Source: Haloarcula salinisoli (GTDB taxonomy: Archaea; Halobacteriota; Halobacteria; Halobacteriales; Haloarculaceae). From it: a DNA stretch of 64,000 nt. The stretch is taken from assembly GCF_019599405.1 (NCBI RefSeq), contig NZ_RKLQ01000002.1, positions 682,001 to 746,000 of the forward strand, in the 5' to 3' direction. Below, piece after piece: positions 1-64,000 of this stretch; position 1 is the stretch's first letter, and each line of letters opens with the position of its first letter. The notes under the pieces were generated by a model. It made no database searches and was not told the origin of the DNA. It saw only the letters and a list, made by a program, of their open reading frames with translations. Position numbers and translations under genes: made by a program.

Positions 1-90
1 CAGCAGCAACTCTCGCCGGTAGCGATCCGACAGCGCTTCGAGCGCCTGACCTAACTTCGTATCCCTCTCTGGTTTTGGCACGTTCAACAC
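1..90 (-). CDS. N-terminal fragment of a probable HTH (DUF7344/ArsR-like) regulator, cut by the window edge
   Basis: Reading leftwards on the minus strand from a GTG at 90 (a second in-frame GTG is at 81) gives about 30 residues that continue past base 1 without a stop. The visible part contains ALEALSDRYRRELLL, which resembles the first helix of the haloarchaeal DUF7344 and ArsR-like winged-helix proteins (ALSDPxRRxLL). An in-frame TAG at about 116-118 closes the frame upstream, so the start must lie at 90 or 81. A weak AT-rich box (CTTAGG, about 114-120) lies at a fitting distance. Only the N-terminus is visible, so the family assignment is an inference. The 283 bases between this gene and uvrC show no other convincing gene. 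Confidence 0.5.
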   Translation of the reverse strand, partial: MLNVPKPERDTKLGQALEALSDRYRRELLL

Positions 91-373
91 AGATGGACTT
101 GCTCTGAAACGCCCCTAAGCGCTCCCAATGGCACACCATGCCGGTCTTGAGAAACTGGTGACAATATCGAATGCACATCTCGATTCCCGGGGCGCTGGCG
201 CCGCCGATAGGGGCTACCGACCTCGAAACCACGCGACGGGAGCTTGCGGGGCCGGGGCGGCTGTCTGGGTCGCCGCCGAACCCGATTTGATATCGCGAGA
301 TATGATTTATACCGCCCGTTAGCCGCCCCACAGCTATCCTATCGAATCAGCCGTCAAGAAGCCACTGTCCCCC

Positions 374-2107
374 TCAGAGCCGCGTCTGAATCGTCTCCGC
401 CGTGGCCGCGCCGACGCCGTCGACTTCAGTCAGTTCCCCGCGGTCGGCCGCGCGGATGCGCTCGACGCTGCCAAAGCGACGGAGCAGCGCCTTGCGCGTC
501 TCCGGCCCGATACCGGGGAGGTCGTCCAGCGGCGTCGACACCTCGTCGCGCAGCGTCTGGTGGTACTGGACGGCAAAGCGGTGGGCCTCGTCGCGCACCC
601 GCTGGAGGAGATGCAGGTGCGGGGCGTCGTCGTCCCAGTCGTACACCCGTTCCGGCGTTATCACGAGTTCCTCGTCCTTTGCGAGTGCAATAGCGGGCAC
701 GTCCCAGCCGGTCTCGGCCAGCGCGTCCCGGGCGGCCCCCAGCTGGCCGTCGCCGCCGTCGATGAGCAACAGGTCGGGGTCGGGCCTGTCGTCTCGCCCC
801 TGGAGTGCGCGTTCGGCCCGCCAGCGAACGAGCTCGCGCATATTGGCGTAATCGTCGTTGCGCTCGGTGAGCTTCTTGCGCCGGTAGCCGCTTGTGTCCG
901 GGTCACCACCGACGGCGAGGACGTTCGAGCCGACGGCACTCCGGCCCTGGGCGTGGCTCACGTCGAATCCCTCGATGCGTTCCGGTCGGGCGATGCCCAG
1001 CGCGTCGGCCAGCTCGCCGACGCCGTCCGCCCGCCCGCCGCGTTGCTGGGCGTTCTTCAGCGCCAGGTCGACCAGCGTCGCCTCCCGGCCGGCGCCAGGC
1101 ACCGCCAGCGTGACACCCTCCGCCTCGAGCCACCGCTCTATCTCCGGGTCGGCGGGGTCCTCGGAACAGAGAATTCTGCTCGGGAGCTCACGCTCGGCGT
1201 AGTACTGGGGGATGAAGGCCCGATAGACGCCCGCCGGCCCCTCGCCGTCCGGTGCGTCGAGGGTGTAGCGGTCGCGCTCGACCAGCTTCCCGCCCTCGGC
1301 GTGGAGCCGCGCGACGACGGCCCGGTCGCCCTCGATGACGGCCCCGAGGACGTCCGTCGTGGCCCCGCTCCCGGCGTCGCTGACGGCGGTGTCGCCCTCG
1401 CCGTGGAGCGCCTCGACGGCACCGAGCTTGTCCCGCAGGTTCGCGGCCCGCTCGAACTCCTGGTCCGACGAGGCCTGCTCCATCGCCCGACGGAGTGGGT
1501 CCGCGAGCACGCCGACCTCGCCCTCGAAAAAGCGCTTCGCGCTCTCGGCGTCGGCGGCGTACGCCGATTCCGTAATCTCCCCCGTACAGGGCGCGGTACA
1601 GATACCCATCTCGTAGTCGAGACAGGGCCGCTCGCGGTTCGAGTATTTGTGGTCCGAACAGCCCCGAAGCCCGTAGGTCTCCCGCAGGGCCTTCACGACC
1701 GTCTCGACCCGCCCCTTGTCGGTGAAGGGGCCATACACCGTCGCGCCGTCGTCGGGGTCGCGAGTCACCTCGATGCGCGGGACGGCGTGGTCGGTCAGCT
1801 GGACCAGCGGGTAGGACTTGTCGTCTTTCAGCCGGACGTTGTAGGGGGGCCGGTGGCGCTTGATGAGGTTGGCCTCCAGCAACAGCGCCTGGGTCTCCGT
1901 GTCGGTGACCGCGAAATCCACCACTGACGCCCGCTGGACCATCTTGGCGATGCGCCGGCTGCGAGGGTCGCCGTACGAGCGGACCCGCTCGCGCAGGGAG
2001 ACGGCTTTCCCGACGTAGAGGACCCGGCCGTCGTCGTCTTCGAACTGGTAGACGCCGGGCTCGTCAGGCAACTCGGTGGCCCGCCGGCGCACGCCCGCTC
2101 CGTCCAT
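374..2107 (-). CDS. uvrC: UvrABC system protein C (excinuclease ABC subunit C)
   Basis: UvrC makes the two incisions around a DNA lesion in bacterial-type nucleotide excision repair. The 577-residue product has every expected part: an N-terminal GIY-YIG nuclease (GVYQF at about 19, VLYVGKA at about 30), a cysteine set C-x11-C-x7-C-x3-C around residues 150-175 with the spacing of the Fe-S ligands known in bacterial UvrC, a UVR motif for UvrB binding near 205-235, an RNase-H-like C-terminal nuclease ([19 protein letters not shown]), and tandem helix-hairpin-helix motifs at the end. The length is near the usual 570-620. The start ATG at 2107 puts the GIY-YIG domain about 18 residues in, as in the family. 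No uvrA or uvrB is in the window. Haloarchaeal uvrABC genes are regarded as acquired from bacteria. Confidence 0.95.
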
Positions 2108-2229
2108 CGGATGCCGGTAGGCGCTCGGCGGTGTTGAACGTCACGACACATACGGACCGCTGTCGTGAGTTACCTGTATGAACCGACCCGGGGGCGGTGC
2201 AATCCAGAAATACGCTCCGGGGAACCGTC

Positions 2230-3108
2230 TCAGCGGTCCTTGGGGTCTGATAGGTCGAGCGTGCCGTCTTCGGTCGCCCCCTCGCTCTCGGTGTCGTCCA
2301 TCGCCTCGAGCACGTTCTCGACTGCGTCCCCGTCGACGGGGACCGGTTCGGTCGATTCACTGCCCTCGACCGACGCCGAGGGCACCGGTTCTGGGTTGCG
2401 TGACTCACCGGCGCCCTGGCCCGTGGTCGCGGCTCCGTCACCGAAGTCGATGTTGTCACCGAGCGGGTCGTCGGTCTTCGTCTCGGTGACCTCCTCGCCG
2501 AAGCCGCCCGGCGTGGCCGCCGGGGCCGCCCCGCCGGGCTGGATGGCGGTCCGCAGACGGTCGAGGAGGGCGTCGTCCACGTCGTCGGTTGCCGGAAGCT
2601 CGATTTTGCCCTCGCCGGCGACCGAGACGACCAGTTGGTCCTCCCGACTCCAGACGTAGACGCCCAGCGCGACGGCGCTGAACGCAAGTGCCAGGCCGCC
2701 GAAGATACGGAGCAGTTCGTCGAACAGTGCGAACAGTTCGATGGCGGTCTGTATCAACCCCAGCAGTCCCCCGACACCGACGGCACCGGCGGCACCGGTG
2801 CCGCTATCCAGAGCGATACCCTCGGCGAAGTCGTCGAAGTTGAACGCGTACCCGAACGCCACCATCGTCAGCCCGACGATACCGGCTTTCAGACCCGGCA
2901 TGAGGAACTTCCGGTCACCGCTGGTGCGGCGCTCGACCGACTCCACGTTCGGCCGGTCGACCTGCCGGAAGTTCGCGCCCGGCTGTCCCGGGGTGAACAC
3001 GAGTAGCCGCTGGTTGGTTACGACCACGCCACCTGACCCGATTCTGACCTCCTCGCGTATCGACTCGTTGTTGTGGAGGAGGCTCCTCGCCTGTTCGACC
3101 CAGCTCAT
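2230..3108 (-). CDS. PH-domain-like membrane protein with acidic C-terminal tail
   Basis: The 292-residue product starts MSWVEQARSL. I chose this ATG because a longer frame upstream would run through the divergent promoter and overlap the next gene. Residues 10-60 (IREEVRIG..VVVTNQRLLVF..NFRQVDRPNVESVERRT) look like the bacterial/archaeal PH-like fold in which a lipid- or ligand-binding sheet carries a TNQRLL signature. Then come two or three hydrophobic segments (about 65-85, 100-125, 135-155), a short folded part (LVVSVAGEGKIELPATDD) and a roughly 110-residue Ser/Glu/Asp/Pro-rich tail that is probably disordered. The function is unknown; a membrane-associated scaffold is a guess. It is divergent from the zinc-ribbon membrane gene at 3188, which could be co-regulated. 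Confidence 0.7.
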   Translation of the reverse strand: MSWVEQARSLLHNNESIREEVRIGSGGVVVTNQRLLVFTPGQPGANFRQVDRPNVESVERRTSGDRKFLMPGLKAGIVGLTMVAFGYAFNFDDFAEGIALDSGTGAAGAVGVGGLLGLIQTAIELFALFDELLRIFGGLALAFSAVALGVYVWSREDQLVVSVAGEGKIELPATDDVDDALLDRLRTAIQPGGAAPAATPGGFGEEVTETKTDDPLGDNIDFGDGAATTGQGAGESRNPEPVPSASVEGSESTEPVPVDGDAVENVLEAMDDTESEGATEDGTLDLSDPKDR

Positions 3109-3187
3109 ACCCTTCTTTGTCTGGTCTTCGGTTATGAATGTAGCCCCGACCCCAACGGCTAACACAACCCCCTCCCGAACGTATCGT
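3109..3187. promoter_or_regulatory. Divergent promoter region
   Basis: The 79 bases between two divergent start codons hold an AT-rich box on each strand. On the minus strand CATTCATAA (3131-3140 in plus coordinates) is about 27 bases before the ATG at 3108. On the plus strand GGCTAACA (about 3157-3164) is about 27 bases before the ATG at 3188. Both positions fit leaderless or nearly leaderless haloarchaeal transcripts. Confidence 0.45.
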
Positions 3188-3667
3188 ATGGTCTCTGACC
3201 CCCGCTGCCCGGAGTGTGCCGGGAAGGTCAGCTCGACGGCGACGTGGTGTATGCACTGCGGCGAGGACTTCCCGAGCGCCGTGGACGCCGACAGCGGGCG
3301 GCCTGTCCAGGACCGTGCCACCGAGAACGCGGACTACGAGGAGTCGGTCGACGGCGGCAGCAGCGATGCCACGACGGTCGGCTTCCTCGTCGCCATCGTC
3401 GGGCTGGTGACACTCCCCTTCGCAACCCCGCCGAATATGCTGCTGTTTTACGCCGCTGCCGCCGTCGGCTCGGGCATCTACGCCGCCAGACAGGCCTCGC
3501 TGCGCGAGGCGGCCTCGAAGGGCGGCCTCGCGCTGGCCGTGGCCCCCCTGGTCCTCTGGACGCTCTCGCTCGTGGTGCCCGGCACCGGCGGCCTCTCGCT
3601 TGGCAGACTCGTGCCGGCGCTGGCCTACGCTATCGTGGTGTCGTCCATCGCCCGCGCTATCGACTGA
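3188..3667 (+). CDS. Zinc-ribbon membrane protein
   Basis: A 159-residue protein beginning MVSDPRCPECAGKV. The N-terminus holds a CxxC...CxxC zinc ribbon (CPEC at 7-10, CMHC at about 21-24), followed by a polar stretch and then three hydrophobic segments (about 60-80, 85-100, 115-155) containing FLVAIVGLVTL and LVLWTLSLVVPGTGGLSLG. Such small zinc-ribbon/transmembrane proteins are common in Halobacteria and have no known function. I use the ATG at 3188 because it starts directly before the ribbon and has an AT-rich box at the right distance; the frame stays open further upstream only by running antisense to the neighbouring gene. Confidence 0.7.
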   Translation: MVSDPRCPECAGKVSSTATWCMHCGEDFPSAVDADSGRPVQDRATENADYEESVDGGSSDATTVGFLVAIVGLVTLPFATPPNMLLFYAAAAVGSGIYAARQASLREAASKGGLALAVAPLVLWTLSLVVPGTGGLSLGRLVPALAYAIVVSSIARAID

Positions 3668-3803
3668 GACGGCCGAGTGAACGCTTTACCGGTGATTTCC
3701 GCTGCGGGTCCGGCAATGGCTTCCAGCTGACCGTCTGACGCGGTCACCGCCAGCGCCGTATCAAAACTACCATGCCGCCCCGCGCGAAACTGCCGCTAAC
3801 AAG

Positions 3804-4925
3804 GTGGCTCCCGTGACCAAGAAACAGGAATACACAGACGATTATACGGACAAGACACTGTATATCCCCGGCCCGACCGAAGTCCGCGAGGACGTAATCG
3901 ACGAGATGGCCCAGCCGATGTTCGGCCACCGGATGGACCGGATGACCGACCTCTATACGACCATCGTCGAGGACACCAAGGAGTTCCTCGGCACCGACAA
4001 CGAGGTCATCATCCTCACCGCCTCCGGCACCGAGTTCTGGGAGGCCTCGACGCTCAACCTCGTCGACGAGAACATCCTCGTCCCGACCTGTGGCAGCTTC
4101 AGCGAGCGCCACGCCAACGTCGCCGAACGGCTCGGCAAGGACGTCGACCGCCTCGAATACGACTGGGGCGAGGCTGTCAAACCCGAGGACATCCGCGAGG
4201 AACTCGAGGCAAGCGACAAACACTACGACGTCGTCGCCTGCGTGATGAACGAGAGTTCTACCGGCGTCCGCAACCCCGTCGAGGAGATCGGCGACATCGT
4301 CGACGAGTATCCCGACACCTACTTCGTCGTCGACGCGGTGTCGTGTCTCGGCGGCGACTACCTCGATATCGACGAACACGGTATCGACGTCATCTTCGCG
4401 TCGACCCAGAAGGCCTTCGCCATGCCGCCCGGCCTGGCCGTCTGTGTCGTCAGCGACGAGGCCTACGACCGCGAGCTCGAACGGGACCAGGCCTCGTGGT
4501 ACGGCGGCTTCCAGCGCTGTCTGGACTACTACGACCGGAAGGGCCAGACTCACTCCACGCCCGCGATTCCGGTCATGCTGGCCTACCGCAAGCAGATGAA
4601 GTACATGCTCGAAGAGGGCCACGAGGGCCGCGACCAGCGCCACAAAGAGATGATGGAGTACGTCCACGAGTGGGCCGACGAGCACTTCGCGATGTTCCCC
4701 GAGGACGGCTACGAGTCCCAGACCGTCGCCTGCATCGAGAACACGCAGGGTATCGACGTCGCCGAGACCATCGAAGAAGTCTCCGAGGAGTACGACATGG
4801 TGTTCTCGAACGGCTACGGCTCCCAGCTGGGCGAGCAGACGTTCCGTATCGGCCACATGGGCGAACACACCGTCGAGTCCATCACGGAGCTCACCGACGC
4901 CATCGAAGAGGTCGCGGACCTGTAG
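3804..4925 (+). CDS. Class V PLP-dependent aminotransferase (alanine-glyoxylate / serine-pyruvate type)
   Basis: A 373-residue enzyme of the PLP-dependent class V family that moves an amino group between small amino and keto acids in the cytoplasm. Visible marks are YIPGPTEVRE at the N-terminus, the substrate-loop FGHRM, VVDAVSCLGG with the cofactor-ring aspartate, and the Schiff-base lysine in STQKAFAMPPGLA (Lys203 from this start). Near the end is an Arg in QTFRIGHMGE, the usual carboxylate-binding position. Two GTG starts are possible, 3804 and 3813; the second gives MTKKQEYTDDY, which I think equally likely. Substrate choice (alanine, serine or ureidoglycine with glyoxylate) cannot be read from sequence. 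It stands alone, with no glyoxylate- or serine-pathway gene beside it. Confidence 0.9.
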   Translation: MAPVTKKQEYTDDYTDKTLYIPGPTEVREDVIDEMAQPMFGHRMDRMTDLYTTIVEDTKEFLGTDNEVIILTASGTEFWEASTLNLVDENILVPTCGSFSERHANVAERLGKDVDRLEYDWGEAVKPEDIREELEASDKHYDVVACVMNESSTGVRNPVEEIGDIVDEYPDTYFVVDAVSCLGGDYLDIDEHGIDVIFASTQKAFAMPPGLAVCVVSDEAYDRELERDQASWYGGFQRCLDYYDRKGQTHSTPAIPVMLAYRKQMKYMLEEGHEGRDQRHKEMMEYVHEWADEHFAMFPEDGYESQTVACIENTQGIDVAETIEEVSEEYDMVFSNGYGSQLGEQTFRIGHMGEHTVESITELTDAIEEVADL

Positions 4926-5008
4926 CTGGCGCGACCACCCCGATTTCTACCTGCCTGTCCCGACCGACGGACCCTACCTTGATGTGACCGGTCTGTCTAC
5001 ACCGGGCC

Positions 5009-5581
5009 ATGCCCTCCACCGCCCGCACAGCCGCCGTCACGGCTGTGGCGTTCGTCCTCGGTATGGCCGCCGTCAGCTCCGGCGCGATATACGCGCTCCC
5101 GCTGGTCAGCGACGGCACCGGCCCGACCGACATCGAAATCACAGACCTCGAACGCCTCGACGCGGGCTGTCGCGAGGACGTGGCCACCTACGCCAGTAGC
5201 CGGAACGGGCCCAACGGGACCTACGAGCGGACGTCGTTCGTCGAGACCGGCACGCGGGACGCGAACCTCTCGGCGTGGGCCGAACGGACCTCGCCGGTGG
5301 GCGCGGACTACAGCACGTTCCGCGTCAACGTCGAGAGCGACCGGACGGGGCCGGCAAACGAGACCTGCGAAGTGGGCGTGCAGTACCGCCTCGAATACCG
5401 GACCAGTGGCGGCACCGACGACGGCCTCGTCCCGGACGCGAGCGGCCACAGCATAACCCACGTCGAGAACGGCCGGTTCGCCGGCTGTAGCTCGGTCGGC
5501 GGTGGCCGCTGGGCGGACGCCGGCTGTCCGCACAGCGCCGAGGACCGTCCCGCTCGGACGTGGGCCAACGCGACCGGCTAA
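5009..5581 (+). CDS. Secreted or membrane-anchored protein of unknown function
   Basis: A 190-residue protein. Residues 8-30 (AVTAVAFVLGMAAVSSGAIYAL) form one hydrophobic signal or anchor segment. The rest is hydrophilic and acidic, with several Asn-x-Ser/Thr sequons (NGTY, NLSA, NETC, NATG) that could be N-glycosylated outside the cell. It contains four cysteines (CREDV, CEVGV, CSSVG, CPHSA) spaced through the exported part, so disulfides are possible. I do not recognise a family. It follows the aminotransferase by about 80 bases on the same strand and may have its own promoter. Confidence 0.65.
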   Translation: MPSTARTAAVTAVAFVLGMAAVSSGAIYALPLVSDGTGPTDIEITDLERLDAGCREDVATYASSRNGPNGTYERTSFVETGTRDANLSAWAERTSPVGADYSTFRVNVESDRTGPANETCEVGVQYRLEYRTSGGTDDGLVPDASGHSITHVENGRFAGCSSVGGGRWADAGCPHSAEDRPARTWANATG

Positions 5582-5679
5582 CCGGTGGACGTGGAACACC
5601 ACCACGCGACCACGAGCGCGATGACAAAGCTCAGCCCGGCGATGTCCTCGCCGTCGGTACTGATTCTGTTGAGAAGCAC
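5578..5679 (-). CDS. Possible tiny single-span membrane peptide
   Basis: On the minus strand a GTG at 5679 opens a 33-codon frame ending in TAG at 5578-5580, overlapping the stop of the convergent secreted gene. The peptide has a polar start (NRISTDGED) followed by a hydrophobic stretch GLSFVIALVVAWW and a short tail. The pattern of charged N-terminus plus one membrane span looks protein-like, but length, start codon and the absence of a clear promoter make this weak. The rest of 5582-5809 shows nothing I can name. Confidence 0.2.
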   Translation of the reverse strand: MLLNRISTDGEDIAGLSFVIALVVAWWCSTSTG

Positions 5680-5809
5680 GACCAGTCGCTCTTGTGCGAA
5701 ACTGCGGACACACGACGGCCATCGACGTCTGTGACGCTCGACACGTGGTGAGGTTCCGGCCCCTGACAGCCTCGGGCAACGAACCGACAGACGGCCGGGA
5801 AAGAGTCTC

Positions 5810-7261
5810 TCAGTTACTGAAACTGAGTGTCGCCACGGCCCGCCGTTCGAACGCCTCAGCGGACAGTTCCCCGTCTTTGAACTGCTCCATCCACTCGCTA
5901 CGAATCTCCCACGTCGCCACCGTCAGGTCCCCGTCGACGATTGTCGCCTCCAGGCGCTGCGTTCGGACATCGTCGTTGTCGGCCGAGGCGTAGCCGCGTG
6001 CGACCTCCCTGACTTCGTCACCGAGCTCTTTGTTGCCTATCTTCTCCGTCGAATAGGTGAGAGTGCACTTGTCGGGGGCCGCGTGGAAGCTGTGTACTTC
6101 GATGTCTGCCTCGCCGTAGCCGTCGCCGGTGTCGGCACTCGCGGTCGTCCCGGACTCAGTCTGTGAACCACCGCTGACGATCTCGGCAATCGACCCCTCG
6201 ACAATCGGCTGGTCGGTCACGTTCCGTCGGACGGTTATCATCCCGACGCCGACGGCGAGTAGTAACAGTGCGCTGAGACCGACCCCGACGGCGGTGTTCG
6301 AATCGTTCTCGGTATCCGAGGCTGCCGTTCCGTTGTCGGTCTCGGTGGCAGACACCTCGTCAGTCGCGGGCTCGTCGGCGGGTTCGGGCGTCGGTCCGCC
6401 AGCCGTCTCGGTCGGTTCACTCGCGGTCGTTTCGTCCGACTCCTCCGCTGTCGTGTTCGACTCGGCGTCGGAGCTACTGTTGTCCGGCGCACTGCTCGTA
6501 TTGCCGTCGTCGCCGGAGAGGGTATCAGTCTCGTCGCTGTCGCTATCGATACTGCCGCTGTCGCTTGTGTCGTCGCCGGTGTCGTCGCTACTGCTGTCGC
6601 CGCTATCGCCACCGCCGCTGTAGTCGTCGCCACCGTCACTCCCGTCGCCACCGTCGCTGCCGTCGCCACCGTCGCTACCATCGCCACCGTCACTACCGTC
6701 GCCACCGTCGCTACCATCGCCACCGTCACTACCGTCGTCACCATCGCTGCCGTCGCCACCGTCACTACCGTCGTCACCATCGCTGCCGTCGCCACCGTCA
6801 CTACCGTCGTCACCATCGCTGCCGTCGCTGCCATCGCCACCGTCGCTCTCGACGGTCACCTCCTTGGCTGCGCTGTCCCGTACACCCTTTTTATCCGAGG
6901 TCGTGGACGTTATTTCGACAGTCCCGTTCGCCGCGTTCTCCGGCACTGAGACCGTGAGTGTGGGTTCTCGGGTTTCCCCAGGCTCGGTCGACAGGAAGAG
7001 CCACTCGGTGTCCGAGTCCTGCCAGTACCCACCGTCGTCGGTCCGGTCGACTATCTCCCAGCCGTCGGGCAGGGTCGCGTTCAGCGTGTAGGCGCTATCG
7101 TTTTCGCCGGTGTTGGTCAGCGTGAACGTGTACGTGACGTTCTCACCGGGCTGGACCTCGGAGGGTCCGTCTACCGACGTCGTCGCCGGGTCGGCTATCG
7201 CCGGTGCCGCAAGCACCGCGAGGAGGGTCACGACGGCGACACCGAGCAGGGTGCGGTTCAT
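5810..7261 (-). CDS. Surface membrane protein with Ser-Asp-Gly repeat stalk
   Basis: A 483-residue protein. A signal peptide (MNRTLLGVAVVTLLAVLAAPAIA) is followed by an Ig-like NEW3/DUF11-type domain (about 30-135; PGENVTYTFTLTNTGEND), an SDG/GGD repeat stalk (about 140-215), a Ser/Thr/Glu-rich linker (215-320), one transmembrane segment (about 323-343, VGLSALLLLAVGVGMITV) and a roughly 130-residue domain that would be cytoplasmic (FHAAPDKCTLTYS through ATLSFSN). This outside-stalk-inside layout suggests a surface sensor or anchoring protein. Its ATG overlaps the TGA of the upstream G8 gene (ATGA at 7258-7261), so the two are translationally coupled and probably act together at the surface. 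The cytoplasmic domain is not recognised. Confidence 0.75.
   Translation of the reverse strand: MNRTLLGVAVVTLLAVLAAPAIADPATTSVDGPSEVQPGENVTYTFTLTNTGENDSAYTLNATLPDGWEIVDRTDDGGYWQDSDTEWLFLSTEPGETREPTLTVSVPENAANGTVEITSTTSDKKGVRDSAAKEVTVESDGGDGSDGSDGDDGSDGGDGSDGDDGSDGGDGSDGDDGSDGGDGSDGGDGSDGGDGSDGGDGSDGGDGSDGGDDYSGGGDSGDSSSDDTGDDTSDSGSIDSDSDETDTLSGDDGNTSSAPDNSSSDAESNTTAEESDETTASEPTETAGGPTPEPADEPATDEVSATETDNGTAASDTENDSNTAVGVGLSALLLLAVGVGMITVRRNVTDQPIVEGSIAEIVSGGSQTESGTTASADTGDGYGEADIEVHSFHAAPDKCTLTYSTEKIGNKELGDEVREVARGYASADNDDVRTQRLEATIVDGDLTVATWEIRSEWMEQFKDGELSAEAFERRAVATLSFSN
6625..6847 (-). repeat. In-frame Ser-Asp-Gly coding repeat
   Basis: About 220 bases of near-identical 15- and 30-base units (CCACCGTCACTACCGTCGT and variants on the plus strand) encode GSDGGD/GSDGDD repeats in the surface protein. 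The copies are nearly identical at DNA level, so copy number probably changes by slippage or recombination. Confidence 0.85.
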
Positions 7262-10200
7262 TCGTCTCCCCCGCCCTGCCAGCTCTCGACGAGATCCAGT
7301 ATCTTCTGGTCATCGATTATCTCGCCGCCGATGCCGGGGACCGGCTCCTCGTCCTGCCAGTACTCGACTGCGTCCAGTATCTCGCTGTCGTCCATCTTGC
7401 CGTCGTCGTCTTCGTCGAAGGCCTCGGAGACCGACTGGGAGCCCTCGACGGTTATCGTCCCCTGCATGTGGCTCTGATGGGGCTGGCAGTGGTACTCGTA
7501 GGTGCCCTCGACGTCGAACGTGTGCGTGAGCGTGTGGCCCTCGCTCTGGGTGCTGTCGACGCCGCTCCAGGAGGCGTCGTCGGGCTGGCTGTCGACCGTG
7601 ACAGTATGCCCGCCGGCGTCCCAGGTGAACGTGACAGTCGTGCCTGGCTCGACGGTCAGGTCGGCCGGCGAGAACTCGTGGTTTCCGTCGGGCGCGACGG
7701 TGACTGTTTTGTCCGCGTCCGAGTCGCCGCCGTCGTCCGAGTTACCGAGCGTCGACGGGTCGACTTCCTCGCCGTCGATCGTGACTTTGACCGGGATATC
7801 CTTCTCGAGGGACCAGCTGGTAATTTCGCCCTCGTAGAGGTAACTGTCCTTACCGGCAACGATCTGTCCCGAAACAGTGTTCCCCTCGACATCGTCGGGA
7901 CCGCCCGCGTGCTCGCCTTTTTCCACCGCTCCGCTAACGGAGAACTCGTAGTCCGATACCTGGTCATCGAGCCCATCGATGACTATCTCGTGGCGCTCAG
8001 TGCTCCCGTCACCGAGCGTCGACGGGTCGACTTCCTCACCGTCGATTGTAATTTTGATGGGGATGTCTTTATCCAGCGACCAGCCGGTGATCTCGCCATC
8101 GTAGTGATAGTTGTCCTGTTCGCCGCCGATCTCTGCCGACACAGTGTCCTCTTCGATGGAATCTATGACGCTAGCGTCCTCGCCCTTTTTGATCTCTCCA
8201 CTGACAGAGAGCTCGTAATCGGCGTGCTGGTCGTCGAGCCCGTTGATGACTATCTCGTGGGGCTCACCGACAGTGACCTCTTTCGTGGTTTCGATGGTGT
8301 CGCCCGCGTCGTCGGTCACGGTCAGCGTTACGTCGTAGTATCCCGCCTCGTCGAAGGTGTGCTCGACGGTCTCGCCGCTGGCAGTCGCACCGTCGCCAAA
8401 CGCCCACTCGTAGCTGGTGATCGAGCCATCCGTGAGGCTCGACCCGCTCGCGTCGAACGACACTGTCGTCCCGCTCTCGTTCGTGGTCGCAAACCCTAGG
8501 TTACCGAGTGTCGACTGGTCGACTTCCTCGCCGTCGATCGTGATTTCGAGCGGGACGTCCTTCTCGAGGGACCACCTGGTAATTTCACCCGTGTAGTGAT
8601 AGTTGTCCTGTCCGCCGCCGATCTCTCCCGTTGCCGTACTCCCCTCGACAGTGTCCTGCCCGCTCGCGTACTCGCCCTTTTCCAGCGTGCCACTGACGGA
8701 GAGCTCGTACTCCGAGCCCTTGTCGTCGAGCCCGTTGATCAGTATCTCGTGAGTCTCACCGGCAGCGACTTCGGTCGTGGTTTCGCCAGTGTTCCCCGCG
8801 TCGTCGGTCACTGTCAACGTCACATCGTAGAACCCACTGGTGTCGTAGCTATGTTCGACAGTCTTCCCGCTCCCGGTGGTGCCGTCGCCAAACGCCCACT
8901 CGTAGCTGGTAATCGAGTCCGACGGGGTCGACGGGCTCGCGTCGAAGGTGACGGGCTCACTGGCGGTGTCCGTCGACTGGTGGTCGAACGCTGCAACCGG
9001 GCCCTGCCCTTCGGGCGGTTCCTCGGTGACAGTCATCATCGCAGGCGTGTCCATCCACCTGAATTCGTATTCGCCTGAAACCCTGTGTGTCGCGCTGTTC
9101 CCATCCCACGCTGCTGCCTCCGGCTGGGATTTGACATCGGCGGAACTCCACCAGAAGTCGACTTTCGTTCCCGGATGGACGGTCAGGTCGGCCACATAGT
9201 CGGCCCCATAGTCTACAAGACTACGGAGTACCGTACGGTTCTCGAAGACGATGTTATGCTGGTTGTTGTAGAAGCTAACGTCGTCGACATCTTCTTCGTT
9301 CGCGTTGAGGCACACCTGAACGCCGACGTTCAGCCCCTCCATGACGCCGCCGTAGACCCCGACTGGATCCTCGGCCTGGTAGTTCCGGCGGATACCGTGG
9401 CCGTGATACCCGTCGGGGCCGTGACCGCTTTCGCCGTCGACGTTACAGAACTGCGGATTTTCGACACGGAGGTCTGAGCCATACCGGTTTGCTATCATGC
9501 AGTTGCCATATGAACCCATGAAGTACGGGGCCCCTGCGGGGTAGTGCCAGGTCGAGGTGTTGATCCTCGGTCCGATGTTGTACACGGTGAACGTCTCGAC
9601 AACTGACTCGCTTCTCGGACGGGAAAAGCCGTAATCGAAGCCACCAGAGGCGGCAAAGGCCGTATTGTTGCTGAACGATTTCAGCGGGAGGAATCTCGGA
9701 CTGATCGTGTAGGCGGTATCAACGAGCCCATCCTCTTTGGCTAATTCCCCGGGCATCTTGCCATCCAGGGGCTCGTTCCAGAGTGCGAAGGCGTACCCGT
9801 CGTGGCCAGCTGCGACACAGTCGTCGACTGCCACGGCCGGCCCCTGGAGCCAGAACCCTTCACCTTCGTGGCCGAAATCGACCTCTTCTGTCGGGGCCCG
9901 GCCCATTAGATTCAGGTCGTTGTATGTTTCCTTGACATTCCGAGAGCCTTCCGACCGGAGCGCGAAACAGCGCTCGAACGAGCCACGCTCCTTGCCGGCC
10001 TCGGCGACGAACCCGGAGCCGAAGACGTCGTAGGTGATAGAGTCGCGCACGTTCGCGTGCGAACTGTGATTGACGACGCCCCACCCGGGGGAGTGCTGGA
10101 CGACGACGCCGGTTACCTCGTGTGGATCTTCACCGACGCCAGTCTGGTGGAAGTGAAGCCCGTATCGCGCGACGATGTTCGGTTCGCTGGGTTCTTCGGT

Positions 10201-11235
10201 CCCGTGACCGTGGACCCGGTCGCCGCTGTAATCTTGCTCGTCCATCCAGAAGTTCTTGTTCGTCCGCCCGAAGTGATCGACCTCGAGATAGCTGATCGAC
10301 TGGGCCGGCTGCATCACCATGAAGTGGCCCTGCCGATTGATTCGGGCTTCGTTGGTGACATCCGTCTCTTTGATTTCTGACTCGAAGCGGACGTTCCGCG
10401 TGCGGTTGAGCGCGTAGGCCGTCAGCTCCACGTCGAGATTGTTTTCGGGCGGCACGTGGTCGTACTCGAGTGGCTCGTCGAGTTCGACCGTCGCGCCTGA
10501 GACGCTCGCAATCGTTCGCTCGTCGTCCTCGTTCGAACTCGGATCTAATCCCGGAATAACGATTTCGTCGCCCTCGTTCCAGTTTGTCGGTGCCGAGGCG
10601 AGTTCGATGGTGGTGTCGCCGGCCGTCGGCGCACTCGCGAGCTCGTCCCAGCTCGTCTTCTCGGCACCGTGGATCTCGAGTTCCCCCATCGTGATGAGCC
10701 CCTTGCTGATTCGCTCGGGGTCGTCCTTCTCGCTGATGTCCTCGTGGTGGACGATGGTGATGCGGGCCTCGCTGTCCGGTGAAATCGGGTCCGATTCGGT
10801 GCCGATATGCATCGTGCTGTCGGGCCGGGTGACGATGGTTTCAGCCCGGAGATGGCTGTCCGTGTCCGTAGCAAAGGTAAGCGTGCCCGCCACATCGAGA
10901 TTCTTTATTTTCTCGGTGGTGCCGTCGACGGTGAGCGTTACACCGGAGTCGATACGGACGGTCTGGCCCGCTGTGGGCACGCCGTTGTCCCAGACAGCCC
11001 CGTCAGACCACGAGCCGTCCGCCGTCGCGGTCGTCGCCGGCGACGTGCTCTCGATGAACTCGCCGGCCGAACTATCTTCGCCGCTGGCACTCGCCGTCTC
11101 TGTGAGCCCGCCGAGTGTGGCTCCCGCAACCCCGGCCCCTATCGACGCCAGCAGTGCCCGACGTGAGTGTGCGTGTCTGTCCCCCTCGCGGTCCTCTTTC
11201 TCGCTATCCTGGTCCGGTGTCCCTTGGGCTGTCAT
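7258..11235 (-). CDS. Tat-exported G8-domain beta-helix protein with PKD, cupredoxin and EF-hand/dockerin-like domains
   Basis: A 1325-residue exported protein. From the ATG at 11235: twin-arginine signal (SRRALLASIGAGVAGATLGG, about 22-45); a G8 domain (about 70-190, SDGAVWDNGVPTAGQTVRID); a right-handed beta-helix with RYGLHFHQTG and SPGWGVVNHSSHANV motifs (about 190-660); a cupredoxin-like segment lacking copper ligands (ADLTVHPGTKVDFWW); then PKD, 84-residue module, PKD, module, module; an intact cupredoxin (GGHTVTV and YHCQPHQSHMQG); and a C-terminal pair of EF-hand/dockerin-like motifs (DEDDDGKMDDSEIL). G8/beta-helix proteins in animals (CEMIP, TMEM2) act on hyaluronan, so a polysaccharide-binding or cleaving surface role is a reasonable inference. 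A second G8 protein starts at 61420. Upstream ATGs at 11253 and 11280 are possible but would bury the Tat signal. Confidence 0.85.
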   Translation of the reverse strand: MTAQGTPDQDSEKEDREGDRHAHSRRALLASIGAGVAGATLGGLTETASASGEDSSAGEFIESTSPATTATADGSWSDGAVWDNGVPTAGQTVRIDSGVTLTVDGTTEKIKNLDVAGTLTFATDTDSHLRAETIVTRPDSTMHIGTESDPISPDSEARITIVHHEDISEKDDPERISKGLITMGELEIHGAEKTSWDELASAPTAGDTTIELASAPTNWNEGDEIVIPGLDPSSNEDDERTIASVSGATVELDEPLEYDHVPPENNLDVELTAYALNRTRNVRFESEIKETDVTNEARINRQGHFMVMQPAQSISYLEVDHFGRTNKNFWMDEQDYSGDRVHGHGTEEPSEPNIVARYGLHFHQTGVGEDPHEVTGVVVQHSPGWGVVNHSSHANVRDSITYDVFGSGFVAEAGKERGSFERCFALRSEGSRNVKETYNDLNLMGRAPTEEVDFGHEGEGFWLQGPAVAVDDCVAAGHDGYAFALWNEPLDGKMPGELAKEDGLVDTAYTISPRFLPLKSFSNNTAFAASGGFDYGFSRPRSESVVETFTVYNIGPRINTSTWHYPAGAPYFMGSYGNCMIANRYGSDLRVENPQFCNVDGESGHGPDGYHGHGIRRNYQAEDPVGVYGGVMEGLNVGVQVCLNANEEDVDDVSFYNNQHNIVFENRTVLRSLVDYGADYVADLTVHPGTKVDFWWSSADVKSQPEAAAWDGNSATHRVSGEYEFRWMDTPAMMTVTEEPPEGQGPVAAFDHQSTDTASEPVTFDASPSTPSDSITSYEWAFGDGTTGSGKTVEHSYDTSGFYDVTLTVTDDAGNTGETTTEVAAGETHEILINGLDDKGSEYELSVSGTLEKGEYASGQDTVEGSTATGEIGGGQDNYHYTGEITRWSLEKDVPLEITIDGEEVDQSTLGNLGFATTNESGTTVSFDASGSSLTDGSITSYEWAFGDGATASGETVEHTFDEAGYYDVTLTVTDDAGDTIETTKEVTVGEPHEIVINGLDDQHADYELSVSGEIKKGEDASVIDSIEEDTVSAEIGGEQDNYHYDGEITGWSLDKDIPIKITIDGEEVDPSTLGDGSTERHEIVIDGLDDQVSDYEFSVSGAVEKGEHAGGPDDVEGNTVSGQIVAGKDSYLYEGEITSWSLEKDIPVKVTIDGEEVDPSTLGNSDDGGDSDADKTVTVAPDGNHEFSPADLTVEPGTTVTFTWDAGGHTVTVDSQPDDASWSGVDSTQSEGHTLTHTFDVEGTYEYHCQPHQSHMQGTITVEGSQSVSEAFDEDDDGKMDDSEILDAVEYWQDEEPVPGIGGEIIDDQKILDLVESWQGGGDE
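7741..7992 (-). repeat. 84-residue module, copy 3 (most C-terminal)
   Basis: Exactly 84 codons, from HEIVIDGLDDQ to EEVDPSTLGN. Together with copies at 8008-8259 and 8500-8751 it defines a repeated module with conserved YE(L/F)SVSG, EGxT, Y.GEIT.WSL.KD(I/V)P and TIDGEEVD. I do not recognise it as a named domain. Confidence 0.85.
8008..8259 (-). repeat. 84-residue module, copy 2
   Basis: Exactly 84 codons (HEIVINGLDDQ to EEVDPSTLGD). It is separated from copy 3 by only five residues, so the two are adjacent domains without a PKD between them. Confidence 0.85.
8500..8751 (-). repeat. 84-residue module, copy 1
   Basis: Exactly 84 codons (HEILINGLDDK to EEVDQSTLGN). It lies between the two PKD domains of the G8 protein. 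Its DQSTLGN end differs from the DPSTLG of copies 2 and 3, so it is the most divergent copy. Confidence 0.85.
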
Positions 11236-11549
11236 CTTGTTACTACAATTCATAATCGCCCGAAGCAATATAATACGCATTGTTAGTAACTAAATTTATT
11301 AGGCAGATTGGGGGCCGAAAAGTCGGACCGAGTCCGGACCCGTCATCCGAGAGTGTGGTGCGTCACTGGAACAGCAAAACCCCTGGATGGGGCCCCATTC
11401 AAGGGCGGGTTGAACGGTGTCGTCAGGCTCAAGCGCGGGTTGACCGATGGATTCAGGCGGGATTGTATCGACGGTTGGCGCTGTCTCACTGTCGGACCGT
11501 TCGCTGGCGCTCGAGCGGGGTGTAACAGAGCGTTAGTCAGACAGAACAC
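11236..11549. promoter_or_regulatory. Intergenic region with the promoter of the G8 operon
   Basis: These 314 bases lie between the G8 gene start and the end of asd. On the minus strand TATTATAT (about 11268-11275) is about 36 bases before the ATG at 11235, or about 18 before the alternative ATG at 11253. A second AT-rich run (TAATAAATTTAG) lies at about 11288-11300. Two similar 17-base stretches, AAGGGCGGGTTGAACGG at 11401 and AAGCGCGGGTTGACCGA at 11431, form a short direct repeat of unknown meaning. I see no gene here. Confidence 0.4.
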
Positions 11550-12152
11550 TCAGGACACCGTCTCCGGTGGCCGGGCGACAACCGTCTCACCTGCCAGTAC
11601 CCGGGCGCCCTCCGCGACGGTGAGGTCGTCCGGGTCGTACTCGGGCGGGAGGACGATGTCGAAGCGACTGGAAAAGGAGATGTGGCCGATGCGCTGGCCA
11701 CGCTCGACGAACTCGCCGGGCGAGACGTACGAGTAGGTCCGGCGGGCGAAGGCTCCGGCTATCATTTCGGCGGTGTACTCCTCGAACTGGAAACGGAGCC
11801 GCTCGTTGCGTTCGGACTCCTTGCGGAAAGCGAGCTTGTTCGCGCCGGGCTCGTGTTCGACGGCTTCGACGACGCCGGCCATCGGTGCGCGATTGACGTG
11901 GACGTCACGGCCCCGCATGTAGATGCCCACACGGACCCGGTCGCCCTCCTCGCGGACGACGGCCACGTGGCCGTCGGCCGGCGAGACGACCCCAGTCGGC
12001 GGTGTCGACCGGTCGGGGTCTCGGTGGAAGACGAGGATAGCGACCGCGACGGCGAGCAACACGGCGCTCGCGGCGGGCGAGGCGACGGCGGCCGGGATAG
12101 CCAGCGCCGCCGGCACGGCGGCGTATCGAAGACTGCCGGTGGCGACCTGCAT
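11550..12152 (-). CDS. asd: Archaetidylserine (phosphatidylserine-type) decarboxylase, short form
   Basis: A roughly 200-residue membrane-associated enzyme of the short phosphatidylserine decarboxylase family. In Halobacteria this enzyme is expected to decarboxylate archaetidylserine to archaetidylethanolamine, a late polar-lipid step. It has N-terminal hydrophobic segments (about 10-45), then the conserved VVSPADGHV, RDVHVNRAP and a C-terminal HISFSSRFDIVLP. The family cuts itself before a serine, normally in a Gly-Ser pair, to form a pyruvoyl group; here the pair reads Ser-Ser. I place the start at the ATG at 12152; an in-frame GTG at 12164 is also possible. carS at 46714 belongs to the same lipid pathway but is far away. 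Confidence 0.85.
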   Translation of the reverse strand: MQVATGSLRYAAVPAALAIPAAVASPAASAVLLAVAVAILVFHRDPDRSTPPTGVVSPADGHVAVVREEGDRVRVGIYMRGRDVHVNRAPMAGVVEAVEHEPGANKLAFRKESERNERLRFQFEEYTAEMIAGAFARRTYSYVSPGEFVERGQRIGHISFSSRFDIVLPPEYDPDDLTVAEGARVLAGETVVARPPETVS

Positions 12153-12190
12153 GCCCGCCGACACTCACATGTCGGACAAGTGTCTTGTGA

Positions 12191-14404
<2,214 letters not shown>

Positions 14405-14456
14405 GATAGGTCATTCACAACCGTCATAATCATCTCAGCAGTGAGTCGGCCTGAGA

Positions 14457-14745
14457 GCCAGAAAGCCCCCGGCCCCTTTCAGTCCCACCCATATCGGCTG
14501 CCCAACCAGCTACGGGCGGGACTAAAAGGGGCGGCTGGCTGAACGAAGGCGGGCGACGTCCTCGCGAGAGCTCCGCTCTCGCGGGATGATGAAAATCGCT
14601 TCGCGATTTTCAGATCACAAGGACCGCAGGCCGAAGGCCGAGGACCGCAGCGAGGTCGTTCGGAAGACCGGTGGTCTTCCGTGATGACGAGAGAGCTTCG
14701 CTCTCTCGAACCACCCCCGAGTTCAGCCAGCCGGGGCTTTCTGGC
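14457..14745 (+). repeat. Structured intergenic element, copy A (long)
   Basis: One of three related elements. An outer inverted repeat GCCAGAAAGCCCC (14457-14469) pairs with GGGGCTTTCTGGC (14733-14745). An inner stem CCCCTTTCAGTCCCACCC (14473-14490) pairs with GGGCGGGACTAAAAGGGG (14514-14531). A third arm CGGCTGGCTGAAC (14532-14544) pairs perfectly with GTTCAGCCAGCCG (14721-14733). Inside the third arm lie four short perfect hairpins at 14563-14583, 14591-14611, 14662-14680 and 14688-14708. The element fills most of the 428 bases between the convergent ligA and ABC permease genes. I see no ORF in it, so a structured RNA, terminator complex or non-autonomous mobile element are all possible. 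Confidence 0.8.
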
Positions 14746-14832
14746 TGTTGTCGTTGCGGTCAAGACATGCTGCGCACGGGGTTCGCTGGCCGCTAGAAAC
14801 AGCACGAATGAAAACGAAAACAGAAACCGCTG

Positions 14833-15894
14833 CTACAGGTCGACGATGTTGAAGGTGTAGTAGCTGAGAGCGGCGGCGATACCGAACCACGATACCATCG
14901 CCGCGAAGACGACGGGGTCGGAGAAGTAGAACGGCACGCCGCCGGACCCGGCCGTACAGGTGACCTGCTCGCCGATGATGGTCTGGACGGTCTCGACGTT
15001 CCCGTTGAGGACGTTGGTACAGACCGTTCTGGTGTCGGCGCCCCGACCGAACATCTGGAGACGGGCCGAAAGCACCGGGGAGTCGCCCGTGTTCAGCATC
15101 GAGTTGACCAGCGTCTTGTAGGCCTGGTTGGGGTTGGCAATCTTCAGGAGCAAGACGAGGTTCCAGCGCACGGTACCGCCGATGAGCGGGCCGGTGTCGA
15201 TGCTCCCGATGGAGATGCCGTTGGTGAGGATGTCGGCGAGACTGTTGACCGAGAGGTTCCACGCGAACGTGGAGTACATGTAGACGACGAAGTTCGCGAT
15301 GCCGGAGTAGCTGCTCTTGGAGAAGGCCCCCGAGATAGAGACCGTTATGGCGACGAAGACGAGCGCGTACAGCACCGAGAACAGCGAGAACAGCGCGAAC
15401 AGCTCGGGCTTGAACGTTATGCTCGAGAGGGTGATAAAGAGCGCAGTGAACGCGAGCGAGGCGATTAGCGGGACGCCCAGCACGGCACACCGACCGATGA
15501 CCTTCCCGATGAGGACGTCACGCCGGGAGTTGGGCAGCGACAACAGTAGCTTCAGCGACCCGCTCGTCCGTTCCTTGGAGATGGCGGCGTAGCCGACGAA
15601 GATGGCGATGATGGGCAGCAGTATCGTCACCCGGTTCAGGTAGACCCCGGACAGTATCGCCTGCATCCCGTTTTGCTGGACCAGCTGGGCGAGCTGACTG
15701 TCGCCCTCCGCGGCGTTGGTCCACCACACTCGCGCGACGGGGAGGACGAACAACAGCGTGAAAAACGCGCCCAGTATCCACAGCCCCTTCGAGCGGATGG
15801 CGTCCTTGAACTCCTTCTTCGAGACGGTGTACCAGCCGAAGGTGTGCCGGAGCGTCCGGTCGAGGCCAGCGAGGCCTCCTTGCTCTGTGCTCAT
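14833..15894 (-). CDS. ABC-2 type transporter permease
   Basis: A 353-residue integral membrane protein of the ABC-2 permease type. After a roughly 35-residue cytoplasmic start (KKEFKDAIRSKGLWIL) there is a hydrophobic segment at about 30-50, a long extracytoplasmic loop (VWWTNAAEGDSQLAQLVQQ), and five further hydrophobic segments grouped at 80-100, 130-160, 165-190, 200-225 and 325-350. SGSLKLLLSLPNSRRDVLIGK, trimmed here to its core LLSLPNSRRDV, is typical of this family's cytoplasmic loop. Its start codon overlaps the stop of the ATPase gene by four bases (15891-15894), so the two subunits are made together. Substrate is unknown; export of lipid, peptide or drug is typical. Confidence 0.88.
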   Translation of the reverse strand: MSTEQGGLAGLDRTLRHTFGWYTVSKKEFKDAIRSKGLWILGAFFTLLFVLPVARVWWTNAAEGDSQLAQLVQQNGMQAILSGVYLNRVTILLPIIAIFVGYAAISKERTSGSLKLLLSLPNSRRDVLIGKVIGRCAVLGVPLIASLAFTALFITLSSITFKPELFALFSLFSVLYALVFVAITVSISGAFSKSSYSGIANFVVYMYSTFAWNLSVNSLADILTNGISIGSIDTGPLIGGTVRWNLVLLLKIANPNQAYKTLVNSMLNTGDSPVLSARLQMFGRGADTRTVCTNVLNGNVETVQTIIGEQVTCTAGSGGVPFYFSDPVVFAAMVSWFGIAAALSYYTFNIVDL

Positions 15895-16811
15895 GCTGTC
15901 ACCTCCTCCTGTTCGGTGTAGCTGCTGAAGAGGTCCTCCAGCGAGGCCTCCTGAGTCTCGAAGTCCTCGACGGGGATGCCGTTGTCCTCGAAGGCGTTGA
16001 GGACGGACATCTTCGCGTCGCGCTCGCAGTTGACGGTCACGCGGTCGGTGTCCAGTTGCGCGCCCGACACCGACGAGAGGGACCGAATCTCGTCGAGCGC
16101 ACCCTCGATACCGTCGGTGTCGCCGACGGTGACGACCATCGTCATGTCACCCTGGGCGTCGCGCAGCCCCTCGACGGTGTCCTTTGCGATGAGCTGGCCG
16201 TCCTGCAGGATGCCGACGGTGTCACAGACGGCTTCGACCTGGCTGAGGATGTGCGAGGAGAAGAAGACGGTCGCGCCGCGCTCGCTCTCCTCGCGGATGA
16301 GTTCGCGCATCTCGCGGGCGCCGTTCGGGTCCAGCCCGGTGGTCGGCTCGTCGAGGATGAGGAGGTCGGGCTCGCCGACCAGTGCCATCGCCAGGACGAG
16401 ACGCTGTTTCATCCCCTTGGAGTAGCCGCCGGCCCGGCGGTCGATGGCGTCGGCGACGCCGACGCGTTCGAGCAGCTCCTTCGGGTCGTCGTCGGCGTCT
16501 TTCGACTCGATGACGAACTCCATGTGTTCCCGACCCGTCAGGCGTTCGTACACCTCGTACCCCTCCGGGAGCACGCCGATGCGCTCGCGGATGGCTTCTG
16601 ATTCTTCGTGGACGTCGTGACCCAGGACTGTGGCCGACCCGGCCGTCGGTCGGACGAAATCGAGGAGGATGTTGATGGTGGTGGACTTCCCGGCGCCGTT
16701 CGGACCGAGAAAGCCAAAGACCTCACCCTCTTCGACGGTGAGGTCGACGCCGTCCAGGGCGACGACGTCGGCGTACTCCTTGCGGAGGCCGTCCAGTTCG
16801 ATGGCGGTCAT
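15891..16811 (-). CDS. ABC transporter ATP-binding protein
   Basis: A 306-residue ATPase that powers the permease encoded just downstream. Walker A is GPNGAGKST (about 35-43), the Q-loop follows DVHEE.., the ABC signature is YSKGMKQRL, Walker B with catalytic Glu is LLILDEPTTGLDP, and the switch histidine is in FFSSHILS. The C-terminal 80 residues (VVTVGDTDGIEGALDEI onwards) match the regulatory extension of the ABC-2/drug-exporter ATPases. The order ATPase then permease with a four-base overlap is the usual operon form. A promoter probably lies in the repeat-bearing region upstream. Confidence 0.92.
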   Translation of the reverse strand: MTAIELDGLRKEYADVVALDGVDLTVEEGEVFGFLGPNGAGKSTTINILLDFVRPTAGSATVLGHDVHEESEAIRERIGVLPEGYEVYERLTGREHMEFVIESKDADDDPKELLERVGVADAIDRRAGGYSKGMKQRLVLAMALVGEPDLLILDEPTTGLDPNGAREMRELIREESERGATVFFSSHILSQVEAVCDTVGILQDGQLIAKDTVEGLRDAQGDMTMVVTVGDTDGIEGALDEIRSLSSVSGAQLDTDRVTVNCERDAKMSVLNAFEDNGIPVEDFETQEASLEDLFSSYTEQEEVTA

Positions 16812-16837
16812 ACGCGACGGTTGGACCAGCCTCAGGT

Positions 16838-17018
16838 ATAGTCTTTCATATTGTCAGGCGAGTATGACTGGTGCTCTTTCGCCCACGTTTTTCGCCGTCG
16901 GGTTGCGGGCCGACGGCCCGCAACCACACAACGTGGCGGCAAAGCCGCCACCCAGCCCGTGAGCAGACGCGAGCGGGCCCGACGGGGAAAATGTGGTCGT
17001 GGGATAGTCTTTCATATT
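16838..17018. repeat. Palindrome cassette flanked by a 15-bp direct repeat
   Basis: ATAGTCTTTCATATT occurs at 16838-16852 and again at 17004-17018. Between them an imperfect inverted repeat (CCCACGTTTTTCGCCGTCGGG at 16882-16902 against 16978-17003) encloses two perfect hairpins, GTTGCGGGC-CGACG-GCCCGCAAC (16902-16924) and GTGGCGGC-AAA-GCCGCCAC (16933-16951). On the minus strand the direct repeat reads AATATGAAAGACTAT, AT-rich enough to serve as a promoter for the ABC operon. The layout looks like an inserted non-coding cassette with duplicated ends. Confidence 0.65.
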
Positions 17019-17029
17019 AGTCGCTACTA

Positions 17030-17305
17030 TCACACTTCATCATCGGGGTCGTGTGTGTCGGCCATCCGCTGGGCTTCCGTCGCGTACCGCTCGCGGGTCT
17101 CTGGTTCCTCGACCGGTGTCAGTCGTTCCGGCTCGACGTCTTTCGCGGCCGTTACCGCGGTCCGCATCAGGAGGTTCGTCGACAGCTGCTTGGTGAGCTG
17201 TCGCTCGCCGTCGGTCGTCGCGTAGACGAGCGTCACCATCCGTTCGTCGCCGAAACTCGACCGCTCGACCAGCCAGCACTGGACCGTCGCTTCGGACTCG
17301 GTCAT
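17030..17305 (-). CDS. Small conserved haloarchaeal protein of unknown function
   Basis: A 91-residue acidic protein beginning MTESEATVQCWLVER. The first half alternates like a small beta-rich fold (VQCWLVERSSF, MVTLVYATTDGERQLTKQ); the second half is helical and charged (LLMRTAVTAAKDVEPERLTPVEEPETR). TTDGERQL suggests that it may act on or bind something, but I do not recognise the family. The stop lies just beyond the direct-repeat cassette that separates it from the ABC operon on the same strand. A weak CCTTTCGA box is about 25 bases before the start. Confidence 0.65.
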   Translation of the reverse strand: MTESEATVQCWLVERSSFGDERMVTLVYATTDGERQLTKQLSTNLLMRTAVTAAKDVEPERLTPVEEPETRERYATEAQRMADTHDPDDEV

Positions 17306-17461
17306 GAGTGAGCAGTAGCCCCGGCGGTCGAAAGGGGTTTGCGGTGCGGGACACCGAGAGCGGGGCCGTCGGACGCAGAATTTGCCATACGGCTGGCGAT
17401 TCTGTCCGTAGGTTTATTAGCCTGGATAGTTCAGGTTCAGGCGAGACAGTCCGTCATCTGT

Positions 17462-19825
17462 ATGTCAGGTACTGACCCTTTCGACGACGTTTCTCCCGGG
17501 CGAGAACCACTCCGAGCGGGCCTCGCTCTCGTCTGTATTCTCGCGGTGGTGTTTGCGGCGGCGGCGTTGCCCACGCTGTCACTTGCCGGCGGGGTCGAGT
17601 CGGTCGGCCCCGAGAGCGTGCCCTTTGGCGGGTCGTCTGACGGGGCTGGGGCCGAACCAGGGTCCGGCGAGGGGAACGTGACGCCCGGTGACGGGCGTCT
17701 GACGCCCGACGAACAGTTGGAGCGGTCCAGCCAGCGCTCCGGGGCCACGCCGACCGGGTCGCTGGACGACGCCGCCGGGAACGGTACCGGGGAGCAGGCA
17801 AGCGGTGGCGCGGCCGGGAACCGGCCTGGTGATAGCGACACCAGCGGACAGGCGAGTGGTGGGGAAACCGGGAACCGGACGAGCGGCGAGAACGTCGGTC
17901 AGACGGACAGCAGCGACGACACCGGCGGTGAGGGCGGTAGCGAGACTGTGAACCAGACGGGCGATGGGGATACTGGTGACCAGGCGGGCGACGGTGACAC
18001 TGGTGACCAGGCGGGCGATGGGAATACTGGTGACCAGACGAGCGACGGAGACACTGGTGACCAGACGAGCGACGGAGACACTGGGGACCAGACGGGCGAC
18101 GGCGACACCGGTGACCAGACGAGCGACGGTGACACCGGGGACCAGACGGGCGACGGCGACACCGGGGGCCGGACGGGTGATGGCGACACCGGTGACCAGA
18201 CGGGCGACGGCGACACCGGGGACCAGACGAGCGACAGTAGCACTGGCGACGAGACGAGCGACGGCGACACCGGTGACCAGACGGGCGATGGCGACACCGG
18301 TGACCAGACGGGCGACGGCGACACCAGGGACCAGACGAGCGACGGTAGCACTGGCGACGAGACGAGCGACGGCGAGACCGTCGATGACACAGAGACCGAT
18401 AGCTACAACGTCACGCTGAACCGCTCGGCGACGGCCGGGGCCGTCGTCGAGGTCACGGTGACCCGCGACGGAGAGCCGGCGGGCGGTGTGCAGGTGTCGT
18501 TCAACGGCGACCCGATCGGCACGACGGACGAGGCGGGCACCGTCGTCGGTCGAGTCCCCTACGAGGACCAGCTGAACATCACGCTCGAATCGGGGACCCA
18601 GCAGTCGCTGTCGGCGCCGCCACGGCCTCGCGGTGACCGGCTGTTCGCGCTCTCGGCCCCGCCTCCCGCGCAGGTGGAAAACGAGAGTTTCACCGTGAAC
18701 ACCAACGTCTCGGTGTCGCTCTCGGGCCCGGTCGTCACCGGGCAAAACGTCACTCTGACCGCGACCATCGACGGCGTCCCGGTGCGGTCGGCGGCGGTGA
18801 CCATCGACGGCGAGCGCGTCGCGACGACCGACGGCAGCGGCACAGCGACCGTCTCGCTGCCGGCGGAGCCGGGGAACTACACCATCGGCGTCTCGCGTGA
18901 CGCCGTCAACGGGACGCGGACAGTGACCCTCGACGGACTCGGCGTCGAGACGGAGCCGACGCTTCCGCTCGCGCTGCCGGGCACCGGACTCGCCGTGACC
19001 GTCACCGCCGGCGGCGAGCCGGTCCCGAACGCGACAGTCGTGCTCGACGGCGAGGCGGTCGCCGAGACGGACGGCAACGGCACCGCGCGCCTGACGCTCC
19101 CGTTCGCGGGGAGCGCAACCGTCACCGTCAGGCAGTACGGCCAGCGCAGCGAGGCCGTCGTCGGCGGTCTCTTCGTCAACCTCGCCGGCGTCCTCGTGGG
19201 GGCGCTCGCGCTCGCTGGCGGCGCGGGATATCTCCTCCGCCGCCGGGGCGTCTCCCGGGCCACCGTCACGGCCTGGCTCCGACGGGCGACCCAGCTTGCC
19301 GTCAACAGCCTGCTGTGGCTGGCCGCCGCCCTCGATGGCGCACTCGGTCGCCTCCGGGCCCGCATCGTTCTGACCGTCGCGGCGCTGCGGGCGTTCCTCA
19401 CACGTCGGCGGACGCCTGCGGCGCTGTGGGCGGCGCTTCGGGCCTGGGCTGTGGCGAAAGTCGCGGCGGCGAGGGCCTCTGCCGACGCGGCGGCGACCGC
19501 CGCCCGCAACGCCGACCCGCGTATCGACGAGCGCGACCCCGCCGACGACCGGACCACCATCCGCGCCGCGTGGGGGCGCCTCGTCGAGCACGTCTCCTTG
19601 CGCCGGACCGACACCGCGACGCCGGGCGAAATCGCCGCCCACGCCGTCGAGGCGGACGACCTCCCGGCCGAGGCCGTCGGGGTACTCAGGGAGGCCTATC
19701 GGGCCGTCGAGTACGGGCAGTACGACCCGGGCGACCACGTCACGGCCGTCGAGCGCGCCATCGAGACCATCGAGCGCAGCGTGGAGGCCGACGCTGGCGC
19801 CGAGGATGGGGGGGACGCCGCGTGA
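17462..19825 (+). CDS. Large surface membrane protein with Thr-Gly-Asp repeats and a DUF4129-type C-terminus
   Basis: A 787-residue protein and first gene of a four-gene operon. From the ATG at 17462: a signal/anchor segment (about 20-45, ALVCILAVVFAAAALPTLSL); a Ser/Gly/Asp-rich region; a 9-residue TGDQTGDGD-type repeat (about 165-305); three Ig/CarboxypepD-like domains (315-575) with AGGVQVSFNGDPIGTTDEAGT-like loops; one or two transmembrane segments (about 575-600 and 625-640); and a helical C-terminus resembling DUF4129 (AVGVLREAYRAVEYGQYDPG, about 735-765). DUF4129 proteins accompany MoxR and DUF58 proteins. The frame is open further upstream, but this ATG begins just before the signal segment. 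Its stop overlaps the next start (GTGA). Confidence 0.8.
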   Translation: MSGTDPFDDVSPGREPLRAGLALVCILAVVFAAAALPTLSLAGGVESVGPESVPFGGSSDGAGAEPGSGEGNVTPGDGRLTPDEQLERSSQRSGATPTGSLDDAAGNGTGEQASGGAAGNRPGDSDTSGQASGGETGNRTSGENVGQTDSSDDTGGEGGSETVNQTGDGDTGDQAGDGDTGDQAGDGNTGDQTSDGDTGDQTSDGDTGDQTGDGDTGDQTSDGDTGDQTGDGDTGGRTGDGDTGDQTGDGDTGDQTSDSSTGDETSDGDTGDQTGDGDTGDQTGDGDTRDQTSDGSTGDETSDGETVDDTETDSYNVTLNRSATAGAVVEVTVTRDGEPAGGVQVSFNGDPIGTTDEAGTVVGRVPYEDQLNITLESGTQQSLSAPPRPRGDRLFALSAPPPAQVENESFTVNTNVSVSLSGPVVTGQNVTLTATIDGVPVRSAAVTIDGERVATTDGSGTATVSLPAEPGNYTIGVSRDAVNGTRTVTLDGLGVETEPTLPLALPGTGLAVTVTAGGEPVPNATVVLDGEAVAETDGNGTARLTLPFAGSATVTVRQYGQRSEAVVGGLFVNLAGVLVGALALAGGAGYLLRRRGVSRATVTAWLRRATQLAVNSLLWLAAALDGALGRLRARIVLTVAALRAFLTRRRTPAALWAALRAWAVAKVAAARASADAAATAARNADPRIDERDPADDRTTIRAAWGRLVEHVSLRRTDTATPGEIAAHAVEADDLPAEAVGVLREAYRAVEYGQYDPGDHVTAVERAIETIERSVEADAGAEDGGDAA
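17957..18372 (+). repeat. In-frame 27-bp coding repeat (TGDQTGDGD)
   Basis: About fifteen copies of a 27-base unit (ACTGGTGACCAGACGGGCGACGGCGAC-like; core GGTGACCAGACG) encode a flexible Asp/Gly/Thr-rich stalk in the DUF4129-type protein. Variants (TSD, AGD, STGDET) are intermixed, which suggests repeated duplication and shuffling. Confidence 0.85.
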
Positions 19826-20424
19826 ATCTCCGTCGGTTCAAGCTGTTCGGATTCGGTCTCGTCGGCCTGGCGGGCACCGTCGTCGCCGGCGTGCTCGTGT
19901 TCGCGCCGGACGCCCTTGGCGGACTGCTCCCGACGCTTCGACAGGCGACCGAGATGGTGGACCCGCTCTGGGTCGGTGCGCTGGTCGGCGTCGTCGGGCT
20001 TCTGACCGCGTGGCACGTCGGCCACGGCGGACGGCGGACGACCAGCTTCGACAGCGCCGTCGAGACGCCGCCGGAGTCGGTCACCGCCGAGGAGACGCCC
20101 CTTTCCGGTGCGGGCCTGGACGAGCGGTACGAGTCGGCTGTCGCCGACGAGCCGGGCGCCATGGACGCGCTGGTCGACCGGCTCCGGGCCACAGCGGTGA
20201 CGACCTACGCCTTGGAGGCAGAGGTCGCCCGCGAGCGGGCCACCCGGGCCGTCGCCGACGGCGAGTGGACCGACGACACCGTCGCGGCGGCGCTGCTGTC
20301 GCCCGACCGACCGCAGCCGCTGGTGGCTCGGTTGCGGCTCTGGCTGGACCCGGAGAGCGAGCGCGAGCGACGGGTGAAACGGACGGTCAGCGCCATCGAC
20401 GACCTCCGCCGGGGGCCGTCTTGA
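19822..20424 (+). CDS. Small two-span membrane protein of the MoxR/DUF58 operon (DUF7269-like)
   Basis: A 200-residue protein starting at a GTG that overlaps the upstream TGA. It has two hydrophobic segments (about 7-30, LFGFGLVGLAGTVVAGVLVF, and 48-65, WVGALVGVVGLLTAWHV) followed by a soluble helical part rich in Glu and Arg (MDALVDRLRATAVTTYALE..., DSAIDDLRRG-like end). The hairpin-plus-helix layout and its place between DUF4129 and DUF58 genes match the haloarchaeal family I know as DUF7269; that name is from memory, not a search. It probably contributes to a membrane complex with its neighbours. Its TGA overlaps the DUF58 ATG. Confidence 0.75.
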   Translation: MNLRRFKLFGFGLVGLAGTVVAGVLVFAPDALGGLLPTLRQATEMVDPLWVGALVGVVGLLTAWHVGHGGRRTTSFDSAVETPPESVTAEETPLSGAGLDERYESAVADEPGAMDALVDRLRATAVTTYALEAEVARERATRAVADGEWTDDTVAAALLSPDRPQPLVARLRLWLDPESERERRVKRTVSAIDDLRRGPS

Positions 20425-21776
20425 TGGGACGGCGCGTCCACCGCTGGCGCGGCGGCGTCGCCGCGGCGCTCACCCTCGTCAGCGTGGGCTTTCTGTGGGG
20501 GAACACGCTGTTGCTGGCGGCGGTCGTCGTCCCGCTCTCCTACATCGTCTACGGCTCGCTCTCGCGGGTTCCGCCCGACGCCGCCCTGTCGGTCTCCCGT
20601 ACTGTGGTCGACGGCGAGCCGACGCCCGGCGAGCCGGTACAGGTGGCACTTACCGTCGAGAACACCGGGCCGGCGGCGCTGACGGACGTGCGCCTCATCG
20701 ACGGTGTGCCCGAGGAACTGGCGGTCGTCGACGGCGCCCCGCGGGCCTGTATCTCACTGCCCGCGGGCGGGCGCGAGACGGTGACGTACTCGGTGATGGC
20801 AAAGCGGGGGAGCTACACCTTCGGCCCGACCGCGGTCCGAATCCGGACGCTCTCGGCCAGCGACGAGGTGACTGTCGAACTGGCGGCCGACGGCGACGGG
20901 ACACTCACCTGTGCCAACACGGTCTCGGAGGTCCCGCTGACGGACGCCACGCTCCCGCGGGCTGGGACGCTGCCGACGGACAGCGGCGGGGACGGTATCG
21001 AGTTCCACTCGACGCGCAGCTACCAGCACGGCGACCCGGTCAACCGGCTGGACTGGCGCCGCTACGCCAAGACGGGCGAGCTGACGACCATCGACTACCG
21101 CGAGGAGCAGGCGGTGCGAACCGTCTTGATTGTCGACGCCAGGCCGGCCGCCCGCCTGACCCCCGAGCCGGGCTATCCGACGGGGGCGGAGCTGTCGGCC
21201 TACGCGGCCGAGCGGCTCTTCGACGCGCTGTCGGCCGCGAACGTCGTCGTCAGCGTCGCCGCGGTCGGGCTCGCCGACGAGGACGTCCCCGGCGGACTCG
21301 GACCCGACGGGCTGGCCTGGGTCGACGACACCGACGACCACACGGCCGCGCGGGTCGCACAGCTGTTCGACGGCGTCGGCGCCGCCGCGGCTCGGGCGGC
21401 GACCGCGACCCCCGAACCCGAGGGGACCATCCAACAGTCGAGCGCGCTGACGACCGACGGCGGCGTCGGGGACGAGGCCCTGGAGGCGGTGCTCGCCCGG
21501 CTCCCGGCGACGGCTCAGGTCGCCGTCTTCTCGCCGCTTGCGGACGACTGGGCGACGGCGTGTGTCGAGGCGTTCTCCCGGCGTGGCTACCCGACGACGC
21601 TGGTCTCGCCGGATATCGCCCGTCGCGACACCGTCGGCACGTCGCTGTTCGCCCTCGACCGAGCGGCCCGGCTCCGCCGGGCGGAACTGGCCGGCGCGAC
21701 CGTCGTCGACTGGGACCTCGATAGCCCTATCGACGTGGCGCTGCGCGCCTCGGTCGCGGACCTGTTCAGTGTATGA
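20424..21776 (+). CDS. DUF58 domain protein
   Basis: A 450-residue protein of the DUF58 family, which usually works with a MoxR-type AAA ATPase in membrane-protein or complex maturation. The first 60 residues form two hydrophobic segments (VAAALTLVSVGFLWG, LLAAVVVPLSYIVYG); residues 70-170 look like an Ig-type CARDB/DUF11 domain (VENTGPAALTDVRLI); then comes the DUF58 signature (EFHSTRSYQHGDPVNRLDWRR, here split as EFHSTRSYQHGD and NRLDWRRYAKTG) followed by a VWA-like fold (VRTVLIVDARPAARL). The start ATG overlaps the previous stop by one base; its stop overlaps the next ATG (ATGA at 21773). Confidence 0.9.
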   Translation: MGRRVHRWRGGVAAALTLVSVGFLWGNTLLLAAVVVPLSYIVYGSLSRVPPDAALSVSRTVVDGEPTPGEPVQVALTVENTGPAALTDVRLIDGVPEELAVVDGAPRACISLPAGGRETVTYSVMAKRGSYTFGPTAVRIRTLSASDEVTVELAADGDGTLTCANTVSEVPLTDATLPRAGTLPTDSGGDGIEFHSTRSYQHGDPVNRLDWRRYAKTGELTTIDYREEQAVRTVLIVDARPAARLTPEPGYPTGAELSAYAAERLFDALSAANVVVSVAAVGLADEDVPGGLGPDGLAWVDDTDDHTAARVAQLFDGVGAAAARAATATPEPEGTIQQSSALTTDGGVGDEALEAVLARLPATAQVAVFSPLADDWATACVEAFSRRGYPTTLVSPDIARRDTVGTSLFALDRAARLRRAELAGATVVDWDLDSPIDVALRASVADLFSV

Positions 21777-23362
21777 CTATGGACGACTCACCCACTCACG
21801 AGGCGGGACTGCCCCCGACCAGCCGTGCGGTCGTCGTCGGTCTCGCCGCCGTGCTCTCGTCGCTCCTGTTCCTGCAGACGGGCCTTGGCCGACTGCTGCC
21901 GGTCGTCGCGGCGACCGGGCTGGCACTCGCCGGCTCGCTGTGGCTGGCCGGCTGGGAGCGGTGGACCGCTGTCGGGCACCTCTTCGCGAGCCTGCTCGTG
22001 GTGCCGACTGCCGTCGGGTTGCTGGCGGTAGCCGGGGGTGCAATCGGTATCGCCATCGGCGGGGGTAACACGGGTCCCGGCGTCGCTGCGGCGGCGCTGG
22101 TCGCCCTCGGCGGGCTGCTTTCCGCCTTCGGAGCCGCAACCGCGCCGTGGGGCGTCTACGACCACGACCGGGCGCTGGCCGCCGTCGGGCTCGCGGGCCG
22201 GACGATGGTGCCACTTACCGTGGCCGCCGGGGTGTCCGTCGCGTCGGGCATCGTCAGGCTCTCTTCGAGCGGCGACGGGTCGGGGACGCCTCTGGGTGCG
22301 CTCCTCGCGCCGGTCGTCGACCTGCTGTTCGCGCCGACCCCGGGACGGACACATATCGCCGTGTTCTGTCTGTTCCTCGCCGTCGTCACCATCGCCTTCG
22401 AGCGGGCCATGATGTCGCTGCCGCTGACGGAGCTGCTCGCGGAGACGACCGACGACGCCGACCTGTCTGACGCCGTCGAGTCGGCCAGCCGGGCGCTGGG
22501 CATCGCGAGTGTCGCCGCGGTCGCCGTGGGACTCCTCGCGCTGGGTATCGAAACCGGGCGGGGACAGGCCGTCATCGCCGACACGTTCCCGGCGGGGCTC
22601 TACGACCTGACGGTCAGTCTCACTGGCAGTCCCGGCGTTCGACAGGCCCTCTGGACAGTGTTCGTCGCCAGCGTCGTGGTGCGCCTGGCGGTGTGGCTGG
22701 TCCAGCGGGCTGCCCGGAGTTCGGCCGACCGGCTGGCGACGGTGCTCGCGCCCTACGTCGGCGGGAGCCTGCTGGCCGGCGGACTCTTCGTCGTGGCCAC
22801 GCCGCTCCTCGATGCCCTCCTGGCGACGGTCCAGTCGGCCGCACCCGCCCCGGTCGCCGCCGGCGTCACCCGGCTCGTGACGCCGCTGGTCGGGTCCTAT
22901 GGCGCCGGGCTCGTCTTACTGGTGGCCGGGCTCGCCCTGCTCAGCGTCACGAGCACTGCGGTCGGCTGCCTCTGGCTCGCGCTGGTGACCCACTACCTCG
23001 ACGAGCGCAACCCCGGCGTCCACATCGGCGCTGCTGGCCTGTTCGGCGCGACCGTCTTCGCGGCGACGATGGGCGTCTCGACGTGGCTCGTCCTCGCCGG
23101 GCTGGTCGGTGCGGTGGTGGTCTGGGACGCCGGCACCTTCGGACGGACGCTGCGACGCGAGGTGGGGCCCGCCGCCGAGACGCGCCGGACGGAACTGACC
23201 CACGCGGGCGGGACGGTCGCCGTCGGTGGCGTGGGCGTCGCTCTGACCCTGGTCGTCCTCGACGTCTCCCGTGGCACTCTCGCGGTGGCGCCGGGGACAG
23301 GCTACGTCACCCTGGTCGTCGCGCTGTTTGCGGCCATCGTCCTCGCCGTCGCGCTGCGCTAG
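21773..23362 (+). CDS. Polytopic membrane protein of the MoxR/DUF58 operon (DUF7519-like)
   Basis: A 529-residue protein that is almost all hydrophobic: about twelve to fourteen predicted membrane segments between residue 18 and the end. It is the last gene of the overlapping operon that starts at 17462. No catalytic motif is visible; DERNPGVHIGAAGLFG lies in a polar loop. The haloarchaeal DUF7519 family sits in this position in related clusters to my knowledge, so I suggest that name without certainty. It may be the membrane core on which DUF58, DUF4129 and MoxR proteins act. A second ATG six bases downstream (21779) could be the start. Confidence 0.72.
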   Translation: MTMDDSPTHEAGLPPTSRAVVVGLAAVLSSLLFLQTGLGRLLPVVAATGLALAGSLWLAGWERWTAVGHLFASLLVVPTAVGLLAVAGGAIGIAIGGGNTGPGVAAAALVALGGLLSAFGAATAPWGVYDHDRALAAVGLAGRTMVPLTVAAGVSVASGIVRLSSSGDGSGTPLGALLAPVVDLLFAPTPGRTHIAVFCLFLAVVTIAFERAMMSLPLTELLAETTDDADLSDAVESASRALGIASVAAVAVGLLALGIETGRGQAVIADTFPAGLYDLTVSLTGSPGVRQALWTVFVASVVVRLAVWLVQRAARSSADRLATVLAPYVGGSLLAGGLFVVATPLLDALLATVQSAAPAPVAAGVTRLVTPLVGSYGAGLVLLVAGLALLSVTSTAVGCLWLALVTHYLDERNPGVHIGAAGLFGATVFAATMGVSTWLVLAGLVGAVVVWDAGTFGRTLRREVGPAAETRRTELTHAGGTVAVGGVGVALTLVVLDVSRGTLAVAPGTGYVTLVVALFAAIVLAVALR

Positions 23363-23363
23363 C

Positions 23364-24326
23364 TCACGCCGTGACGGCCGGCACCTCGACGCTGTCGAGC
23401 ACGTCCGCGACCACCTGTGACTGGTCGACCCCTCGCACGCTCGCGTCGGCCGTCAGCACGATGCGGTGGGCAAAGACCGGCTCGACGACGCGTTTGACGT
23501 CGTCGGGCACCGCGTACTCCCGGCGCTCCAGGACGGCGGCGGCGCGGGTCACCTCGAACAGCCGCTGGATACCGCGGGGCGAGACGCCGACGTTGACGCG
23601 GTCGTCCTCGCGGGTGGCCCGGGCCAGTTCGACGATGTAGTCCAGCAACTTTCCGTCGACGGTGACCCGCTCGACGGCCGCCTGGAGTTCAGTGACCTGC
23701 TGGCCGTCGATGACTCCCGTGACAGAGGGCGCCTGTGCGGTGCGGTCGGCCCGGCGTTCGAGCAGTTCGCGCTCGCCCGAGAAGTCGGGATAGCCCATCT
23801 CGGTCTTGACGATGAAGCGGTCCCGCTGGGCCTCCGGGAGTCCGAAGGTCCCCTCCTGCTCGACCGGGTTCTGCGTGGCGATGACGAAGAAGGGGTCGGG
23901 CAGGTCGTGGGTGTCGCCGTCGACGGTGACCTGTCCCTCGCCCATCGCCTCCAGCAGCGCGGCCTGGGTCTTGGGCGGCGCCCGATTGATTTCGTCGGCC
24001 AGCACGACGTTGGCGAAGACGGGGCCGGGCTGGAACTCGAAGGTCCCGGTCGCCTCGTCGAAGACGTTCGACCCGGTGATATCGCCCGGGAGCAGGTCCG
24101 GGGTGAACTGGATGCGGTTGAAGGATAGGTCCAGCGCGGTCGCGAAGGACTGGGCTGTGAGTGTCTTCCCCGTCCCGGGGACGTCTTCAAGCAGGACGTG
24201 GCCACGGGCCAGGATGCCAGTCAGTACGGTCTCCAGAAACCGGTCGTCGGCGATGACGGCCTCGCCGACGGTGTCGAGGATGCGGTCACACGTCTCCCCC
24301 ACGGCGGTGTGGTCCATATTCGCCAA
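23364..24326 (-). CDS. MoxR-family AAA+ ATPase
   Basis: A 320-residue AAA+ ATPase of the MoxR group, thought to remodel or insert partners during maturation of DUF58/VWA complexes. Walker A is EDVPGTGKT (about 48-56), Walker B is VVLADEINRAPPKTQ, sensor 1 is FFVIATQNPVEQEGT, and the C-terminal helical domain carries GVSPRGIQRLFE with the sensor-2 Arg. All catalytic residues are present. Usually this gene heads the DUF58 operon; here it is convergent, with its stop one base beyond that of the membrane-protein gene, so it is read from its own promoter. Start ATG at 24326 or MDHTAVG at 24317. Confidence 0.94.
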   Translation of the reverse strand: MANMDHTAVGETCDRILDTVGEAVIADDRFLETVLTGILARGHVLLEDVPGTGKTLTAQSFATALDLSFNRIQFTPDLLPGDITGSNVFDEATGTFEFQPGPVFANVVLADEINRAPPKTQAALLEAMGEGQVTVDGDTHDLPDPFFVIATQNPVEQEGTFGLPEAQRDRFIVKTEMGYPDFSGERELLERRADRTAQAPSVTGVIDGQQVTELQAAVERVTVDGKLLDYIVELARATREDDRVNVGVSPRGIQRLFEVTRAAAVLERREYAVPDDVKRVVEPVFAHRIVLTADASVRGVDQSQVVADVLDSVEVPAVTA

Positions 24327-24460
24327 TGGGAACCATCCATGAAATATCCTGTCGCTGTCAGGGACCGGTGACTGGGTAATACGGCTCGCGACAGCCGCCC
24401 CTCGGGGCCTGCCCTGTCATCTACTGGCAGGCATCGGGGAGAGTATTGCCGTAACTCGTG

Positions 24461-24468
24461 GTTATAGA
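24461..24468 (+). promoter_or_regulatory. TATA-like box of metY-metX
   Basis: GTTATAGA is centred about 30 bases before the metY ATG at 24495, the expected distance for an archaeal box A with a leaderless transcript. A second AT-rich run (GATATATG) lies closer but too near the start. Confidence 0.45.
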
Positions 24469-24494
24469 TGTGTGGAGATATATGCACACCACAC

Positions 24495-25781
24495 ATGACT
24501 GACCACTACGGCTTCGGGACACGCTGTGTCCACGCCGGCCAGGAGGAGCCGGACCCGGCCACAGGGGCCCGAGCCCCGCCAATATATCAGACTTCTTCGT
24601 ACGTTTTCGAGGACGCGGCGACCGCGGCCGACCGATACGCCCTGGAGGACGACGGCAACGTCTACTCCCGATTCGACAACCCGACGGTGCGGATGCTGGA
24701 GAAACGGCTGGCGTCGCTGGAGGGGGCCGTCGACGCCGTCGCGACCGGCTCCGGGATGGCCGCTCTGGACGCCGCGACGACCGTCCTCGCGAGTGCGGGC
24801 GACAACGTGGTCTCGGCGTCCTCTATCTACGGTGGCACCCACTCCTATCTCGCGAACACCGCCAGCCAGCGCGCCGTTGAGACGCGCTTCGTCGACACGC
24901 TCGACCCCGACGCCTACGCCGCGGCCATCGACGACGACACCGCCTACGTCCACTGTGAGACCATCGGCAACCCCTCGCTCGTCGTCCCGCCGCTGCAGGA
25001 AATCGCCGACGTGGCCCACGACCACGGCGTCCCCTTCTTCGTCGACAACACCTTCGGCACGCCGGCGCTCTGTCGCCCGCTCGAACACGGCGCCGACATC
25101 GTCTGGGAGTCGACGACGAAGTGGATCCACGGCTCCGGGACGACCGTGGGCGGCGTGCTCGCCGACGGCGGCTCGTTCCCCTGGGGCGAGCATGGCGAGA
25201 AGTACCCCGAAATCGGCGGGGAGAACCCCGCCTGGGGCTTCGACTTTTCGGAGCGCTTCGGGGACCGCGCGTTCGCCGTGGCCGCCCGCCAGCGCGGCCT
25301 GCGCGCGCTCGGTGACGGCCAGAAACCGTTCGACGCCTGGGCGACCTTGCAGGGCACCGAGACCCTCTCCTTGCGGATGGAGCGACACTGCTCGAACGCG
25401 CTGACGGTGGCCGAACACCTCGAGGACCACCCCGATGTGTCGTGGGTCACCTATCCCGGGCTCGAATCCCACGAGACCCACGCACTCGCCGCCGAGTATC
25501 TCGAGGGCGGGTTCGGCGGCGTCGTCACCTTCGGCCTCGAGGGCGGCTTCGAGGCCAGCAAGGGCTTCTGTGAGGAGACCGAACTCGCGCAGTTCCTCGC
25601 GAACATCGGCGACGCGAAGACGCTGGTCATCCACCCCGCCAGCACTACCCACGCACAGCTCTCCGAGGACGAACAGCGGGCAAGCGGCGTCAGCCCTGAC
25701 CTCGTCCGGATGAGCGTCGGCATCGAGGACCCCGAAGACATCCTCGAAGATATCGACGACGCCATCGCGAGGGTGAGCTGA
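24495..25781 (+). CDS. metY: O-acetylhomoserine sulfhydrylase (Cys/Met metabolism PLP enzyme)
   Basis: A 428-residue PLP enzyme that joins sulfide to O-acetylhomoserine to make homocysteine in direct-sulfhydrylation methionine synthesis. Marks: [15 protein letters not shown] at the start, [27 protein letters not shown] with the cofactor aspartate, and the Schiff-base lysine Lys209 in [10 protein letters not shown]. The C-terminus has [10 protein letters not shown] and RMSVGIED, typical of the family. The length fits MetY (about 430) rather than the shorter MetB/MetC group. I chose the ATG at 24495; an upstream ATG at 24468 would remove the leaderless promoter. metX follows after one base, which supports the acetyl-homoserine route. 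Confidence 0.92.
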
Positions 25782-25782
25782 G

Positions 25783-26979
25783 ATGGATTCGAACACCGTC
25801 TCCGTCGGCGAGTTCGAGTTCCAGTGCGGGGAGACCATCGACGACCTCGAACTGGCCTACGAGACCTACGGCGACTTTACGGGTGACAACGCCGTGCTGG
25901 TCTGTCACGCCCTGACCGGGAGCGCTCACGTCGCCTCGCGGGGCCGCTTCGAGGAGGGCGACCAGGCCTACGCCTGGTGGGACGATATCGTCGGCCCGGG
26001 GAAAGCCATCGACACGACGGAGTACTTCGTCGTCTGTGTGAACGTCCCCGGCTCCTGTTATGGCTCCAGTGGCCCGTCGAGTACGAACCCCGAGACCGGC
26101 GAGCCCTACGGGCCCGACTTCCCGCCCGTAACTGTGGCCGACTGGACCGAGGCCCAGCGCCGGGTGCTGGACGAACTGGGCGTCCCCGCCCTCTACGCGG
26201 TCGTCGGCGGCAGCGTCGGCGGCATGAACGTCCTGGAGTGGGCCAAGCGCCACCCCGACCACGTCGAGAAGATAGTGCCTATCGCCGCCGCGGGCCGGCT
26301 GGACCCGCAGTGTCTCGCACTCGATGGTATCGCCCGGCGGGCCATCACCACCGACGAGAACTGGCAGGGCGGCCACTACTACGACGGCCCCGAACCCGAC
26401 CAGGGGCTGGCGCTCGCCCGGCAGATCGGCCACGTGATGTACTTCTCGAAGTCGAGCATGGAGCGGCGGTTCGGTCGCCGGGCCGCCACTCGCGAGGCCG
26501 AGCGGGCCTTCCCCACGGACCCCGCCGGCCGTTTCTTCCCGTACCGGGACGTCGAGTCGTATCTCGACTACAACGCCTCGAAGTTCGTCGAGCGTTTCGA
26601 CGCCAACAGCTACCTCTATCTCACGCGGGCGATGGACAACTACGACCTCGCGAGCGGCTTCGAGGGAGACGCCGACGCGCTGGCGGCCTTCGACGGTGCG
26701 GCGCTGGTGATGTCTTTCACCGGGGACTGGCACTTCACCAGCGACCAGTCCGAAGCCCTCGCCGACGCCCTGCGGGCCACCGACACGCCGGTCGCCCACC
26801 ACGTCGTCGACTCCGATTACGGCCACGATGCCTTCCTCGTCGAGCCCGACAACGTCGGGCCGCCACTCGCCGACTTCCTCGAGGTCGGCCTCGACGGGAG
26901 CGCTATCTCCGACACGGAGGAGTCCGACGAGGAGCCCTCGGACTTCGCGCCGGTCCACAACAGCCTCTTTTCGAGCTAG
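25783..26979 (+). CDS. metX: Homoserine O-acetyltransferase
   Basis: A 398-residue alpha/beta-hydrolase-fold enzyme that moves acetyl from acetyl-CoA to homoserine. It has the family's ETYG near the start, ALTGSAHV (oxyanion region), the nucleophile Ser144 in [14 protein letters not shown], and C-terminal [13 protein letters not shown] (Asp) and [12 protein letters not shown] (His) completing the triad. Sequences with this layout can use acetyl- or succinyl-CoA; without structure I favour acetyl because metY is adjacent. The gene starts one base after the metY stop. An acidic tail of about 30 residues ([12 protein letters not shown]) is a haloarchaeal-style extension. Confidence 0.93.
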
Positions 26980-26981
26980 GC

Positions 26982-26990
26982 TTTATCATA
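26982..26990 (+). promoter_or_regulatory. TATA-like box of the rubredoxin-like gene
   Basis: TTTATCATA lies about 27 bases before the ATG at 27014, after the metX stop. The more perfect-looking TATAAATATAT at 27003-27013 touches the start codon and is too close for box A of this gene. Confidence 0.45.
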
Positions 26991-27013
26991 CCTCGGTCCG
27001 TCTATAAATATAT

Positions 27014-27319
27014 ATGACTGATATGTTCGCCAGCGCCGACGAGGAGGGGCTCGCGTTCGGGATGACCGTCTACGACGAGGACGGCGAGGAACTCGGCACC
27101 ATCCGCGGGTTCGACCAGCACGGCTTCTACGTCAGTGTCGAGGAGGGAATCCAGTCACTGACCGACGACCACCGGACCACTGGTGCGGCCGGCGAGGCCG
27201 AACTGATGTGGCGCTGCTGGGAGTGTGGTGCCATGGGCGACATCGACGAGGACATCCCCGAGGCCTGTCCCGACTGTGGCGCGCCGAAGGAGGATATCTA
27301 CTACTGGACCGAAGACTAA
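27014..27319 (+). CDS. Rubredoxin-like zinc-ribbon protein (DUF7130-type)
   Basis: A 101-residue protein. The N-terminal part (about 10-45) has a small barrel-like pattern (FGMTVYDEDGEELGTIRGF, given here as FGMTVYDEDG..GTIRGF) similar to PRC-barrel beginnings; the C-terminal part has two CxxCG knuckles, CWECGAMG and CPDCGAPK, 20 residues apart, as in rubredoxins and the rubrerythrin C-terminus. It may bind iron or zinc. Halobacteria have such a DUF7130/rubredoxin-like family to my knowledge. The ATG at 27014 fits the AT-rich box; a second ATG at 27023 is possible. It is the third plus-strand gene after metX but has its own promoter. Confidence 0.7.
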   Translation: MTDMFASADEEGLAFGMTVYDEDGEELGTIRGFDQHGFYVSVEEGIQSLTDDHRTTGAAGEAELMWRCWECGAMGDIDEDIPEACPDCGAPKEDIYYWTED

Positions 27320-27419
27320 TCTAACCGGCGAGCGGGTTGAGCCGCGAGCCGTGGGTTCGTCCTCGTGAGGACCGATTCACACGTGAGCGGTCACGTCCGG
27401 GAGGTCGATGATGCCAAGA

Positions 27420-27941
27420 ATGCGATTCAGAGAGACGTTCGACGCTGCTGGGCCGACACACCGACTCAACGCGCGACCCTCGTCCGATGTCGACGACCGG
27501 TCGGCGGACGGACTCATCGGTGTCGAGAACCGCGTCGTGGATGTCGCCATGGAGTACGGTACGGCCGTACACCTCGATGTCGATCCGGGGCACGGCCAGT
27601 TCGAGCTGCTCCAGCGTGAGCTGACTCAGGTGCCGGATCGCGACCGGGTATTCGTCGAGTCGGACCACGAGTATCGAGCGAACCTCCCGGCGGACCGGTC
27701 TCTCGTCGACGCGCTACTGGACGTGCCCGACGGCGACAGATGGGCATACAGCGACCGCCTGTTCGCTCTCGAGGCCGTCGCCGTCCTGACCGAGCAGTCG
27801 TGGACGTATCGGTCGGTCCCACACGAAACCCACATTCGGGAACTCAACGCTGCGGGCCAGGACGGGCTGCTGGCGGAACTGGAAGATATGCTGGAGCGCG
27901 TACCGGGCACAGATATCGTCGCGCTGGACGACGCCGTGTAG
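27420..27941 (+). CDS. Conserved hypothetical protein
   Basis: A 173-residue acidic soluble protein starting MRFRETFDAAG (alternative in-frame ATGs at 27408 and 27411). No membrane segment, signal or metal motif is visible. The middle (VAMEYGTAVHLDVDPGHGQFELLQREL) and the repeated charged helices near the end (LLAELEDMLERVPGTDI) suggest a mixed alpha/beta fold. I do not recognise the family. It lies between the rubredoxin-like gene and a convergent hypothetical gene. G+C-rich codon use is like that of its neighbours, so it looks resident. Confidence 0.55.
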   Translation: MRFRETFDAAGPTHRLNARPSSDVDDRSADGLIGVENRVVDVAMEYGTAVHLDVDPGHGQFELLQRELTQVPDRDRVFVESDHEYRANLPADRSLVDALLDVPDGDRWAYSDRLFALEAVAVLTEQSWTYRSVPHETHIRELNAAGQDGLLAELEDMLERVPGTDIVALDDAV

Positions 27942-27980
27942 GCGCAGCGAACGCACGCTCCCTGCGCCCATGGGTCGCAG

Positions 27981-28436
27981 TTACTCCACGCGCTCGATTC
28001 GGTTGGCGATGGCCACGTCGACGCTGTCGCGAACCGTCTCGACGGCGGCCTCCGGCAGCGCGAACCGCAGTAAACCGCCACGCCAGTCGGCGATAGCGAC
28101 GCCGTCGGGGTCGAAGACGACCGCGCGGTCGAGGTCGGCGAACAGTTCGGCGAGGTCGGCGAACGCTGCCTCGGTGAGCGCGAGCGTCCCGATGGTGTGG
28201 TCGTCGGCGACGGTCACGTCGGCGTGGCCCGAGAGCGCCTCCAGCGCCTCGCGTCGCGGCCCGAGAAGGTCCATACGGCGGCCGATTGCGAGCCGGACCG
28301 ACACCCGCTCAGGGCGTCGCGGCGTCGCGTCTAGCACGGCTGCGAGCGCGTCGAGTGCGACCGCTTCGTCGGTCGCCGGCGGGCGGAGCCGGTAGCTGGG
28401 TTCGGCCGACGGCCACGCCACCGATTCGGAGTCCAT
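27981..28436 (-). CDS. Conserved hypothetical protein
   Basis: A 151-residue soluble protein (MDSESVAWPSAEPSYRL...). It is Ala/Asp/Glu/Arg-rich and helical in the middle (DEAVALDALAAVLDATPRR) with a strand-rich end (RAVVFDPDGVAIADWRGGLLRF). No known motif is visible. It is convergent with the hypothetical gene at 27420 (39-base gap) and is followed upstream by a small membrane-protein gene in the same orientation, so the two minus-strand genes might be co-transcribed. No function can be assigned. Confidence 0.55.
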   Translation of the reverse strand: MDSESVAWPSAEPSYRLRPPATDEAVALDALAAVLDATPRRPERVSVRLAIGRRMDLLGPRREALEALSGHADVTVADDHTIGTLALTEAAFADLAELFADLDRAVVFDPDGVAIADWRGGLLRFALPEAAVETVRDSVDVAIANRIERVE

Positions 28437-28477
28437 ACCGGCGTTTTGGGACGGGTGCTGTTGTCGGTTCTGGTCTC

Positions 28478-28786
28478 TCAGCGCTGCTGCTCGAAGGACT
28501 CGCGGTACCGCTGGCCCAGCGCCGTGTGGTTGAGTCGCCAGTAGAGAAAGCCACCGACAGTCACGACGTTGAAACCCAGATGTGCAAGTTCGACCGGTGA
28601 GTCCGGCACGTTGCTGGTATATTTCCCGTACTCGATAGCCCCCGCGAACAGCTCCGGCGCGACCGCCCTGAGTGCCGGGACGAACACGACAAACGCGAGC
28701 GCGAGCGAGACGACCGCGACGACGAGCAGTTCGGCGACGACACGGGTGCTCCCCTCCGCTCGCAGGGCGTCGAGCTCACCGACCAT
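28478..28786 (-). CDS. Small two-span membrane protein
   Basis: A 102-residue protein starting MVGELDALRAEGS. I use the ATG at 28786 because a TTTATTTC box sits about 28 bases upstream, while the longer frame would cover that promoter and the divergent gene. Two hydrophobic segments are visible (about 18-40, VVAELLVVAVVSLALAFVVFV, split as VVAELLVVAVV and LALAFVVFV; and about 70-88, HLGFNVVTVGGFLYW). The ends are charged. Function unknown. Confidence 0.6.
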   Translation of the reverse strand: MVGELDALRAEGSTRVVAELLVVAVVSLALAFVVFVPALRAVAPELFAGAIEYGKYTSNVPDSPVELAHLGFNVVTVGGFLYWRLNHTALGQRYRESFEQQR

Positions 28787-28880
28787 ACGCTTCGGTGGTC
28801 GACCGTCGAAATAAAGCCTTGCGACGCTCCCAGTGCCACCCACCCGCATCGTTTTGTCCGTGGGGAGAGAGGGCGAACAT

Positions 28881-29252
28881 ATGCCCGCCCGGTACGACGT
28901 GCTCCGGTACAGCGATGGCACACACCGGGCGGTTCCGGCGGGAGACGGCCAGGGGGTCGTCGGGGCCCACCGGCGTGAATCCAGACGGCAGCAACTGACC
29001 GGCTCGCTCACGGCGGGGTTCCTTGCGATGGTCGTTCTCGTCCTCGTCGGCGGCGTCGTGTACGATTCGTTCGTGACCACACTCGGTGTCGGAATCGGGC
29101 TCGGTGCCGTCGCGGCCATCCTCCGTGCGGAGCGCTGGACACACGAGGGTCCGGAGCTCGCGGTCTCGGACGCCTCGGAGCGAGTCGTCCGCGACTACGT
29201 CGACGAGTTCGACCCCGACGAAGTCACCGACCCGTTCGACGCGGGCGACTGA
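28881..29252 (+). CDS. Small two-span membrane protein
   Basis: A 123-residue protein starting MPARYDVLRYSDGTH. A polar 38-residue head is followed by a hydrophobic hairpin (about 43-62, GFLAMVVLVLVGGVVYDSF, and 65-80, TLGVGIGLGAVAAIL) and an acidic tail ending DPFDAGD. Start at 28881 because it is preceded by a purine-rich stretch (GGGGAGAGAGGG) and an AT-rich box near 28854. It is divergent from the small membrane gene at 28786, and the two may be functionally linked. No family is recognised. Confidence 0.6.
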   Translation: MPARYDVLRYSDGTHRAVPAGDGQGVVGAHRRESRRQQLTGSLTAGFLAMVVLVLVGGVVYDSFVTTLGVGIGLGAVAAILRAERWTHEGPELAVSDASERVVRDYVDEFDPDEVTDPFDAGD

Positions 29253-29284
29253 ACCCTTTTGTAGCGTCCGCGCCTCGCCCGGAC

Positions 29285-30169
29285 ATGGACATCGCCGTCG
29301 TCGGTGCGGGCAGCCTCGGCAGCCTGCTCGGTGGGTTGCTGGCCCGCGAGCACGACGTGACCCTCGTCGGTCGGGACCCACACATGGAGCGAGTGGCCAG
29401 CGATGGCCTCCGTGTGAGGGGCGTCGAGCAGTTCCACAGCGAGCCGGCGGGCCGCACCGACGTTCCGGCGAGCGCCGACCTCGCCGTCGTCGCCGTCAAG
29501 AGCGACGACACGGCCGCCGTGGCCGAGCAGCTCGCCGACTGCGACCTCGAGGTGTGTCTCTCGGTCCAGAACGGGATGGGCAACGAGGAGATACTCGCCG
29601 ACGCGCTCTCCTGTCCCGTGCTCGCGGGCACCTGCACTTACGGCGCCCGGCTGGAGGAGCCGGGAACCGTCGCGTTCACGGGCCGCGGGGAGGTCGTCCT
29701 GGGCGCTCGCGAGGGCGGGGAGTCAGCGGTCGGCCAGCGGGTCGGCGCGGCGTTTACCGAGGCCGGAATCGACGCCACCGTGGCGACGGATATGCCCCGT
29801 CGACTCTGGGCGAAGCTGGCCGTCAACACCGCAATCAACGCGACGACGGCGCTCGCTCGCGTCGAGAACGGCGCACTCGCCGACGGACCGGGCGCCGACC
29901 TCGCTGCCGACGCCGCCCGCGAGACGGCCCGGGTCGCCCGCGAGCAGGGTGTCGACCTCACCGACGAGCGGGCGGTGGCGCTCACCCGGCAGGTCGTCCG
30001 CGACACCGCCGCGAACCGCTCCTCGATGCTGGAGGACGTGGCGGCCGGACGCCCGACGGAGATAGACGCCATCAACGGCTACGTGGTGCGAGTGGCCGAG
30101 GAGCCGGTGCCGGTCAACGAGACGCTGACGCGGCTGGTCCGGACCTGGGCGGCCGGCAGAGACGAGTAG
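29285..30169 (+). CDS. panE: Ketopantoate reductase-like NAD(P)H dehydrogenase (ApbA/PanE family)
   Basis: A 294-residue protein of the ApbA/PanE fold, which reduces 2-dehydropantoate to pantoate for coenzyme A. The nucleotide-binding Rossmann loop is GAGSLGSLLGG (residues 7-17), followed by VVAVKSDDT, SVQNGMGNEE and the catalytic lysine in LWAKLAVNTAINATT; the C-terminal helical domain has RSSMLEDVAAGRPTEIDAING, split here as RSSMLEDVAAGR and EIDAING. The conserved motifs are complete. Some members reduce other 2-keto acids, so the gene symbol is tentative. A CCTTTTGTAG box is about 27 bases upstream. It is convergent with the BKACE gene (9-base gap). Confidence 0.85.
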   Translation: MDIAVVGAGSLGSLLGGLLAREHDVTLVGRDPHMERVASDGLRVRGVEQFHSEPAGRTDVPASADLAVVAVKSDDTAAVAEQLADCDLEVCLSVQNGMGNEEILADALSCPVLAGTCTYGARLEEPGTVAFTGRGEVVLGAREGGESAVGQRVGAAFTEAGIDATVATDMPRRLWAKLAVNTAINATTALARVENGALADGPGADLAADAARETARVAREQGVDLTDERAVALTRQVVRDTAANRSSMLEDVAAGRPTEIDAINGYVVRVAEEPVPVNETLTRLVRTWAAGRDE

Positions 30170-30178
30170 GCGGCCGAA

Positions 30179-31057
30179 TCAGTTCGCGTCCTGCCCGCCG
30201 TCGGCGGCCGTCTCGACCGGCTTCTGGGCCATCCCGAGCATCTCGCGGGCCTCGTCGGCCGTCGCGATGTCGCGGTCGAGGTGCTCGATAATCTCGGCGG
30301 TGCGTTTGACCAGCTGCTGGTTGCTCTTTGCTTTCTCGCCGCGCCGGTAGTAGAGGTTGTCCTCCATGCCGACACGGACGTGGCCGCCCAGCAAGACGGC
30401 CATCGTCGTCAGCGGGAGCTGGTGAGGGCCGACCGCGAGGACGTTGAACTCCGCGCCGTCGGGGATGTTGTCCACCATCGTCAACAGGTTCCGGGGGTTC
30501 GCTGGGGTGAAGGAACCGCCGAAGATGAGGTTGATGTAGGGCGGCTCCTCGACCAGCCCCTCGTCGACGAGCCGGCGGACCTCCGCCAGCTGGCCGGAGT
30601 TGAACACCTCCATCTCCGGTTTGATGCCTTTCGCCTGCATCTCGACGGCCAGGCGCTCGATGTTGTTGCGGGTGTGGTTCGTGATGATGTGTTTGTCCCG
30701 TTTGAACGGCCCCATATCGAGTGAGGCCATCTCCGGCGGCGGGTCCGTGCGGATGCCCGCCACGCGGCGCTCGTACCCGGCCTGCCCGCCGGTGGTGTTC
30801 TGGATGATGATGTCGTCACACGCCTCTCGAATCGCGTCGTTCACTTCCTGCAACCGGCTGGCGTCGTTCTCGCCGTGCTCGTTGCGCCCGTGAACGTGCG
30901 CGATTGACGCACCGACCTCCTCGCAGGCAGCCACCTGCTGGGCGATCTCCTCGGGCTGTTCCGGGAGGTTGGGGTTCACGTCTTTACCGTGGATCGCGCC
31001 GGTGGTGGCCACCGTGATGATGACCTTCTTTTGCCGGTGGTAGTCGTCGTATGGCAC
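30179..31057 (-). CDS. BKACE family enzyme (DUF849, beta-keto acid cleavage)
   Basis: A 292-residue TIM-barrel, zinc-dependent enzyme of the BKACE/DUF849 family. These condense a beta-keto acid (the founding case is 3-keto-5-aminohexanoate in lysine fermentation) with acetyl-CoA. Visible family marks are VATTGAIHGKDVNPNLP, IAHVHGRNE with zinc-binding histidines, IIIQNTTGG, LDMGPFKRD, FGGSFTPANP and GGHVRVGMEDNLYYRRGEKA (here GGHVRVGMEDN). Substrate among keto acids cannot be read from sequence. There is no lysine-fermentation cluster here, so it acts in another, unknown degradation or carnitine-like route. Haloarchaeal members are common. Confidence 0.88.
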   Translation of the reverse strand: MPYDDYHRQKKVIITVATTGAIHGKDVNPNLPEQPEEIAQQVAACEEVGASIAHVHGRNEHGENDASRLQEVNDAIREACDDIIIQNTTGGQAGYERRVAGIRTDPPPEMASLDMGPFKRDKHIITNHTRNNIERLAVEMQAKGIKPEMEVFNSGQLAEVRRLVDEGLVEEPPYINLIFGGSFTPANPRNLLTMVDNIPDGAEFNVLAVGPHQLPLTTMAVLLGGHVRVGMEDNLYYRRGEKAKSNQQLVKRTAEIIEHLDRDIATADEAREMLGMAQKPVETAADGGQDAN

Positions 31058-31183
31058 TACTGCGACTCGCGGTTGTCGCTACTTGGGTATGATACAGCTA
31101 TCGCCCCGCCGGCGGGGGTACGCGGGACGTATCCCCGGAAACCTCTCAATAACCAAGCCCGCTGCCGGGGACCGTTCACGACG

Positions 31184-31408
31184 ATGACCTGTCCGTATCT
31201 GGACTACCGAGACGCCGACGGCGAGCAGGAGTTCGACCACGACCGACCGTACTGTCAGATACAGGAGTCGTTCGTCTCGCCGATGGAGGCCGACCTCTGT
31301 AACGACCGGCACGATTTCGACCACGAAGCCGACTGTGCGGTGTTCCAGCGCCACCACCTAGACGCCGACCAGCTCGTCCCCGGCCTGGAGCTACAGGATG
31401 CGGACTGA
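31184..31408 (+). CDS. Small Cys/His-containing acidic protein
   Basis: A 74-residue protein starting MTCPYLDYRDADGE. It contains four cysteines (CPYL, YCQI, LCND, DCAVF) and several histidines (FDHD, RHDFDHE, QRHHLD), arranged so that a zinc or Fe-S site is possible. About one third of residues are acidic. The family is not named to my knowledge. It overlaps the next gene by 11 bases (31398-31408), so the two are in one operon and probably work together. An AATAACC box lies about 34 bases before the ATG. Confidence 0.65.
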   Translation: MTCPYLDYRDADGEQEFDHDRPYCQIQESFVSPMEADLCNDRHDFDHEADCAVFQRHHLDADQLVPGLELQDAD

Positions 31409-32510
31409 GACGGCGACGACCGACCGAGCGCGCGGTGACGACTACCACGTCCGCTGGTTCCGTGAGGGGGACAAGGCGGACTTTATGGCCCTCCATCGGG
31501 AGACCTTCCCGGACGGCTCCGACGCGTGGTTCGACTGGAAGTTCCTCGAGAACCCGTATCTCCCGGAGACGCCCATCGTCGTCACCGAACACGACGGCGA
31601 CATCGTCGGGGCCCGACCGAACCTAGCCTTCCAGATGCGCGCCGGCGACACCTACCACACGGCCCTGCAGTCCTGTGACACGATGGTCCACGAGGACCAT
31701 CGCCGTCAGGGTCTGTTCAGCCGGATGAGCGAGCGTCTCTTCGCCGACTACGCCGACGCCCAGCCCGCCTTCACGTTCAACAACCCCAACCCGATGACGA
31801 CGGCGGGCCTGGAGAAACTGGGCTGTGATATCGCCGGCGAACACACCACCTATTACCGCATCCAGAACCCCGCGGCCTACGCCGGCAGAGAGGGGCGGCT
31901 CGTCGAGGCGGCGACTGCCTCCGCAGCCAGTGCCTATCTCGCCGCTCGCGACCACCGGTTCGACCCGCCCGGCGAAGTGAGCGTCACCCGACACACCGGG
32001 ACGCCGGCCGCGACACTGGCCGGGCTCTACCGCCGCCGCCCGCCGTCGGAAATCCACGCTTACCGCGACGAGCAGTTCTTCGACTACCGCTTTGGCAACC
32101 CAAACTGGGAGTACACCACCTACACTGCCACGCTCGGAGACCGCCCCGTCGCCGGCGTCGTCACCGGCACCGGACAGAAGGAGGGCCACACCGTCACCAA
32201 CGTCGCCGACGTCCTCCCGCTGGTCGGCGGCCCCGAACGCGACCGGGCGCTCCCCGCCGTCTTCGACCGGCTCGTGGCCGACCACGCCGACTCGGACGTC
32301 GTCGCGGTCCGCGGCCGGTCCGTCCCCCACGACCTCCTGACGGCGCTGGGATTTCACAGCGACCAGCGGCTTCCCTTCGCCCCGATGGCCAACCCCACGC
32401 GGCTGGTCGTCTCGCCGATTCCCCCTGACGGCGGCTGGCGCGTCGCGGGCCGGGATATCCGGGATATTACGAACTGGCGGCCCACCTTCGTCGAACACAA
32501 CACCGCCTAG
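31398..32510 (+). CDS. GNAT-family N-acetyltransferase, two-domain
   Basis: A 370-residue protein. Residues 15-150 have the GNAT fold: the acceptor side WFREGDKADFMALHRETF and the acetyl-CoA loop in VHEDHRRQGLFSRM (a Q/R-x-x-G-x-G/A-like element), followed by YADAQPAFTFNNPNP. The second half (about 190-365) looks like a second, degenerate GNAT domain (PVAGVVTGTGQKEGHTV, LTALGFHSDQ), a layout also found in polysaccharide- or peptide-modifying acyltransferases. Target unknown. It overlaps the small Cys-rich gene. Structured element B lies just beyond its stop. Confidence 0.8.
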   Translation: MRTETATTDRARGDDYHVRWFREGDKADFMALHRETFPDGSDAWFDWKFLENPYLPETPIVVTEHDGDIVGARPNLAFQMRAGDTYHTALQSCDTMVHEDHRRQGLFSRMSERLFADYADAQPAFTFNNPNPMTTAGLEKLGCDIAGEHTTYYRIQNPAAYAGREGRLVEAATASAASAYLAARDHRFDPPGEVSVTRHTGTPAATLAGLYRRRPPSEIHAYRDEQFFDYRFGNPNWEYTTYTATLGDRPVAGVVTGTGQKEGHTVTNVADVLPLVGGPERDRALPAVFDRLVADHADSDVVAVRGRSVPHDLLTALGFHSDQRLPFAPMANPTRLVVSPIPPDGGWRVAGRDIRDITNWRPTFVEHNTA

Positions 32511-32558
32511 CAGCTGTCGCTGTGGTCGGTTTTCCTGCCGCTGCCGCGGCGCTACACA

Positions 32559-32829
32559 GCCAGAAAGCCCCGGCTGGCTCCGGTCGGAGGACTCGCTGTG
32601 CGCTTCCTTCGCTCACTTCGTTCGCTCAGTCCAGTGCTTACGTCGTCCGCCTTCCCGGAGCCAGCCGCCCCTTTCAGTCCCACCCAAGCCGGTTGGTCAG
32701 CCGGCTACGGGCGGGACTGAAAGGGGCGACCCGTTCGACGACGGCGGGCGACATAAGCACCGGAGCCGACCATCGGGAGGCGAGGAGCGCAGCGAGCCCC
32801 CCGAGTCGAACGGGTCGGGGCTTTCTGGC
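32559..32829 (+). repeat. Structured intergenic element, copy B (four-stem)
   Basis: Same family as the elements at 14457 and 38461. Outer arms GCCAGAAAGCCCC (32559-32571) and GGGGCTTTCTGGC (32817-32829). A first arm GGCTGGCTCCGG (32572-32583) pairs perfectly with CCGGAGCCAGCC (32655-32666); copy A lacks this arm. The inner stem CCCCTTTCAGTCCCACCC (32668-32685) pairs with GGGCGGGACTGAAAGGGG (32709-32726). A third arm CGACCCGTTCGAC (32727-32739) pairs perfectly with GTCGAACGGGTCG (32805-32817), a different sequence from copy A at the same place. It fills the gap between the convergent GNAT and flippase-like genes. The rest of 32511-32880 holds nothing else I can name. Confidence 0.8.
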
Positions 32830-32880
32830 TGTTCAAGATAACTGCTAAGCTGCCCGTATACCCAGATAACACGGTGATTC

Positions 32881-33906
32881 CTAGTTCCGTTTCAGCACGT
32901 ACAGCGCCGCGACGCCACCTAACAAGAGCGCGAACAGATAGCTGGCCACGCGGTACAGAATAGCGATGACGGCGGCGTCGGTCTGTCCGATGGCGGTCAG
33001 GGCGACCACCAGCACGACGAGTGCGGTCTCGACGGCGCCGGAGCCGCCGGGTGAGGGGACCAGGCCCGCGAGTGTCGAGGCGGGAACGATGAAGAAGACG
33101 AGTACGAGCGGGAGTTGTGCGCCGATGGCCTGCGCCGAGAAGTACAGCGGCAGCGCGAAGAAGACCCAGCCGACATAAGAGACGCTGAGGGCCTTCGCGA
33201 GGGCCCGTCGGTCCCGGGCGATGCGCTCGAAGGCGGCCTCGGTCTCGTGGATGCGACTCCGGAGGCCGTCGAGGCTGACCACTGGCAGGTGGTCGACGAG
33301 GGGCGCCGAGAGCCGGAGGACGGCGCCACGGAGCCGGTCGCGAAAGCGCCACCCGATAGCCGTGATGAGCGGGACGCCGACCGAGAGGACGACCAGCCCG
33401 CCGGCCAGCGGTTCGACGGCCTCCGGGAGCTCGCTCCCGTACAGCAGCGCCGCGAACCCGACGCCGGAGAAGGTGACGAAGGGAAAGAGGTTCAGGAGGT
33501 CCGCCGTCACCACGCTCGCGAGGCTGTCCTGGTAGCTGGCCTCCGTATCGCGGGAGAGGACGTAGGCGATGAAGGGCTCGCCGCCGGCCTGACCGAGCGG
33601 TGTGACGTAGTTGGCGAATGTGGCGGCGTAGTAGGTCACGACGAGTCTCGAAAAGGACTCCTCGATACCGGCGACGCCCAGCACTATCTGCCAGGCTTTC
33701 CCCCACGCGGTGAGACAGATTGCCGTCGAGAGACAGGCCAGCGCCAGCCAGCCCAGGTCGGCACGGCGGAGCCCCGACAGTACCCCCTCGGTCCCGACGA
33801 AGTCGACCAGCAGCGCGATGACCCCGCCCGCGACCACAAAGCCCAGCAGTATCTGGGCGACGGTCTTGCGGTCGAGGAAGTCGAGGGCGGCGCTGTCCGA
33901 GCTCAC
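32881..33906 (-). CDS. Lysylphosphatidylglycerol-synthase-type flippase-like membrane protein
   Basis: A 341-residue integral membrane protein of the UPF0104/LPG synthase transmembrane family with about eight spans. Marks are TYYAATFANYVTPLGQAGGEP (core YVTPLGQAGGEP), VVTADLLNLFPF, and the C-terminal PSPGGSGAVETALV with its PGGxGxxE element. In bacteria the family flips or synthesises aminoacyl lipids; haloarchaeal members may move lipid-linked sugars or polyprenol lipids. I start at the GTG at 33906, one base after the stop of the upstream sulfatase-like gene, because the longer frame would run far into that gene. The tight spacing means the two act together. Confidence 0.85.
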   Translation of the reverse strand: MSSDSAALDFLDRKTVAQILLGFVVAGGVIALLVDFVGTEGVLSGLRRADLGWLALACLSTAICLTAWGKAWQIVLGVAGIEESFSRLVVTYYAATFANYVTPLGQAGGEPFIAYVLSRDTEASYQDSLASVVTADLLNLFPFVTFSGVGFAALLYGSELPEAVEPLAGGLVVLSVGVPLITAIGWRFRDRLRGAVLRLSAPLVDHLPVVSLDGLRSRIHETEAAFERIARDRRALAKALSVSYVGWVFFALPLYFSAQAIGAQLPLVLVFFIVPASTLAGLVPSPGGSGAVETALVVLVVALTAIGQTDAAVIAILYRVASYLFALLLGGVAALYVLKRN

Positions 33907-33907
33907 G

Positions 33908-35410
33908 TCAGTCGATGTATCCGAGGTCCTGCAGTCGGTCCTTCGTCTCGTCGTCCATCTCGGAAAGCACGTCGCCGTCGGCCCCGTCGGCCTCGTCGGG
34001 CCAGGTCGCATCGACCGAGTCGACGAAGTCGAACAGGGCCCGTTTCAGATGCGTCGGCTCGTCGTCGGTCCCCACGAGATTTGCCGTCTCGTCGGGGTCG
34101 GTTCCGACGTGGTAGGCCTCGTCGGGGATGCGCGTACAGTGGATGTACTTCTCCTCGACGGTCCGGGCGGCCCCCATCCGCGAGTAAAAGCGGGACTGCT
34201 CGTCCAGTTCGATGCCCGCACTACTGGCTTTCCCCTCTAACTGTCGCAACTCGACGACGGGCTGGTGGTACTCGACGAAGCCGACCTCGCCCCGCGGGAC
34301 GCCGCCCAGCTCCTCGGCGAACTCACGGTAGTCGGCCGACAGGAGCGAGCGAGCCGACTGCAGGGGCTCGCCCCGTCCCTCGGCGCCCGCCGCGTCCAGA
34401 ATCGTGTGATAGAGGTCGACGAGTTCGACGGTCGTCTCGTCGTCCCGGCCCGGTTCGATGTCGGGGTGTTTGACCATGAGCGGGACGTTGACAAGCGGGT
34501 CGTAGATACCGAACTCGTGGCCGTAGAGGTCGTGTTCGCCGAACAGCTCGCCGTGGTCAGCACAGACAACCACGGTGGTGTCGTCCCACTGGCCGGTGTC
34601 CTTGAGATGCGAGAAGAGCCGGTCCAGCTGGTCGTCGATGTGAGCGAGTTCGGCGTCGTAGAGGCCCTCGATGTCGTCCCACTCCTCGTCGTCGATGTCG
34701 CGAGCGCCGCAGTTGAACTCCTTGGAGTTCTGGCACACCTCGGTCGAGTCGACGCCGGGGGCGAACCGCTCGGCGTACTCCTCGGGCGGGTGGTAGGGAA
34801 GATGTGCGTCCATCAGATTGATGAACGCGAAGAAGTCCTCGCTCTCGTCGACGAAGTCGATGGTCTTGTCGATGACCTGTGGCGTCTTCGTGTCACCGCC
34901 GCCGCCCTCGGCGAGGTGTTCGTGAATCTTGTTCCCGACCTGGACCATCCGGTCGGCGACGCTGCGCAGCGTGTCGTTGTCGTTCATCGTCTGCCAGAGA
35001 CTCGCCAGCGGGCCAGAGAGGAGCTCGCTGGGCATTATCTGGAAGAAGTTGTCGTGGTCGTCAAAGCCCGCCGTCAGGTTCGTGTAGCTCGTAATCCAGG
35101 CGTTCGAGGAGTAACAGGCGGTGTCGTATCCCGCTGCCGACAGCGACTCGGCGAGCGTGGTCGCGCCCGCCAGATAGGGGTCCTCCTGGGTGGCCTCGTG
35201 CTCGCTGGGATACAGGCCGGTAAACATCGAGGCGTGGACCGGCAGCGTCCAGGGGGCCGGCGCGACGGCCCCCTCGTAGACGGCGGCCTCGTCGGCGAAC
35301 TCGGCGAGGTGCGGGGTCGTCTCGCGCGTCTCGTCGTAGACGGTCAGACGGTCCTTCCGGACCGTGTCCAGGACGACGAAGAGGACGTTTTCCCCGTCCG
35401 TATCGGTCAT
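33908..35410 (-). CDS. Alkaline-phosphatase-superfamily hydrolase (sulfatase-like)
   Basis: A 500-residue protein of the sulfatase/AlkP superfamily. Metal-binding marks are VVLDTVRKD near the start and VVCADHGELFGEHDLYGHE in the second half. The position that is Cys or Ser (formylglycine) in true sulfatases is Thr55 in PWTLPVHASMFTGLYPSEH, so a sulfatase is unlikely; a Thr nucleophile is used by phosphoglycerol transferases of the LtaS type. No signal peptide or membrane segment is visible, so it may be cytoplasmic or need a partner. It ends one base before the flippase-like gene, which suggests work on a lipid-linked sugar or head group. Confidence 0.85.
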   Translation of the reverse strand: MTDTDGENVLFVVLDTVRKDRLTVYDETRETTPHLAEFADEAAVYEGAVAPAPWTLPVHASMFTGLYPSEHEATQEDPYLAGATTLAESLSAAGYDTACYSSNAWITSYTNLTAGFDDHDNFFQIMPSELLSGPLASLWQTMNDNDTLRSVADRMVQVGNKIHEHLAEGGGGDTKTPQVIDKTIDFVDESEDFFAFINLMDAHLPYHPPEEYAERFAPGVDSTEVCQNSKEFNCGARDIDDEEWDDIEGLYDAELAHIDDQLDRLFSHLKDTGQWDDTTVVVCADHGELFGEHDLYGHEFGIYDPLVNVPLMVKHPDIEPGRDDETTVELVDLYHTILDAAGAEGRGEPLQSARSLLSADYREFAEELGGVPRGEVGFVEYHQPVVELRQLEGKASSAGIELDEQSRFYSRMGAARTVEEKYIHCTRIPDEAYHVGTDPDETANLVGTDDEPTHLKRALFDFVDSVDATWPDEADGADGDVLSEMDDETKDRLQDLGYID

Positions 35411-35517
35411 ACAGTATCAGAATTCGCCGATCGGGTTAATACAGTGTGGTTCCGTCCGACGGGCTAGCCGTTCGGGCAGACGGGGCGATAGACGGCGTGT
35501 CAGACCGGCCGAACGCT

Positions 35518-35901
35518 CTAGAACGGCGCTTCCGGACCCTCGTCGTCGCCGCCGACGTCGCCGCCACGGGAGTCGCCGCCGCCGAAGGAAGGCGTCATGC
35601 CGCCGTCGGCGCCGCCGGCCATTCCCTCGCCCTGTTCCTGTCCGGTACGGGCGACGACCTCGTTGATCTCGGGAATCTCCTTGGTCATACGGGTCTTGAT
35701 GGCCTGGATGGTCATCGGGGAGATGCCACAGCCCGAACACGCACCGCCCAGGCGGATGGTGACGCTGCCCTCTTCGCGGTCGATGTTCTCGATGGCCGCG
35801 CTCCCGCCGTGCATCTGAATCTGGGGGAAGTTCCGGCGCAGGAAGTTCGTGATTCGCTCGCGCAGGTCGTTGTCGTCGTCGGCTCCGGTCTCGGTGCTCA
35901 T
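35518..35901 (-). CDS. NifU-C-terminal-domain Fe-S scaffold protein
   Basis: A 127-residue protein. Residues 10-85 form the NifU-C/Nfu domain with its single CxxC (ACSGCGISPMT) that holds an Fe-S cluster between two subunits, preceded by RRNFPQIQMHGGSAAIEN. The tail (about 88-127) is Gly/Asp-rich and probably disordered. Nfu proteins pass clusters on to targets; here Taw1, UvrC and others in the window could use them. Start at the ATG at 35901 since the longer frame adds low-complexity residues. It is separate from the IscU/SufU scaffold at 60698. The neighbours do not form an SUF operon. Confidence 0.9.
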   Translation of the reverse strand: MSTETGADDDNDLRERITNFLRRNFPQIQMHGGSAAIENIDREEGSVTIRLGGACSGCGISPMTIQAIKTRMTKEIPEINEVVARTGQEQGEGMAGGADGGMTPSFGGGDSRGGDVGGDDEGPEAPF

Positions 35902-36109
35902 GGTGGCTGGATGTGGGGGCCGGGGAGGCTTAGACCTTTGGACTCCTGCCGTCTTTCGGCCGCTGAATCGGCGCGTCGGGCCGCCGAGCCGGCCGGTGGT
36001 CGGCGTCTGACGCACGGCTGACGCCCCGTTCGACCCCTCCCGGGTCCCGCGGTTTCACTTTCGGGCCGGTTGGCTGGCGTATATGTCCCGGCCGCCCCTC
36101 GGCACCGGT

Positions 36110-36256
36110 ATGTTCGAAGCGCTGAAACGGGTCGTCCGGCGACAGACACGCGGTGGGGCCATCCGGGAGTGTCGCCGGTGTGGCACGACGGTCGAGCCCG
36201 CGGACGGCGGCTGTCCCGCGTGTGAGTCGACCGACATCGTGCAGTACGATTTCTGA
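36110..36256 (+). CDS. Tiny zinc-ribbon protein (48 residues)
   Basis: A 48-residue frame, MFEALKRVVRRQTRGG then CRRCGTTVEP and CPACESTDIVQYDF, ending TGA at 36254. Two CxxC knuckles 14 residues apart form a complete zinc ribbon, preceded by a basic helix. Such small proteins are frequent in Halobacteria and may bind nucleic acid. TATA-like GTATATG at about 36078-36084 is 27 bases upstream, which favours this ATG over another in-frame ATG at 36083. The gene is convergent with the PstS-like gene (25-base gap). Confidence 0.65.
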   Translation: MFEALKRVVRRQTRGGAIRECRRCGTTVEPADGGCPACESTDIVQYDF

Positions 36257-36281
36257 GGCGGCCAGTTCGCCACCCCTCCGC

Positions 36282-37322
36282 TCACTGTGCGTTCGCGATG
36301 GCGTCGTTCAGCGCGTCCAGTTCCTCTTGCATCTCCGTCTCAGTGTTGGGCAAGAAGCCGACCTTGTCGGCGACGAGTTCCTCGTTCGCGCTCTGTTCGA
36401 CGAAGTAGCGGGCGAACTCGGCGACGTGTGCCTCGGCCAGTCGGTCGGTGTTGACGTAGGTGAACAGCGGTCGTGCCAGCGGATACTCACCGGTCTGGGC
36501 GGATTCGAGCGACGGTTCGACACAGCCGTCGCCGGCGTCGATTCCGGGCGCGCTCACGGCGTCACTGTTCGCCTGGTAGTACGCGAACCCGAGATAGCCG
36601 ATGGCGTACTGGTCGGACTGGACGGCCTGCAGGATAGTGTTGTCCTGCTCGGTCGCCTGGTACTCGCTCGTGTGAGCGGCGTTCTCCCCGATGATTTCGT
36701 CCCGGAAGTAGTCGAACGTCCCGGAGGTGTCGGCGGGACCGAACCGCTGTATCTCTTCGTCGGGCCAGTCGCTGTCGACGTCCGCCCAGGTGGTCGCACC
36801 GTCGGCGCGCCAGATCTGTCGGAGCTGGTCCGTCGTCATGCAGTCGCCCCAGTCGCTGTCGTTGTTGACTATGACAGTCAGTGCATCCGTGGCGATACTC
36901 ATCTCGTGGTAGTCGACGTCGTTACTGGCACACTGGTCCTGCTCGCCGGCAGTAATCGGCCGCGAGGCGTTGTTGAAATCGGACTCGCCTGTACAGAACA
37001 GGTTGGCGAAGCCGCCGCCGGTGCCGTCGCGGCTCACGCTGAACTCGACCTGTGGGTGCTGCTGTATGAACCCCTCGAGCACCGCCCGACTGAGGGGGTA
37101 GAGCGTCGAGCTCCCGCCGATACGTACCGACCCTTCGAGCGGCGTCTCTGTCTCCGTCCCGCTGTCCGGTTCCGCCTCCGTCTCTGTCGCCTCGGTGGCT
37201 GTCGGTCCGGCGTCGGTCGCTGTGCCGTCCGCCGACCCCTCGCTGCCGTCCTGGAGACAGCCACCCATTGCGGTCGTCAGCCCGGCCGCCAGCACGCTCA
37301 GATACTCGCGTCGTTTCGACAT
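36282..37322 (-). CDS. pstS: PstS-like phosphate-binding lipoprotein
   Basis: A 346-residue substrate-binding protein. The N-terminus (KRREYLSVLAAGLTTAMGGC) carries a lipobox with Cys22 for lipid anchoring, then a Thr/Glu-rich linker of about 40 residues. The rest is the PBP-type phosphate fold: VRIGGSSTLYPLSRAVLEGF, DGTGGGFANLFCTGESD, NNASRPITAGE, and RFGPADTSGTFDYFRDEIIG, of which the cores GSSTLYP, GTGGGF and TSGTFDYF line the phosphate site. It would deliver phosphate to the Pst ABC transporter, but no pstC, pstA or pstB lies nearby. Start at 37322 with a strong AT box upstream. A longer frame to 37901 would run antisense through taw1. Confidence 0.88.
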   Translation of the reverse strand: MSKRREYLSVLAAGLTTAMGGCLQDGSEGSADGTATDAGPTATEATETEAEPDSGTETETPLEGSVRIGGSSTLYPLSRAVLEGFIQQHPQVEFSVSRDGTGGGFANLFCTGESDFNNASRPITAGEQDQCASNDVDYHEMSIATDALTVIVNNDSDWGDCMTTDQLRQIWRADGATTWADVDSDWPDEEIQRFGPADTSGTFDYFRDEIIGENAAHTSEYQATEQDNTILQAVQSDQYAIGYLGFAYYQANSDAVSAPGIDAGDGCVEPSLESAQTGEYPLARPLFTYVNTDRLAEAHVAEFARYFVEQSANEELVADKVGFLPNTETEMQEELDALNDAIANAQ

Positions 37323-37343
37323 ATCTGTGCTCTCAAATGTATG

Positions 37344-37354
37344 AAATAAATAAC
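37344..37354 (-). promoter_or_regulatory. AT-rich promoter box of pstS
   Basis: On the minus strand TTATTTATTTC is centred about 27 bases before the pstS ATG at 37322, a good archaeal box A for a leaderless mRNA. It lies in the 90-base divergent gap with taw1. No phosphate-box palindrome is evident. Confidence 0.5.
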
Positions 37355-37412
37355 ATGGTGGTCTCGGGCCGGACGAAAACACCTTACAGCGTGGCGCGAA
37401 ACCCTTCCAGCA

Positions 37413-38396
37413 ATGAGCGACAGCGACTCGGGTGGGCCGAAGCAGGTAGACGACCCCGACTACCACAGCCAGAACCACACGGCGGCCCAGACCTGCGGCT
37501 GGACGGCAAACGCCCTGCGCGGGGAGGGGAAGTGTTACAAGTACGCCTTCTACGGCATCGAGTCCCATCGCTGCATCCAGATGACGCCCGTCGTGAAGTG
37601 CAACGAGCGCTGTGTCTTCTGCTGGCGGGACCACGCGGGCCACGCCTACGAACTGGGCGACGTCGAGTGGGACGACCCCGCCGCCGTCGCCGACGCGAGC
37701 GTCGAACTCCAGCGCAAACTGCTCTCGGGTTTCGGCGGCAACGACGAGGTCCCCCGCGAGGTGTTCGAGCAGGCGATGGAACCGCGCCACGTCGCCATCT
37801 CGTTGGACGGCGAACCGACGCTGTATCCGTATCTCCCCGAACTCATCGAGGAGTTCCACGACCGCGACATCACCACCTTCCTCGTCTCGAACGGCACCCA
37901 CCCGGAGATGCTACGGCGGTGTGACCCCACACAGCTGTACGTCTCCGTCGACGCCCCCGACCGGAAGACCTTCGACTCGACAGTGAAGGCCGTCGAGGAC
38001 GACGCCTGGGACAATCTCATCGACACACTGGACGTGCTGGCCGAGAAAGACGACACCCGGACCGTCATCCGGTCGACGCTCGTACGCGAGGAGAATATGC
38101 ACCGCCCCGCGTGGTACGCGGCGATGTGTGACCGCGCCGACGCCGACTTCGTGGAGCTGAAAGCGTACATGCACGTGGGCCACTCGCGGGGTCGACTGGA
38201 CCGCGAGTCGATGCCCAGCCACGAGGAGATTCTCGACTTTACCGAATCGATGCAGGAGTTCCTGCCCGACCACGACACTATCAAGGAGGTCGAACCGTCC
38301 CGCGTGGCGATGCTTGCTCGTGACGACGATACCTGGGTCCCCAAGCTGAACAAGGACAGCGAGTTCTGGGCCGACGACCCGCTCGTGGAGTACTGA
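37413..38396 (+). CDS. taw1: 4-demethylwyosine synthase (Taw1/TYW1), radical SAM
   Basis: A 327-residue radical-SAM enzyme that condenses N1-methylguanosine-37 of tRNA-Phe with pyruvate to the tricyclic 4-demethylwyosine. The radical-SAM triad is CNERCVFCWRD (about 70), and a second cysteine group upstream (QTCGWTANA, EGKCYKYAFYGI, HRCIQMTP) supplies the second Fe-S cluster typical of TYW1. AISLDGEPTLYP and LVSNGTHPEML complete the family marks. The length matches archaeal Taw1, which lacks the flavodoxin part of yeast TYW1. ATG at 37413. A T6 run follows the stop. Confidence 0.94.
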   Translation: MSDSDSGGPKQVDDPDYHSQNHTAAQTCGWTANALRGEGKCYKYAFYGIESHRCIQMTPVVKCNERCVFCWRDHAGHAYELGDVEWDDPAAVADASVELQRKLLSGFGGNDEVPREVFEQAMEPRHVAISLDGEPTLYPYLPELIEEFHDRDITTFLVSNGTHPEMLRRCDPTQLYVSVDAPDRKTFDSTVKAVEDDAWDNLIDTLDVLAEKDDTRTVIRSTLVREENMHRPAWYAAMCDRADADFVELKAYMHVGHSRGRLDRESMPSHEEILDFTESMQEFLPDHDTIKEVEPSRVAMLARDDDTWVPKLNKDSEFWADDPLVEY

Positions 38397-38410
38397 CGGC
38401 CCTTTTTTGT
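38397..38410 (+). terminator. T-rich terminator after taw1
   Basis: GGCCCTTTTTTGTT directly follows the taw1 stop. A T6 tract after a GC-rich stretch is the usual archaeal termination signal. Confidence 0.5.
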
Positions 38411-38460
38411 TCGGCGCATCAGCTGTGCGGTGTTTAGTTTAGGAGAGACTGTTTCGGAGA

Positions 38461-38529
38461 GCCGGAAAGCCCCACCCATAGCCGGTTGGCCAATCAACGC
38501 TGGGTGGGACTGAAAGGGGGCTTTCTGGC
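38461..38529 (+). repeat. Structured intergenic element, copy C (short, deleted)
   Basis: The shortest member of the family. Outer arms GCCGGAAAGCCCC (38461-38473) and GGGGCTTTCTGGC (38517-38529). The inner stem keeps CCCACCCA on the left and TGGGTGGGACTGAAAGGGG on the right; the left partner of ACTGAAAGG is missing, as if a segment was lost between runs of C. First and third arms are absent. It lies between taw1 and the EamA gene in the same orientation as copies A and B. Confidence 0.75.
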
Positions 38530-38604
38530 TGTTCGCATCCGCAATCGCTCACCTATCCCCAACCGAATCGAGAGGCCTAATTGTCCCTGACTCGGAGCCG
38601 TTGT

Positions 38605-39510
38605 GTGTCCCGTCGGCTGTACACCGTCGGTCTGTTCGCCCTCCTCGCGACGCTGTGGGGACTGTCTTTCCTGGCTATCGAAATCGGCCTCCGCTCGCTT
38701 GAGCCGGTGCTCTTTGCGGCTTTCCGGTACGCTATCGCGGCCGTCCTCCTGCTGGGCGTGGCCCTGGCACGCCGGGCGGACTGGCGCCCTTCGGGCCGGC
38801 CTGACGTAGACGCCATCGTCGGCGGTGGCGTCTTTCTGGTCGCGGGCAACGCGCTCCTCTTTCTCGGCCAGCAGACCGTCCCCAGCGGTGTGGCGGCCAT
38901 CATGCAGAGCCTGGTCCCCGTACTGACCTCGCTGTGGGCGCTCGCCTTGCTCCCCGAGGAGCGCGTCTCCGCTGTCGGGGCGGTCGGTATCCTGCTTGGC
39001 TTCGTCGGTGTCGGCCTCATCGTCCGGCCCGACCCCGCGAATCTGCTGGGCAGCGACGTGGTCGGTCGCCTGCTCATCCTCGGCCAGGCCGCGAGCGTCG
39101 CGCTGGGCGGGGTCATCATCCAGCGGGCCGGTCCGACGCTGGACCGGGCCGCGCTCTCGGGGTGGTCGATGGCCGTCGGTGGCGTTATCCTCTTCGGGCT
39201 CAGCTACGCGCTCGGCGAGCCGTTCGGGCTCCCCGCCACCGTCCCCGGCTGGGCCGCCGTCGCCTATCTCGGCGTCTTCGCGACGGCGGTGGCCTTCCTC
39301 ATTTACTACACGTTACTGGAGGTTCGGGGCGCCCTGGAGACCTCGCTGGTCGCGTACCTCGTGCCTGTCGTGGCGACCGTCGTCGGCATCGCGGTGCTGG
39401 GCGAATCCGTGACGCTGCCGACCCTCGCGGGGTTCCTGCTCGTCTTCGCCGGCTTCGTCCTGCTGAAACGCCGGGCTATCGGCGGGCTCATCGTCGAAGC
39501 GCGGCGCTGA
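38605..39510 (+). CDS. EamA (DMT superfamily) membrane transporter
   Basis: A 301-residue membrane protein with ten predicted spans and the two tandem EamA repeats of the drug/metabolite transporter superfamily: TLWGLSFLAIEIGLRSLEPVL and FRYAIAAVLL in the first half, AVAFLIYYTLLEVRGALETSLVAYL-type segments (core YYTLLEVRGALE) and VPVVATVVGIAVLGE in the second. It probably exports amino acids or other small metabolites; the substrate is unknown. The start is uncertain: a GTG at 38605 (VSRRLYTVGLF) fits the family; a TTG at 38581 would add eight residues. Element C lies upstream. Confidence 0.85.
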   Translation: MSRRLYTVGLFALLATLWGLSFLAIEIGLRSLEPVLFAAFRYAIAAVLLLGVALARRADWRPSGRPDVDAIVGGGVFLVAGNALLFLGQQTVPSGVAAIMQSLVPVLTSLWALALLPEERVSAVGAVGILLGFVGVGLIVRPDPANLLGSDVVGRLLILGQAASVALGGVIIQRAGPTLDRAALSGWSMAVGGVILFGLSYALGEPFGLPATVPGWAAVAYLGVFATAVAFLIYYTLLEVRGALETSLVAYLVPVVATVVGIAVLGESVTLPTLAGFLLVFAGFVLLKRRAIGGLIVEARR

Positions 39511-39554
39511 CGACCCCAGCGTTCCAATTGTGTGACGAGTTCCACCTTCGGTAT

Positions 39555-39562
39555 GCTTATCC
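39555..39562 (+). promoter_or_regulatory. TATA-like box of ribK-ribB
   Basis: GCTTATCC, centred about 27 bases before the ribK ATG at 39586, fits an archaeal box A and a leaderless ribK-ribB transcript. Confidence 0.45.
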
Positions 39563-39585
39563 GAATATAGTCCGTACTGGTGGGT

Positions 39586-40284
39586 ATGGCAGACTCATCG
39601 GGACAGGCCGTCGGGCGCGACGAGCTGGCGACGCTGAAGCTGCTCGCGCTGGACGGCGCGATGGACGAGCCGACGAAGGTCTCCTGTGCGGATCTGGCCG
39701 GGCGGCTCGACGCCTCGAACCAGACGGCCTCCCGGCGGCTCCAGCGGCTCGAAGACGCCGGCTTCCTCGACCGGGACATGCAGGGTGACGGGCAGCAAGT
39801 CCACATCACGAGCGCAGGGGAACGGCGCCTCCAGTCCGAGTACGCCGACTATCGGCGCATCTTCGAATCGGACGCCAGTGTCCACCTCCAGGGGCTGGTC
39901 ACCTCCGGCATGGGCGAGGGGCGCCACTACATCACCCTGCCGGGCTACATGAAGCAGTTCATCGAGCGGCTGGACTACGAGCCGTTCGCGGGGACGCTGA
40001 ACCTCGAACTGACCGAGGATAGCGTCCGCAAGCGCGCTCGTCTGGGCGCGCTCGAACCCGTCACCATCGAGGGGTGGGAGGACGACGAACGGACCTACGG
40101 CCCGGCCTACTGCTATCCCGTCTCCGTCGAGAGCGGCGACGGCGAGTACGAGCCGGCCCACGTCATCGCGCCCGAGCGCACCCACCACGGCGAGGAGAAG
40201 GTGGAGCTTATCGCGCCGGAGAAGCTCCGAGACGTCCTCGAACTGGAAGACGGCGACGAGGTGACTGTCCATGTCTCGGAGTGA
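39586..40284 (+). CDS. ribK: CTP-dependent riboflavin kinase with N-terminal HTH
   Basis: A 232-residue protein with two domains. Residues 10-75 are a winged helix ([39 protein letters not shown], core [13 protein letters not shown]); residues 95-230 are the archaeal CTP-dependent riboflavin kinase (DUF120): [22 protein letters not shown], with the conserved [15 protein letters not shown] and YCYPVSVE. It makes FMN from riboflavin, and the HTH half suggests that it also senses the product and controls genes, as in known archaeal RbkR. ribB follows with a 14-base overlap, so the pair is coupled. Confidence 0.93.
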
Positions 40285-40948
40285 GTCCGCGGACGGGGAC
40301 ACCGCAGCGGCCGTCCAGGCCGCTATCGACGCGTTCGCCCGCGGGGAGCCGGTGTTGATTCACGACGCCGCCGACCGCGAGGGTGAGACCGACATCGTCT
40401 ACCCGGCGGGGTCGGTCACGCCAGAAGCCGTCGCGCGGCTCCGCAACGACGCTGGCGGGCTGGTCTGTGTCGCGCTCTCGGACGGCGTCGCCGAGGACCT
40501 GGAACTGCCGTTCATGCAGGATGTGCTCGACCATCCGACGAGCGCCGACCACGAACTCGCCTACGACGAGCGCTCCTCGTTTTCGTTGACGGTCAATCAT
40601 CGGGACACGTTCACCGGCATCACCGACGACGACCGCTCGCTGACCATCACGGAACTGGCCGCACTTGCGGCCGACCCCGACCCCGACGGGTTCGGCGAGG
40701 CCTTCCGGTCGCCGGGCCACGTCCACCTGCTGCGGGCCGCGCCGGCCCTGCTCGCGGACCGCGAGGGCCACACCGAGCTGGGTGTCGCGCTGGCGGCCGC
40801 CGCCGACCAGCCGCCGGCCGTCGTGGTCTGTGAGATGCTCGACGACGAGACCGGCGGCGCGCTCTCGCCCGCCGACGCGCGGGCCTACGCGGCCGACGAG
40901 GGGCTCCACTACGTCGAGGGACGGGCCATCGTCGCCGCGCTGGCCTGA
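40271..40948 (+). CDS. ribB: 3,4-dihydroxy-2-butanone-4-phosphate synthase
   Basis: A 225-residue enzyme that converts ribulose 5-phosphate into 3,4-dihydroxy-2-butanone 4-phosphate and formate for riboflavin synthesis. Conserved parts are the acidic metal site [48 protein letters not shown] and CEMLDD at the expected places. It is a stand-alone RibB without a fused GTP cyclohydrolase II. It starts inside the end of ribK, so the two are translated together, which fits a link between kinase/regulator and pathway enzyme. The rest of the rib pathway is not in the window. Confidence 0.93.
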
Positions 40949-40952
40949 GTTT

Positions 40953-41984
40953 CTACTGCTCCTCGACCAGCGACGACAGTTCGTCGACGGTTCGGGATAC
41001 GGACGCTGTCACAGTCGTGCCGTCGCGGTCGACCGCGAGGTCACCGACGACGTCGGCGACCTCGGCGTCTTGCAGCTCCGACGCGGCGCGGTCGCGTAGC
41101 TGTCGGACGACGCTCGTCACGTCCCTCGCTGCGCCGGTGTCGGCTGCGGAAAGCGTCGCTTCCAGTCCCCGAACGTCGCCGTCGCGGTAAACAGAGCCGG
41201 CGAGCGTCGTCACGTCGTCCAGCGGGGTGATGTCTATCGACTGCCCGCCGTTACCGCCGACGCCCGCCGGGACGGCATCGTTCCGGCTCGGGTCGGGCAG
41301 TCGGGTCGCAAACCGGACGGGGGCCTCGCGGGTGTCCGTGTACGCCCCGCGTATCGGCTCGCCGACGGTCGCAGTCTCACCGTTCCTGACGCCGACCGCG
41401 TCGAAGACGGCCGCTTCAGTTCCGACGGCGACGCGGTCTGACCCGAGCGCTCCGACCCAGGGGCTATCGTCCGACTCCGGCTCGTAGACGACGGTCCCGG
41501 ACTCGTCTAGCTCGGTGAAGGCGATATCGTCGAAGTTCTCGATGCCCGATTTGACGTCCTCGGCGCTCAGCTCCGCCCGGAGGACGACACCGGCGTAGCC
41601 GTCGAACAGGTCGTCACCGTCGCCGCCGACGTCACCGAAGACGGTCGCGCGGTGGACTCTCTCGGGGCTGGTCTCGAACTCTGTCTCGATGTCGGACAGC
41701 AGTGCGTCGACGTCCCGGGGCTGCTCGGCCGACGAGTCGGCCGAGACGTACTGTGCGCGCTGTTGCAGGGCGACGGTGGTCAACGTCCGCAGCCCGTCGT
41801 CCTGGCGGAGGGCGTCGACGTTCGCGTCCACGACAGCGTCCGCAGTCGCGGGGACAGTATCGAGAGCGGTCGTCGAGTCGGACGGCGGGGCCGAGCGGGG
41901 CCGGCCCGTCACCGTCACGGCTGTCGCCACCGACACGAGCCCGGCGACGGCCTGGAGGGCATCTCGTCTCGCTATCTCTTTCAC
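40953..41984 (-). CDS. Exported protein, paralog 1 of a tandem pair
   Basis: A 343-residue protein. The start (KEIARRDALQAVAGLVSVATAVTVTG) has a twin-arginine-like pair and a hydrophobic core but no lipobox Cys. The mature part aligns with the protein encoded at 42115: VDANVDALRQDDGLRTLTTV against LMYANIDVIREDEGVETLTN, DSPWVGALGSDRVAVGTEAAV against GGPWVGALPSDEIVVGTEDAV, and SVYRDGDVRGLEATL against SVYRDGDTRGLEVTM. Function unknown; the shape suggests a secreted alpha/beta binding protein. Its promoter box is shared with the paralog. It is convergent with ribB (4-base gap). Confidence 0.7.
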   Translation of the reverse strand: MKEIARRDALQAVAGLVSVATAVTVTGRPRSAPPSDSTTALDTVPATADAVVDANVDALRQDDGLRTLTTVALQQRAQYVSADSSAEQPRDVDALLSDIETEFETSPERVHRATVFGDVGGDGDDLFDGYAGVVLRAELSAEDVKSGIENFDDIAFTELDESGTVVYEPESDDSPWVGALGSDRVAVGTEAAVFDAVGVRNGETATVGEPIRGAYTDTREAPVRFATRLPDPSRNDAVPAGVGGNGGQSIDITPLDDVTTLAGSVYRDGDVRGLEATLSAADTGAARDVTSVVRQLRDRAASELQDAEVADVVGDLAVDRDGTTVTASVSRTVDELSSLVEEQ

Positions 41985-42000
41985 GACGACAACTACACAC

Positions 42001-42021
42001 GGCTAGACTTCAATGTACTGG
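42001..42021 (-). promoter_or_regulatory. Shared promoter box, copy 1
   Basis: Plus strand GGCTAGACTTCAATGTACTGG, which matches 18 of 21 bases of the box at 43149-43169. It begins 17 bases upstream of the paralog-1 start, where box A and BRE should lie. Confidence 0.55.
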
Positions 42022-42114
42022 AACGTAGGGGGCTGAAAACAGCACGTCGCTGGAGTCGGTCGGCCAGCGGAGCGTGTCGGACCGGCAACCGAACGAATCG
42101 AGCGGTCGGACAGC

Positions 42115-43131
42115 TTAAGCGTCTTCTATCAGCTCTTCGAGCTCCGATATCGTCCGTTCGAGGGAACTCGTCACGCTCGAACCGTTCCGTTCGATGGTGA
42201 TGTCTTCGAGTATCTCTTCGGCGTCCCCGTCCTCGATCTCCGAGTCGAGTTCGTCCTTTACCTCTTTTAGCATCTCCTCTACGTCTTCGGCGGCGTCTTC
42301 GTCCTCGGCGTTCATCGTCACCTCTAGCCCGCGGGTGTCACCGTCTCTGTACACGGAGCCAGAGACCGTGTCGACGTCTTCTATCGGGCTGAAATCGATG
42401 GAATCCTCGCCGGTCCCGCTTTCCTCCGGGACGGAGCTGTCGTCGGGGTCCGGCATGTTGGTGGCAAACCGGAAGGGCGCGTCCCGCGTGCTCGTGTACG
42501 CGTCCTTGAGTTCTCCCTCGATGGCATCCGCGTCGCCGTTCTTGACGTCGATGGTGTCGTGGACGGCGTCTTCCGTTCCGACGACTATCTCGTCCGACGG
42601 GAGCGCCCCGACCCACGGGCCGCCCTCCTCTTCGGGTTCGTAGACGACCGACCCCGAGTGCTCCGCCTCTTCGAAGTCGATGTTGTCCGCGTTCTCGATG
42701 CTGTCCTTGATGTTCTCCGCAGTCAGGTCCGCGTTGACTATAGCGGCGCCGTACTCCGCGAACGTCTCGTAGTCCGCCCCACCGAACTCGCTGAACGCGG
42801 TTACTTCGTGGAGTTTCGTCGGGTCGATATCCGACTCGTCTTCGAACTCTTCGAGTACCTCGTCGAAGTCCTCCGGTCCCTCGTAGTAGTCGGACTCGGA
42901 CCGCCTGTCGAGGTACGTGTTGGTCAGGGTCTCGACGCCCTCGTCCTCCCGGATGACGTCGATGTTCGCGTACATGAGCGCGTCCGCGTCCTCGGGAATC
43001 GCGTCGAGCGCTCCAGACGGGCTACCGACGAACGGAACCGAGTCCAGACAGCCAGCCGTGCTTCCCACCGCGGCCACTGACGCGAGTCCAGCAGCAGAAC
43101 GGAGTAGTTCTCTTCGTTGCATATCTGCCAT
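42115..43131 (-). CDS. Exported lipoprotein, paralog 2 of a tandem pair
   Basis: A 338-residue protein. A Tat-type start (MQRRELLRSAAGLASVAAVG, ATG at 43131 or 43122) ends in a lipobox STAGC, so it should be lipid-anchored outside the membrane. The mature part is very acidic and parallels the protein at 40953 throughout. Repeated Asp/Glu helices close it (EMLKEVKDELDSEIEDGD). I do not recognise a family beyond this pair. The two genes are in the same direction, 130 bases apart, so they are a tandem duplication with different anchoring. Confidence 0.72.
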   Translation of the reverse strand: MADMQRRELLRSAAGLASVAAVGSTAGCLDSVPFVGSPSGALDAIPEDADALMYANIDVIREDEGVETLTNTYLDRRSESDYYEGPEDFDEVLEEFEDESDIDPTKLHEVTAFSEFGGADYETFAEYGAAIVNADLTAENIKDSIENADNIDFEEAEHSGSVVYEPEEEGGPWVGALPSDEIVVGTEDAVHDTIDVKNGDADAIEGELKDAYTSTRDAPFRFATNMPDPDDSSVPEESGTGEDSIDFSPIEDVDTVSGSVYRDGDTRGLEVTMNAEDEDAAEDVEEMLKEVKDELDSEIEDGDAEEILEDITIERNGSSVTSSLERTISELEELIEDA

Positions 43132-43519
43132 GGAGCCTTACTTATCATGGCTTGACTTCAGTTTACTGGTAGTATCGAACACTGTGATCATAGCCGGTGT
43201 CGGTGGACTCGACAGATATCTCCGTCCGAATATAGATACCGTGTGTCCCCGTCTCGCTCACCGAAAGCTGTTACAGCACTTCGGACACGCACCCTCTAGA
43301 CGCTGGCGGGAGAGCGCGTCGAGTTCGAGGGGCCTTTTCGACGGGCTGTAATCTGCCCGTACTCCCCTCTGGAACGGCTCGCGGGAGTTCCGGACGGCTG
43401 CGCACTATCCCGGTCGCACAGCCGGGGTTCGATAACCTCGGCTTTCGACGACACTGTCCGGGCTTACCGTTCGCTACGGCGGCAATAACAAACCGTATTT
43501 GCGAGAGGATGTCGTCCGT
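43132..43519. other. Intergenic region, 388 bases
   Basis: It contains the shared box of the lipoprotein gene (43149-43169). The middle has short imperfect palindromes such as GGCTGCGC...GCACAGCC near 43398-43425. No RNase P, SRP or tRNA signature is seen, and no small gene is convincing. AT-rich bases (AATAACAAACCGTATTTG, about 43484-43501) may be the promoter for the gene at 43520. Confidence 0.4.
43149..43169 (-). promoter_or_regulatory. Shared promoter box, copy 2
   Basis: Plus strand GGCTTGACTTCAGTTTACTGG, 18/21 identical to the box at 42001. It begins 18 bases upstream of the ATG at 43131, matching the spacing of copy 1 almost exactly. Confidence 0.55.
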
Positions 43520-44803
43520 ATGGAACAGGATTCCAGCAACTACCAAGCATCGTATCGCCGACTCGCCACACTGGCGGTCGTCCTGAGTCTCGCTCTGGTG
43601 CCGTTGAGCGGACTCGGCGCCGCACAGCAGGCCGGCAACCAGACCGCGGCGGGCAACCAGTCCTTCGTCGCCATCCAGGGCGACGAATGTACCCCGATAT
43701 CCTCGTTCTCGGACAACCAGTCCGCAGTCGAGTACTACGACTACCGGCTTCCGGCGGAGTTCTCGGGTAATCCCTACGCCAACGCGACGGGGAGCGCCTT
43801 CGGGTCCGAGGGAACGATAGACCTCCAGGAGCCGAACGGAAGCGTCGTCTTCCTGTACACCGACACCACGGACGACAGCACCTACCTCGTCTTCGTCAAC
43901 GGCCAGGAGGCCAACAACGAATCGACGGGCGGCGCGGCCACCTTCGAGATTACCGGCCTCCCCGAGGACGGGAACTGGACGGTCCGTGACGACGACTACA
44001 ACGACACCACGAGCGTCGACAACTGGAACGTCACCGACACGACGACGACTGTCGACTGGATCTGGTCCGACGCGGCCACCGACGGCGGTGTCTACTCCGA
44101 CATCGACAACGACACCAACGTCACTGTCGAGCCGGCGTTCAACGAGGACGCCGAGCTGTTCGGCCAGAACGGCAACGGCACCGTCGACTCGTGGCAGGTC
44201 CTCTCGAACGAGAGCGACAACGTCAGCCGGACCGACCTGGAGCTCAACGAGTCGCTCCAGATTGCGGGTGGCACCTGTGAGGACCCCGCTGACGGCGCCA
44301 CTGACGACACTGACACGAACGAGACCGCGTCGGTCACCTTCGACGACCAGGAGACCGACGGCACGAGCGTCACAGTCCAGAACGTGACGGTGCCCGAGGA
44401 CGGCTACGTCGCCATCCACAACGACAGCCTGCTCGACGGTGACGCCGTCGGCAGCGTCGTCGGGGTCTCCGAGTATCTCGAAGCCGGCAGCTACGACAAC
44501 CTCACCGTCGAACTGTTCGACGTGCCGGGTACCGACTTCAACGAGTCGGAGCTGACCGAGAACGAGACGCTCATCGCGATGCCACACGAGGAGACGAGTG
44601 GCAACGAGACCTACGACTTCATCAGCAGTAACGGCACCGAGGACGGACCCTTCACCGACGACGGGGAAGCGGTGACCGACGACGCTAACGTCACGGTGGT
44701 CAACGAGACGGAGGACACCAACGAGACGGAGACGCCGGAAGACAACGAGACGGAGACACCGGCGGAGGACGACGAGGGTCCGGTTATTCCGTTCCCGACC
44801 TAG
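43520..44803 (+). CDS. Secreted glycoprotein with DUF7282 domain
   Basis: A 427-residue secreted protein. A signal peptide follows the basic start (YRRLATLAVVLSLALVPLSGLGAA, about 14-37). A first beta-rich domain (about 40-250) ends with CEDP; residues 280-400 match the haloarchaeal DUF7282 pattern: VTFDDQETDGTSVTVQNV (core DDQETDGTSVTV), GYVAIHNDSLLDGD, SVVGVSEYLEAGSYDN, TLIAMPHEETSGNETYDF. Over twenty Asn-x-Ser/Thr sequons make it a likely heavily N-glycosylated surface protein. The end is a Thr/Glu/Asn-rich stretch (ETETPEDNETETP) and IPFPT, with no membrane anchor. I use the ATG at 43520; a TTG/GTG start at 43499 is less likely. A hairpin-T6 terminator follows. Confidence 0.78.
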   Translation: MEQDSSNYQASYRRLATLAVVLSLALVPLSGLGAAQQAGNQTAAGNQSFVAIQGDECTPISSFSDNQSAVEYYDYRLPAEFSGNPYANATGSAFGSEGTIDLQEPNGSVVFLYTDTTDDSTYLVFVNGQEANNESTGGAATFEITGLPEDGNWTVRDDDYNDTTSVDNWNVTDTTTTVDWIWSDAATDGGVYSDIDNDTNVTVEPAFNEDAELFGQNGNGTVDSWQVLSNESDNVSRTDLELNESLQIAGGTCEDPADGATDDTDTNETASVTFDDQETDGTSVTVQNVTVPEDGYVAIHNDSLLDGDAVGSVVGVSEYLEAGSYDNLTVELFDVPGTDFNESELTENETLIAMPHEETSGNETYDFISSNGTEDGPFTDDGEAVTDDANVTVVNETEDTNETETPEDNETETPAEDDEGPVIPFPT

Positions 44804-44807
44804 TAAC

Positions 44808-44833
44808 GACCGAGCGCTCTCGGTCACTTTTTT
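44808..44833 (+). terminator. Hairpin and T6 terminator
   Basis: GACCGAG (44808-44814), loop CGCT, CTCGGTC (44819-44825), then ACTTTTTT ending at 44833. The seven-bp stem and T tract directly follow the DUF7282 gene stop. Confidence 0.7.
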
Positions 44834-44887
44834 CTCGTGTCGGTCGACCGGCACGGCTCTGAACAGGCGAGACGGACCGTCAACACT

Positions 44888-44893
44888 CTTAAC
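44888..44893 (+). promoter_or_regulatory. Box A upstream of the short ORF and ilvE
   Basis: CTTAAC is about 27 bases before the ATG at 44916 and about 92 before the ilvE ATG. Its position implies that transcripts begin at the short ORF, not at ilvE. Confidence 0.4.
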
Positions 44894-44915
44894 CGAGGAC
44901 TTCAATGGAGTAGGT

Positions 44916-44984
44916 ATGACACACGACGAGCCGTTCGCTGCTACCGAAGCGAGTCGCCGAGCGACGTGGGGGCCAACAGCATGA
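44916..44984 (+). CDS. Short ORF overlapping the ilvE start codon
   Basis: A 22-codon frame (MTHDEPFAATEASRR then ATWGPTA) whose TGA (44982-44984) overlaps the ilvE ATG at 44981 as ATGA. A box A lies about 27 bases before its ATG, so it could be the first cistron of a leaderless mRNA. It has no Leu, Ile or Val, so it does not look like a classical branched-chain attenuator. It could couple translation to ilvE or be chance. Confidence 0.4.
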   Translation: MTHDEPFAATEASRRATWGPTA

Positions 44985-45913
44985 GCGGTCGCCCGGAGAT
45001 GTTCGAGGGCGTCGACGAAATCTGGCTCGACGGGGAGTTCGTCGACTTCGAGGACGCACAGATCCACGTCCTCACCCACGCGCTGCACTACGGCACCGGC
45101 GTCTTCGAGGGCGTGCGCTGCTACGAGACCGAGGAGGGCCCCGCTATTTTCCGGTGGGAAGAGCATCTGGACCGCTTCTACGACTCCGGCAGGGTGTACG
45201 ACATCGACATTCCCTTCGAGAAATCGGAGCTCACCGAGGCCACCGAGGAGCTCATCCGCCGCGAGGAGCTGGACTCCTGTTACATCCGTCCCATCGCCTT
45301 CTACGGCTACGGGCCGCTGGGCCTGAACCCCGGCAACTCCCCGGTGCAGGTCGCACTGGCGGTGTGGCCCTGGGGCGCCTATCTGGGCGACGAAGCGCTC
45401 GAAGAGGGCGTCGACGTGGCCGTCTCCTCCTGGCGCAAGTACGCCTCCAGCCAGATTCCGACCAACGCCAAGACCACGGGCACCTACGTCAACAGCGTGC
45501 TCGCCTCCCAGGAGGCCAAAGCCAACGGCTACGCGGAGGCCATCGTCCTCAACAAGGAGGGCAACGTCGCCGAGGGCCCCGGCGAGAACATCTTCCTCGT
45601 GCGCGACGGCGAGATATACACCACCGGCCTCGCCGAGTCCATCCTCGACGGTATCACCCGCCAGACGGCCATCGAACTGGCCGAGGACATGGGCTATGTG
45701 GTCCACGACGACGCGACCATCTCGCGGGGCGAGCTGTACACCGCCGACGAGCTGTTCTTTACTGGGACCGCGGCGGAGGTCACCCCTATCCGCAGCGTCG
45801 ACGACAACCAGATCGGCTCGGGGACGAAGGGGCCGGTCACCGACGATATCCAGACGGCCTTCTTCGACCTGGTGGAGTCGGGCGACCGCGAGGAGTGGTT
45901 CCGCTACCTCTAG
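44981..45913 (+). CDS. ilvE: Branched-chain amino acid aminotransferase
   Basis: A 310-residue class IV PLP aminotransferase that makes or degrades leucine, isoleucine and valine. Visible marks: IHVLTHALHYGTGVFEGVR (core ALHYGTGVFEG), the Schiff-base lysine in NAKTTGTYVNSVLA, EAIVLNKEGNVAEGPGENIF, and FFTGTAAEVTPI. YGTGVFEGVR and the C-terminal GTAAEVTPI are the usual IlvE signatures rather than D-amino-acid aminotransferase. The start ATG at 44981 is the first codon giving the family N-terminus. It ends four bases into the convergent DUF502 gene, so the two 3' ends overlap. Confidence 0.93.
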   Translation: MSGRPEMFEGVDEIWLDGEFVDFEDAQIHVLTHALHYGTGVFEGVRCYETEEGPAIFRWEEHLDRFYDSGRVYDIDIPFEKSELTEATEELIRREELDSCYIRPIAFYGYGPLGLNPGNSPVQVALAVWPWGAYLGDEALEEGVDVAVSSWRKYASSQIPTNAKTTGTYVNSVLASQEAKANGYAEAIVLNKEGNVAEGPGENIFLVRDGEIYTTGLAESILDGITRQTAIELAEDMGYVVHDDATISRGELYTADELFFTGTAAEVTPIRSVDDNQIGSGTKGPVTDDIQTAFFDLVESGDREEWFRYL

Positions 45914-46566
45914 TCTTCGTCGCTCGGAATCGGCATCGTCTGTTTCCGGTCGTTCGTGTCGCCGAAGCCGGCCGAGAGGATACGCGTCAGCGCGTCCTCG
46001 ACGCGCTCGTCGGTCTCCTCGTACACGTCGGATTCGACCTCGATGACGTAGCCGGTGGTGATGTTCGGCGCGGTCGGCAAGAAGAGCACGTCGCGGCCGT
46101 CGTCGGTCGTCTTTCCGGTCTTGAACGCCGTCATCCGCATCCCGTCCCACACTTCGAGTTTGACCGGCGCCTGTAGTTCGTCGGTCCCCCCGACGGCCGT
46201 CTCGACCGCCATCTTCGAGGCGTTGTACACCACGCGCAACCCCGGAACGTAGTTCATCGTGTCGTCGAGCGTCTGTTCCACGAAGTCGCCGAAGGCCGTC
46301 CGCATCAGATAGCCCACGGAGAAGACGATGAGGACGAAGAGTACCATCGCCACCGACACGCGGACGAACTCGACGGCGGTCGGCGTAACGGCGTTGGCGG
46401 GGGCCCCCAGTGCGAGCAGGAGATTCCTGTCGACGGAGGGGAGAAACACGGACGCACCGGCGAGGATGCTGTAGAGATAGACGATGACGTACGTCGTGAC
46501 GAGTATCGGCAACAGGATGATGAGACCGCTGGCGAAGTCCCGCTTCCACGACGAACCTGAGGCCAT
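45910..46566 (-). CDS. DUF502 membrane protein
   Basis: A 218-residue membrane protein with two spans (about 12-35, ASGLIILLPILVTTYVIVYLYS, split as GLIILLPILVTTYV; and 68-88, VSVAMVLFVLIVFSVGYL) followed by a soluble domain typical of DUF502: NYVPGLRVVYNASKMAVE, VKLEVWDGMRMTAFKTG, VLFLPTAPNITTGYV. The GMRMTAFKTG and PTAPNITTG motifs are the family core. DUF502 proteins occur in bacteria, plants and archaea without firm function. The tail is charged and acidic. Its last codons overlap ilvE on the other strand. Confidence 0.85.
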   Translation of the reverse strand: MASGSSWKRDFASGLIILLPILVTTYVIVYLYSILAGASVFLPSVDRNLLLALGAPANAVTPTAVEFVRVSVAMVLFVLIVFSVGYLMRTAFGDFVEQTLDDTMNYVPGLRVVYNASKMAVETAVGGTDELQAPVKLEVWDGMRMTAFKTGKTTDDGRDVLFLPTAPNITTGYVIEVESDVYEETDERVEDALTRILSAGFGDTNDRKQTMPIPSDED

Positions 46567-46713
46567 ATCCTCACCTGAGCGTGACGGATTATCAGCCCTT
46601 TCCTTTTCCTATAGAACGTGTGAGGCGACCTAGTGTCAACGAGTGTTGCAGTTCGGACGGTGTCACCGACCGAAGCCACATCGGTTAAGAGGTGGCCACG
46701 TGACGGCGCGCAC

Positions 46714-47259
46714 ATGGAGCTAGTCGGGGTCGTCGTGACCGCTGTCTGGGCGATGTTGCCCGCGTACGTGCCCAACAACGTCGCCGTGCTGGCAGGCGGC
46801 GGCAAACCGATAGATGGCGGGCAGAAACTGGGTGACCGCCGCATCCTCGGCGACGGGAAGACCCACCGTGGCACCGTCTTCGGGACGGCGGCCGGAGTCG
46901 CCCTCGCACTGTTGCTGTCGGAGATTGCACCGACGACGAGCGACCTTCTGGGTATCCAGTTGCCGACCTTCCCCATCCTCGCCGGGCTCGGACTGGCCTT
47001 CGGGGCGATGCTGGGCGATATCGGGGCCTCGTTCCTCAAGCGCCGGACCGGCCGGGAACGGGGCGCCGCCTTCCCCGGGCTGGACCAGCTGGATTTCGTC
47101 GTCGGGGCGCTGGCCTCTGTCTGGGTGCTGGCGCCGGGGTGGACCGAAGGGGTGTTCACGCCGCCGGTGTTGCTCGCCGTGCTCGTGCTCACGCCACTGT
47201 TGCACGTCGTGACGAACGTCGGCGCCTACGCGCTCGGGCTGAAAGACGAGCCGTGGTGA
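46714..47259 (+). CDS. carS: CDP-archaeol synthase
   Basis: A 181-residue integral membrane enzyme that transfers CTP's cytidylyl group to 2,3-di-geranylgeranylglyceryl phosphate, giving the activated lipid for all archaeal polar head groups. Marks: [37 protein letters not shown] (core GDGKTHRG) and [20 protein letters not shown] (core [12 protein letters not shown]) with the conserved aspartates. About five spans. Length is normal for CarS. A GGTTAAGA box is about 27 bases before the ATG. It does not sit beside asd (11550), although both feed the same lipids. Confidence 0.92.
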
Positions 47260-47377
47260 GGAGTACAGGCTCTCGCTGCGGTCGGTTCCGGTTTCGAGAG
47301 CAGTACTGACTGCTGAGCGACACAACGCTCTTGCGGGAAGTGATGTGCTTTTCACAGCGGCCGCGTGAAGGTGGGGT

Positions 47378-48517
47378 ATGAGTACTTCGACGCTGCGACT
47401 TGCGACACGCGGCTCCGACCTCGCCCTTCGGCAGGCCGCCACGGTTCGGGACTCGCTCGCGAGCCGACGGCTCACAGTCGAACTGAGCGAGGTCGAGACG
47501 ACGGGGGACCAGCTCACCGACGAGCTCATCCACCGGCTGGGCAAGACCGGCGCCTTCGTCCACAGCCTGGACGAGAAGGTGCTTGCCGGCGAGCTCGACG
47601 CCGCCGTCCACTCGATGAAAGATATGCCGACCGAACGGCCCGACGAACTGGTCGTCGCCGGCGTGCCCGAACGCGGGGCCGCCGAGGACGTGCTGGTGAC
47701 GCCCGAGGGTATCGACCTCGAGGACCTGCCCGAGGGGAGCGTCGTCGGCACGTCGAGCCTGCGCCGGAAGGCCCAGCTGCTCGCAGAACGCCCAGACCTC
47801 GTCGTCGAGCCCCTTCGCGGGAACGTCGACACCCGCATCGAGAAGCTGCTGGCGCCGTCGCTCCAGGCAGAACATCAGGAGCGCCACGAGGCCGAAGAGG
47901 AACGGAAGGGCGAAGCAGGTGACCCCGACAGCGACTACGAACACCCCTACGAGCAGGACGTCGAGGCGTGGTTCAACGGACTGGCGGAGCTGGAACGCCG
48001 CGCGCTCGAACGCGAGCCCGACACCGAGTACGACGCTATCGTGCTGGCGAAAGCCGGGCTGGACCGCGCCGGGCTGACCCACCACGTCGGGACCACGACG
48101 CTCGACCCCGAGCAGTTCGTCCCGGCGCCGGGCCAGGGCGCGCTGGCGGTGACTGCCGTCGACGGCGACCTCGCGGCGGATATCAACGACCGAATCGACG
48201 ACACCCAGACCCGCGTCGAGACGACCGTCGAGCGGACGATTCTGGCCGAACTCGGCGGCGGCTGTGTCGCGCCTATCGGTATCCACGCCCGGCTCGCCGG
48301 GGGCGTCGTTCGAACCGTCGTGCGGGTGCTCTCCCAGGATGGCACGGAGAACATCCAGGTCAGCCGTGACCTCCCCGTCGAACGCCACATCGACGCGGCC
48401 CAGGACCTCGCTGCGGAGCTCGCCGACAGGGGGGCGGACGACCTCATCCAGGCCGCGCGCCGGGATAGCGAGGGGGCCGACGACGACGCCGCGACTGCCC
48501 GGGAGGAAGACGAATGA
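47378..48517 (+). CDS. hemC: Porphobilinogen deaminase (hydroxymethylbilane synthase)
   Basis: A 379-residue enzyme that joins four porphobilinogens into hydroxymethylbilane. RLATRGSDLALRQA, VHSLDEKVLAGELDAAVHSMKDMPT, VGTSSLRRKAQLL, LRGNVDTRIEKL and the dipyrromethane-attaching Cys296 in LGGGCVAPIG are all present. Between RIEKLL and YDAIVLAKAG there is an extra acidic segment of about 55 residues (core QAEHQERHEAEEERKGEAG) absent from bacterial HemC. The acidic tail (ADDDAATAREEDE) also extends it. The stop overlaps the cobA start (ATGA), making the three-gene tetrapyrrole unit hemC-cobA-hemD. Confidence 0.95.
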   Translation: MSTSTLRLATRGSDLALRQAATVRDSLASRRLTVELSEVETTGDQLTDELIHRLGKTGAFVHSLDEKVLAGELDAAVHSMKDMPTERPDELVVAGVPERGAAEDVLVTPEGIDLEDLPEGSVVGTSSLRRKAQLLAERPDLVVEPLRGNVDTRIEKLLAPSLQAEHQERHEAEEERKGEAGDPDSDYEHPYEQDVEAWFNGLAELERRALEREPDTEYDAIVLAKAGLDRAGLTHHVGTTTLDPEQFVPAPGQGALAVTAVDGDLAADINDRIDDTQTRVETTVERTILAELGGGCVAPIGIHARLAGGVVRTVVRVLSQDGTENIQVSRDLPVERHIDAAQDLAAELADRGADDLIQAARRDSEGADDDAATAREEDE

Positions 48518-49299
48518 GCGACGGTTCTCACGAAGGTAAAAGTGAGTCGGCGGTCGGGAAGGTGTATCTCGTCGGCTCCGGCCCGGGCGACCCCGACCTG
48601 CTGACGGTGAAGGCAAAGCGCCTGCTGGAGGAGGCCGACGTAGTGCTCCACGACAAGCTTCCGGGTCCCGAAATCCTGGAGATGATTCCCGAGGAGAAGC
48701 GCGAAGACGTGGGCAAGCGTGCCGGCGGCGAGTGGACGCCCCAGGAGTACACGAACACCCGACTCGTCGAGACCGCCCAGCAGGGCAACGTCGTCGTGCG
48801 GCTCAAGGGCGGCGACCCGACGGTCTTCGGCCGGGGCGGCGAGGAGATGGTTCATCTGGCGGCAAACGACATCCCGTTCGAAATCGTCCCCGGCATCACC
48901 AGCGCCATCGCCGGGCCGGAGGCGGCGGGCATCCCCGTCACCCACCGTGACTACGTCTCTTCCGTCTCCTTTGTCACGGGCCACGAGGACCCGACGAAAG
49001 ACGAGTCGGCGGTCGACTGGGAAGCACTGGCCAACACCGGCGGGACCATCGTCGTCCTGATGGGCGTCGGCAAGCTGCCCGGCTACACCGACGAACTCCT
49101 GAAGTACGGCATGGACCCCGACACCCCTGTGGCGCTCATCGAGCGGGCGACCTGGCCCGACCAGCGCGTCGCCACGGGCACCCTCGATACCATCGTCGAC
49201 GTGCGCGACAGCGAGGGTATCGAACCGCCCGCCATCACCGTCATCGGCGAGGTCGCCGGCGAACGAGAGCGGGTCGTCGAGTTCCTGGAGGGGGTCTGA
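48514..49299 (+). CDS. cobA: Uroporphyrinogen-III C-methyltransferase
   Basis: A 261-residue SAM-dependent enzyme that methylates uroporphyrinogen III at C2 and C7 to give precorrin-2, the branch to siroheme and cobalamin. YLVGSGPGDPDLLTVKA (core GSGPGDPDLLT), VVRLKGGDPTVFGRGGEE and VPGITSAIAGPEAAGIPVTHR (core GITSAIAGPEAAGIP) are canonical. Length is standard for a stand-alone SUMT. It overlaps hemC by four bases and hemD by one. No siroheme oxidase or ferrochelatase gene lies directly beside it. Confidence 0.94.
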   Translation: MSDGSHEGKSESAVGKVYLVGSGPGDPDLLTVKAKRLLEEADVVLHDKLPGPEILEMIPEEKREDVGKRAGGEWTPQEYTNTRLVETAQQGNVVVRLKGGDPTVFGRGGEEMVHLAANDIPFEIVPGITSAIAGPEAAGIPVTHRDYVSSVSFVTGHEDPTKDESAVDWEALANTGGTIVVLMGVGKLPGYTDELLKYGMDPDTPVALIERATWPDQRVATGTLDTIVDVRDSEGIEPPAITVIGEVAGERERVVEFLEGV

Positions 49300-50051
49300 T
49301 GCGGGAGGCGCCACGGCTTCGGGTCGCGGCGTTCCGGCCCGACGACGAGCGCCTCGCCGACGCCGTCGAACTGCTGGAGTCGCTCGGGGCCGACCCCGTG
49401 CCGGACCCGATGCTCGCCGTCGAACCCACCGACGCGGCCCCTCGTGAGGACTGTGACTACGTCGTCCTGACCAGCAAGACCGGCGTGGAACTGGCCGCCG
49501 AGGCCGGCTGGAACCCCGAGAAGGCGACCGTCTGTGCTATCGGCGACTCGACCGCCGCGGCGCTGCGCGAGGCTGGCTACGCCGTCGACGTGGTGCCCGA
49601 AGAGTTCTCCTCGACCGGGCTGGTCGAGCGGCTCGCGGCGGAGGTGGCCGGCGCTCGCGTCGAGGTCGCCCGCTCGGACCACGGGTCGGCCGTGCTCACT
49701 GACGGGCTCGAGGACGCCGGCGCGTACGTCCACGAGACAGTTCTCTACCGACTCGTCCGGCCACCCGAGTCCGGCGAGTCGGCCGAACTCGCCGCCGCTG
49801 GCGACCTCGACGCAGCGCTCTTTACCTCGTCGCTCACCGTCGAGCACTTCCTCGATGCGGCCGCGGAACGCGGTATCCGTGATGCTGCCCTCGAAGGCCT
49901 CTCGGACGCGACGGTCGGGACTATCGGAAATCCCACGAAGGAAACAGCCGAAGCAACAGGCATTCGTGTCGATATCGTCCCGGAACGGGCCGACTTCGAG
50001 ACGCTGGCCTGCGAGGTCGTCGAGGCGGCCGCCCCGACCCACCACGAGTAG
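49299..50051 (+). CDS. hemD: Uroporphyrinogen-III synthase
   Basis: A 250-residue enzyme that closes and inverts ring D of hydroxymethylbilane. HemD sequences are poorly conserved; the assignment rests on position after hemC-cobA plus family features: DDERLADAVELLESLGADPVPDPML (core AVELLESLGADPVP), YVVLTSKTGVEL, AIGDSTAAALREAGY, STGLVERLAAE, ALFTSSLTVEHFLDAA and TVGTIGNPTKETAEATG (core GTIGNPTKETAEA). The start ATG overlaps the cobA TGA (TGATG). It is the last gene of the unit and is convergent with the PspA-like gene (11-base gap). Confidence 0.9.
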   Translation: MREAPRLRVAAFRPDDERLADAVELLESLGADPVPDPMLAVEPTDAAPREDCDYVVLTSKTGVELAAEAGWNPEKATVCAIGDSTAAALREAGYAVDVVPEEFSSTGLVERLAAEVAGARVEVARSDHGSAVLTDGLEDAGAYVHETVLYRLVRPPESGESAELAAAGDLDAALFTSSLTVEHFLDAAAERGIRDAALEGLSDATVGTIGNPTKETAEATGIRVDIVPERADFETLACEVVEAAAPTHHE

Positions 50052-50062
50052 CCCGGACTGTA

Positions 50063-50788
50063 TCAGTCGGCCGGCTCGGTCGCGCGTTCCTCGCCCGCCA
50101 GCTCCGTCCGGAGGGTGTCGAGTTCGTTCTCGACGGACCGCTCCGTCGAGAGGCGGTCCAGCTCCCGGTCGATGTCGTCGCCCTCTTCGAGGACGTTCTC
50201 CAGCTGGCCCGTCTCCGCCAGCTCTTCGAGTGCCGCCGCGCGTGCCTCCATCCGCTCCGTGCGCTCGGTGGCCCGCTCCATCGTCCGGCCCACGTCGTCC
50301 AACGTCGTGCCGACGCCGGTGAAGGCCTCGGAGACGCGGGCCGACGCCTCGGCGGCCTCGTACCGGGCCTTGACGGTCTCCTTGCGCGTGCGGAACTGCT
50401 CTATCTGGCTCGATAGCTCGGCCCGCTTGCCGACCAGCTGGTCCTGGGTCGCCTGCAAGTTCGATATCTGCTCGCTGAGCTCGGTTATCTGGGAGACGTG
50501 GGCCTGTTTCTTCTCTACGGCGCGCCTGGCGAGGTCCTCGCGGTCCTGGCGCATGGCCGCTCTGGCCTGCCCGTCGTACGTCTCGACGTTCTCCCGGAGG
50601 CGTCGGCGATGTATCTCCAGTCGTTTCTTCTGGGTCGTCACGTCGGCGACGGCCCGCGTGACGTTCTGTAGTTCGTCGCGCAACTGCTCGTAGGAGTAGT
50701 CGAGCTCGCTCGCGGGGTCCGACGTCCGGTTTATCAGTGCCGAGAGCTTCGAGCGGATGGTGAAGGCGAGCCGACCGAGCAGGCTCAT
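50063..50788 (-). CDS. PspA/IM30-family coiled-coil protein
   Basis: A 241-residue, almost wholly helical protein of the PspA/IM30/Vipp1 group, membrane-associated scaffolds that protect or repair membranes. The amphipathic start (MSLLGRLAFTIRSKLSALIN), then ASELDYSYEQLRDELQNVTRAVADV (core YEQLRDELQNV) and a long run of heptads with Glu/Arg (VEKKQAHVSQITELSEQIS, core HVSQITELSEQIS) are the family pattern. A longer frame to 50839 exists, but MSLLGRL at 50788 gives the usual N-terminus. No pspF or pspBC partner is seen. It is convergent with hemD. Confidence 0.85.
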   Translation of the reverse strand: MSLLGRLAFTIRSKLSALINRTSDPASELDYSYEQLRDELQNVTRAVADVTTQKKRLEIHRRRLRENVETYDGQARAAMRQDREDLARRAVEKKQAHVSQITELSEQISNLQATQDQLVGKRAELSSQIEQFRTRKETVKARYEAAEASARVSEAFTGVGTTLDDVGRTMERATERTERMEARAAALEELAETGQLENVLEEGDDIDRELDRLSTERSVENELDTLRTELAGEERATEPAD

Positions 50789-51018
50789 CGACCCACCTCG
50801 ACGGACCGGCTGGAGAACGCGGGGCGGCGATTCATACACTGGTGTAGGGATGGAAACAGGATAACCCCATCGGGAAATATACGGCTACCGACGGAACCAC
50901 TCTTGACCGCCTATACGGGCTTGTATCGGTGTTTGTGCCAGACGATGGTGTGCTATCCACCAGTTAATTATCAATCTCAGTTTATTGATATGGCGGCCGG
51001 TAGAACAGTCGTACATCG
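50789..51018. promoter_or_regulatory. Intergenic region with the promoter of the 51.0 kb genes
   Basis: This stretch contains the upstream region of the PspA-like gene and, further on, AT-rich DNA with a small palindrome TATCAAT...ATTGATA (50970-50991). TTTATTGA (50981-50988) is 33 bases before the ATG at 51019 and may be its box A. No gene is seen in it. Confidence 0.4.
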
Positions 51019-51117
51019 ATGGAGCGACTTCGCTCGGCTGTCGACGTCGTATCGGCCTCGGTGCCAGATGAGGGGACGTGGTCGGCAATCGACGACGAGA
51101 CGGGGCCACGGAACTGA
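51019..51117 (+). CDS. Short ORF overlapping the next start codon
   Basis: A 32-codon frame (MERLRSAVDVVSASVPDE, then GTWSAIDDETGPRN) ending in TGA (51115-51117), whose last base begins the next ATG (TGATG). A TTTATTGA box about 33 bases upstream would start transcription at this frame. The composition is typical of the genome's proteins (acidic, Val/Ser/Asp). It may be a genuine small protein translated with the secreted-protein gene. Confidence 0.45.
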   Translation: MERLRSAVDVVSASVPDEGTWSAIDDETGPRN

Positions 51118-51647
51118 TGCTCGACGACTGGCCAGTCGTCGGGCTGCTGGCGGCGGTCGGCGTCCTTTTGCTGGTCACGGCCGGGGTGGTGCTGACTGGC
51201 GTCTTCGGCTTTTTTGGGTCCGGTGGGGTGGGCGTCGGAACCGACTCGCCGGCTATGCCGACCCCCAGCGCTACGCCGGGAGCGGAGACGCCAGCGCCCC
51301 CTCGCCAGCCGTTCACGCTCGAAACCCGTGCGGTCGAGGAGTGTGGGATGCTGTGTCGCAATGTGACCTCGGCGGTGACCAACGAGCAGCCGACGGTCGC
51401 ACGCGACGTGACCGTCCGCACCCGGCTCTACGCTGGCAACGACACCGACGGCGAAGTCCGCTGGGAGGGAACCGAGCGAGTGGCTCGACTCGGCCCCGGT
51501 GAGACCTATCAGACGACACAGCGGGTCGAACTCCCTCTCGAAGCCGCCCTCGCAATCCGTGAGGCAGACGGCTGGGTGACGATACGCACGACGGTCGAGA
51601 CCGCCGAGCAGTCGGTCACCGTCACCGACCGCCGCGAAGTCGGTTGA
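51117..51647 (+). CDS. Membrane-anchored exported protein
   Basis: A 176-residue protein starting MLDDWPVVGLLAAVGVLLL. One hydrophobic segment (about 6-32) anchors or exports it; a Gly/Pro/Thr/Ala-rich linker (SPAMPTPSATPGAETPAPP, 44-62) follows; the C-terminal 110 residues are beta-rich (FTLETRAVEECGMLCRN, VARDVTVRTRLYAGN, AIREADGWVTIRTTVE). VEECGMLC has two cysteines four apart. It resembles small CARDB/FxLYD-like modules but I cannot place it firmly. The last codons lie in the 33-bp tandem repeat. Overlap with the short ORF at 51019 suggests coupled translation. Confidence 0.65.
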   Translation: MLDDWPVVGLLAAVGVLLLVTAGVVLTGVFGFFGSGGVGVGTDSPAMPTPSATPGAETPAPPRQPFTLETRAVEECGMLCRNVTSAVTNEQPTVARDVTVRTRLYAGNDTDGEVRWEGTERVARLGPGETYQTTQRVELPLEAALAIREADGWVTIRTTVETAEQSVTVTDRREVG

Positions 51648-51804
51648 CGCGTCGGCTTCGACCGCCGCGAAGCTACGTGACGCGTCGGCTTCGACCGCCG
51701 CGAAGTCGGTTGACGCGCCGGCTTCGACCGCCGCGAAGCTACGTGACGCGCCGGCTTCGACCGCCGCGAAGCCACGTGACGCGTCGGCATCGACCGCCGC
51801 GAAG
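51626..51804 (+). repeat. 33-bp tandem repeat at the gene 3' end
   Basis: CGACCGCCGCGAAG recurs at 51626, 51659, 51692, 51725, 51758 and 51791, exactly 33 bases apart. The unit between is (G/C)T(C/A)GGTTGACGCGTCGGCTT or CTACGTGACGCG(T/C)CGGCTT in alternation. The first copy encodes the end of the secreted protein and its stop (GTC GGT TGA); the following copies each repeat a TGA in the same register. Confidence 0.9.
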
Positions 51805-51819
51805 TGAAATCGTGCTCCT

Positions 51820-51830
51820 GAAGCTTTTTA
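51820..51830 (+). promoter_or_regulatory. Box A of the DHH exonuclease gene
   Basis: AAGCTTTTTAT lies 27-37 bases before the ATG at 51857, placing the start of transcription a few bases from the start codon. Confidence 0.5.
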
Positions 51831-51856
51831 TCCGGAGGCGAACCTATCTCGCCACC

Positions 51857-53311
51857 ATGAGTGTTCCCGTTCCCGCGCTGGCCGACCGCGCAACAGCGTC
51901 TGCCGACCGCCTTCGCGCGGCCGACCGCGTCCTGTTGGCCTCCCACATCGACGCCGATGGGCTGACGAGCGCCGCCATCGCGTCGGCGGCGCTGGCGCGG
52001 GCGGGGATTCCCGTCGAGACGGTGTTCAAGAAGCAACTGGACGCCGACGAGATAGCGAGTATCGCCGCGAGAGACGAGGAGACGGTGCTGTTCACCGACT
52101 TCGGCTCAGGCCAGCTAGACGTCATCTCGGAGCACGTCGCCGCGGGCGACTTCGAGGCTGTCGTCGCCGACCACCACCAGCCCGCCGACCCGGCCGAGTG
52201 CCACCCCGACGCCGTCCACGACACCGACGGTTACGCCGACTTCGACTACCACTGCAACCCCCTGCTGGTCGGCATCAACGGCGCCTCGGAGCTGTCCGGT
52301 GCGGGGGCGGCCTACGTGCTGGCGCGGGCGCTGGAACCCGACGACGGGGACAACCGCGACCTCGCGGCGCTGGCAGTCGTCGGCGCGGTCGGCGATATGC
52401 AGGCTGTCGGCGGCGAACTCGTCGGTGCCAACAGCGGAATCGTCGAGGAGGGCGTCGCAGCTGACGTGTTGACCGAGGGGACCGACCTCTCGCTGTACGG
52501 CAAGCAGACCCGCCCGCTCCCGAAACTGCTCGAGTACGCGACGGAGGTCCCGATTCCAGGCATCTCGAACGACCAGGCCGGCGCCACCCGCTTCCTGGAG
52601 AAGCTGGGGCTGGACCTGAAGCGACAGGGCGAGTGGCGTACCTGGGCGGACCTCACCGACGACGAGCGCCAGACGGTCGCCAGCGCTCTGGTCCAGCGAG
52701 CCGTCAAGCGCGGCGTTCCGGCCGAGAAGATAGAGTCGCTCGTCGGCACGACCTACACGCTGACCGCCGAGCCAACTGGGACGGAACTCAGAGACGCCAG
52801 TGAGTTCTCGACGCTGCTGAACGCCACTGCTCGCTACGAGCGAGCCGACGTGGGGCTCGCAGTCTGTCTGGGCGACCGCAAGGCCCCCCTCGAACAGGCC
52901 CGGAAACTGCTCGCGAACCATCGTCGGAACCTCTCGCAAGGGCTGGACCTCGTCAAAGAGCGCGGTATCACCCACGCCGAACACGTCCAGTACTTCGACG
53001 CCGGCGACGCCATCCGCGAGACCATCGTCGGCATCGTCGCCGGGATGGCGCTTGGGACCGACGGCGTCGACGCCGACAAACCCATCATCGCCTTCGCCGA
53101 CGCCGACGGCGAGACGAAGGTCTCCGCGCGGGCGACCGGCCCGCTGGTGGGCCGTGGTGTCGACCTCTCGGTGGTGATGGGTGAGGCCGCCCGCTCGGTC
53201 GGGGGCGACGGCGGCGGCCACGACATCGCCGCCGGTGCGACCGTGCCCGCGGGCGAGGAGGACGCGTTCATCGCGGCCGCCGACGACATCGTCGCCGACC
53301 AGCTCGGGTAA
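51857..53311 (+). CDS. RecJ-like DHH/DHHA1 single-strand exonuclease
   Basis: A 484-residue phosphoesterase of the DHH family. Motifs: SHIDADGLTSAAIAS with the metal-binding Asp pair, VLFTDFGSGQLD, VVADHHQP (the DHH element), FDYHCNPLLVGINGA, and the DHHA1 nucleic-acid part near the end with SARATGPLVGRGVDLSVVM (core RATGPLVGRGVDL) and GGDGGGHDIAAGATV. Archaeal RecJ homologues degrade single-stranded DNA or RNA, and one is part of the CMG replisome (GAN); I cannot say which role this one has. ATG at 51857. A longer frame from 51644 would translate the tandem repeat and is not used. Confidence 0.88.
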   Translation: MSVPVPALADRATASADRLRAADRVLLASHIDADGLTSAAIASAALARAGIPVETVFKKQLDADEIASIAARDEETVLFTDFGSGQLDVISEHVAAGDFEAVVADHHQPADPAECHPDAVHDTDGYADFDYHCNPLLVGINGASELSGAGAAYVLARALEPDDGDNRDLAALAVVGAVGDMQAVGGELVGANSGIVEEGVAADVLTEGTDLSLYGKQTRPLPKLLEYATEVPIPGISNDQAGATRFLEKLGLDLKRQGEWRTWADLTDDERQTVASALVQRAVKRGVPAEKIESLVGTTYTLTAEPTGTELRDASEFSTLLNATARYERADVGLAVCLGDRKAPLEQARKLLANHRRNLSQGLDLVKERGITHAEHVQYFDAGDAIRETIVGIVAGMALGTDGVDADKPIIAFADADGETKVSARATGPLVGRGVDLSVVMGEAARSVGGDGGGHDIAAGATVPAGEEDAFIAAADDIVADQLG

Positions 53312-53365
53312 GCCCGCCGGGACGGCAACAAGAGCTATACGTTCTCACATACGATACTGGGGCGA

Positions 53366-53602
53366 ATGGACCGACGCGTGCTGTTCGACGCCCTGCTGGT
53401 CGTCGTCGGCGGGCTCCTCGCCTACACCGAAACGTTCGGCTTTGCGGACCCGCGAGCGACGCTCCGCCAGATACTCGCCATTCTCGCAAATCTCGACGTC
53501 CGCGTCTATCTCGTTCTCAGCGGCCTCTTTGGCATCGCCTTTGTCGGCTACCTCGTCGTCTACCTCCCACAGAAGGACGCCCGAACTATCCGGCCGCGGT
53601 AG
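53366..53602 (+). CDS. Small two-span membrane protein
   Basis: A 78-residue protein starting MDRRVLFDALLVVVGG. Two hydrophobic segments (about 7-20, DALLVVVGGLLAY, and 44-68, VRVYLVLSGLFGIAFVGYLVVYL, core LSGLFGIAFVGYLVV) are separated by a charged loop with ADPRATLRQILAIL. The end is basic (QKDARTIRPR). GCTATAC at 53334-53340 is about 27 bases upstream of the ATG, so it has its own promoter. The family is not recognised. It sits between the RecJ-like gene and a small acidic gene. Confidence 0.6.
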   Translation: MDRRVLFDALLVVVGGLLAYTETFGFADPRATLRQILAILANLDVRVYLVLSGLFGIAFVGYLVVYLPQKDARTIRPR

Positions 53603-53635
53603 TCGACAGCCACCGCGTGGCGCGACTCCGTACCA

Positions 53636-53643
53636 TCTTTATT
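53636..53643 (+). promoter_or_regulatory. Box A of the DUF5783-like gene
   Basis: TCTTTATT is centred 27 bases before the ATG at 53667. Confidence 0.45.
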
Positions 53644-53666
53644 GTGTGGGTCCCTCCTCCCGGCCA

Positions 53667-53987
53667 ATGACCGACTTCGACCCCGAGCAGTTCGAGGACA
53701 AGTACGCCAACTACTTTCCACAGCTCCAGAAGGCCTACCAGCAGGCCTTCGAGGTGATGAACGACCGCTACGACTCCGAACTCGTCCACGCCATCGACCA
53801 GCAGGTGTTGAACGAGTCCGAGCCGTTCTACGACGACGACCGTGGGTTCTATATCGAACTCCCCGAGGACCCGGGCGACCGGCTCACCGCGGTCATCGTC
53901 GACGACGAGAAGTTCTCGGCCGTCCTGGAGGAGTACGTCGACCAGCTAGAGACGGAACTGCACGAAATCTTCGGCGTCGAACGCTAA
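53667..53987 (+). CDS. Small acidic haloarchaeal protein (DUF5783-like)
   Basis: A 106-residue protein, strongly acidic (DFDPEQFEDKYANYFPQL at the start). Two helical halves flank PFYDDDRGFYIELPEDPGDRLTAV, whose core FYIELPED looks like a beta hairpin, and the end is a charged helix (DQLETELHEIFGVER). I associate this pattern with the haloarchaeal DUF5783 family from memory. No catalytic residues are evident, and the function is unknown. It is convergent with the DUF4350-like gene; a run of seven A's directly after its stop serves as a T tract for the other strand. Confidence 0.6.
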   Translation: MTDFDPEQFEDKYANYFPQLQKAYQQAFEVMNDRYDSELVHAIDQQVLNESEPFYDDDRGFYIELPEDPGDRLTAVIVDDEKFSAVLEEYVDQLETELHEIFGVER

Positions 53988-54000
53988 AAAAAGGCGGTCG
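53986..54000 (-). terminator. T7 terminator of the SppA/DUF4350-like unit
   Basis: On the minus strand CGACCGCCTTTTTTT follows the stop of the gene that ends at 54001. The T7 run (53986-53992) is a typical archaeal terminator. Confidence 0.55.
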
Positions 54001-55038
54001 CTACGGTGCTACCGGTGTCCGCGTGGGTCCCTCACCGCCGTCACCACCGCCGAAGCCGCCGTCACCGCCACCGCCGAAGCTGCCGTCACCGCCACCGCCA
54101 CCGAAGCCGCCGCCACCTGGGGCGTCTTCGGGCGATTTGTCACCGGAGACCAGGAAGTCGAGCAGGTTACTCACCAGCACCTCGTTGTCGGCGTGGTAGA
54201 GATACTCCTGGTCGAAGATGCTCGCGTCACCGACTGTGACGAAGTTCCCCTCTTGGGCCAGGACGCCGTAGGTATCCGACTCGCGCGTCGTCGACAGCGT
54301 CGTTCCCTCGGTGGCGGTCAGTCGCGTCTCGCCGCCGCTGACGGCGACCGACTCGTGGAGCACGACCCGGTCGACGCCCTCGGTGAGCTCGGAGTTACCC
54401 GACGGCGTCGCGTAGACGTTCCGGTAGTTGTTGGCGTTGTCGTCCATGTTGTACAGGTAGCCGTTCTCGTAGGTCACGCCGTACTCGCTGGACACCGAAA
54501 GCAGCGGGTTCGGCGACGGAGCGCCGAAGCGACTGCTGGAGCCGAACAGTCCGAGCGGAACCTGCTGGCGCGGTTCGTTCATCAGGACGACGCGACCGCC
54601 CGCGTCGGTGAACTCGCGCAGGCCGGCAGCGTCCGACTCGGTGAAGGGCCGGCTGGCGCCGAAGACGATGTACGCGTCGGCCTCGCTCAGCGTGCTGTTC
54701 AGGCTCGCGCCGTACCCCGAACCGCCGGAGCTGTACCGGACCGAGGCCCCGCTCTCGATCAGTGCGTTGGTCATCGGCGTCACGGTCTCGGGCGTGACAC
54801 TCGAGCTTCGAGTCGTGTCGATGACGACGACCTGTCCTTCGGCGTCTTCGGACATCGATATCTCGCCACTCTCGTTGGGGACGTCTGCGACCGCATCGCC
54901 TGTGTTGAACGCCGAGGCGTTCGCGTCGTTGACCGCCGGTGCGGACCCGCCGCCCGCGCCGAGCGCGACAGACCCGATGCCGACCGCCAGTACGAGCGCG
55001 ACGAGGAAGACGCCGACTCGTTTCGCGACGTTACTCAT
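54001..55038 (-). CDS. DUF4350-like exported protein with glycine-rich tail
   Basis: A 345-residue protein. An N-terminal membrane segment (VGVFLVALVLAVGIGSVALG) is followed by a Rossmann-like domain similar to DUF4350/GATase-like ABC-associated proteins: VVVIDTTRSSSVTPETVTPM (core VVVIDTTRSSS), DAYIVFGASRPFTESDAAGL, GGRVVLMNEPRQQVP, and VGDASIFDQEYLYHADN (core GDASIFDQEYL). The last 40 residues are a GGGGFGG-type tail. In related systems such proteins sit beside ABC-2 exporters or MoxR genes; here it overlaps the SppA gene by 8 bases. Start ATG at 55038. Confidence 0.75.
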   Translation of the reverse strand: MSNVAKRVGVFLVALVLAVGIGSVALGAGGGSAPAVNDANASAFNTGDAVADVPNESGEISMSEDAEGQVVVIDTTRSSSVTPETVTPMTNALIESGASVRYSSGGSGYGASLNSTLSEADAYIVFGASRPFTESDAAGLREFTDAGGRVVLMNEPRQQVPLGLFGSSSRFGAPSPNPLLSVSSEYGVTYENGYLYNMDDNANNYRNVYATPSGNSELTEGVDRVVLHESVAVSGGETRLTATEGTTLSTTRESDTYGVLAQEGNFVTVGDASIFDQEYLYHADNEVLVSNLLDFLVSGDKSPEDAPGGGGFGGGGGDGSFGGGGDGGFGGGDGGEGPTRTPVAP

Positions 55039-55963
55039 CGCGAACACCTCCCTGGTCGGTGCTGTTGTACAGGATTCGTTCGTTCTCGAGGGTGCCAAAC
55101 AGCATGAGGAATCTGACTCTGTCGATACCGTTGTCGTCCATCGGCGCCTGGTCGACGGTCACGGTGCTGTTCGTGTCGTCTCCGGTGTTCAGACCCAGCA
55201 GCGAGAGCTGTGGCTGTGCCGGGTCGCGGTAGCTCACCTGGTAGTCCGAGACGCCGGCGTCTTCCGCGGCGGCTGCGATGGCGTCCTCGGTGTTTCCAAT
55301 CTCGTCGGCGTAGCCGGTGTTGACCGCACGACCGCCGACGTAGATGGTCGCCTCCGCGACGGTCTCACGGTCGACAGTGAGATTATCGCCGCGTTCTTGC
55401 ATCACCGAGCCGACGAAGGACCGCTGCATCGACTCGATTGCGGCGTACCACTCGTCCTGTGTCATCGCTCCGGCCTTGTCCGGCCCGGTCGTCACGCCCG
55501 GCGGGAGACCCCCACTCGACGGGACGCTCGCTCTGACACCGACGCTACCGACGAGGCTGCCCGGCGTGACGTATATCTTGTCACTGGCAATGGCAGCGTA
55601 GTAGCCGCCGGAGGCGGCGCTGCTGCCGACACTCGTGTACACCGGCTTCTCGTCTGAGAGCCGTTTTATCGCCATGTACATCGATTCACTGGCCGCGGCA
55701 CTACCGCCGGGGGTGTTGATGTCCAGCACGACCGCCTTGACGGAGTCGTTGTTCCGGAGGGACCGGATCTCCTGGACGGTCTGCTGGCCTGAAGAGGCCG
55801 TTATCGGTTCATCGATACTCACTACAACGACGTGGTTCTCGTTGCTTTCCGCGACTGCCACCGCGTACGGCGCCACCGCGGCGCCGATGAGGAGGGCGAC
55901 GATCGCGAGGACTGTGTACGACTGGAGGGCAGTCGTCACATAATTGTCGATTGGGTTATTCAT
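55031..55963 (-). CDS. sppA: Signal peptide peptidase SppA (S49 family)
   Basis: A 310-residue membrane protease that cleaves leftover signal peptides. One N-terminal span (about 18-38, VLAIVALLIGAAVAPYAVAVA, core VALLIGAAVAPYA) anchors it; the catalytic Ser118 is in SVGSSAASGGYYAAI, and the general-base lysine is probably in GPDKAGAMTQDE. The conserved DINTPGGS supports the oxyanion fold. The short archaeal form acts as a multimer. Its end overlaps the DUF4350-like gene start by 8 bases. TTTTATTA (55994-56002) lies about 33 bases upstream. Confidence 0.9.
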   Translation of the reverse strand: MNNPIDNYVTTALQSYTVLAIVALLIGAAVAPYAVAVAESNENHVVVVSIDEPITASSGQQTVQEIRSLRNNDSVKAVVLDINTPGGSAAASESMYMAIKRLSDEKPVYTSVGSSAASGGYYAAIASDKIYVTPGSLVGSVGVRASVPSSGGLPPGVTTGPDKAGAMTQDEWYAAIESMQRSFVGSVMQERGDNLTVDRETVAEATIYVGGRAVNTGYADEIGNTEDAIAAAAEDAGVSDYQVSYRDPAQPQLSLLGLNTGDDTNSTVTVDQAPMDDNGIDRVRFLMLFGTLENERILYNSTDQGGVRDE

Positions 55964-55992
55964 ATCGCCTACGTTTCGAGCCTGACACGTAT

Positions 55993-56003
55993 GGATAATA
56001 AAA
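55993..56003 (-). promoter_or_regulatory. Box A of the sppA unit
   Basis: GTTTTATTATC on the minus strand, centred about 35 bases before the sppA ATG at 55963, the likely promoter for sppA and the DUF4350-like gene. Confidence 0.45.
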
Positions 56004-56102
56004 CTATCTGGATATAACTAGGACGTACCTGGCACAGACCGTGTCGGTCCGTGCGGCCGGCGAGATGGCAAAGTTCCTTACGCTCGCCCCGCAAGCGCGG
56101 GT

Positions 56103-58091
56103 ATGGACCAACGGACGCCGCCCCAGACCGAGGAGGGCTGGTACGTGCTCCACGACTGTCGCCGTGTCGACTGGGACGCCTGGCGCGATGCCCCCCAGCG
56201 GGCCCGCGACCGGGCGCTCGCCGAGGGTATCGACTTCCTCGAAGGATACGAGTCGGTGGCCGACGCAGCGGAGGGTCAGACGGCCGTCTACACCGTCATG
56301 GGTCACAAGGCCGACCTGATGATACTCCATCTGCGGCCGACGATGGCCGACCTCGACGCCGCCGAGCGCCACTTCGAGCAGACCGAGTTTGCGGCCTACA
56401 CAGAGCAGACGTTCTCCTACGTCTCGGTCACGGAAGCGTCGGGCTACACAGAGAAGGCCCGCGAGTACTTCGAGGGCGAGGTCGACGACGACTCAGGCCT
56501 GGCGCAGTACATCCAGGCACGGCTCCACCCCGACGTACCCGACGAGGAGTTCGTCTGTTTCTACCCGATGAGCAAGCGACGCGACCCCGAGCAGAACTGG
56601 TACGATATGTCCTTCGAGGAGCGGGCCGCCCACATCAAACGGCACGGCGACATCGGCCGTGGCTACGGCGGGAAGGTGAACCAGATGATATGTGGCTCCA
56701 TCGGCTTCGACGACTGGGAGTGGGGTATCACGCTGTGGAGCGACGACATGACCCACATCAAGGAGCTGCTAACCGAGATGCGCTTCGACCCATCGACCTC
56801 CCGCTTTGCGGAGTTCGGTCCGTTCTACGTCGGCCGCCGGTTCGCGCCAGCGGACCTGCCCGCCGTCCTGGCCGGCCAGCGGGTCCCGACCGACGAGGCG
56901 GACGGGGTCCCGTCGACCGCCACAGACGACCAGCCGGCCCACGCCACTGCGACCGACGCTCACGCGACCGATAGCGGCCACGCGGCCGACGCCGACGGCC
57001 ACGGGAACGTCCACCCCGGCAGCGCGGGCGAGGGGGACCACCCACACGGTGACGACGCCGCCGACGCCGACCACCCGACGAGCGGCGAGAGCGACGAGGA
57101 CGGCTCGTCGGGTAGCACCGGTGGCCGTCCGGACGTCTCGGGCGACTTCGAGGAGGTCGAGGACGCCGTGGGCCGGCTCGGCAGGCTGGGTCTCCACGAG
57201 GACGAGGCTTACGACGCCGGCGACTACGCGCTCGTCTTCCACTCCGCGGCGGACGCCGAGGACCTCGTCGACGACGTGGGGGAACTCGCCGAGAGCTTCG
57301 ACCACTACGACCGCCACGTCACGACGACGGTGCGGGCCCAGAGCGGCCAGAGTTACGTCGTCAGCATCTGGACCGCGAAGGAGGCCGCCGAGACCGCCGC
57401 CGGCTTCCTGAGCGACCTCGACGGCATCGAGGAGCGCGTGGGCGGCCAGCTCGGGGAGCCCGACGAGGCGGACGGCAGCGACGAGGACGACCAGACCGCT
57501 GCGTCCTCCCAGTCCATCCGTGAGGAACTGGACGCCGAAGGCGTCTACGCCGGCCAGCCCCACGGCGAGGACGTCTACGCCCTCGTCGTGTACTCCGAGG
57601 CCGACCCGGAGACGCTGGCCGAGGAGGTCTCGGGCCTCCGTGACGCCTTCGACCGATACGACACGCACGTGCGGACGACTATCTACGAAGACCTGGACTC
57701 GGACACCACCGCCGTCGCCTCCCTGTGGGACACCGAGGACGCCGCCGGCACGGCGAGTGAGTACCTGACAGACCTCCCCGACGTCGTCCGCCGGCAGGGC
57801 GAGAGCGACGGCTTCGGGACGATGGGGATGTTCTACACCGTCAAGCCCGACCATCGCGAGGACTTCGTCGCAAAGTTCGACACCGTCGGCGACCTGCTGG
57901 CGGAGATGGACGGCCACCGCGAGACGGCACTGCTTGCCAACCGCGACGACGCGAACGATATGTTCATCGCCAGCCAGTGGGACAGCAAAGACGACGCCAT
58001 GGCCTTCTTCCGCTCGGATGAGTTCTCCGAGACCGTCAGCTGGGGGCGGGACGTACTGGCCGACCGACCGCGCCACGTCTTCCTGGCCTAA
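56103..58091 (+). CDS. pitA: PitA-type fusion: chlorite-dismutase/HemQ domain, two repeated modules and an ABM domain
   Basis: A 662-residue fusion. Residues 10-245 are a chlorite-dismutase/HemQ-like domain with Tyr154 in FYPMSKRRDP and the haem-proximal His177 in RAAHIKRHGDIGRGYGG, both as in coproheme decarboxylases. Residues 275-345 are a His/Asp-rich linker (SGHAADADGHGNVH). Residues about 350-445 and 490-590 are two copies of one module (DAVGRLGRLGLHEDEAYDAG; IREELDAEGVYAGQPHGEDV). Residues 590-662 are an antibiotic-biosynthesis-monooxygenase-type (ABM) domain (GMFYTVKPDHREDFVAKF). The Cld-ABM fusion is known as PitA in Haloferax. It could convert coproheme or bind haem; the ABM part may be a haem or quinone oxygenase. 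TTCCTTACGC lies about 25 bases before the start. Confidence 0.88.
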   Translation: MDQRTPPQTEEGWYVLHDCRRVDWDAWRDAPQRARDRALAEGIDFLEGYESVADAAEGQTAVYTVMGHKADLMILHLRPTMADLDAAERHFEQTEFAAYTEQTFSYVSVTEASGYTEKAREYFEGEVDDDSGLAQYIQARLHPDVPDEEFVCFYPMSKRRDPEQNWYDMSFEERAAHIKRHGDIGRGYGGKVNQMICGSIGFDDWEWGITLWSDDMTHIKELLTEMRFDPSTSRFAEFGPFYVGRRFAPADLPAVLAGQRVPTDEADGVPSTATDDQPAHATATDAHATDSGHAADADGHGNVHPGSAGEGDHPHGDDAADADHPTSGESDEDGSSGSTGGRPDVSGDFEEVEDAVGRLGRLGLHEDEAYDAGDYALVFHSAADAEDLVDDVGELAESFDHYDRHVTTTVRAQSGQSYVVSIWTAKEAAETAAGFLSDLDGIEERVGGQLGEPDEADGSDEDDQTAASSQSIREELDAEGVYAGQPHGEDVYALVVYSEADPETLAEEVSGLRDAFDRYDTHVRTTIYEDLDSDTTAVASLWDTEDAAGTASEYLTDLPDVVRRQGESDGFGTMGMFYTVKPDHREDFVAKFDTVGDLLAEMDGHRETALLANRDDANDMFIASQWDSKDDAMAFFRSDEFSETVSWGRDVLADRPRHVFLA

Positions 58092-58159
58092 TAGGTCGAC
58101 TTTCGCATCTGATACCCGAGCAACAAGGGTTTTGACGGCACCACTCGCTACTAACGGTA

Positions 58160-59863
58160 ATGGTAGGCGAGGCGGGACTGAGCGTCCTCATCGCCGTCCT
58201 GATGCTCGTCGCGGTCCTCGCCAGCTACGGGTTCGCCTGGTACTCCTGGCGACGGGTCGACCATCCCATCTCCGACCGGTTCGCGCTGTTACTGGTGGCC
58301 GACGGTTCCTGGGCCCTGTTCTCGCTGCTTGGCCACGTGAGTCCGACCGACGAGCTGGCGCTGCTCTTTCGCTTCCCGTTCACGACCGGCTCGGCCGTGC
58401 TCGCAGTCGTCTTCTGGTTCCTGTTCGTCATCGAGTACACGACCGACAGCGAGTGGATTCCGTCGGTCGTCGTCCGGGGGTTCGTCCTCCTCGCGGTCGG
58501 CTACATCGCGGTGCTCGCTGTCAGCCCAGTCGGCTTCATCTACACGGAGGTCGGCGTCGCTCACTTTGGCCACATACGGATACCCTACGGGGAGTTCGGG
58601 CCCGGCGCGCTGGCGTACCTGCTCGTCACCTACGCCGTCTTGCTGTTGACGTTCGGGCTGTTGGGCCGCTTTCTCCTGCAGACGCGCAACCTCTTCCGGA
58701 AGCAGGCTGCGGTCATCTTCGCGTCGACATTTGCGGTGTTGCTGTCGACTATCGTCTTCGTCGCCCGGCTCTCCCCGCACCCGCGACTCGACCTGACGCC
58801 CATCCTGTTCGTCGTGCAGGCCGTCGGCGTCGGGGTCGCACTGTATCGCTACGATTTCCTCGACGTCGAACCGATGGCGGCCCACACGCTGCTCGAAGAG
58901 ATGGCCGACCCGGTGTTCGTCGTCGACTCCAGCGAGCGGCTGGTCGACTGGAACGACGCCGCCGACGCCTACGTGGTGCGTGACGACGGCCGGACAACCC
59001 TCGACGACATCGCGATTCCGGACCTCCCAGGGACGCTGACCGCCACCGACGGTGGGCCGGGCGGCGATACGACCACAGTGACGACGACACGGTCCGGCGG
59101 GAGCCGGGAACGGGTCACCTTCGACGTGCGGACGACGCCCATCGAGGACCGGTACGACATCGTTCGGGGCCGCGCCGTCGTCCTCAGGGACGTCACCGAA
59201 CAGGAGCAGCGAAAGCGCGCCCTCGAAACCCAGAACGAGCGCCTGGAGGAGTTCACCGGCGTCGTCAGCCACGACCTCCGGAACCCGCTGCAGGTCATCG
59301 ACAGCCGCATCGAACTTGCCAGACAGACAGGCGACCTCTCCCATCTCGAGGACGCCGGTGAGGCGACCCGGCGTATGGAGGAGCTGCTCGAAGACCTCCT
59401 CGACCTGGCGCGGGAGGGCCAGGTGCTGGACGAGACTGACGAGGTCGACCTGGCCGACTGTGCGAGACGCGGCTGGGAGAGCGTCGATGCACCGGAGGCC
59501 AGCCTGGCCGTCGAGACCGAGCGCGTCGTCGTCGCCGACGAATCGCGGCTGCGGCAGGTGTTCGAGAACCTCTTTCGTAATGCCATCGAACACGGCGGCG
59601 ACGACGTGACCGTCACGGTCGCCGACACCGACGACGGGTTCGTGGTCGCCGACGACGGGCCGGGCATCCCTCCCGAAGAGCGCGACAGCGTCTTCGACCT
59701 GGGCGTGACCTCCTCGACCGACGGAACAGGGTTCGGCCTCGCAATCGTCGAGCGTGTCGTCGCGGCCCACGGCTGGTCGGTCACGGCGAGCGAAAGCGGG
59801 AGCGGCGGCGCCCGCTTCGACGTCTCACTCTCGGAGCGGACCCTGCCCGCACTCGATGAGTGA
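58160..59863 (+). CDS. Membrane-bound sensor histidine kinase
   Basis: A 567-residue kinase. The N-terminal 220 residues form a seven-span sensor module (histidine-kinase N-terminal 7TM type, e.g. VLIAVLMLVAVLASYGFAWYSW, core LMLVAVLASYGFAW). A PAS-like domain (about 240-345, FVVDSSERLVDWNDAAD) follows, then HisKA with the phosphorylated His371 in GVVSHDLRNPLQ, and an HATPase with FRNAIEHGGDDV, VADDGPGIPPEE and GTGFGLAIVERVV. All catalytic boxes are complete. No response-regulator gene is adjacent, so it is an orphan kinase; the ligand is unknown. Promoter AT content is poor. Confidence 0.93.
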   Translation: MVGEAGLSVLIAVLMLVAVLASYGFAWYSWRRVDHPISDRFALLLVADGSWALFSLLGHVSPTDELALLFRFPFTTGSAVLAVVFWFLFVIEYTTDSEWIPSVVVRGFVLLAVGYIAVLAVSPVGFIYTEVGVAHFGHIRIPYGEFGPGALAYLLVTYAVLLLTFGLLGRFLLQTRNLFRKQAAVIFASTFAVLLSTIVFVARLSPHPRLDLTPILFVVQAVGVGVALYRYDFLDVEPMAAHTLLEEMADPVFVVDSSERLVDWNDAADAYVVRDDGRTTLDDIAIPDLPGTLTATDGGPGGDTTTVTTTRSGGSRERVTFDVRTTPIEDRYDIVRGRAVVLRDVTEQEQRKRALETQNERLEEFTGVVSHDLRNPLQVIDSRIELARQTGDLSHLEDAGEATRRMEELLEDLLDLAREGQVLDETDEVDLADCARRGWESVDAPEASLAVETERVVVADESRLRQVFENLFRNAIEHGGDDVTVTVADTDDGFVVADDGPGIPPEERDSVFDLGVTSSTDGTGFGLAIVERVVAAHGWSVTASESGSGGARFDVSLSERTLPALDE

Positions 59864-59872
59864 CCTCGCGGG

Positions 59873-60643
59873 CTACCGGGTCGGCTCGGCGACGAACCGC
59901 AACCGTCGGTAGTCCGCCGTCCACGTCTCCGACTCGGGGTCGTACAGCACCGGCCGCAGGCGTTCTTCGACGGCATCGAGGACGGCTTCGTGGTCCGACT
60001 CGGTGACCGGCGCGAACAGTTCGTCCCCGAACATCTCGATCCACTCCCGTAGCCCTGCCTGGCCGCCGTCGAGCTCCGTCGGCCGGTCGAACAGCACGGC
60101 GTCGGTGACTTCGAGTCCGTGATTTTCCAGGCGGGGCGCGTACTCGCCGATGCTCGGGAAGTACCACGAGTGGTCGGTGTCGTACCCCCGCGCGTCGAGT
60201 TCGTCGCGGACGGCCCGCTCGACCTGCGAGACGTTGCCGTGGCCGCCGAACTCCGCGACGAAGCGGCCCTCGTCGGTCAGTGCCGACCCGACCATCGACA
60301 GGACGGCGTCGTGGTCGTCGCCCGGAATCCAGTGCAGGGCGGCGTTCGAGAAGACGGCGTCGAAGGCGCCGTCGGGCTCGTATTCGCGGGCGTCGGCAAC
60401 CGCGAAGGTGAGCGCCGGATACCGCTCGCGGGCTTGCTCGACCATCGATGCGGCGGCGTCGATACCCACGACCTCGGCACCGCTGTCGGCGATTACTGCC
60501 GAAAGCGTCCCCGTCCCACAGCCGAGGTCGAGGACGCGCTCGCCGGGCTGGGGGTTCAGCAACCGCACCACGTCTCTGCCATACTCCGCGACGAAGCCGT
60601 GGCCCTCGTCGTAGTCGTCGGGGTCCCACTCGTTGTCGGGCAT
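59873..60643 (-). CDS. Class I SAM-dependent methyltransferase
   Basis: A 256-residue soluble enzyme with a full SAM-binding Rossmann fold: ERVLDLGCGTGTLSAVIADSG (core LDLGCGTGTLS), GIDAAASMVEQARERYP, FAVADAREYE, FDAVFSNAALHWI and MVGSALTDEGRFVAEFGGHGN (core EGRFVAEFGGHGN). The FSNAALHW element and overall length match trans-aconitate 2-methyltransferase-like (Tam) proteins, but small-molecule substrates vary, so I name only the class. It is convergent with the kinase gene, with a 9-base gap. The end RRLRFVAEPTR matches the family. Start ATG 60643. Confidence 0.88.
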   Translation of the reverse strand: MPDNEWDPDDYDEGHGFVAEYGRDVVRLLNPQPGERVLDLGCGTGTLSAVIADSGAEVVGIDAAASMVEQARERYPALTFAVADAREYEPDGAFDAVFSNAALHWIPGDDHDAVLSMVGSALTDEGRFVAEFGGHGNVSQVERAVRDELDARGYDTDHSWYFPSIGEYAPRLENHGLEVTDAVLFDRPTELDGGQAGLREWIEMFGDELFAPVTESDHEAVLDAVEERLRPVLYDPESETWTADYRRLRFVAEPTR

Positions 60644-60697
60644 GTCGCTGGCGACGGTCGCGTGTGTGGAAAAAGTAACTGCGGGTGTGGTAACGAC

Positions 60698-61126
60698 TCA
60701 GTCGTCGTCTTCGGTCGTCGTCCGCTCGATGTCCAGCTCGTCGAAGTAGATGTCGGCCCCGTCCTGGGCGACTTTCTCGGCCAGCACGGCACATTTGATA
60801 CGCATCGGGGAGATGTCGACCCCGAGCATGTCGACGATGTCGTCACGGTCCAGATCGTTCAGTTCCTCGACGGACATCCCGTGGAGGCGCTCGGAGAGCA
60901 TCGACGCCGAGGCCTGGGAGATGGCACAGCCGTCTCCGCGGAATGCGACCTGCTCGATGGTCTCTTCGTCCTCGCTCAGCACCACGTCCATCCGGATTTC
61001 GTCACCGCACATCGGGTTCTCGCCGACGTGGGTGAACGTCGGATCCTCGATTTCCCCCGTGTTTCGGGGGTTCTTGTAGTGGTCGAGAATCTGCTGCCGG
61101 TACATGTCGGAGCCTCCGATACCCAT
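60698..61126 (-). CDS. IscU/SufU-type Fe-S cluster scaffold
   Basis: A 142-residue scaffold on which Fe-S clusters are assembled before transfer. The start MYRQQILDHYKNPRNTGE (ATG at 61126 or 61105) and the three cysteine elements CGDEIRMD, GDGCAISQASASM and IKCAVLAEKV are the IscU/SufU ligands in their usual order. The Gly/Asp beside the first Cys and Ser near the second fit SufU. The tail is acidic. No SufS, SufBCD or IscS gene is adjacent. Upstream, GCTTTTCC and a long hairpin (61169-61225) may control it. A Nfu-type protein at 35518 could be downstream in the same pathway. Confidence 0.9.
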   Translation of the reverse strand: MGIGGSDMYRQQILDHYKNPRNTGEIEDPTFTHVGENPMCGDEIRMDVVLSEDEETIEQVAFRGDGCAISQASASMLSERLHGMSVEELNDLDRDDIVDMLGVDISPMRIKCAVLAEKVAQDGADIYFDELDIERTTTEDDD

Positions 61127-61168
61127 TGTTGAACCATCATACGGTGCTGACGCGGAAAAGCATTGCCT

Positions 61169-61340
61169 ATGAACCTTTTTGCTGCGGGGGTTCGCACAGC
61201 GAACCCCGCTTGCAAAAACGTTCATGAAAAAGGCGGGAATCGCCGCGCTCGCGGCGATTCCCGTGAACCGGCGGCACAGCCGCCGGATGCTTGCTTCGAC
61301 AGCCTGCCCTTCCCCGTCTGCGCGGCACGGAGGCCGCGCA
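61169..61340. repeat. Cluster of four perfect or near-perfect palindromes
   Basis: H1 61169-61225: ATGAACCTTTTTGC... paired with ...GCAAAAACGTTCAT, enclosing GCGGGGGTTCGC/GCGAACCCCGC. H2 61234-61263: CGGGAATCGCCGC/GCGGCGATTCCCG, 13 bp perfect with a GCTC loop. H3 61268-61286: CCGGCGGC/GCCGCCGG with ACA loop. H4 61319-61340: TGCGCGGC/GCCGCGCA. They are placed between the scaffold gene (minus strand) and the G8 gene (plus strand), upstream of both. The 293-base gap holds nothing else I can name. Confidence 0.8.
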
Positions 61341-61385
61341 CGGCCACCGCTTCGCAGTTCTAACAACGCTGTAGGTGGCCCACAC

Positions 61386-61392
61386 ACTTATC
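61386..61392 (+). promoter_or_regulatory. Box A of the second G8 gene
   Basis: CTTATCT, about 30 bases before the ATG at 61420, in otherwise GC-rich DNA; fits an archaeal promoter with a short leader. Confidence 0.4.
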
Positions 61393-61419
61393 TTTCCATC
61401 GGTGAATTAGGCGAATAGA

Positions 61420-64000
61420 ATGTCGGAGGATGGGTCGTCCCGACGGACGTTTCTGAAGGGCGCGGCGACCGGCGGCGTCGGGGTCACGCTCGCCGGCGGC
61501 GCGTACACGCAGCGTGCGCGGCTGTTCGGCGGGGGCGACGGTACGAACTCGCTTTCGGGCCCGGACCACATCACGCGGCTCGTCCCGGACGGGCAGGTCA
61601 CGGACCGGGCTACCGGCGGGGTCTGGGCCGACAGCGGGAGCTGGCGGGACGCGGTTCCGGGCGACGGCGCACACGTCCTGATACCCGAGGGACGGGCGGT
61701 GACCCTGGCGAGCGAACTCGACGCGACCTACAGAACTGTGCGCGTCGACGGGCGGCTTCGGGTCGACCCGACGGCCGCCAGCCGGCTGCTGGTCGATACA
61801 CTGGTCGTCGCGGGCACGGGGACGCTCGAACTTGGCACGCCCGACGAGCCGGTCCAGCGGGGTGCCGGCGCCGTGGTCGAGTTCACGGACGACGGCGCTA
61901 TCGACGAGGACTGGGACCCCGAACGGGTGAGCCGCGGGCTGCTGGCGCTCCCGGGGTCGACGGTCCACGTTGCCGGTAGCGAGCGGACCTCGTGGGCGCG
62001 AACGGGGACGGCACCACGGGCTGGCGACCGGTCGCTCTCGCTGGCCGAGGCGCCGACCGGCTGGGCCGAGGGCGACCGCCTCGTGGTCGCCGGCCTCGAC
62101 CCCGACGAGAACCAGGACGAGGCCGTCACCGTCGCCGGCGTCTCGGGGTCGACGGTCGAACTCGACCGGTCGCTGTCCCACGACCACGTCCCGCCACGGG
62201 AGGACTTCGACGCGTACGTCGCCGTGATGGACCGCACCGTCACGCTGCGCTCGGAATCCGCGGCCACCAAGCGCCGCGGGCACGTGATGTTCATGACGAC
62301 TGACGTGCGCGTCCAGCACGCCGCTTTCGATTCGCTTGGTCGGACCGACAAGTCCAGGCCGGTGACCAATCCGGACAACGGGACGCCGCCCGACCCCGAC
62401 ACGCCGAACCCGAAGGCCCGCTACGCCTGTCACTTCCACCGCACCGGCATCGACGCGACCGAGGACCCCCGCGTCGTCGAGGGCTGTGTCGTCGACGGCA
62501 GCCCGGGCTGGGGCTACGTCAACCACCACAGCAACGTCGCCTTCCGGGACAACGTCTCCTACGGCGTGTTCGGGGCGGGCTTTGTCGCCGAAATCGGCAA
62601 CGAAATCGGTGCCTTCGAGGGGAACTTCGCGCTGCGCTCGACCGGGACCGGCGGCGGCCCCGACCGTCGGCAGTTCAAGACGGACCGCGAGGGGGCCATC
62701 GACGACTTCGGCCACGGCGGCTACGGCTTCTGGCTCCAGAGCCCCGGCGTCGCCGTCGACGACAACGTCGCTGCCGGCCACCGCCACCACGGCTTCGTCT
62801 GGTGGACCAGACCGAAACCCGACCGGGAGAAGGACCCCGAGAAATTCGAGGGCATCACCATCGACTTCGCGAACTTCCCGGTCGAGAACGTGACGGGCCA
62901 GGACAGGCTTCTGGCGTCCGACGCGGTGACAGACGGGAAGGTGCCCTCGACACAGGTCCGCTTTCGCTCTTTCGCGGGGAACACCGTCTTCGCCTCGGGC
63001 GGTGGCGCCGACATCTCCCGCCACCGATTCGGCGACGCCCACGACCAGGTCGAGAGCTACAGCGTGGTGGACGAGTTCACGGCGTTCAACCTCGGGGCCC
63101 ACTACAGCCAGTGGGACAGCCGACGGGTCCCCAACGAGGGCGGCGCACAGGGCGGCCAGAACGGCATCTCGATACGCTACAGCGCCAACGTCGTCGTCCG
63201 GAACCCCACACTCGTCGACGGGGTGGGCGGCTACCGCGGCGTCGGCATCAACCGCAACCACGCCCCCCAGAATCTCCGGGTCGAGAACCCCGACATAGAG
63301 GGGTGGTTCACCGGCATCCGCGCGCCGCCCCGCGGGGAGAGCCCGATAACGGGCGGGCGGCTGGACAACGATATCGACGTCCACGTCATCGGCGGGGGCA
63401 CCTCGAACCGCTGGAGCAGCCCCCACGAGGTCGCTATCGAGAACGTCGACTTCGGCGACGGCGGCCGGGCATCGGTGTTCATGGGCGCGGACCTCCAGGA
63501 CGACCTCTACAGTATGCTCTCGCCGAACGACAGCGTCACCCTCGAGGGCACGCCGCTGTACTTCGACAGCCAGCGGCCGGACGTGGTGCCGTTCCCGACC
63601 GAGGCGGACCTCGGCGACGTCGGTGGGGACGAGCTGGGTGACCTCTCTGAGGCCGACCCGGCCGAGTTCGTCGGGAAGTCGAACCGCGAACTGATGAACG
63701 CCTACGGGCTCGCCGTCGAGGGCGAGCCCCTGCCCGACGATGCCGGCGCCAGGTCGGACGTTCTCGGCGGGTTTGCCGCGGGCTCGAACGGGAGCCGGGA
63801 CGCTCCCGCGCCCCTCGACGCGGTCGCCTCGACGGTCGGGTCGGCCCACGAGTTCGGTACGCTCGCCCAGGGTGAACGGCTCTACGTCTACGACGACGCC
63901 GAGTTCCTGACCGTGCCGGGGAAATACGCCGGGCTGTCGTACATCCGCCCCGAGAAAGAGGACCAGGACATCGAGCGGCCGTCGGGCTACCGGCTGGACC
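61420..64000 (+). CDS. Tat-exported G8-domain beta-helix protein, C-terminus outside the window
   Basis: At least 860 residues, no stop before the edge. The start MSEDGSSRRTFLKGAATGGV is a clear twin-arginine signal. A G8 domain (about 60-150, GVWADSGSWRDAVPGDGAHV) leads into a beta-helix with RYACHFHRTGIDATEDPR, VDGSPGWGYVNHHSN, GAGFVAEIGNEIGAFEGNFALRS (core GFVAEIGNEIG) matching the same motifs of the protein at 7258. It lacks the PKD and module repeats in the visible part. By analogy with animal CEMIP/TMEM2 it may bind or cut a polysaccharide at the cell surface. ATG chosen by the signal and the CTTATCT box. Confidence 0.85.
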   Translation, partial: MSEDGSSRRTFLKGAATGGVGVTLAGGAYTQRARLFGGGDGTNSLSGPDHITRLVPDGQVTDRATGGVWADSGSWRDAVPGDGAHVLIPEGRAVTLASELDATYRTVRVDGRLRVDPTAASRLLVDTLVVAGTGTLELGTPDEPVQRGAGAVVEFTDDGAIDEDWDPERVSRGLLALPGSTVHVAGSERTSWARTGTAPRAGDRSLSLAEAPTGWAEGDRLVVAGLDPDENQDEAVTVAGVSGSTVELDRSLSHDHVPPREDFDAYVAVMDRTVTLRSESAATKRRGHVMFMTTDVRVQHAAFDSLGRTDKSRPVTNPDNGTPPDPDTPNPKARYACHFHRTGIDATEDPRVVEGCVVDGSPGWGYVNHHSNVAFRDNVSYGVFGAGFVAEIGNEIGAFEGNFALRSTGTGGGPDRRQFKTDREGAIDDFGHGGYGFWLQSPGVAVDDNVAAGHRHHGFVWWTRPKPDREKDPEKFEGITIDFANFPVENVTGQDRLLASDAVTDGKVPSTQVRFRSFAGNTVFASGGGADISRHRFGDAHDQVESYSVVDEFTAFNLGAHYSQWDSRRVPNEGGAQGGQNGISIRYSANVVVRNPTLVDGVGGYRGVGINRNHAPQNLRVENPDIEGWFTGIRAPPRGESPITGGRLDNDIDVHVIGGGTSNRWSSPHEVAIENVDFGDGGRASVFMGADLQDDLYSMLSPNDSVTLEGTPLYFDSQRPDVVPFPTEADLGDVGGDELGDLSEADPAEFVGKSNRELMNAYGLAVEGEPLPDDAGARSDVLGGFAAGSNGSRDAPAPLDAVASTVGSAHEFGTLAQGERLYVYDDAEFLTVPGKYAGLSYIRPEKEDQDIERPSGYRLD

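Follow-up and report, generated by a model that had tools for sequence, protein, structure and literature searches.

The G8 protein locus of Haloarcula salinisoli

The stretch of DNA analysed here (the window) comprises 64,000 nucleotides of the Haloarcula salinisoli genome (assembly GCF_019599405.1, contig NZ_RKLQ01000002.1, positions 682,001 to 746,000), and contains on its minus strand a long open reading frame whose stop is overlapped by 4 nt by the start of a second gene. The first encodes a G8/beta-helix protein of 1325 residues, counted from the ATG at 11235 (a longer in-frame start lies at 11280), and the second a membrane protein of 483 residues. The features of the two genes are as follows.

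7258-11235, minus strand: G8/beta-helix protein (P0001), 1325 aa, with an RR-containing, twin-arginine-type N-terminal signal seen by eye
10636-10992, minus strand: G8 domain, residues 82-200 (Pfam PF10162, 70.1 bits, cut-off 22.9)
9649-10176, minus strand: CEMIP-type beta-helix (CEMIP_beta-hel), residues 354-529 (Pfam PF24606, 50.9 bits, cut-off 27.3)
9016-9234, minus strand: central, decayed halocyanin/cupredoxin-like stretch, about residues 668-740 (homology to cupredoxins; low-confidence fold)
8773-9003, minus strand: PKD domain 1, residues 745-821 (above the Pfam cut-off)
8500-8751, minus strand: unnamed repeat of ~85 aa, copy 1, about residues 829-912 (by eye; start located computationally)
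8284-8478, minus strand: PKD domain 2, residues 920-984 (above the Pfam cut-off)
8002-8259, minus strand: unnamed repeat, copy 2, about residues 993-1078 (by eye; start located computationally)
7741-7992, minus strand: unnamed repeat, copy 3, about residues 1082-1165 (by eye; start located computationally)
7444-7698, minus strand: intact cupredoxin, residues 1180-1264 (Pfam PF00127)
7261-7437, minus strand: dockerin-like module, residues 1267-1325, internally duplicated, first loop DEDDDGKMDDSE (sequence comparison)
5810-7261, minus strand: membrane protein, 483 aa (signal and membrane helix by eye)
6842-7201, minus strand: cohesin-like ectodomain, residues 21-140 of the membrane protein (AlphaFold2 and Foldseek)

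The membrane protein consists of a signal, a NEW3/DUF11 ectodomain, a Gly/Ser/Asp linker, one membrane helix and a C-terminal domain, in that order; from the arrangement of the reading frames, it is translationally coupled to the G8 gene and co-translated with it. The two profile matches above their Pfam cut-offs bear out the G8/beta-helix identity given in the initial annotation and are shared with the CEMIP-TMEM2 proteins, from which this protein differs in having a prokaryotic modular tail and in lacking the conserved core terminus. An open reading frame and the retention of 94 of 100 near-invariant positions in the core show that the gene is no pseudogene. The protein probably acts on a polysaccharide or sugar polymer; for human TMEM2, excerpts of one report (PMC10206443) state that hyaluronidase activity was not seen and that an active site could not be assigned. 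No named relatives of the entire protein were found in a first scan. One alignment (A1) was too diverse for a genome-contig search; with four closer rows it identified ten loci, two of them haloarchaeal (Halorientalis sp. LUM.68 and Halobacteriales archaeon QS_1_68_20).

An intact cupredoxin near the C-terminus

The Copper-bind family (PF00127) matches the G8 protein once, towards the C-terminus (residues 1180-1264; 54.4 bits, cut-off 21.2), and all four copper ligands (H1210, C1250, H1253 and M1257) are present, as in the halocyanin/plastocyanin blue copper proteins. The initial annotation was correct both in describing this copy as intact and in giving a Cys to Met spacing of seven (C1250 to M1257); the corresponding loop of plastocyanin is one residue longer. 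Two other dockerin-linked cupredoxins share the offset of 7, whereas it is 8 in all 12 stand-alone halocyanins counted. The domain further differs from halocyanin in sharing its chain with a beta-helix and a dockerin-like module, and it scores below the cut-off of the NCBIfam halocyanin profile (52.4 bits against 93.8). It probably forms a functional type 1 copper site situated next to the membrane, and would as such be loaded with copper. A role as electron donor to an LPMO was considered and rejected, as a search of the genome for the LPMO_10 family gave no match.

A dockerin-like module and its candidate socket

The last 59 residues of the protein (1267-1325) are a divergent dockerin-like module. 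It resembles the dockerins of the cellulosome and of archaeal cohesin-dockerin pairs in being C-terminal, duplicated, of EF type and carried on exported proteins, and in having a candidate beta-sandwich partner on a membrane-anchored protein. The duplication, of about 22 residues, stands out from shuffled sequences (no more than 25 of 500 shuffles) in 27 of the 31 modules collected below, with 0 of 500 for the module of the G8 protein. Judged by the calcium-loop ligand pattern of dockerins, the first repeat carries a calcium loop (DxDxDGxxxxxE) and the second, devoid of the Asp ligands, is degenerate. In this degenerate loop and in the lack of a Pfam Dockerin_1 match the module departs from canonical dockerins: Dockerin_1 is listed for none of the 15 module members checked, and its three matches in the genome are none of the genome's own modules. 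The initial annotation did not mention this module.

The ectodomain of the membrane protein is modelled with nine strands at high confidence (AlphaFold2 pLDDT 93.8). The best Foldseek match of the model is a cohesin (5n5p_A), and cohesin 5n5p also ranks second by sequence profile (E 0.0057). Pilins, integrins, complement C3 and the copper protein YcnI equal the cohesins in VIA-align (Z 11.5-12.7), and the fold is thus one common to many beta-sandwiches. Unlike a canonical cohesin, the domain is NEW3/DUF11 by Pfam, which calls DUF11 and NPCBM_assoc and gives no Cohesin match; and unlike the cellulosome, with its multi-cohesin scaffold, the membrane protein in the window has a single candidate socket.

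Pairing of module and anchor genes in haloarchaea

Among the sampled haloarchaea we counted 31 ORF-terminal modules. Of 47 module hits, 15 fall within larger ORFs and are excluded from the 31, as is a module interrupted by an internal stop (G380), which yielded no ORF; also removed ahead of the count were a spurious row on the opposite strand, three duplicate rows of one gene, four loci reached through the anchor instead of the module and one reached through the core. A gene for an anchor-type ectodomain directly follows the module in 16 of the 31, in 12 genomes, and in 15 of these 16 pairs it starts between -31 and +16 nt from the upstream stop. Six of the pairs lay outside the search model. 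Two pairs depend on how the anchor gene is read: in L090 the longest reading begins 179 nt within the upstream gene, but the pair was retained since the ectodomain itself lies past the stop, and L009, where the longest reading also starts upstream, was added by hand. As a control, 76 genes that lack the module but have a close neighbour downstream were examined, and in none is this neighbour of the anchor type; the four anchor-type genes that occur among 448 gene proxies all follow a module (in one case, L009, a 79-aa remnant). Over 15 pairs, the distances between modules are correlated with those between ectodomains (r 0.84; 0 of 5000 permutations), a result expected for any two genes inherited together.

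The order of the genes has a precedent. A gene ending in a canonical dockerin lies directly before a membrane gene with a Pfam cohesin at 11 of 27 loci (3/8 and 8/20, with one locus counted in both), with the same order and overlap as seen here, and a weak form of this arrangement occurs in the Haloarcula salinisoli genome.

It is possible, though we consider it unlikely, that the module binds substrate or envelope directly and that its NEW3 neighbour is just another surface protein of the operon. Such a role agrees with haloarchaeal genome papers (PMC10963439, PMC13260240), excerpts of which propose a function in substrate binding for the C-terminal type I dockerins found on polysaccharide-degrading enzymes, and with the 15 of 31 terminal modules that have no anchor-type neighbour, including that of a cellulase-like relative with the same cupredoxin; in a reverse search by ectodomain, 17 of 30 loci had no adjoining module. 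It accounts poorly, however, for an adjacency that is immediate, mostly overlapping and maintained behind different passenger proteins, or for the matching order of the canonical genes. The module-anchor cassette is also repeated within the Haloarcula salinisoli genome, and at one such repeat only a signal and the module are left before the anchor gene.

A probable cupredoxin remnant in the centre of the G8 protein

The initial annotation had matched a central segment (including ADLTVHPGTKVDFWWSS, residues 682-698) to the C-terminal cupredoxin, and this similarity is genuine: residues 660-745 align with that domain at a score of 96, whereas none of 1000 shuffles scores above 56. Stand-alone halocyanins from other haloarchaea score 88-106, with matches down to E 4.1e-7, and since they do about equally well or better, there is no need to regard the stretch as a copy of the C-terminal domain. 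The match spans the full halocyanin motif order, reaching upstream of the ADLTV motif (SLVDY vs ELVDY), and in the DNA there is 86% identity over 29 bases. By these comparisons, the stretch is descended from a cupredoxin.

Alignment with seven halocyanins shows a four-residue gap around the first ligand His, a further loss of ~14-18 residues beyond it, and the absence of the Cys and second His, whereas the Met column is retained. The loss of copper ligands noted previously thus extends to three of the four rather than all, and about 20 residues of the cupredoxin fold are missing as well; on this alignment the stretch is incapable of forming a type 1 copper site, and it resembles the decayed remainder of a halocyanin. 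A single structure prediction, from a thin halocyanin alignment of 8 rows, gave a low-confidence fold (pLDDT 49.5, pTM 0.33); VIA-align of this poor and uninformative model returned cupins and others (Z <= 5.6), with no cupredoxin among the 50 matches listed. The stretch was found in none of the other G8 relatives examined. In relatives its position is taken by the conserved core terminus, which is of the ordinary form in the closest of them (65% identity across the core). Codon use speaks neither for nor against a foreign origin: the GC3 of residues 663-745 is 0.69, vs 0.79 elsewhere, but other stretches of the gene also reach 0.69.

The proposal of the initial annotation, that the ligand-free segment is a folded binding module beside the working C-terminal domain, draws on real homology and on an intact gene, but we regard it as improbable given the low pLDDT, the truncated fold and the absence of the stretch from every other G8 protein searched; the dockerin-like module looks like the binding module instead. 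Least probable is a substitute end-cap for the beta-helix that came to resemble a cupredoxin by convergence. The position of the stretch, at the point where the cores of relatives end, and the lack of a cupredoxin among the matches listed for its model would agree with this, but the match over the whole motif order and the identity in DNA speak against it.

Discussion

We favor, at a probability of about 60%, an account in which the G8 protein is held at the cell surface by docking in a socket made alongside it, with a copper-working cupredoxin at its C-terminus and a scar in its centre. The exported beta-helix protein would act there on polysaccharide, and its dockerin-like module would plug into the cohesin-like ectodomain encoded by the overlapping gene, so that each exported molecule would be made together with its own socket; from the gene arrangement, retention by this co-translated partner is probable. 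The type 1 copper site would thereby be kept beside the membrane. The central stretch would be what is left of a halocyanin, at a recombination joint that took the place of the conserved terminus of the beta-helix core, and would serve as a linker at most. The earlier story of a dead domain would thus give way to one in which the middle is a scar and the end is the working part.

Binding between archaeal dockerins and cohesins is reported as verified in excerpts of one study (PMC9012536), and no partner of haloarchaeal dockerins is named in the portions of the literature searched. Should the socket be the product of the next gene, the retention of such proteins on cells in brine becomes testable with two small proteins, and the pair would offer a salt-tolerant attachment system for enzyme display. 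We place at even odds the broader proposition that haloarchaea possess, beside canonical cohesin-dockerin pairs, a second and divergent plug-and-socket system, with modules missed by standard profiles and NEW3-type sockets supplied by overlapping genes, in which passengers may change freely and some would have a blue-copper domain adjoining the plug.

Domain architecture of the G8 protein

The predicted plug-and-socket pair at the C-terminus of the G8 protein is a more useful result than the odd stretch at its centre. Besides a G8 domain and a CEMIP-type beta-helix, the protein contains two clear PKD domains, one cupredoxin, a 59-aa C-terminal module and three copies of a repeat, each about 85 aa long (borders drawn by eye), that has no Pfam name.

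Features of the G8 protein and of a related locus in the same genome
Window 7258-11235 (-): exported G8 protein, 1325 aa, twin-arginine-type signal judged by eye
Window 8500-8751, 8002-8259 and 7741-7992 (-): the three copies of the repeat (HEIVINGLDD...)
L009:4881-5120 (-): 79-aa ORF, exported-protein N-terminus joined straight to the dockerin-like module; an anchor gene comes next

Stretches resembling the repeat occur in hypothetical proteins of haloarchaeal plasmids. Within the family but outside the genus, L042 is the closest relative. The genome encodes a third G8 protein (926 aa; window 61420-64000, running on to L011:6201), whose core shares 41% identity with that of the first; it keeps the usual core end, and the cupredoxin and dockerin-like module are absent from it. 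Among G8 proteins, TMEM2 is reported in its structure paper to show no hyaluronidase activity and no assignable active site (PMC10206443).

Central and C-terminal cupredoxins

The initial annotation described a central segment, placed here at residues 668-740 or so, as cupredoxin-like, matching the C-terminal one and lacking all copper ligands, and suggested that it acts as a binding module. The match holds, with residues 660-745 scoring 96 against the C-terminal domain and a shuffle maximum of 56; the stretch also matches stand-alone halocyanin-like ORFs (best E 4.1e-7 across 392 genomes of the order), and by sequence comparison it is homologous to cupredoxins. The ligand claim needs trimming, as alignment with seven halocyanins shows that the first-His-ligand segment, a further 14-18 residues ahead of the last strands, and the Cys and second His are gone, and that a Met column is kept. 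Structure prediction, proposed as a check, gave pLDDT 49.5 and pTM 0.33 with AlphaFold2 on a thin halocyanin alignment of 8 rows; for comparison, a ten-row alignment of the anchor ectodomain gave pLDDT 93.8. Similarity to the paralogue (residues 5-663, 66% identity) and to L042 (residues 1-662, 65%) stops where the central stretch starts, and in both of these the core continues into conserved motifs past the break point. A pattern search finds at least one of two such core-end motifs in 16 of 23 relatives and neither in the window's G8 protein, whose remaining core retains 94 of 100 near-invariant positions. The stretch is a genuine oddity, but one best explained as a decayed insertion; we consider its decay probable, and read it as scar tissue from a domain shuffle.

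The C-terminal cupredoxin has its full ligand set, and very probably, in our judgement, binds copper. Its Cys-to-Met spacing of seven, as initially annotated, recurs in L042 and in a protein of the same genome (L010), compared with eight in 12 stand-alone halocyanins. The L010 protein has CBM6/CBM35 matches and an N-terminal half that we read as cellulase-like, no Pfam catalytic domain being reported. In all three proteins the dockerin-like module comes after the cupredoxin, and the short loop is therefore, in the cases seen, a trait of the cupredoxin and dockerin-like cassette.

A dockerin-like module and its probable anchor gene

The last 59 residues are internally duplicated and include a single good EF-type loop; Pfam gives only weak EF-hand signals. 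At its stop codon the G8 gene overlaps the start of the next gene by 4 nt. That gene encodes a 483-aa membrane protein, here called the anchor, with an ectodomain that carries the Pfam labels DUF11 and NPCBM_assoc. This two-gene unit is repeated in the genome beside a 1251-aa G8 paralogue, beside a 79-aa remnant and at C2:25.6-26.2 kb; the remnant, the ORF of L009, looks like a cassette without its former passenger. We predict that the module docks into the anchor ectodomain, a judgement to which we assign a probability of about 60%.

Searching 392 genomes of the order with the module gave 47 hits in 31 genomes (31 at ORF ends, 15 inside larger ORFs and 1 interrupted). An anchor-type ectodomain gene directly follows 16 of the 31 terminal modules, in 12 genomes; ten of these 16 had been used to build the search model, and the other six had not. 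Loci collected for other reasons served as a control: of their 76 genes that lack the module and have another gene close downstream, none is followed by an anchor-type gene, and all four anchor-type genes among 448 gene proxies lie behind a module, one of them behind the 79-aa remnant. Module and ectodomain divergence are correlated (r 0.84, 15 pairs, 0 of 5000 permutations), a parallel that co-inheritance alone could explain. Mid-protein copies of the module are seen at L088, L092, L093, L096, L100, L105, L108 and L110, in open frames of roughly 2200 to 2600 aa.

In the reverse search from the ectodomain, 30 loci were read: the module ends the upstream gene in 11 and lies in the same chain in one, a weak canonical-looking dockerin is upstream in one, and 17 have no module or dockerin beside the ectodomain. 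This ectodomain type therefore serves elsewhere as well. At L132 (G275) a canonical-looking dockerin gene is followed after 50 nt by an anchor-type gene, and at L134 (G378) such a dockerin ends the anchor-type protein itself.

The predicted ectodomain has nine strands, and the top Foldseek match of the model is the R. flavefaciens ScaB cohesin 5n5p_A (E 1.2e-7), taken from a cohesin-dockerin complex, with more cohesins lower in the list. VIA-align returned cohesins 2vo8 (Z 12.4, 2.7 A over 116), 2w1n (Z 11.7, 3.0 A over 116), 6kgf (Z 11.6, 2.7 A over 117) and 2jh2 (Z 11.6, 2.9 A over 114), level with pilins, integrins, C3 and YcnI.

Dockerin and cohesin genes in haloarchaea

C-terminal type I dockerins are noted, and a role in substrate binding is proposed for them, in two studies of haloarchaea that use polysaccharides (PMC10963439, PMC13260240); a third paper discusses archaeal dockerins and cohesins for methanotrophs (PMC9012536). 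No statement of a partner for haloarchaeal dockerins was found in the literature searched, which took in few subscription papers. Pfam cohesins are common in haloarchaea, with 127 of 384 genomes above cut-off. About a dozen Pfam-cohesin matches, many in large ORFs, are clustered at each of G116 C1:470364-487342 and G281 C1:81770-110285, which are possible multi-cohesin scaffolds.

With dockerins recognised by pattern or eye, a cohesin gene lies directly behind a dockerin-ending gene in three of the eight loci returned with the Pfam-cohesin search and in eight of 20 picked down the search ranking, limited to one per genome and to open frames shorter than 600 aa, or 11 of 27 combined, one locus being in both sets. 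A 4-nt overlap is the commonest arrangement of these canonical gene pairs. The genome studied here has a weak canonical pair of its own (Dockerin_1 19.3 bits, Cohesin 20 bits, both below cut-offs). Thus a dockerin gene followed by a membrane cohesin gene is a recurring haloarchaeal layout, of which the window appears to encode a divergent counterpart.
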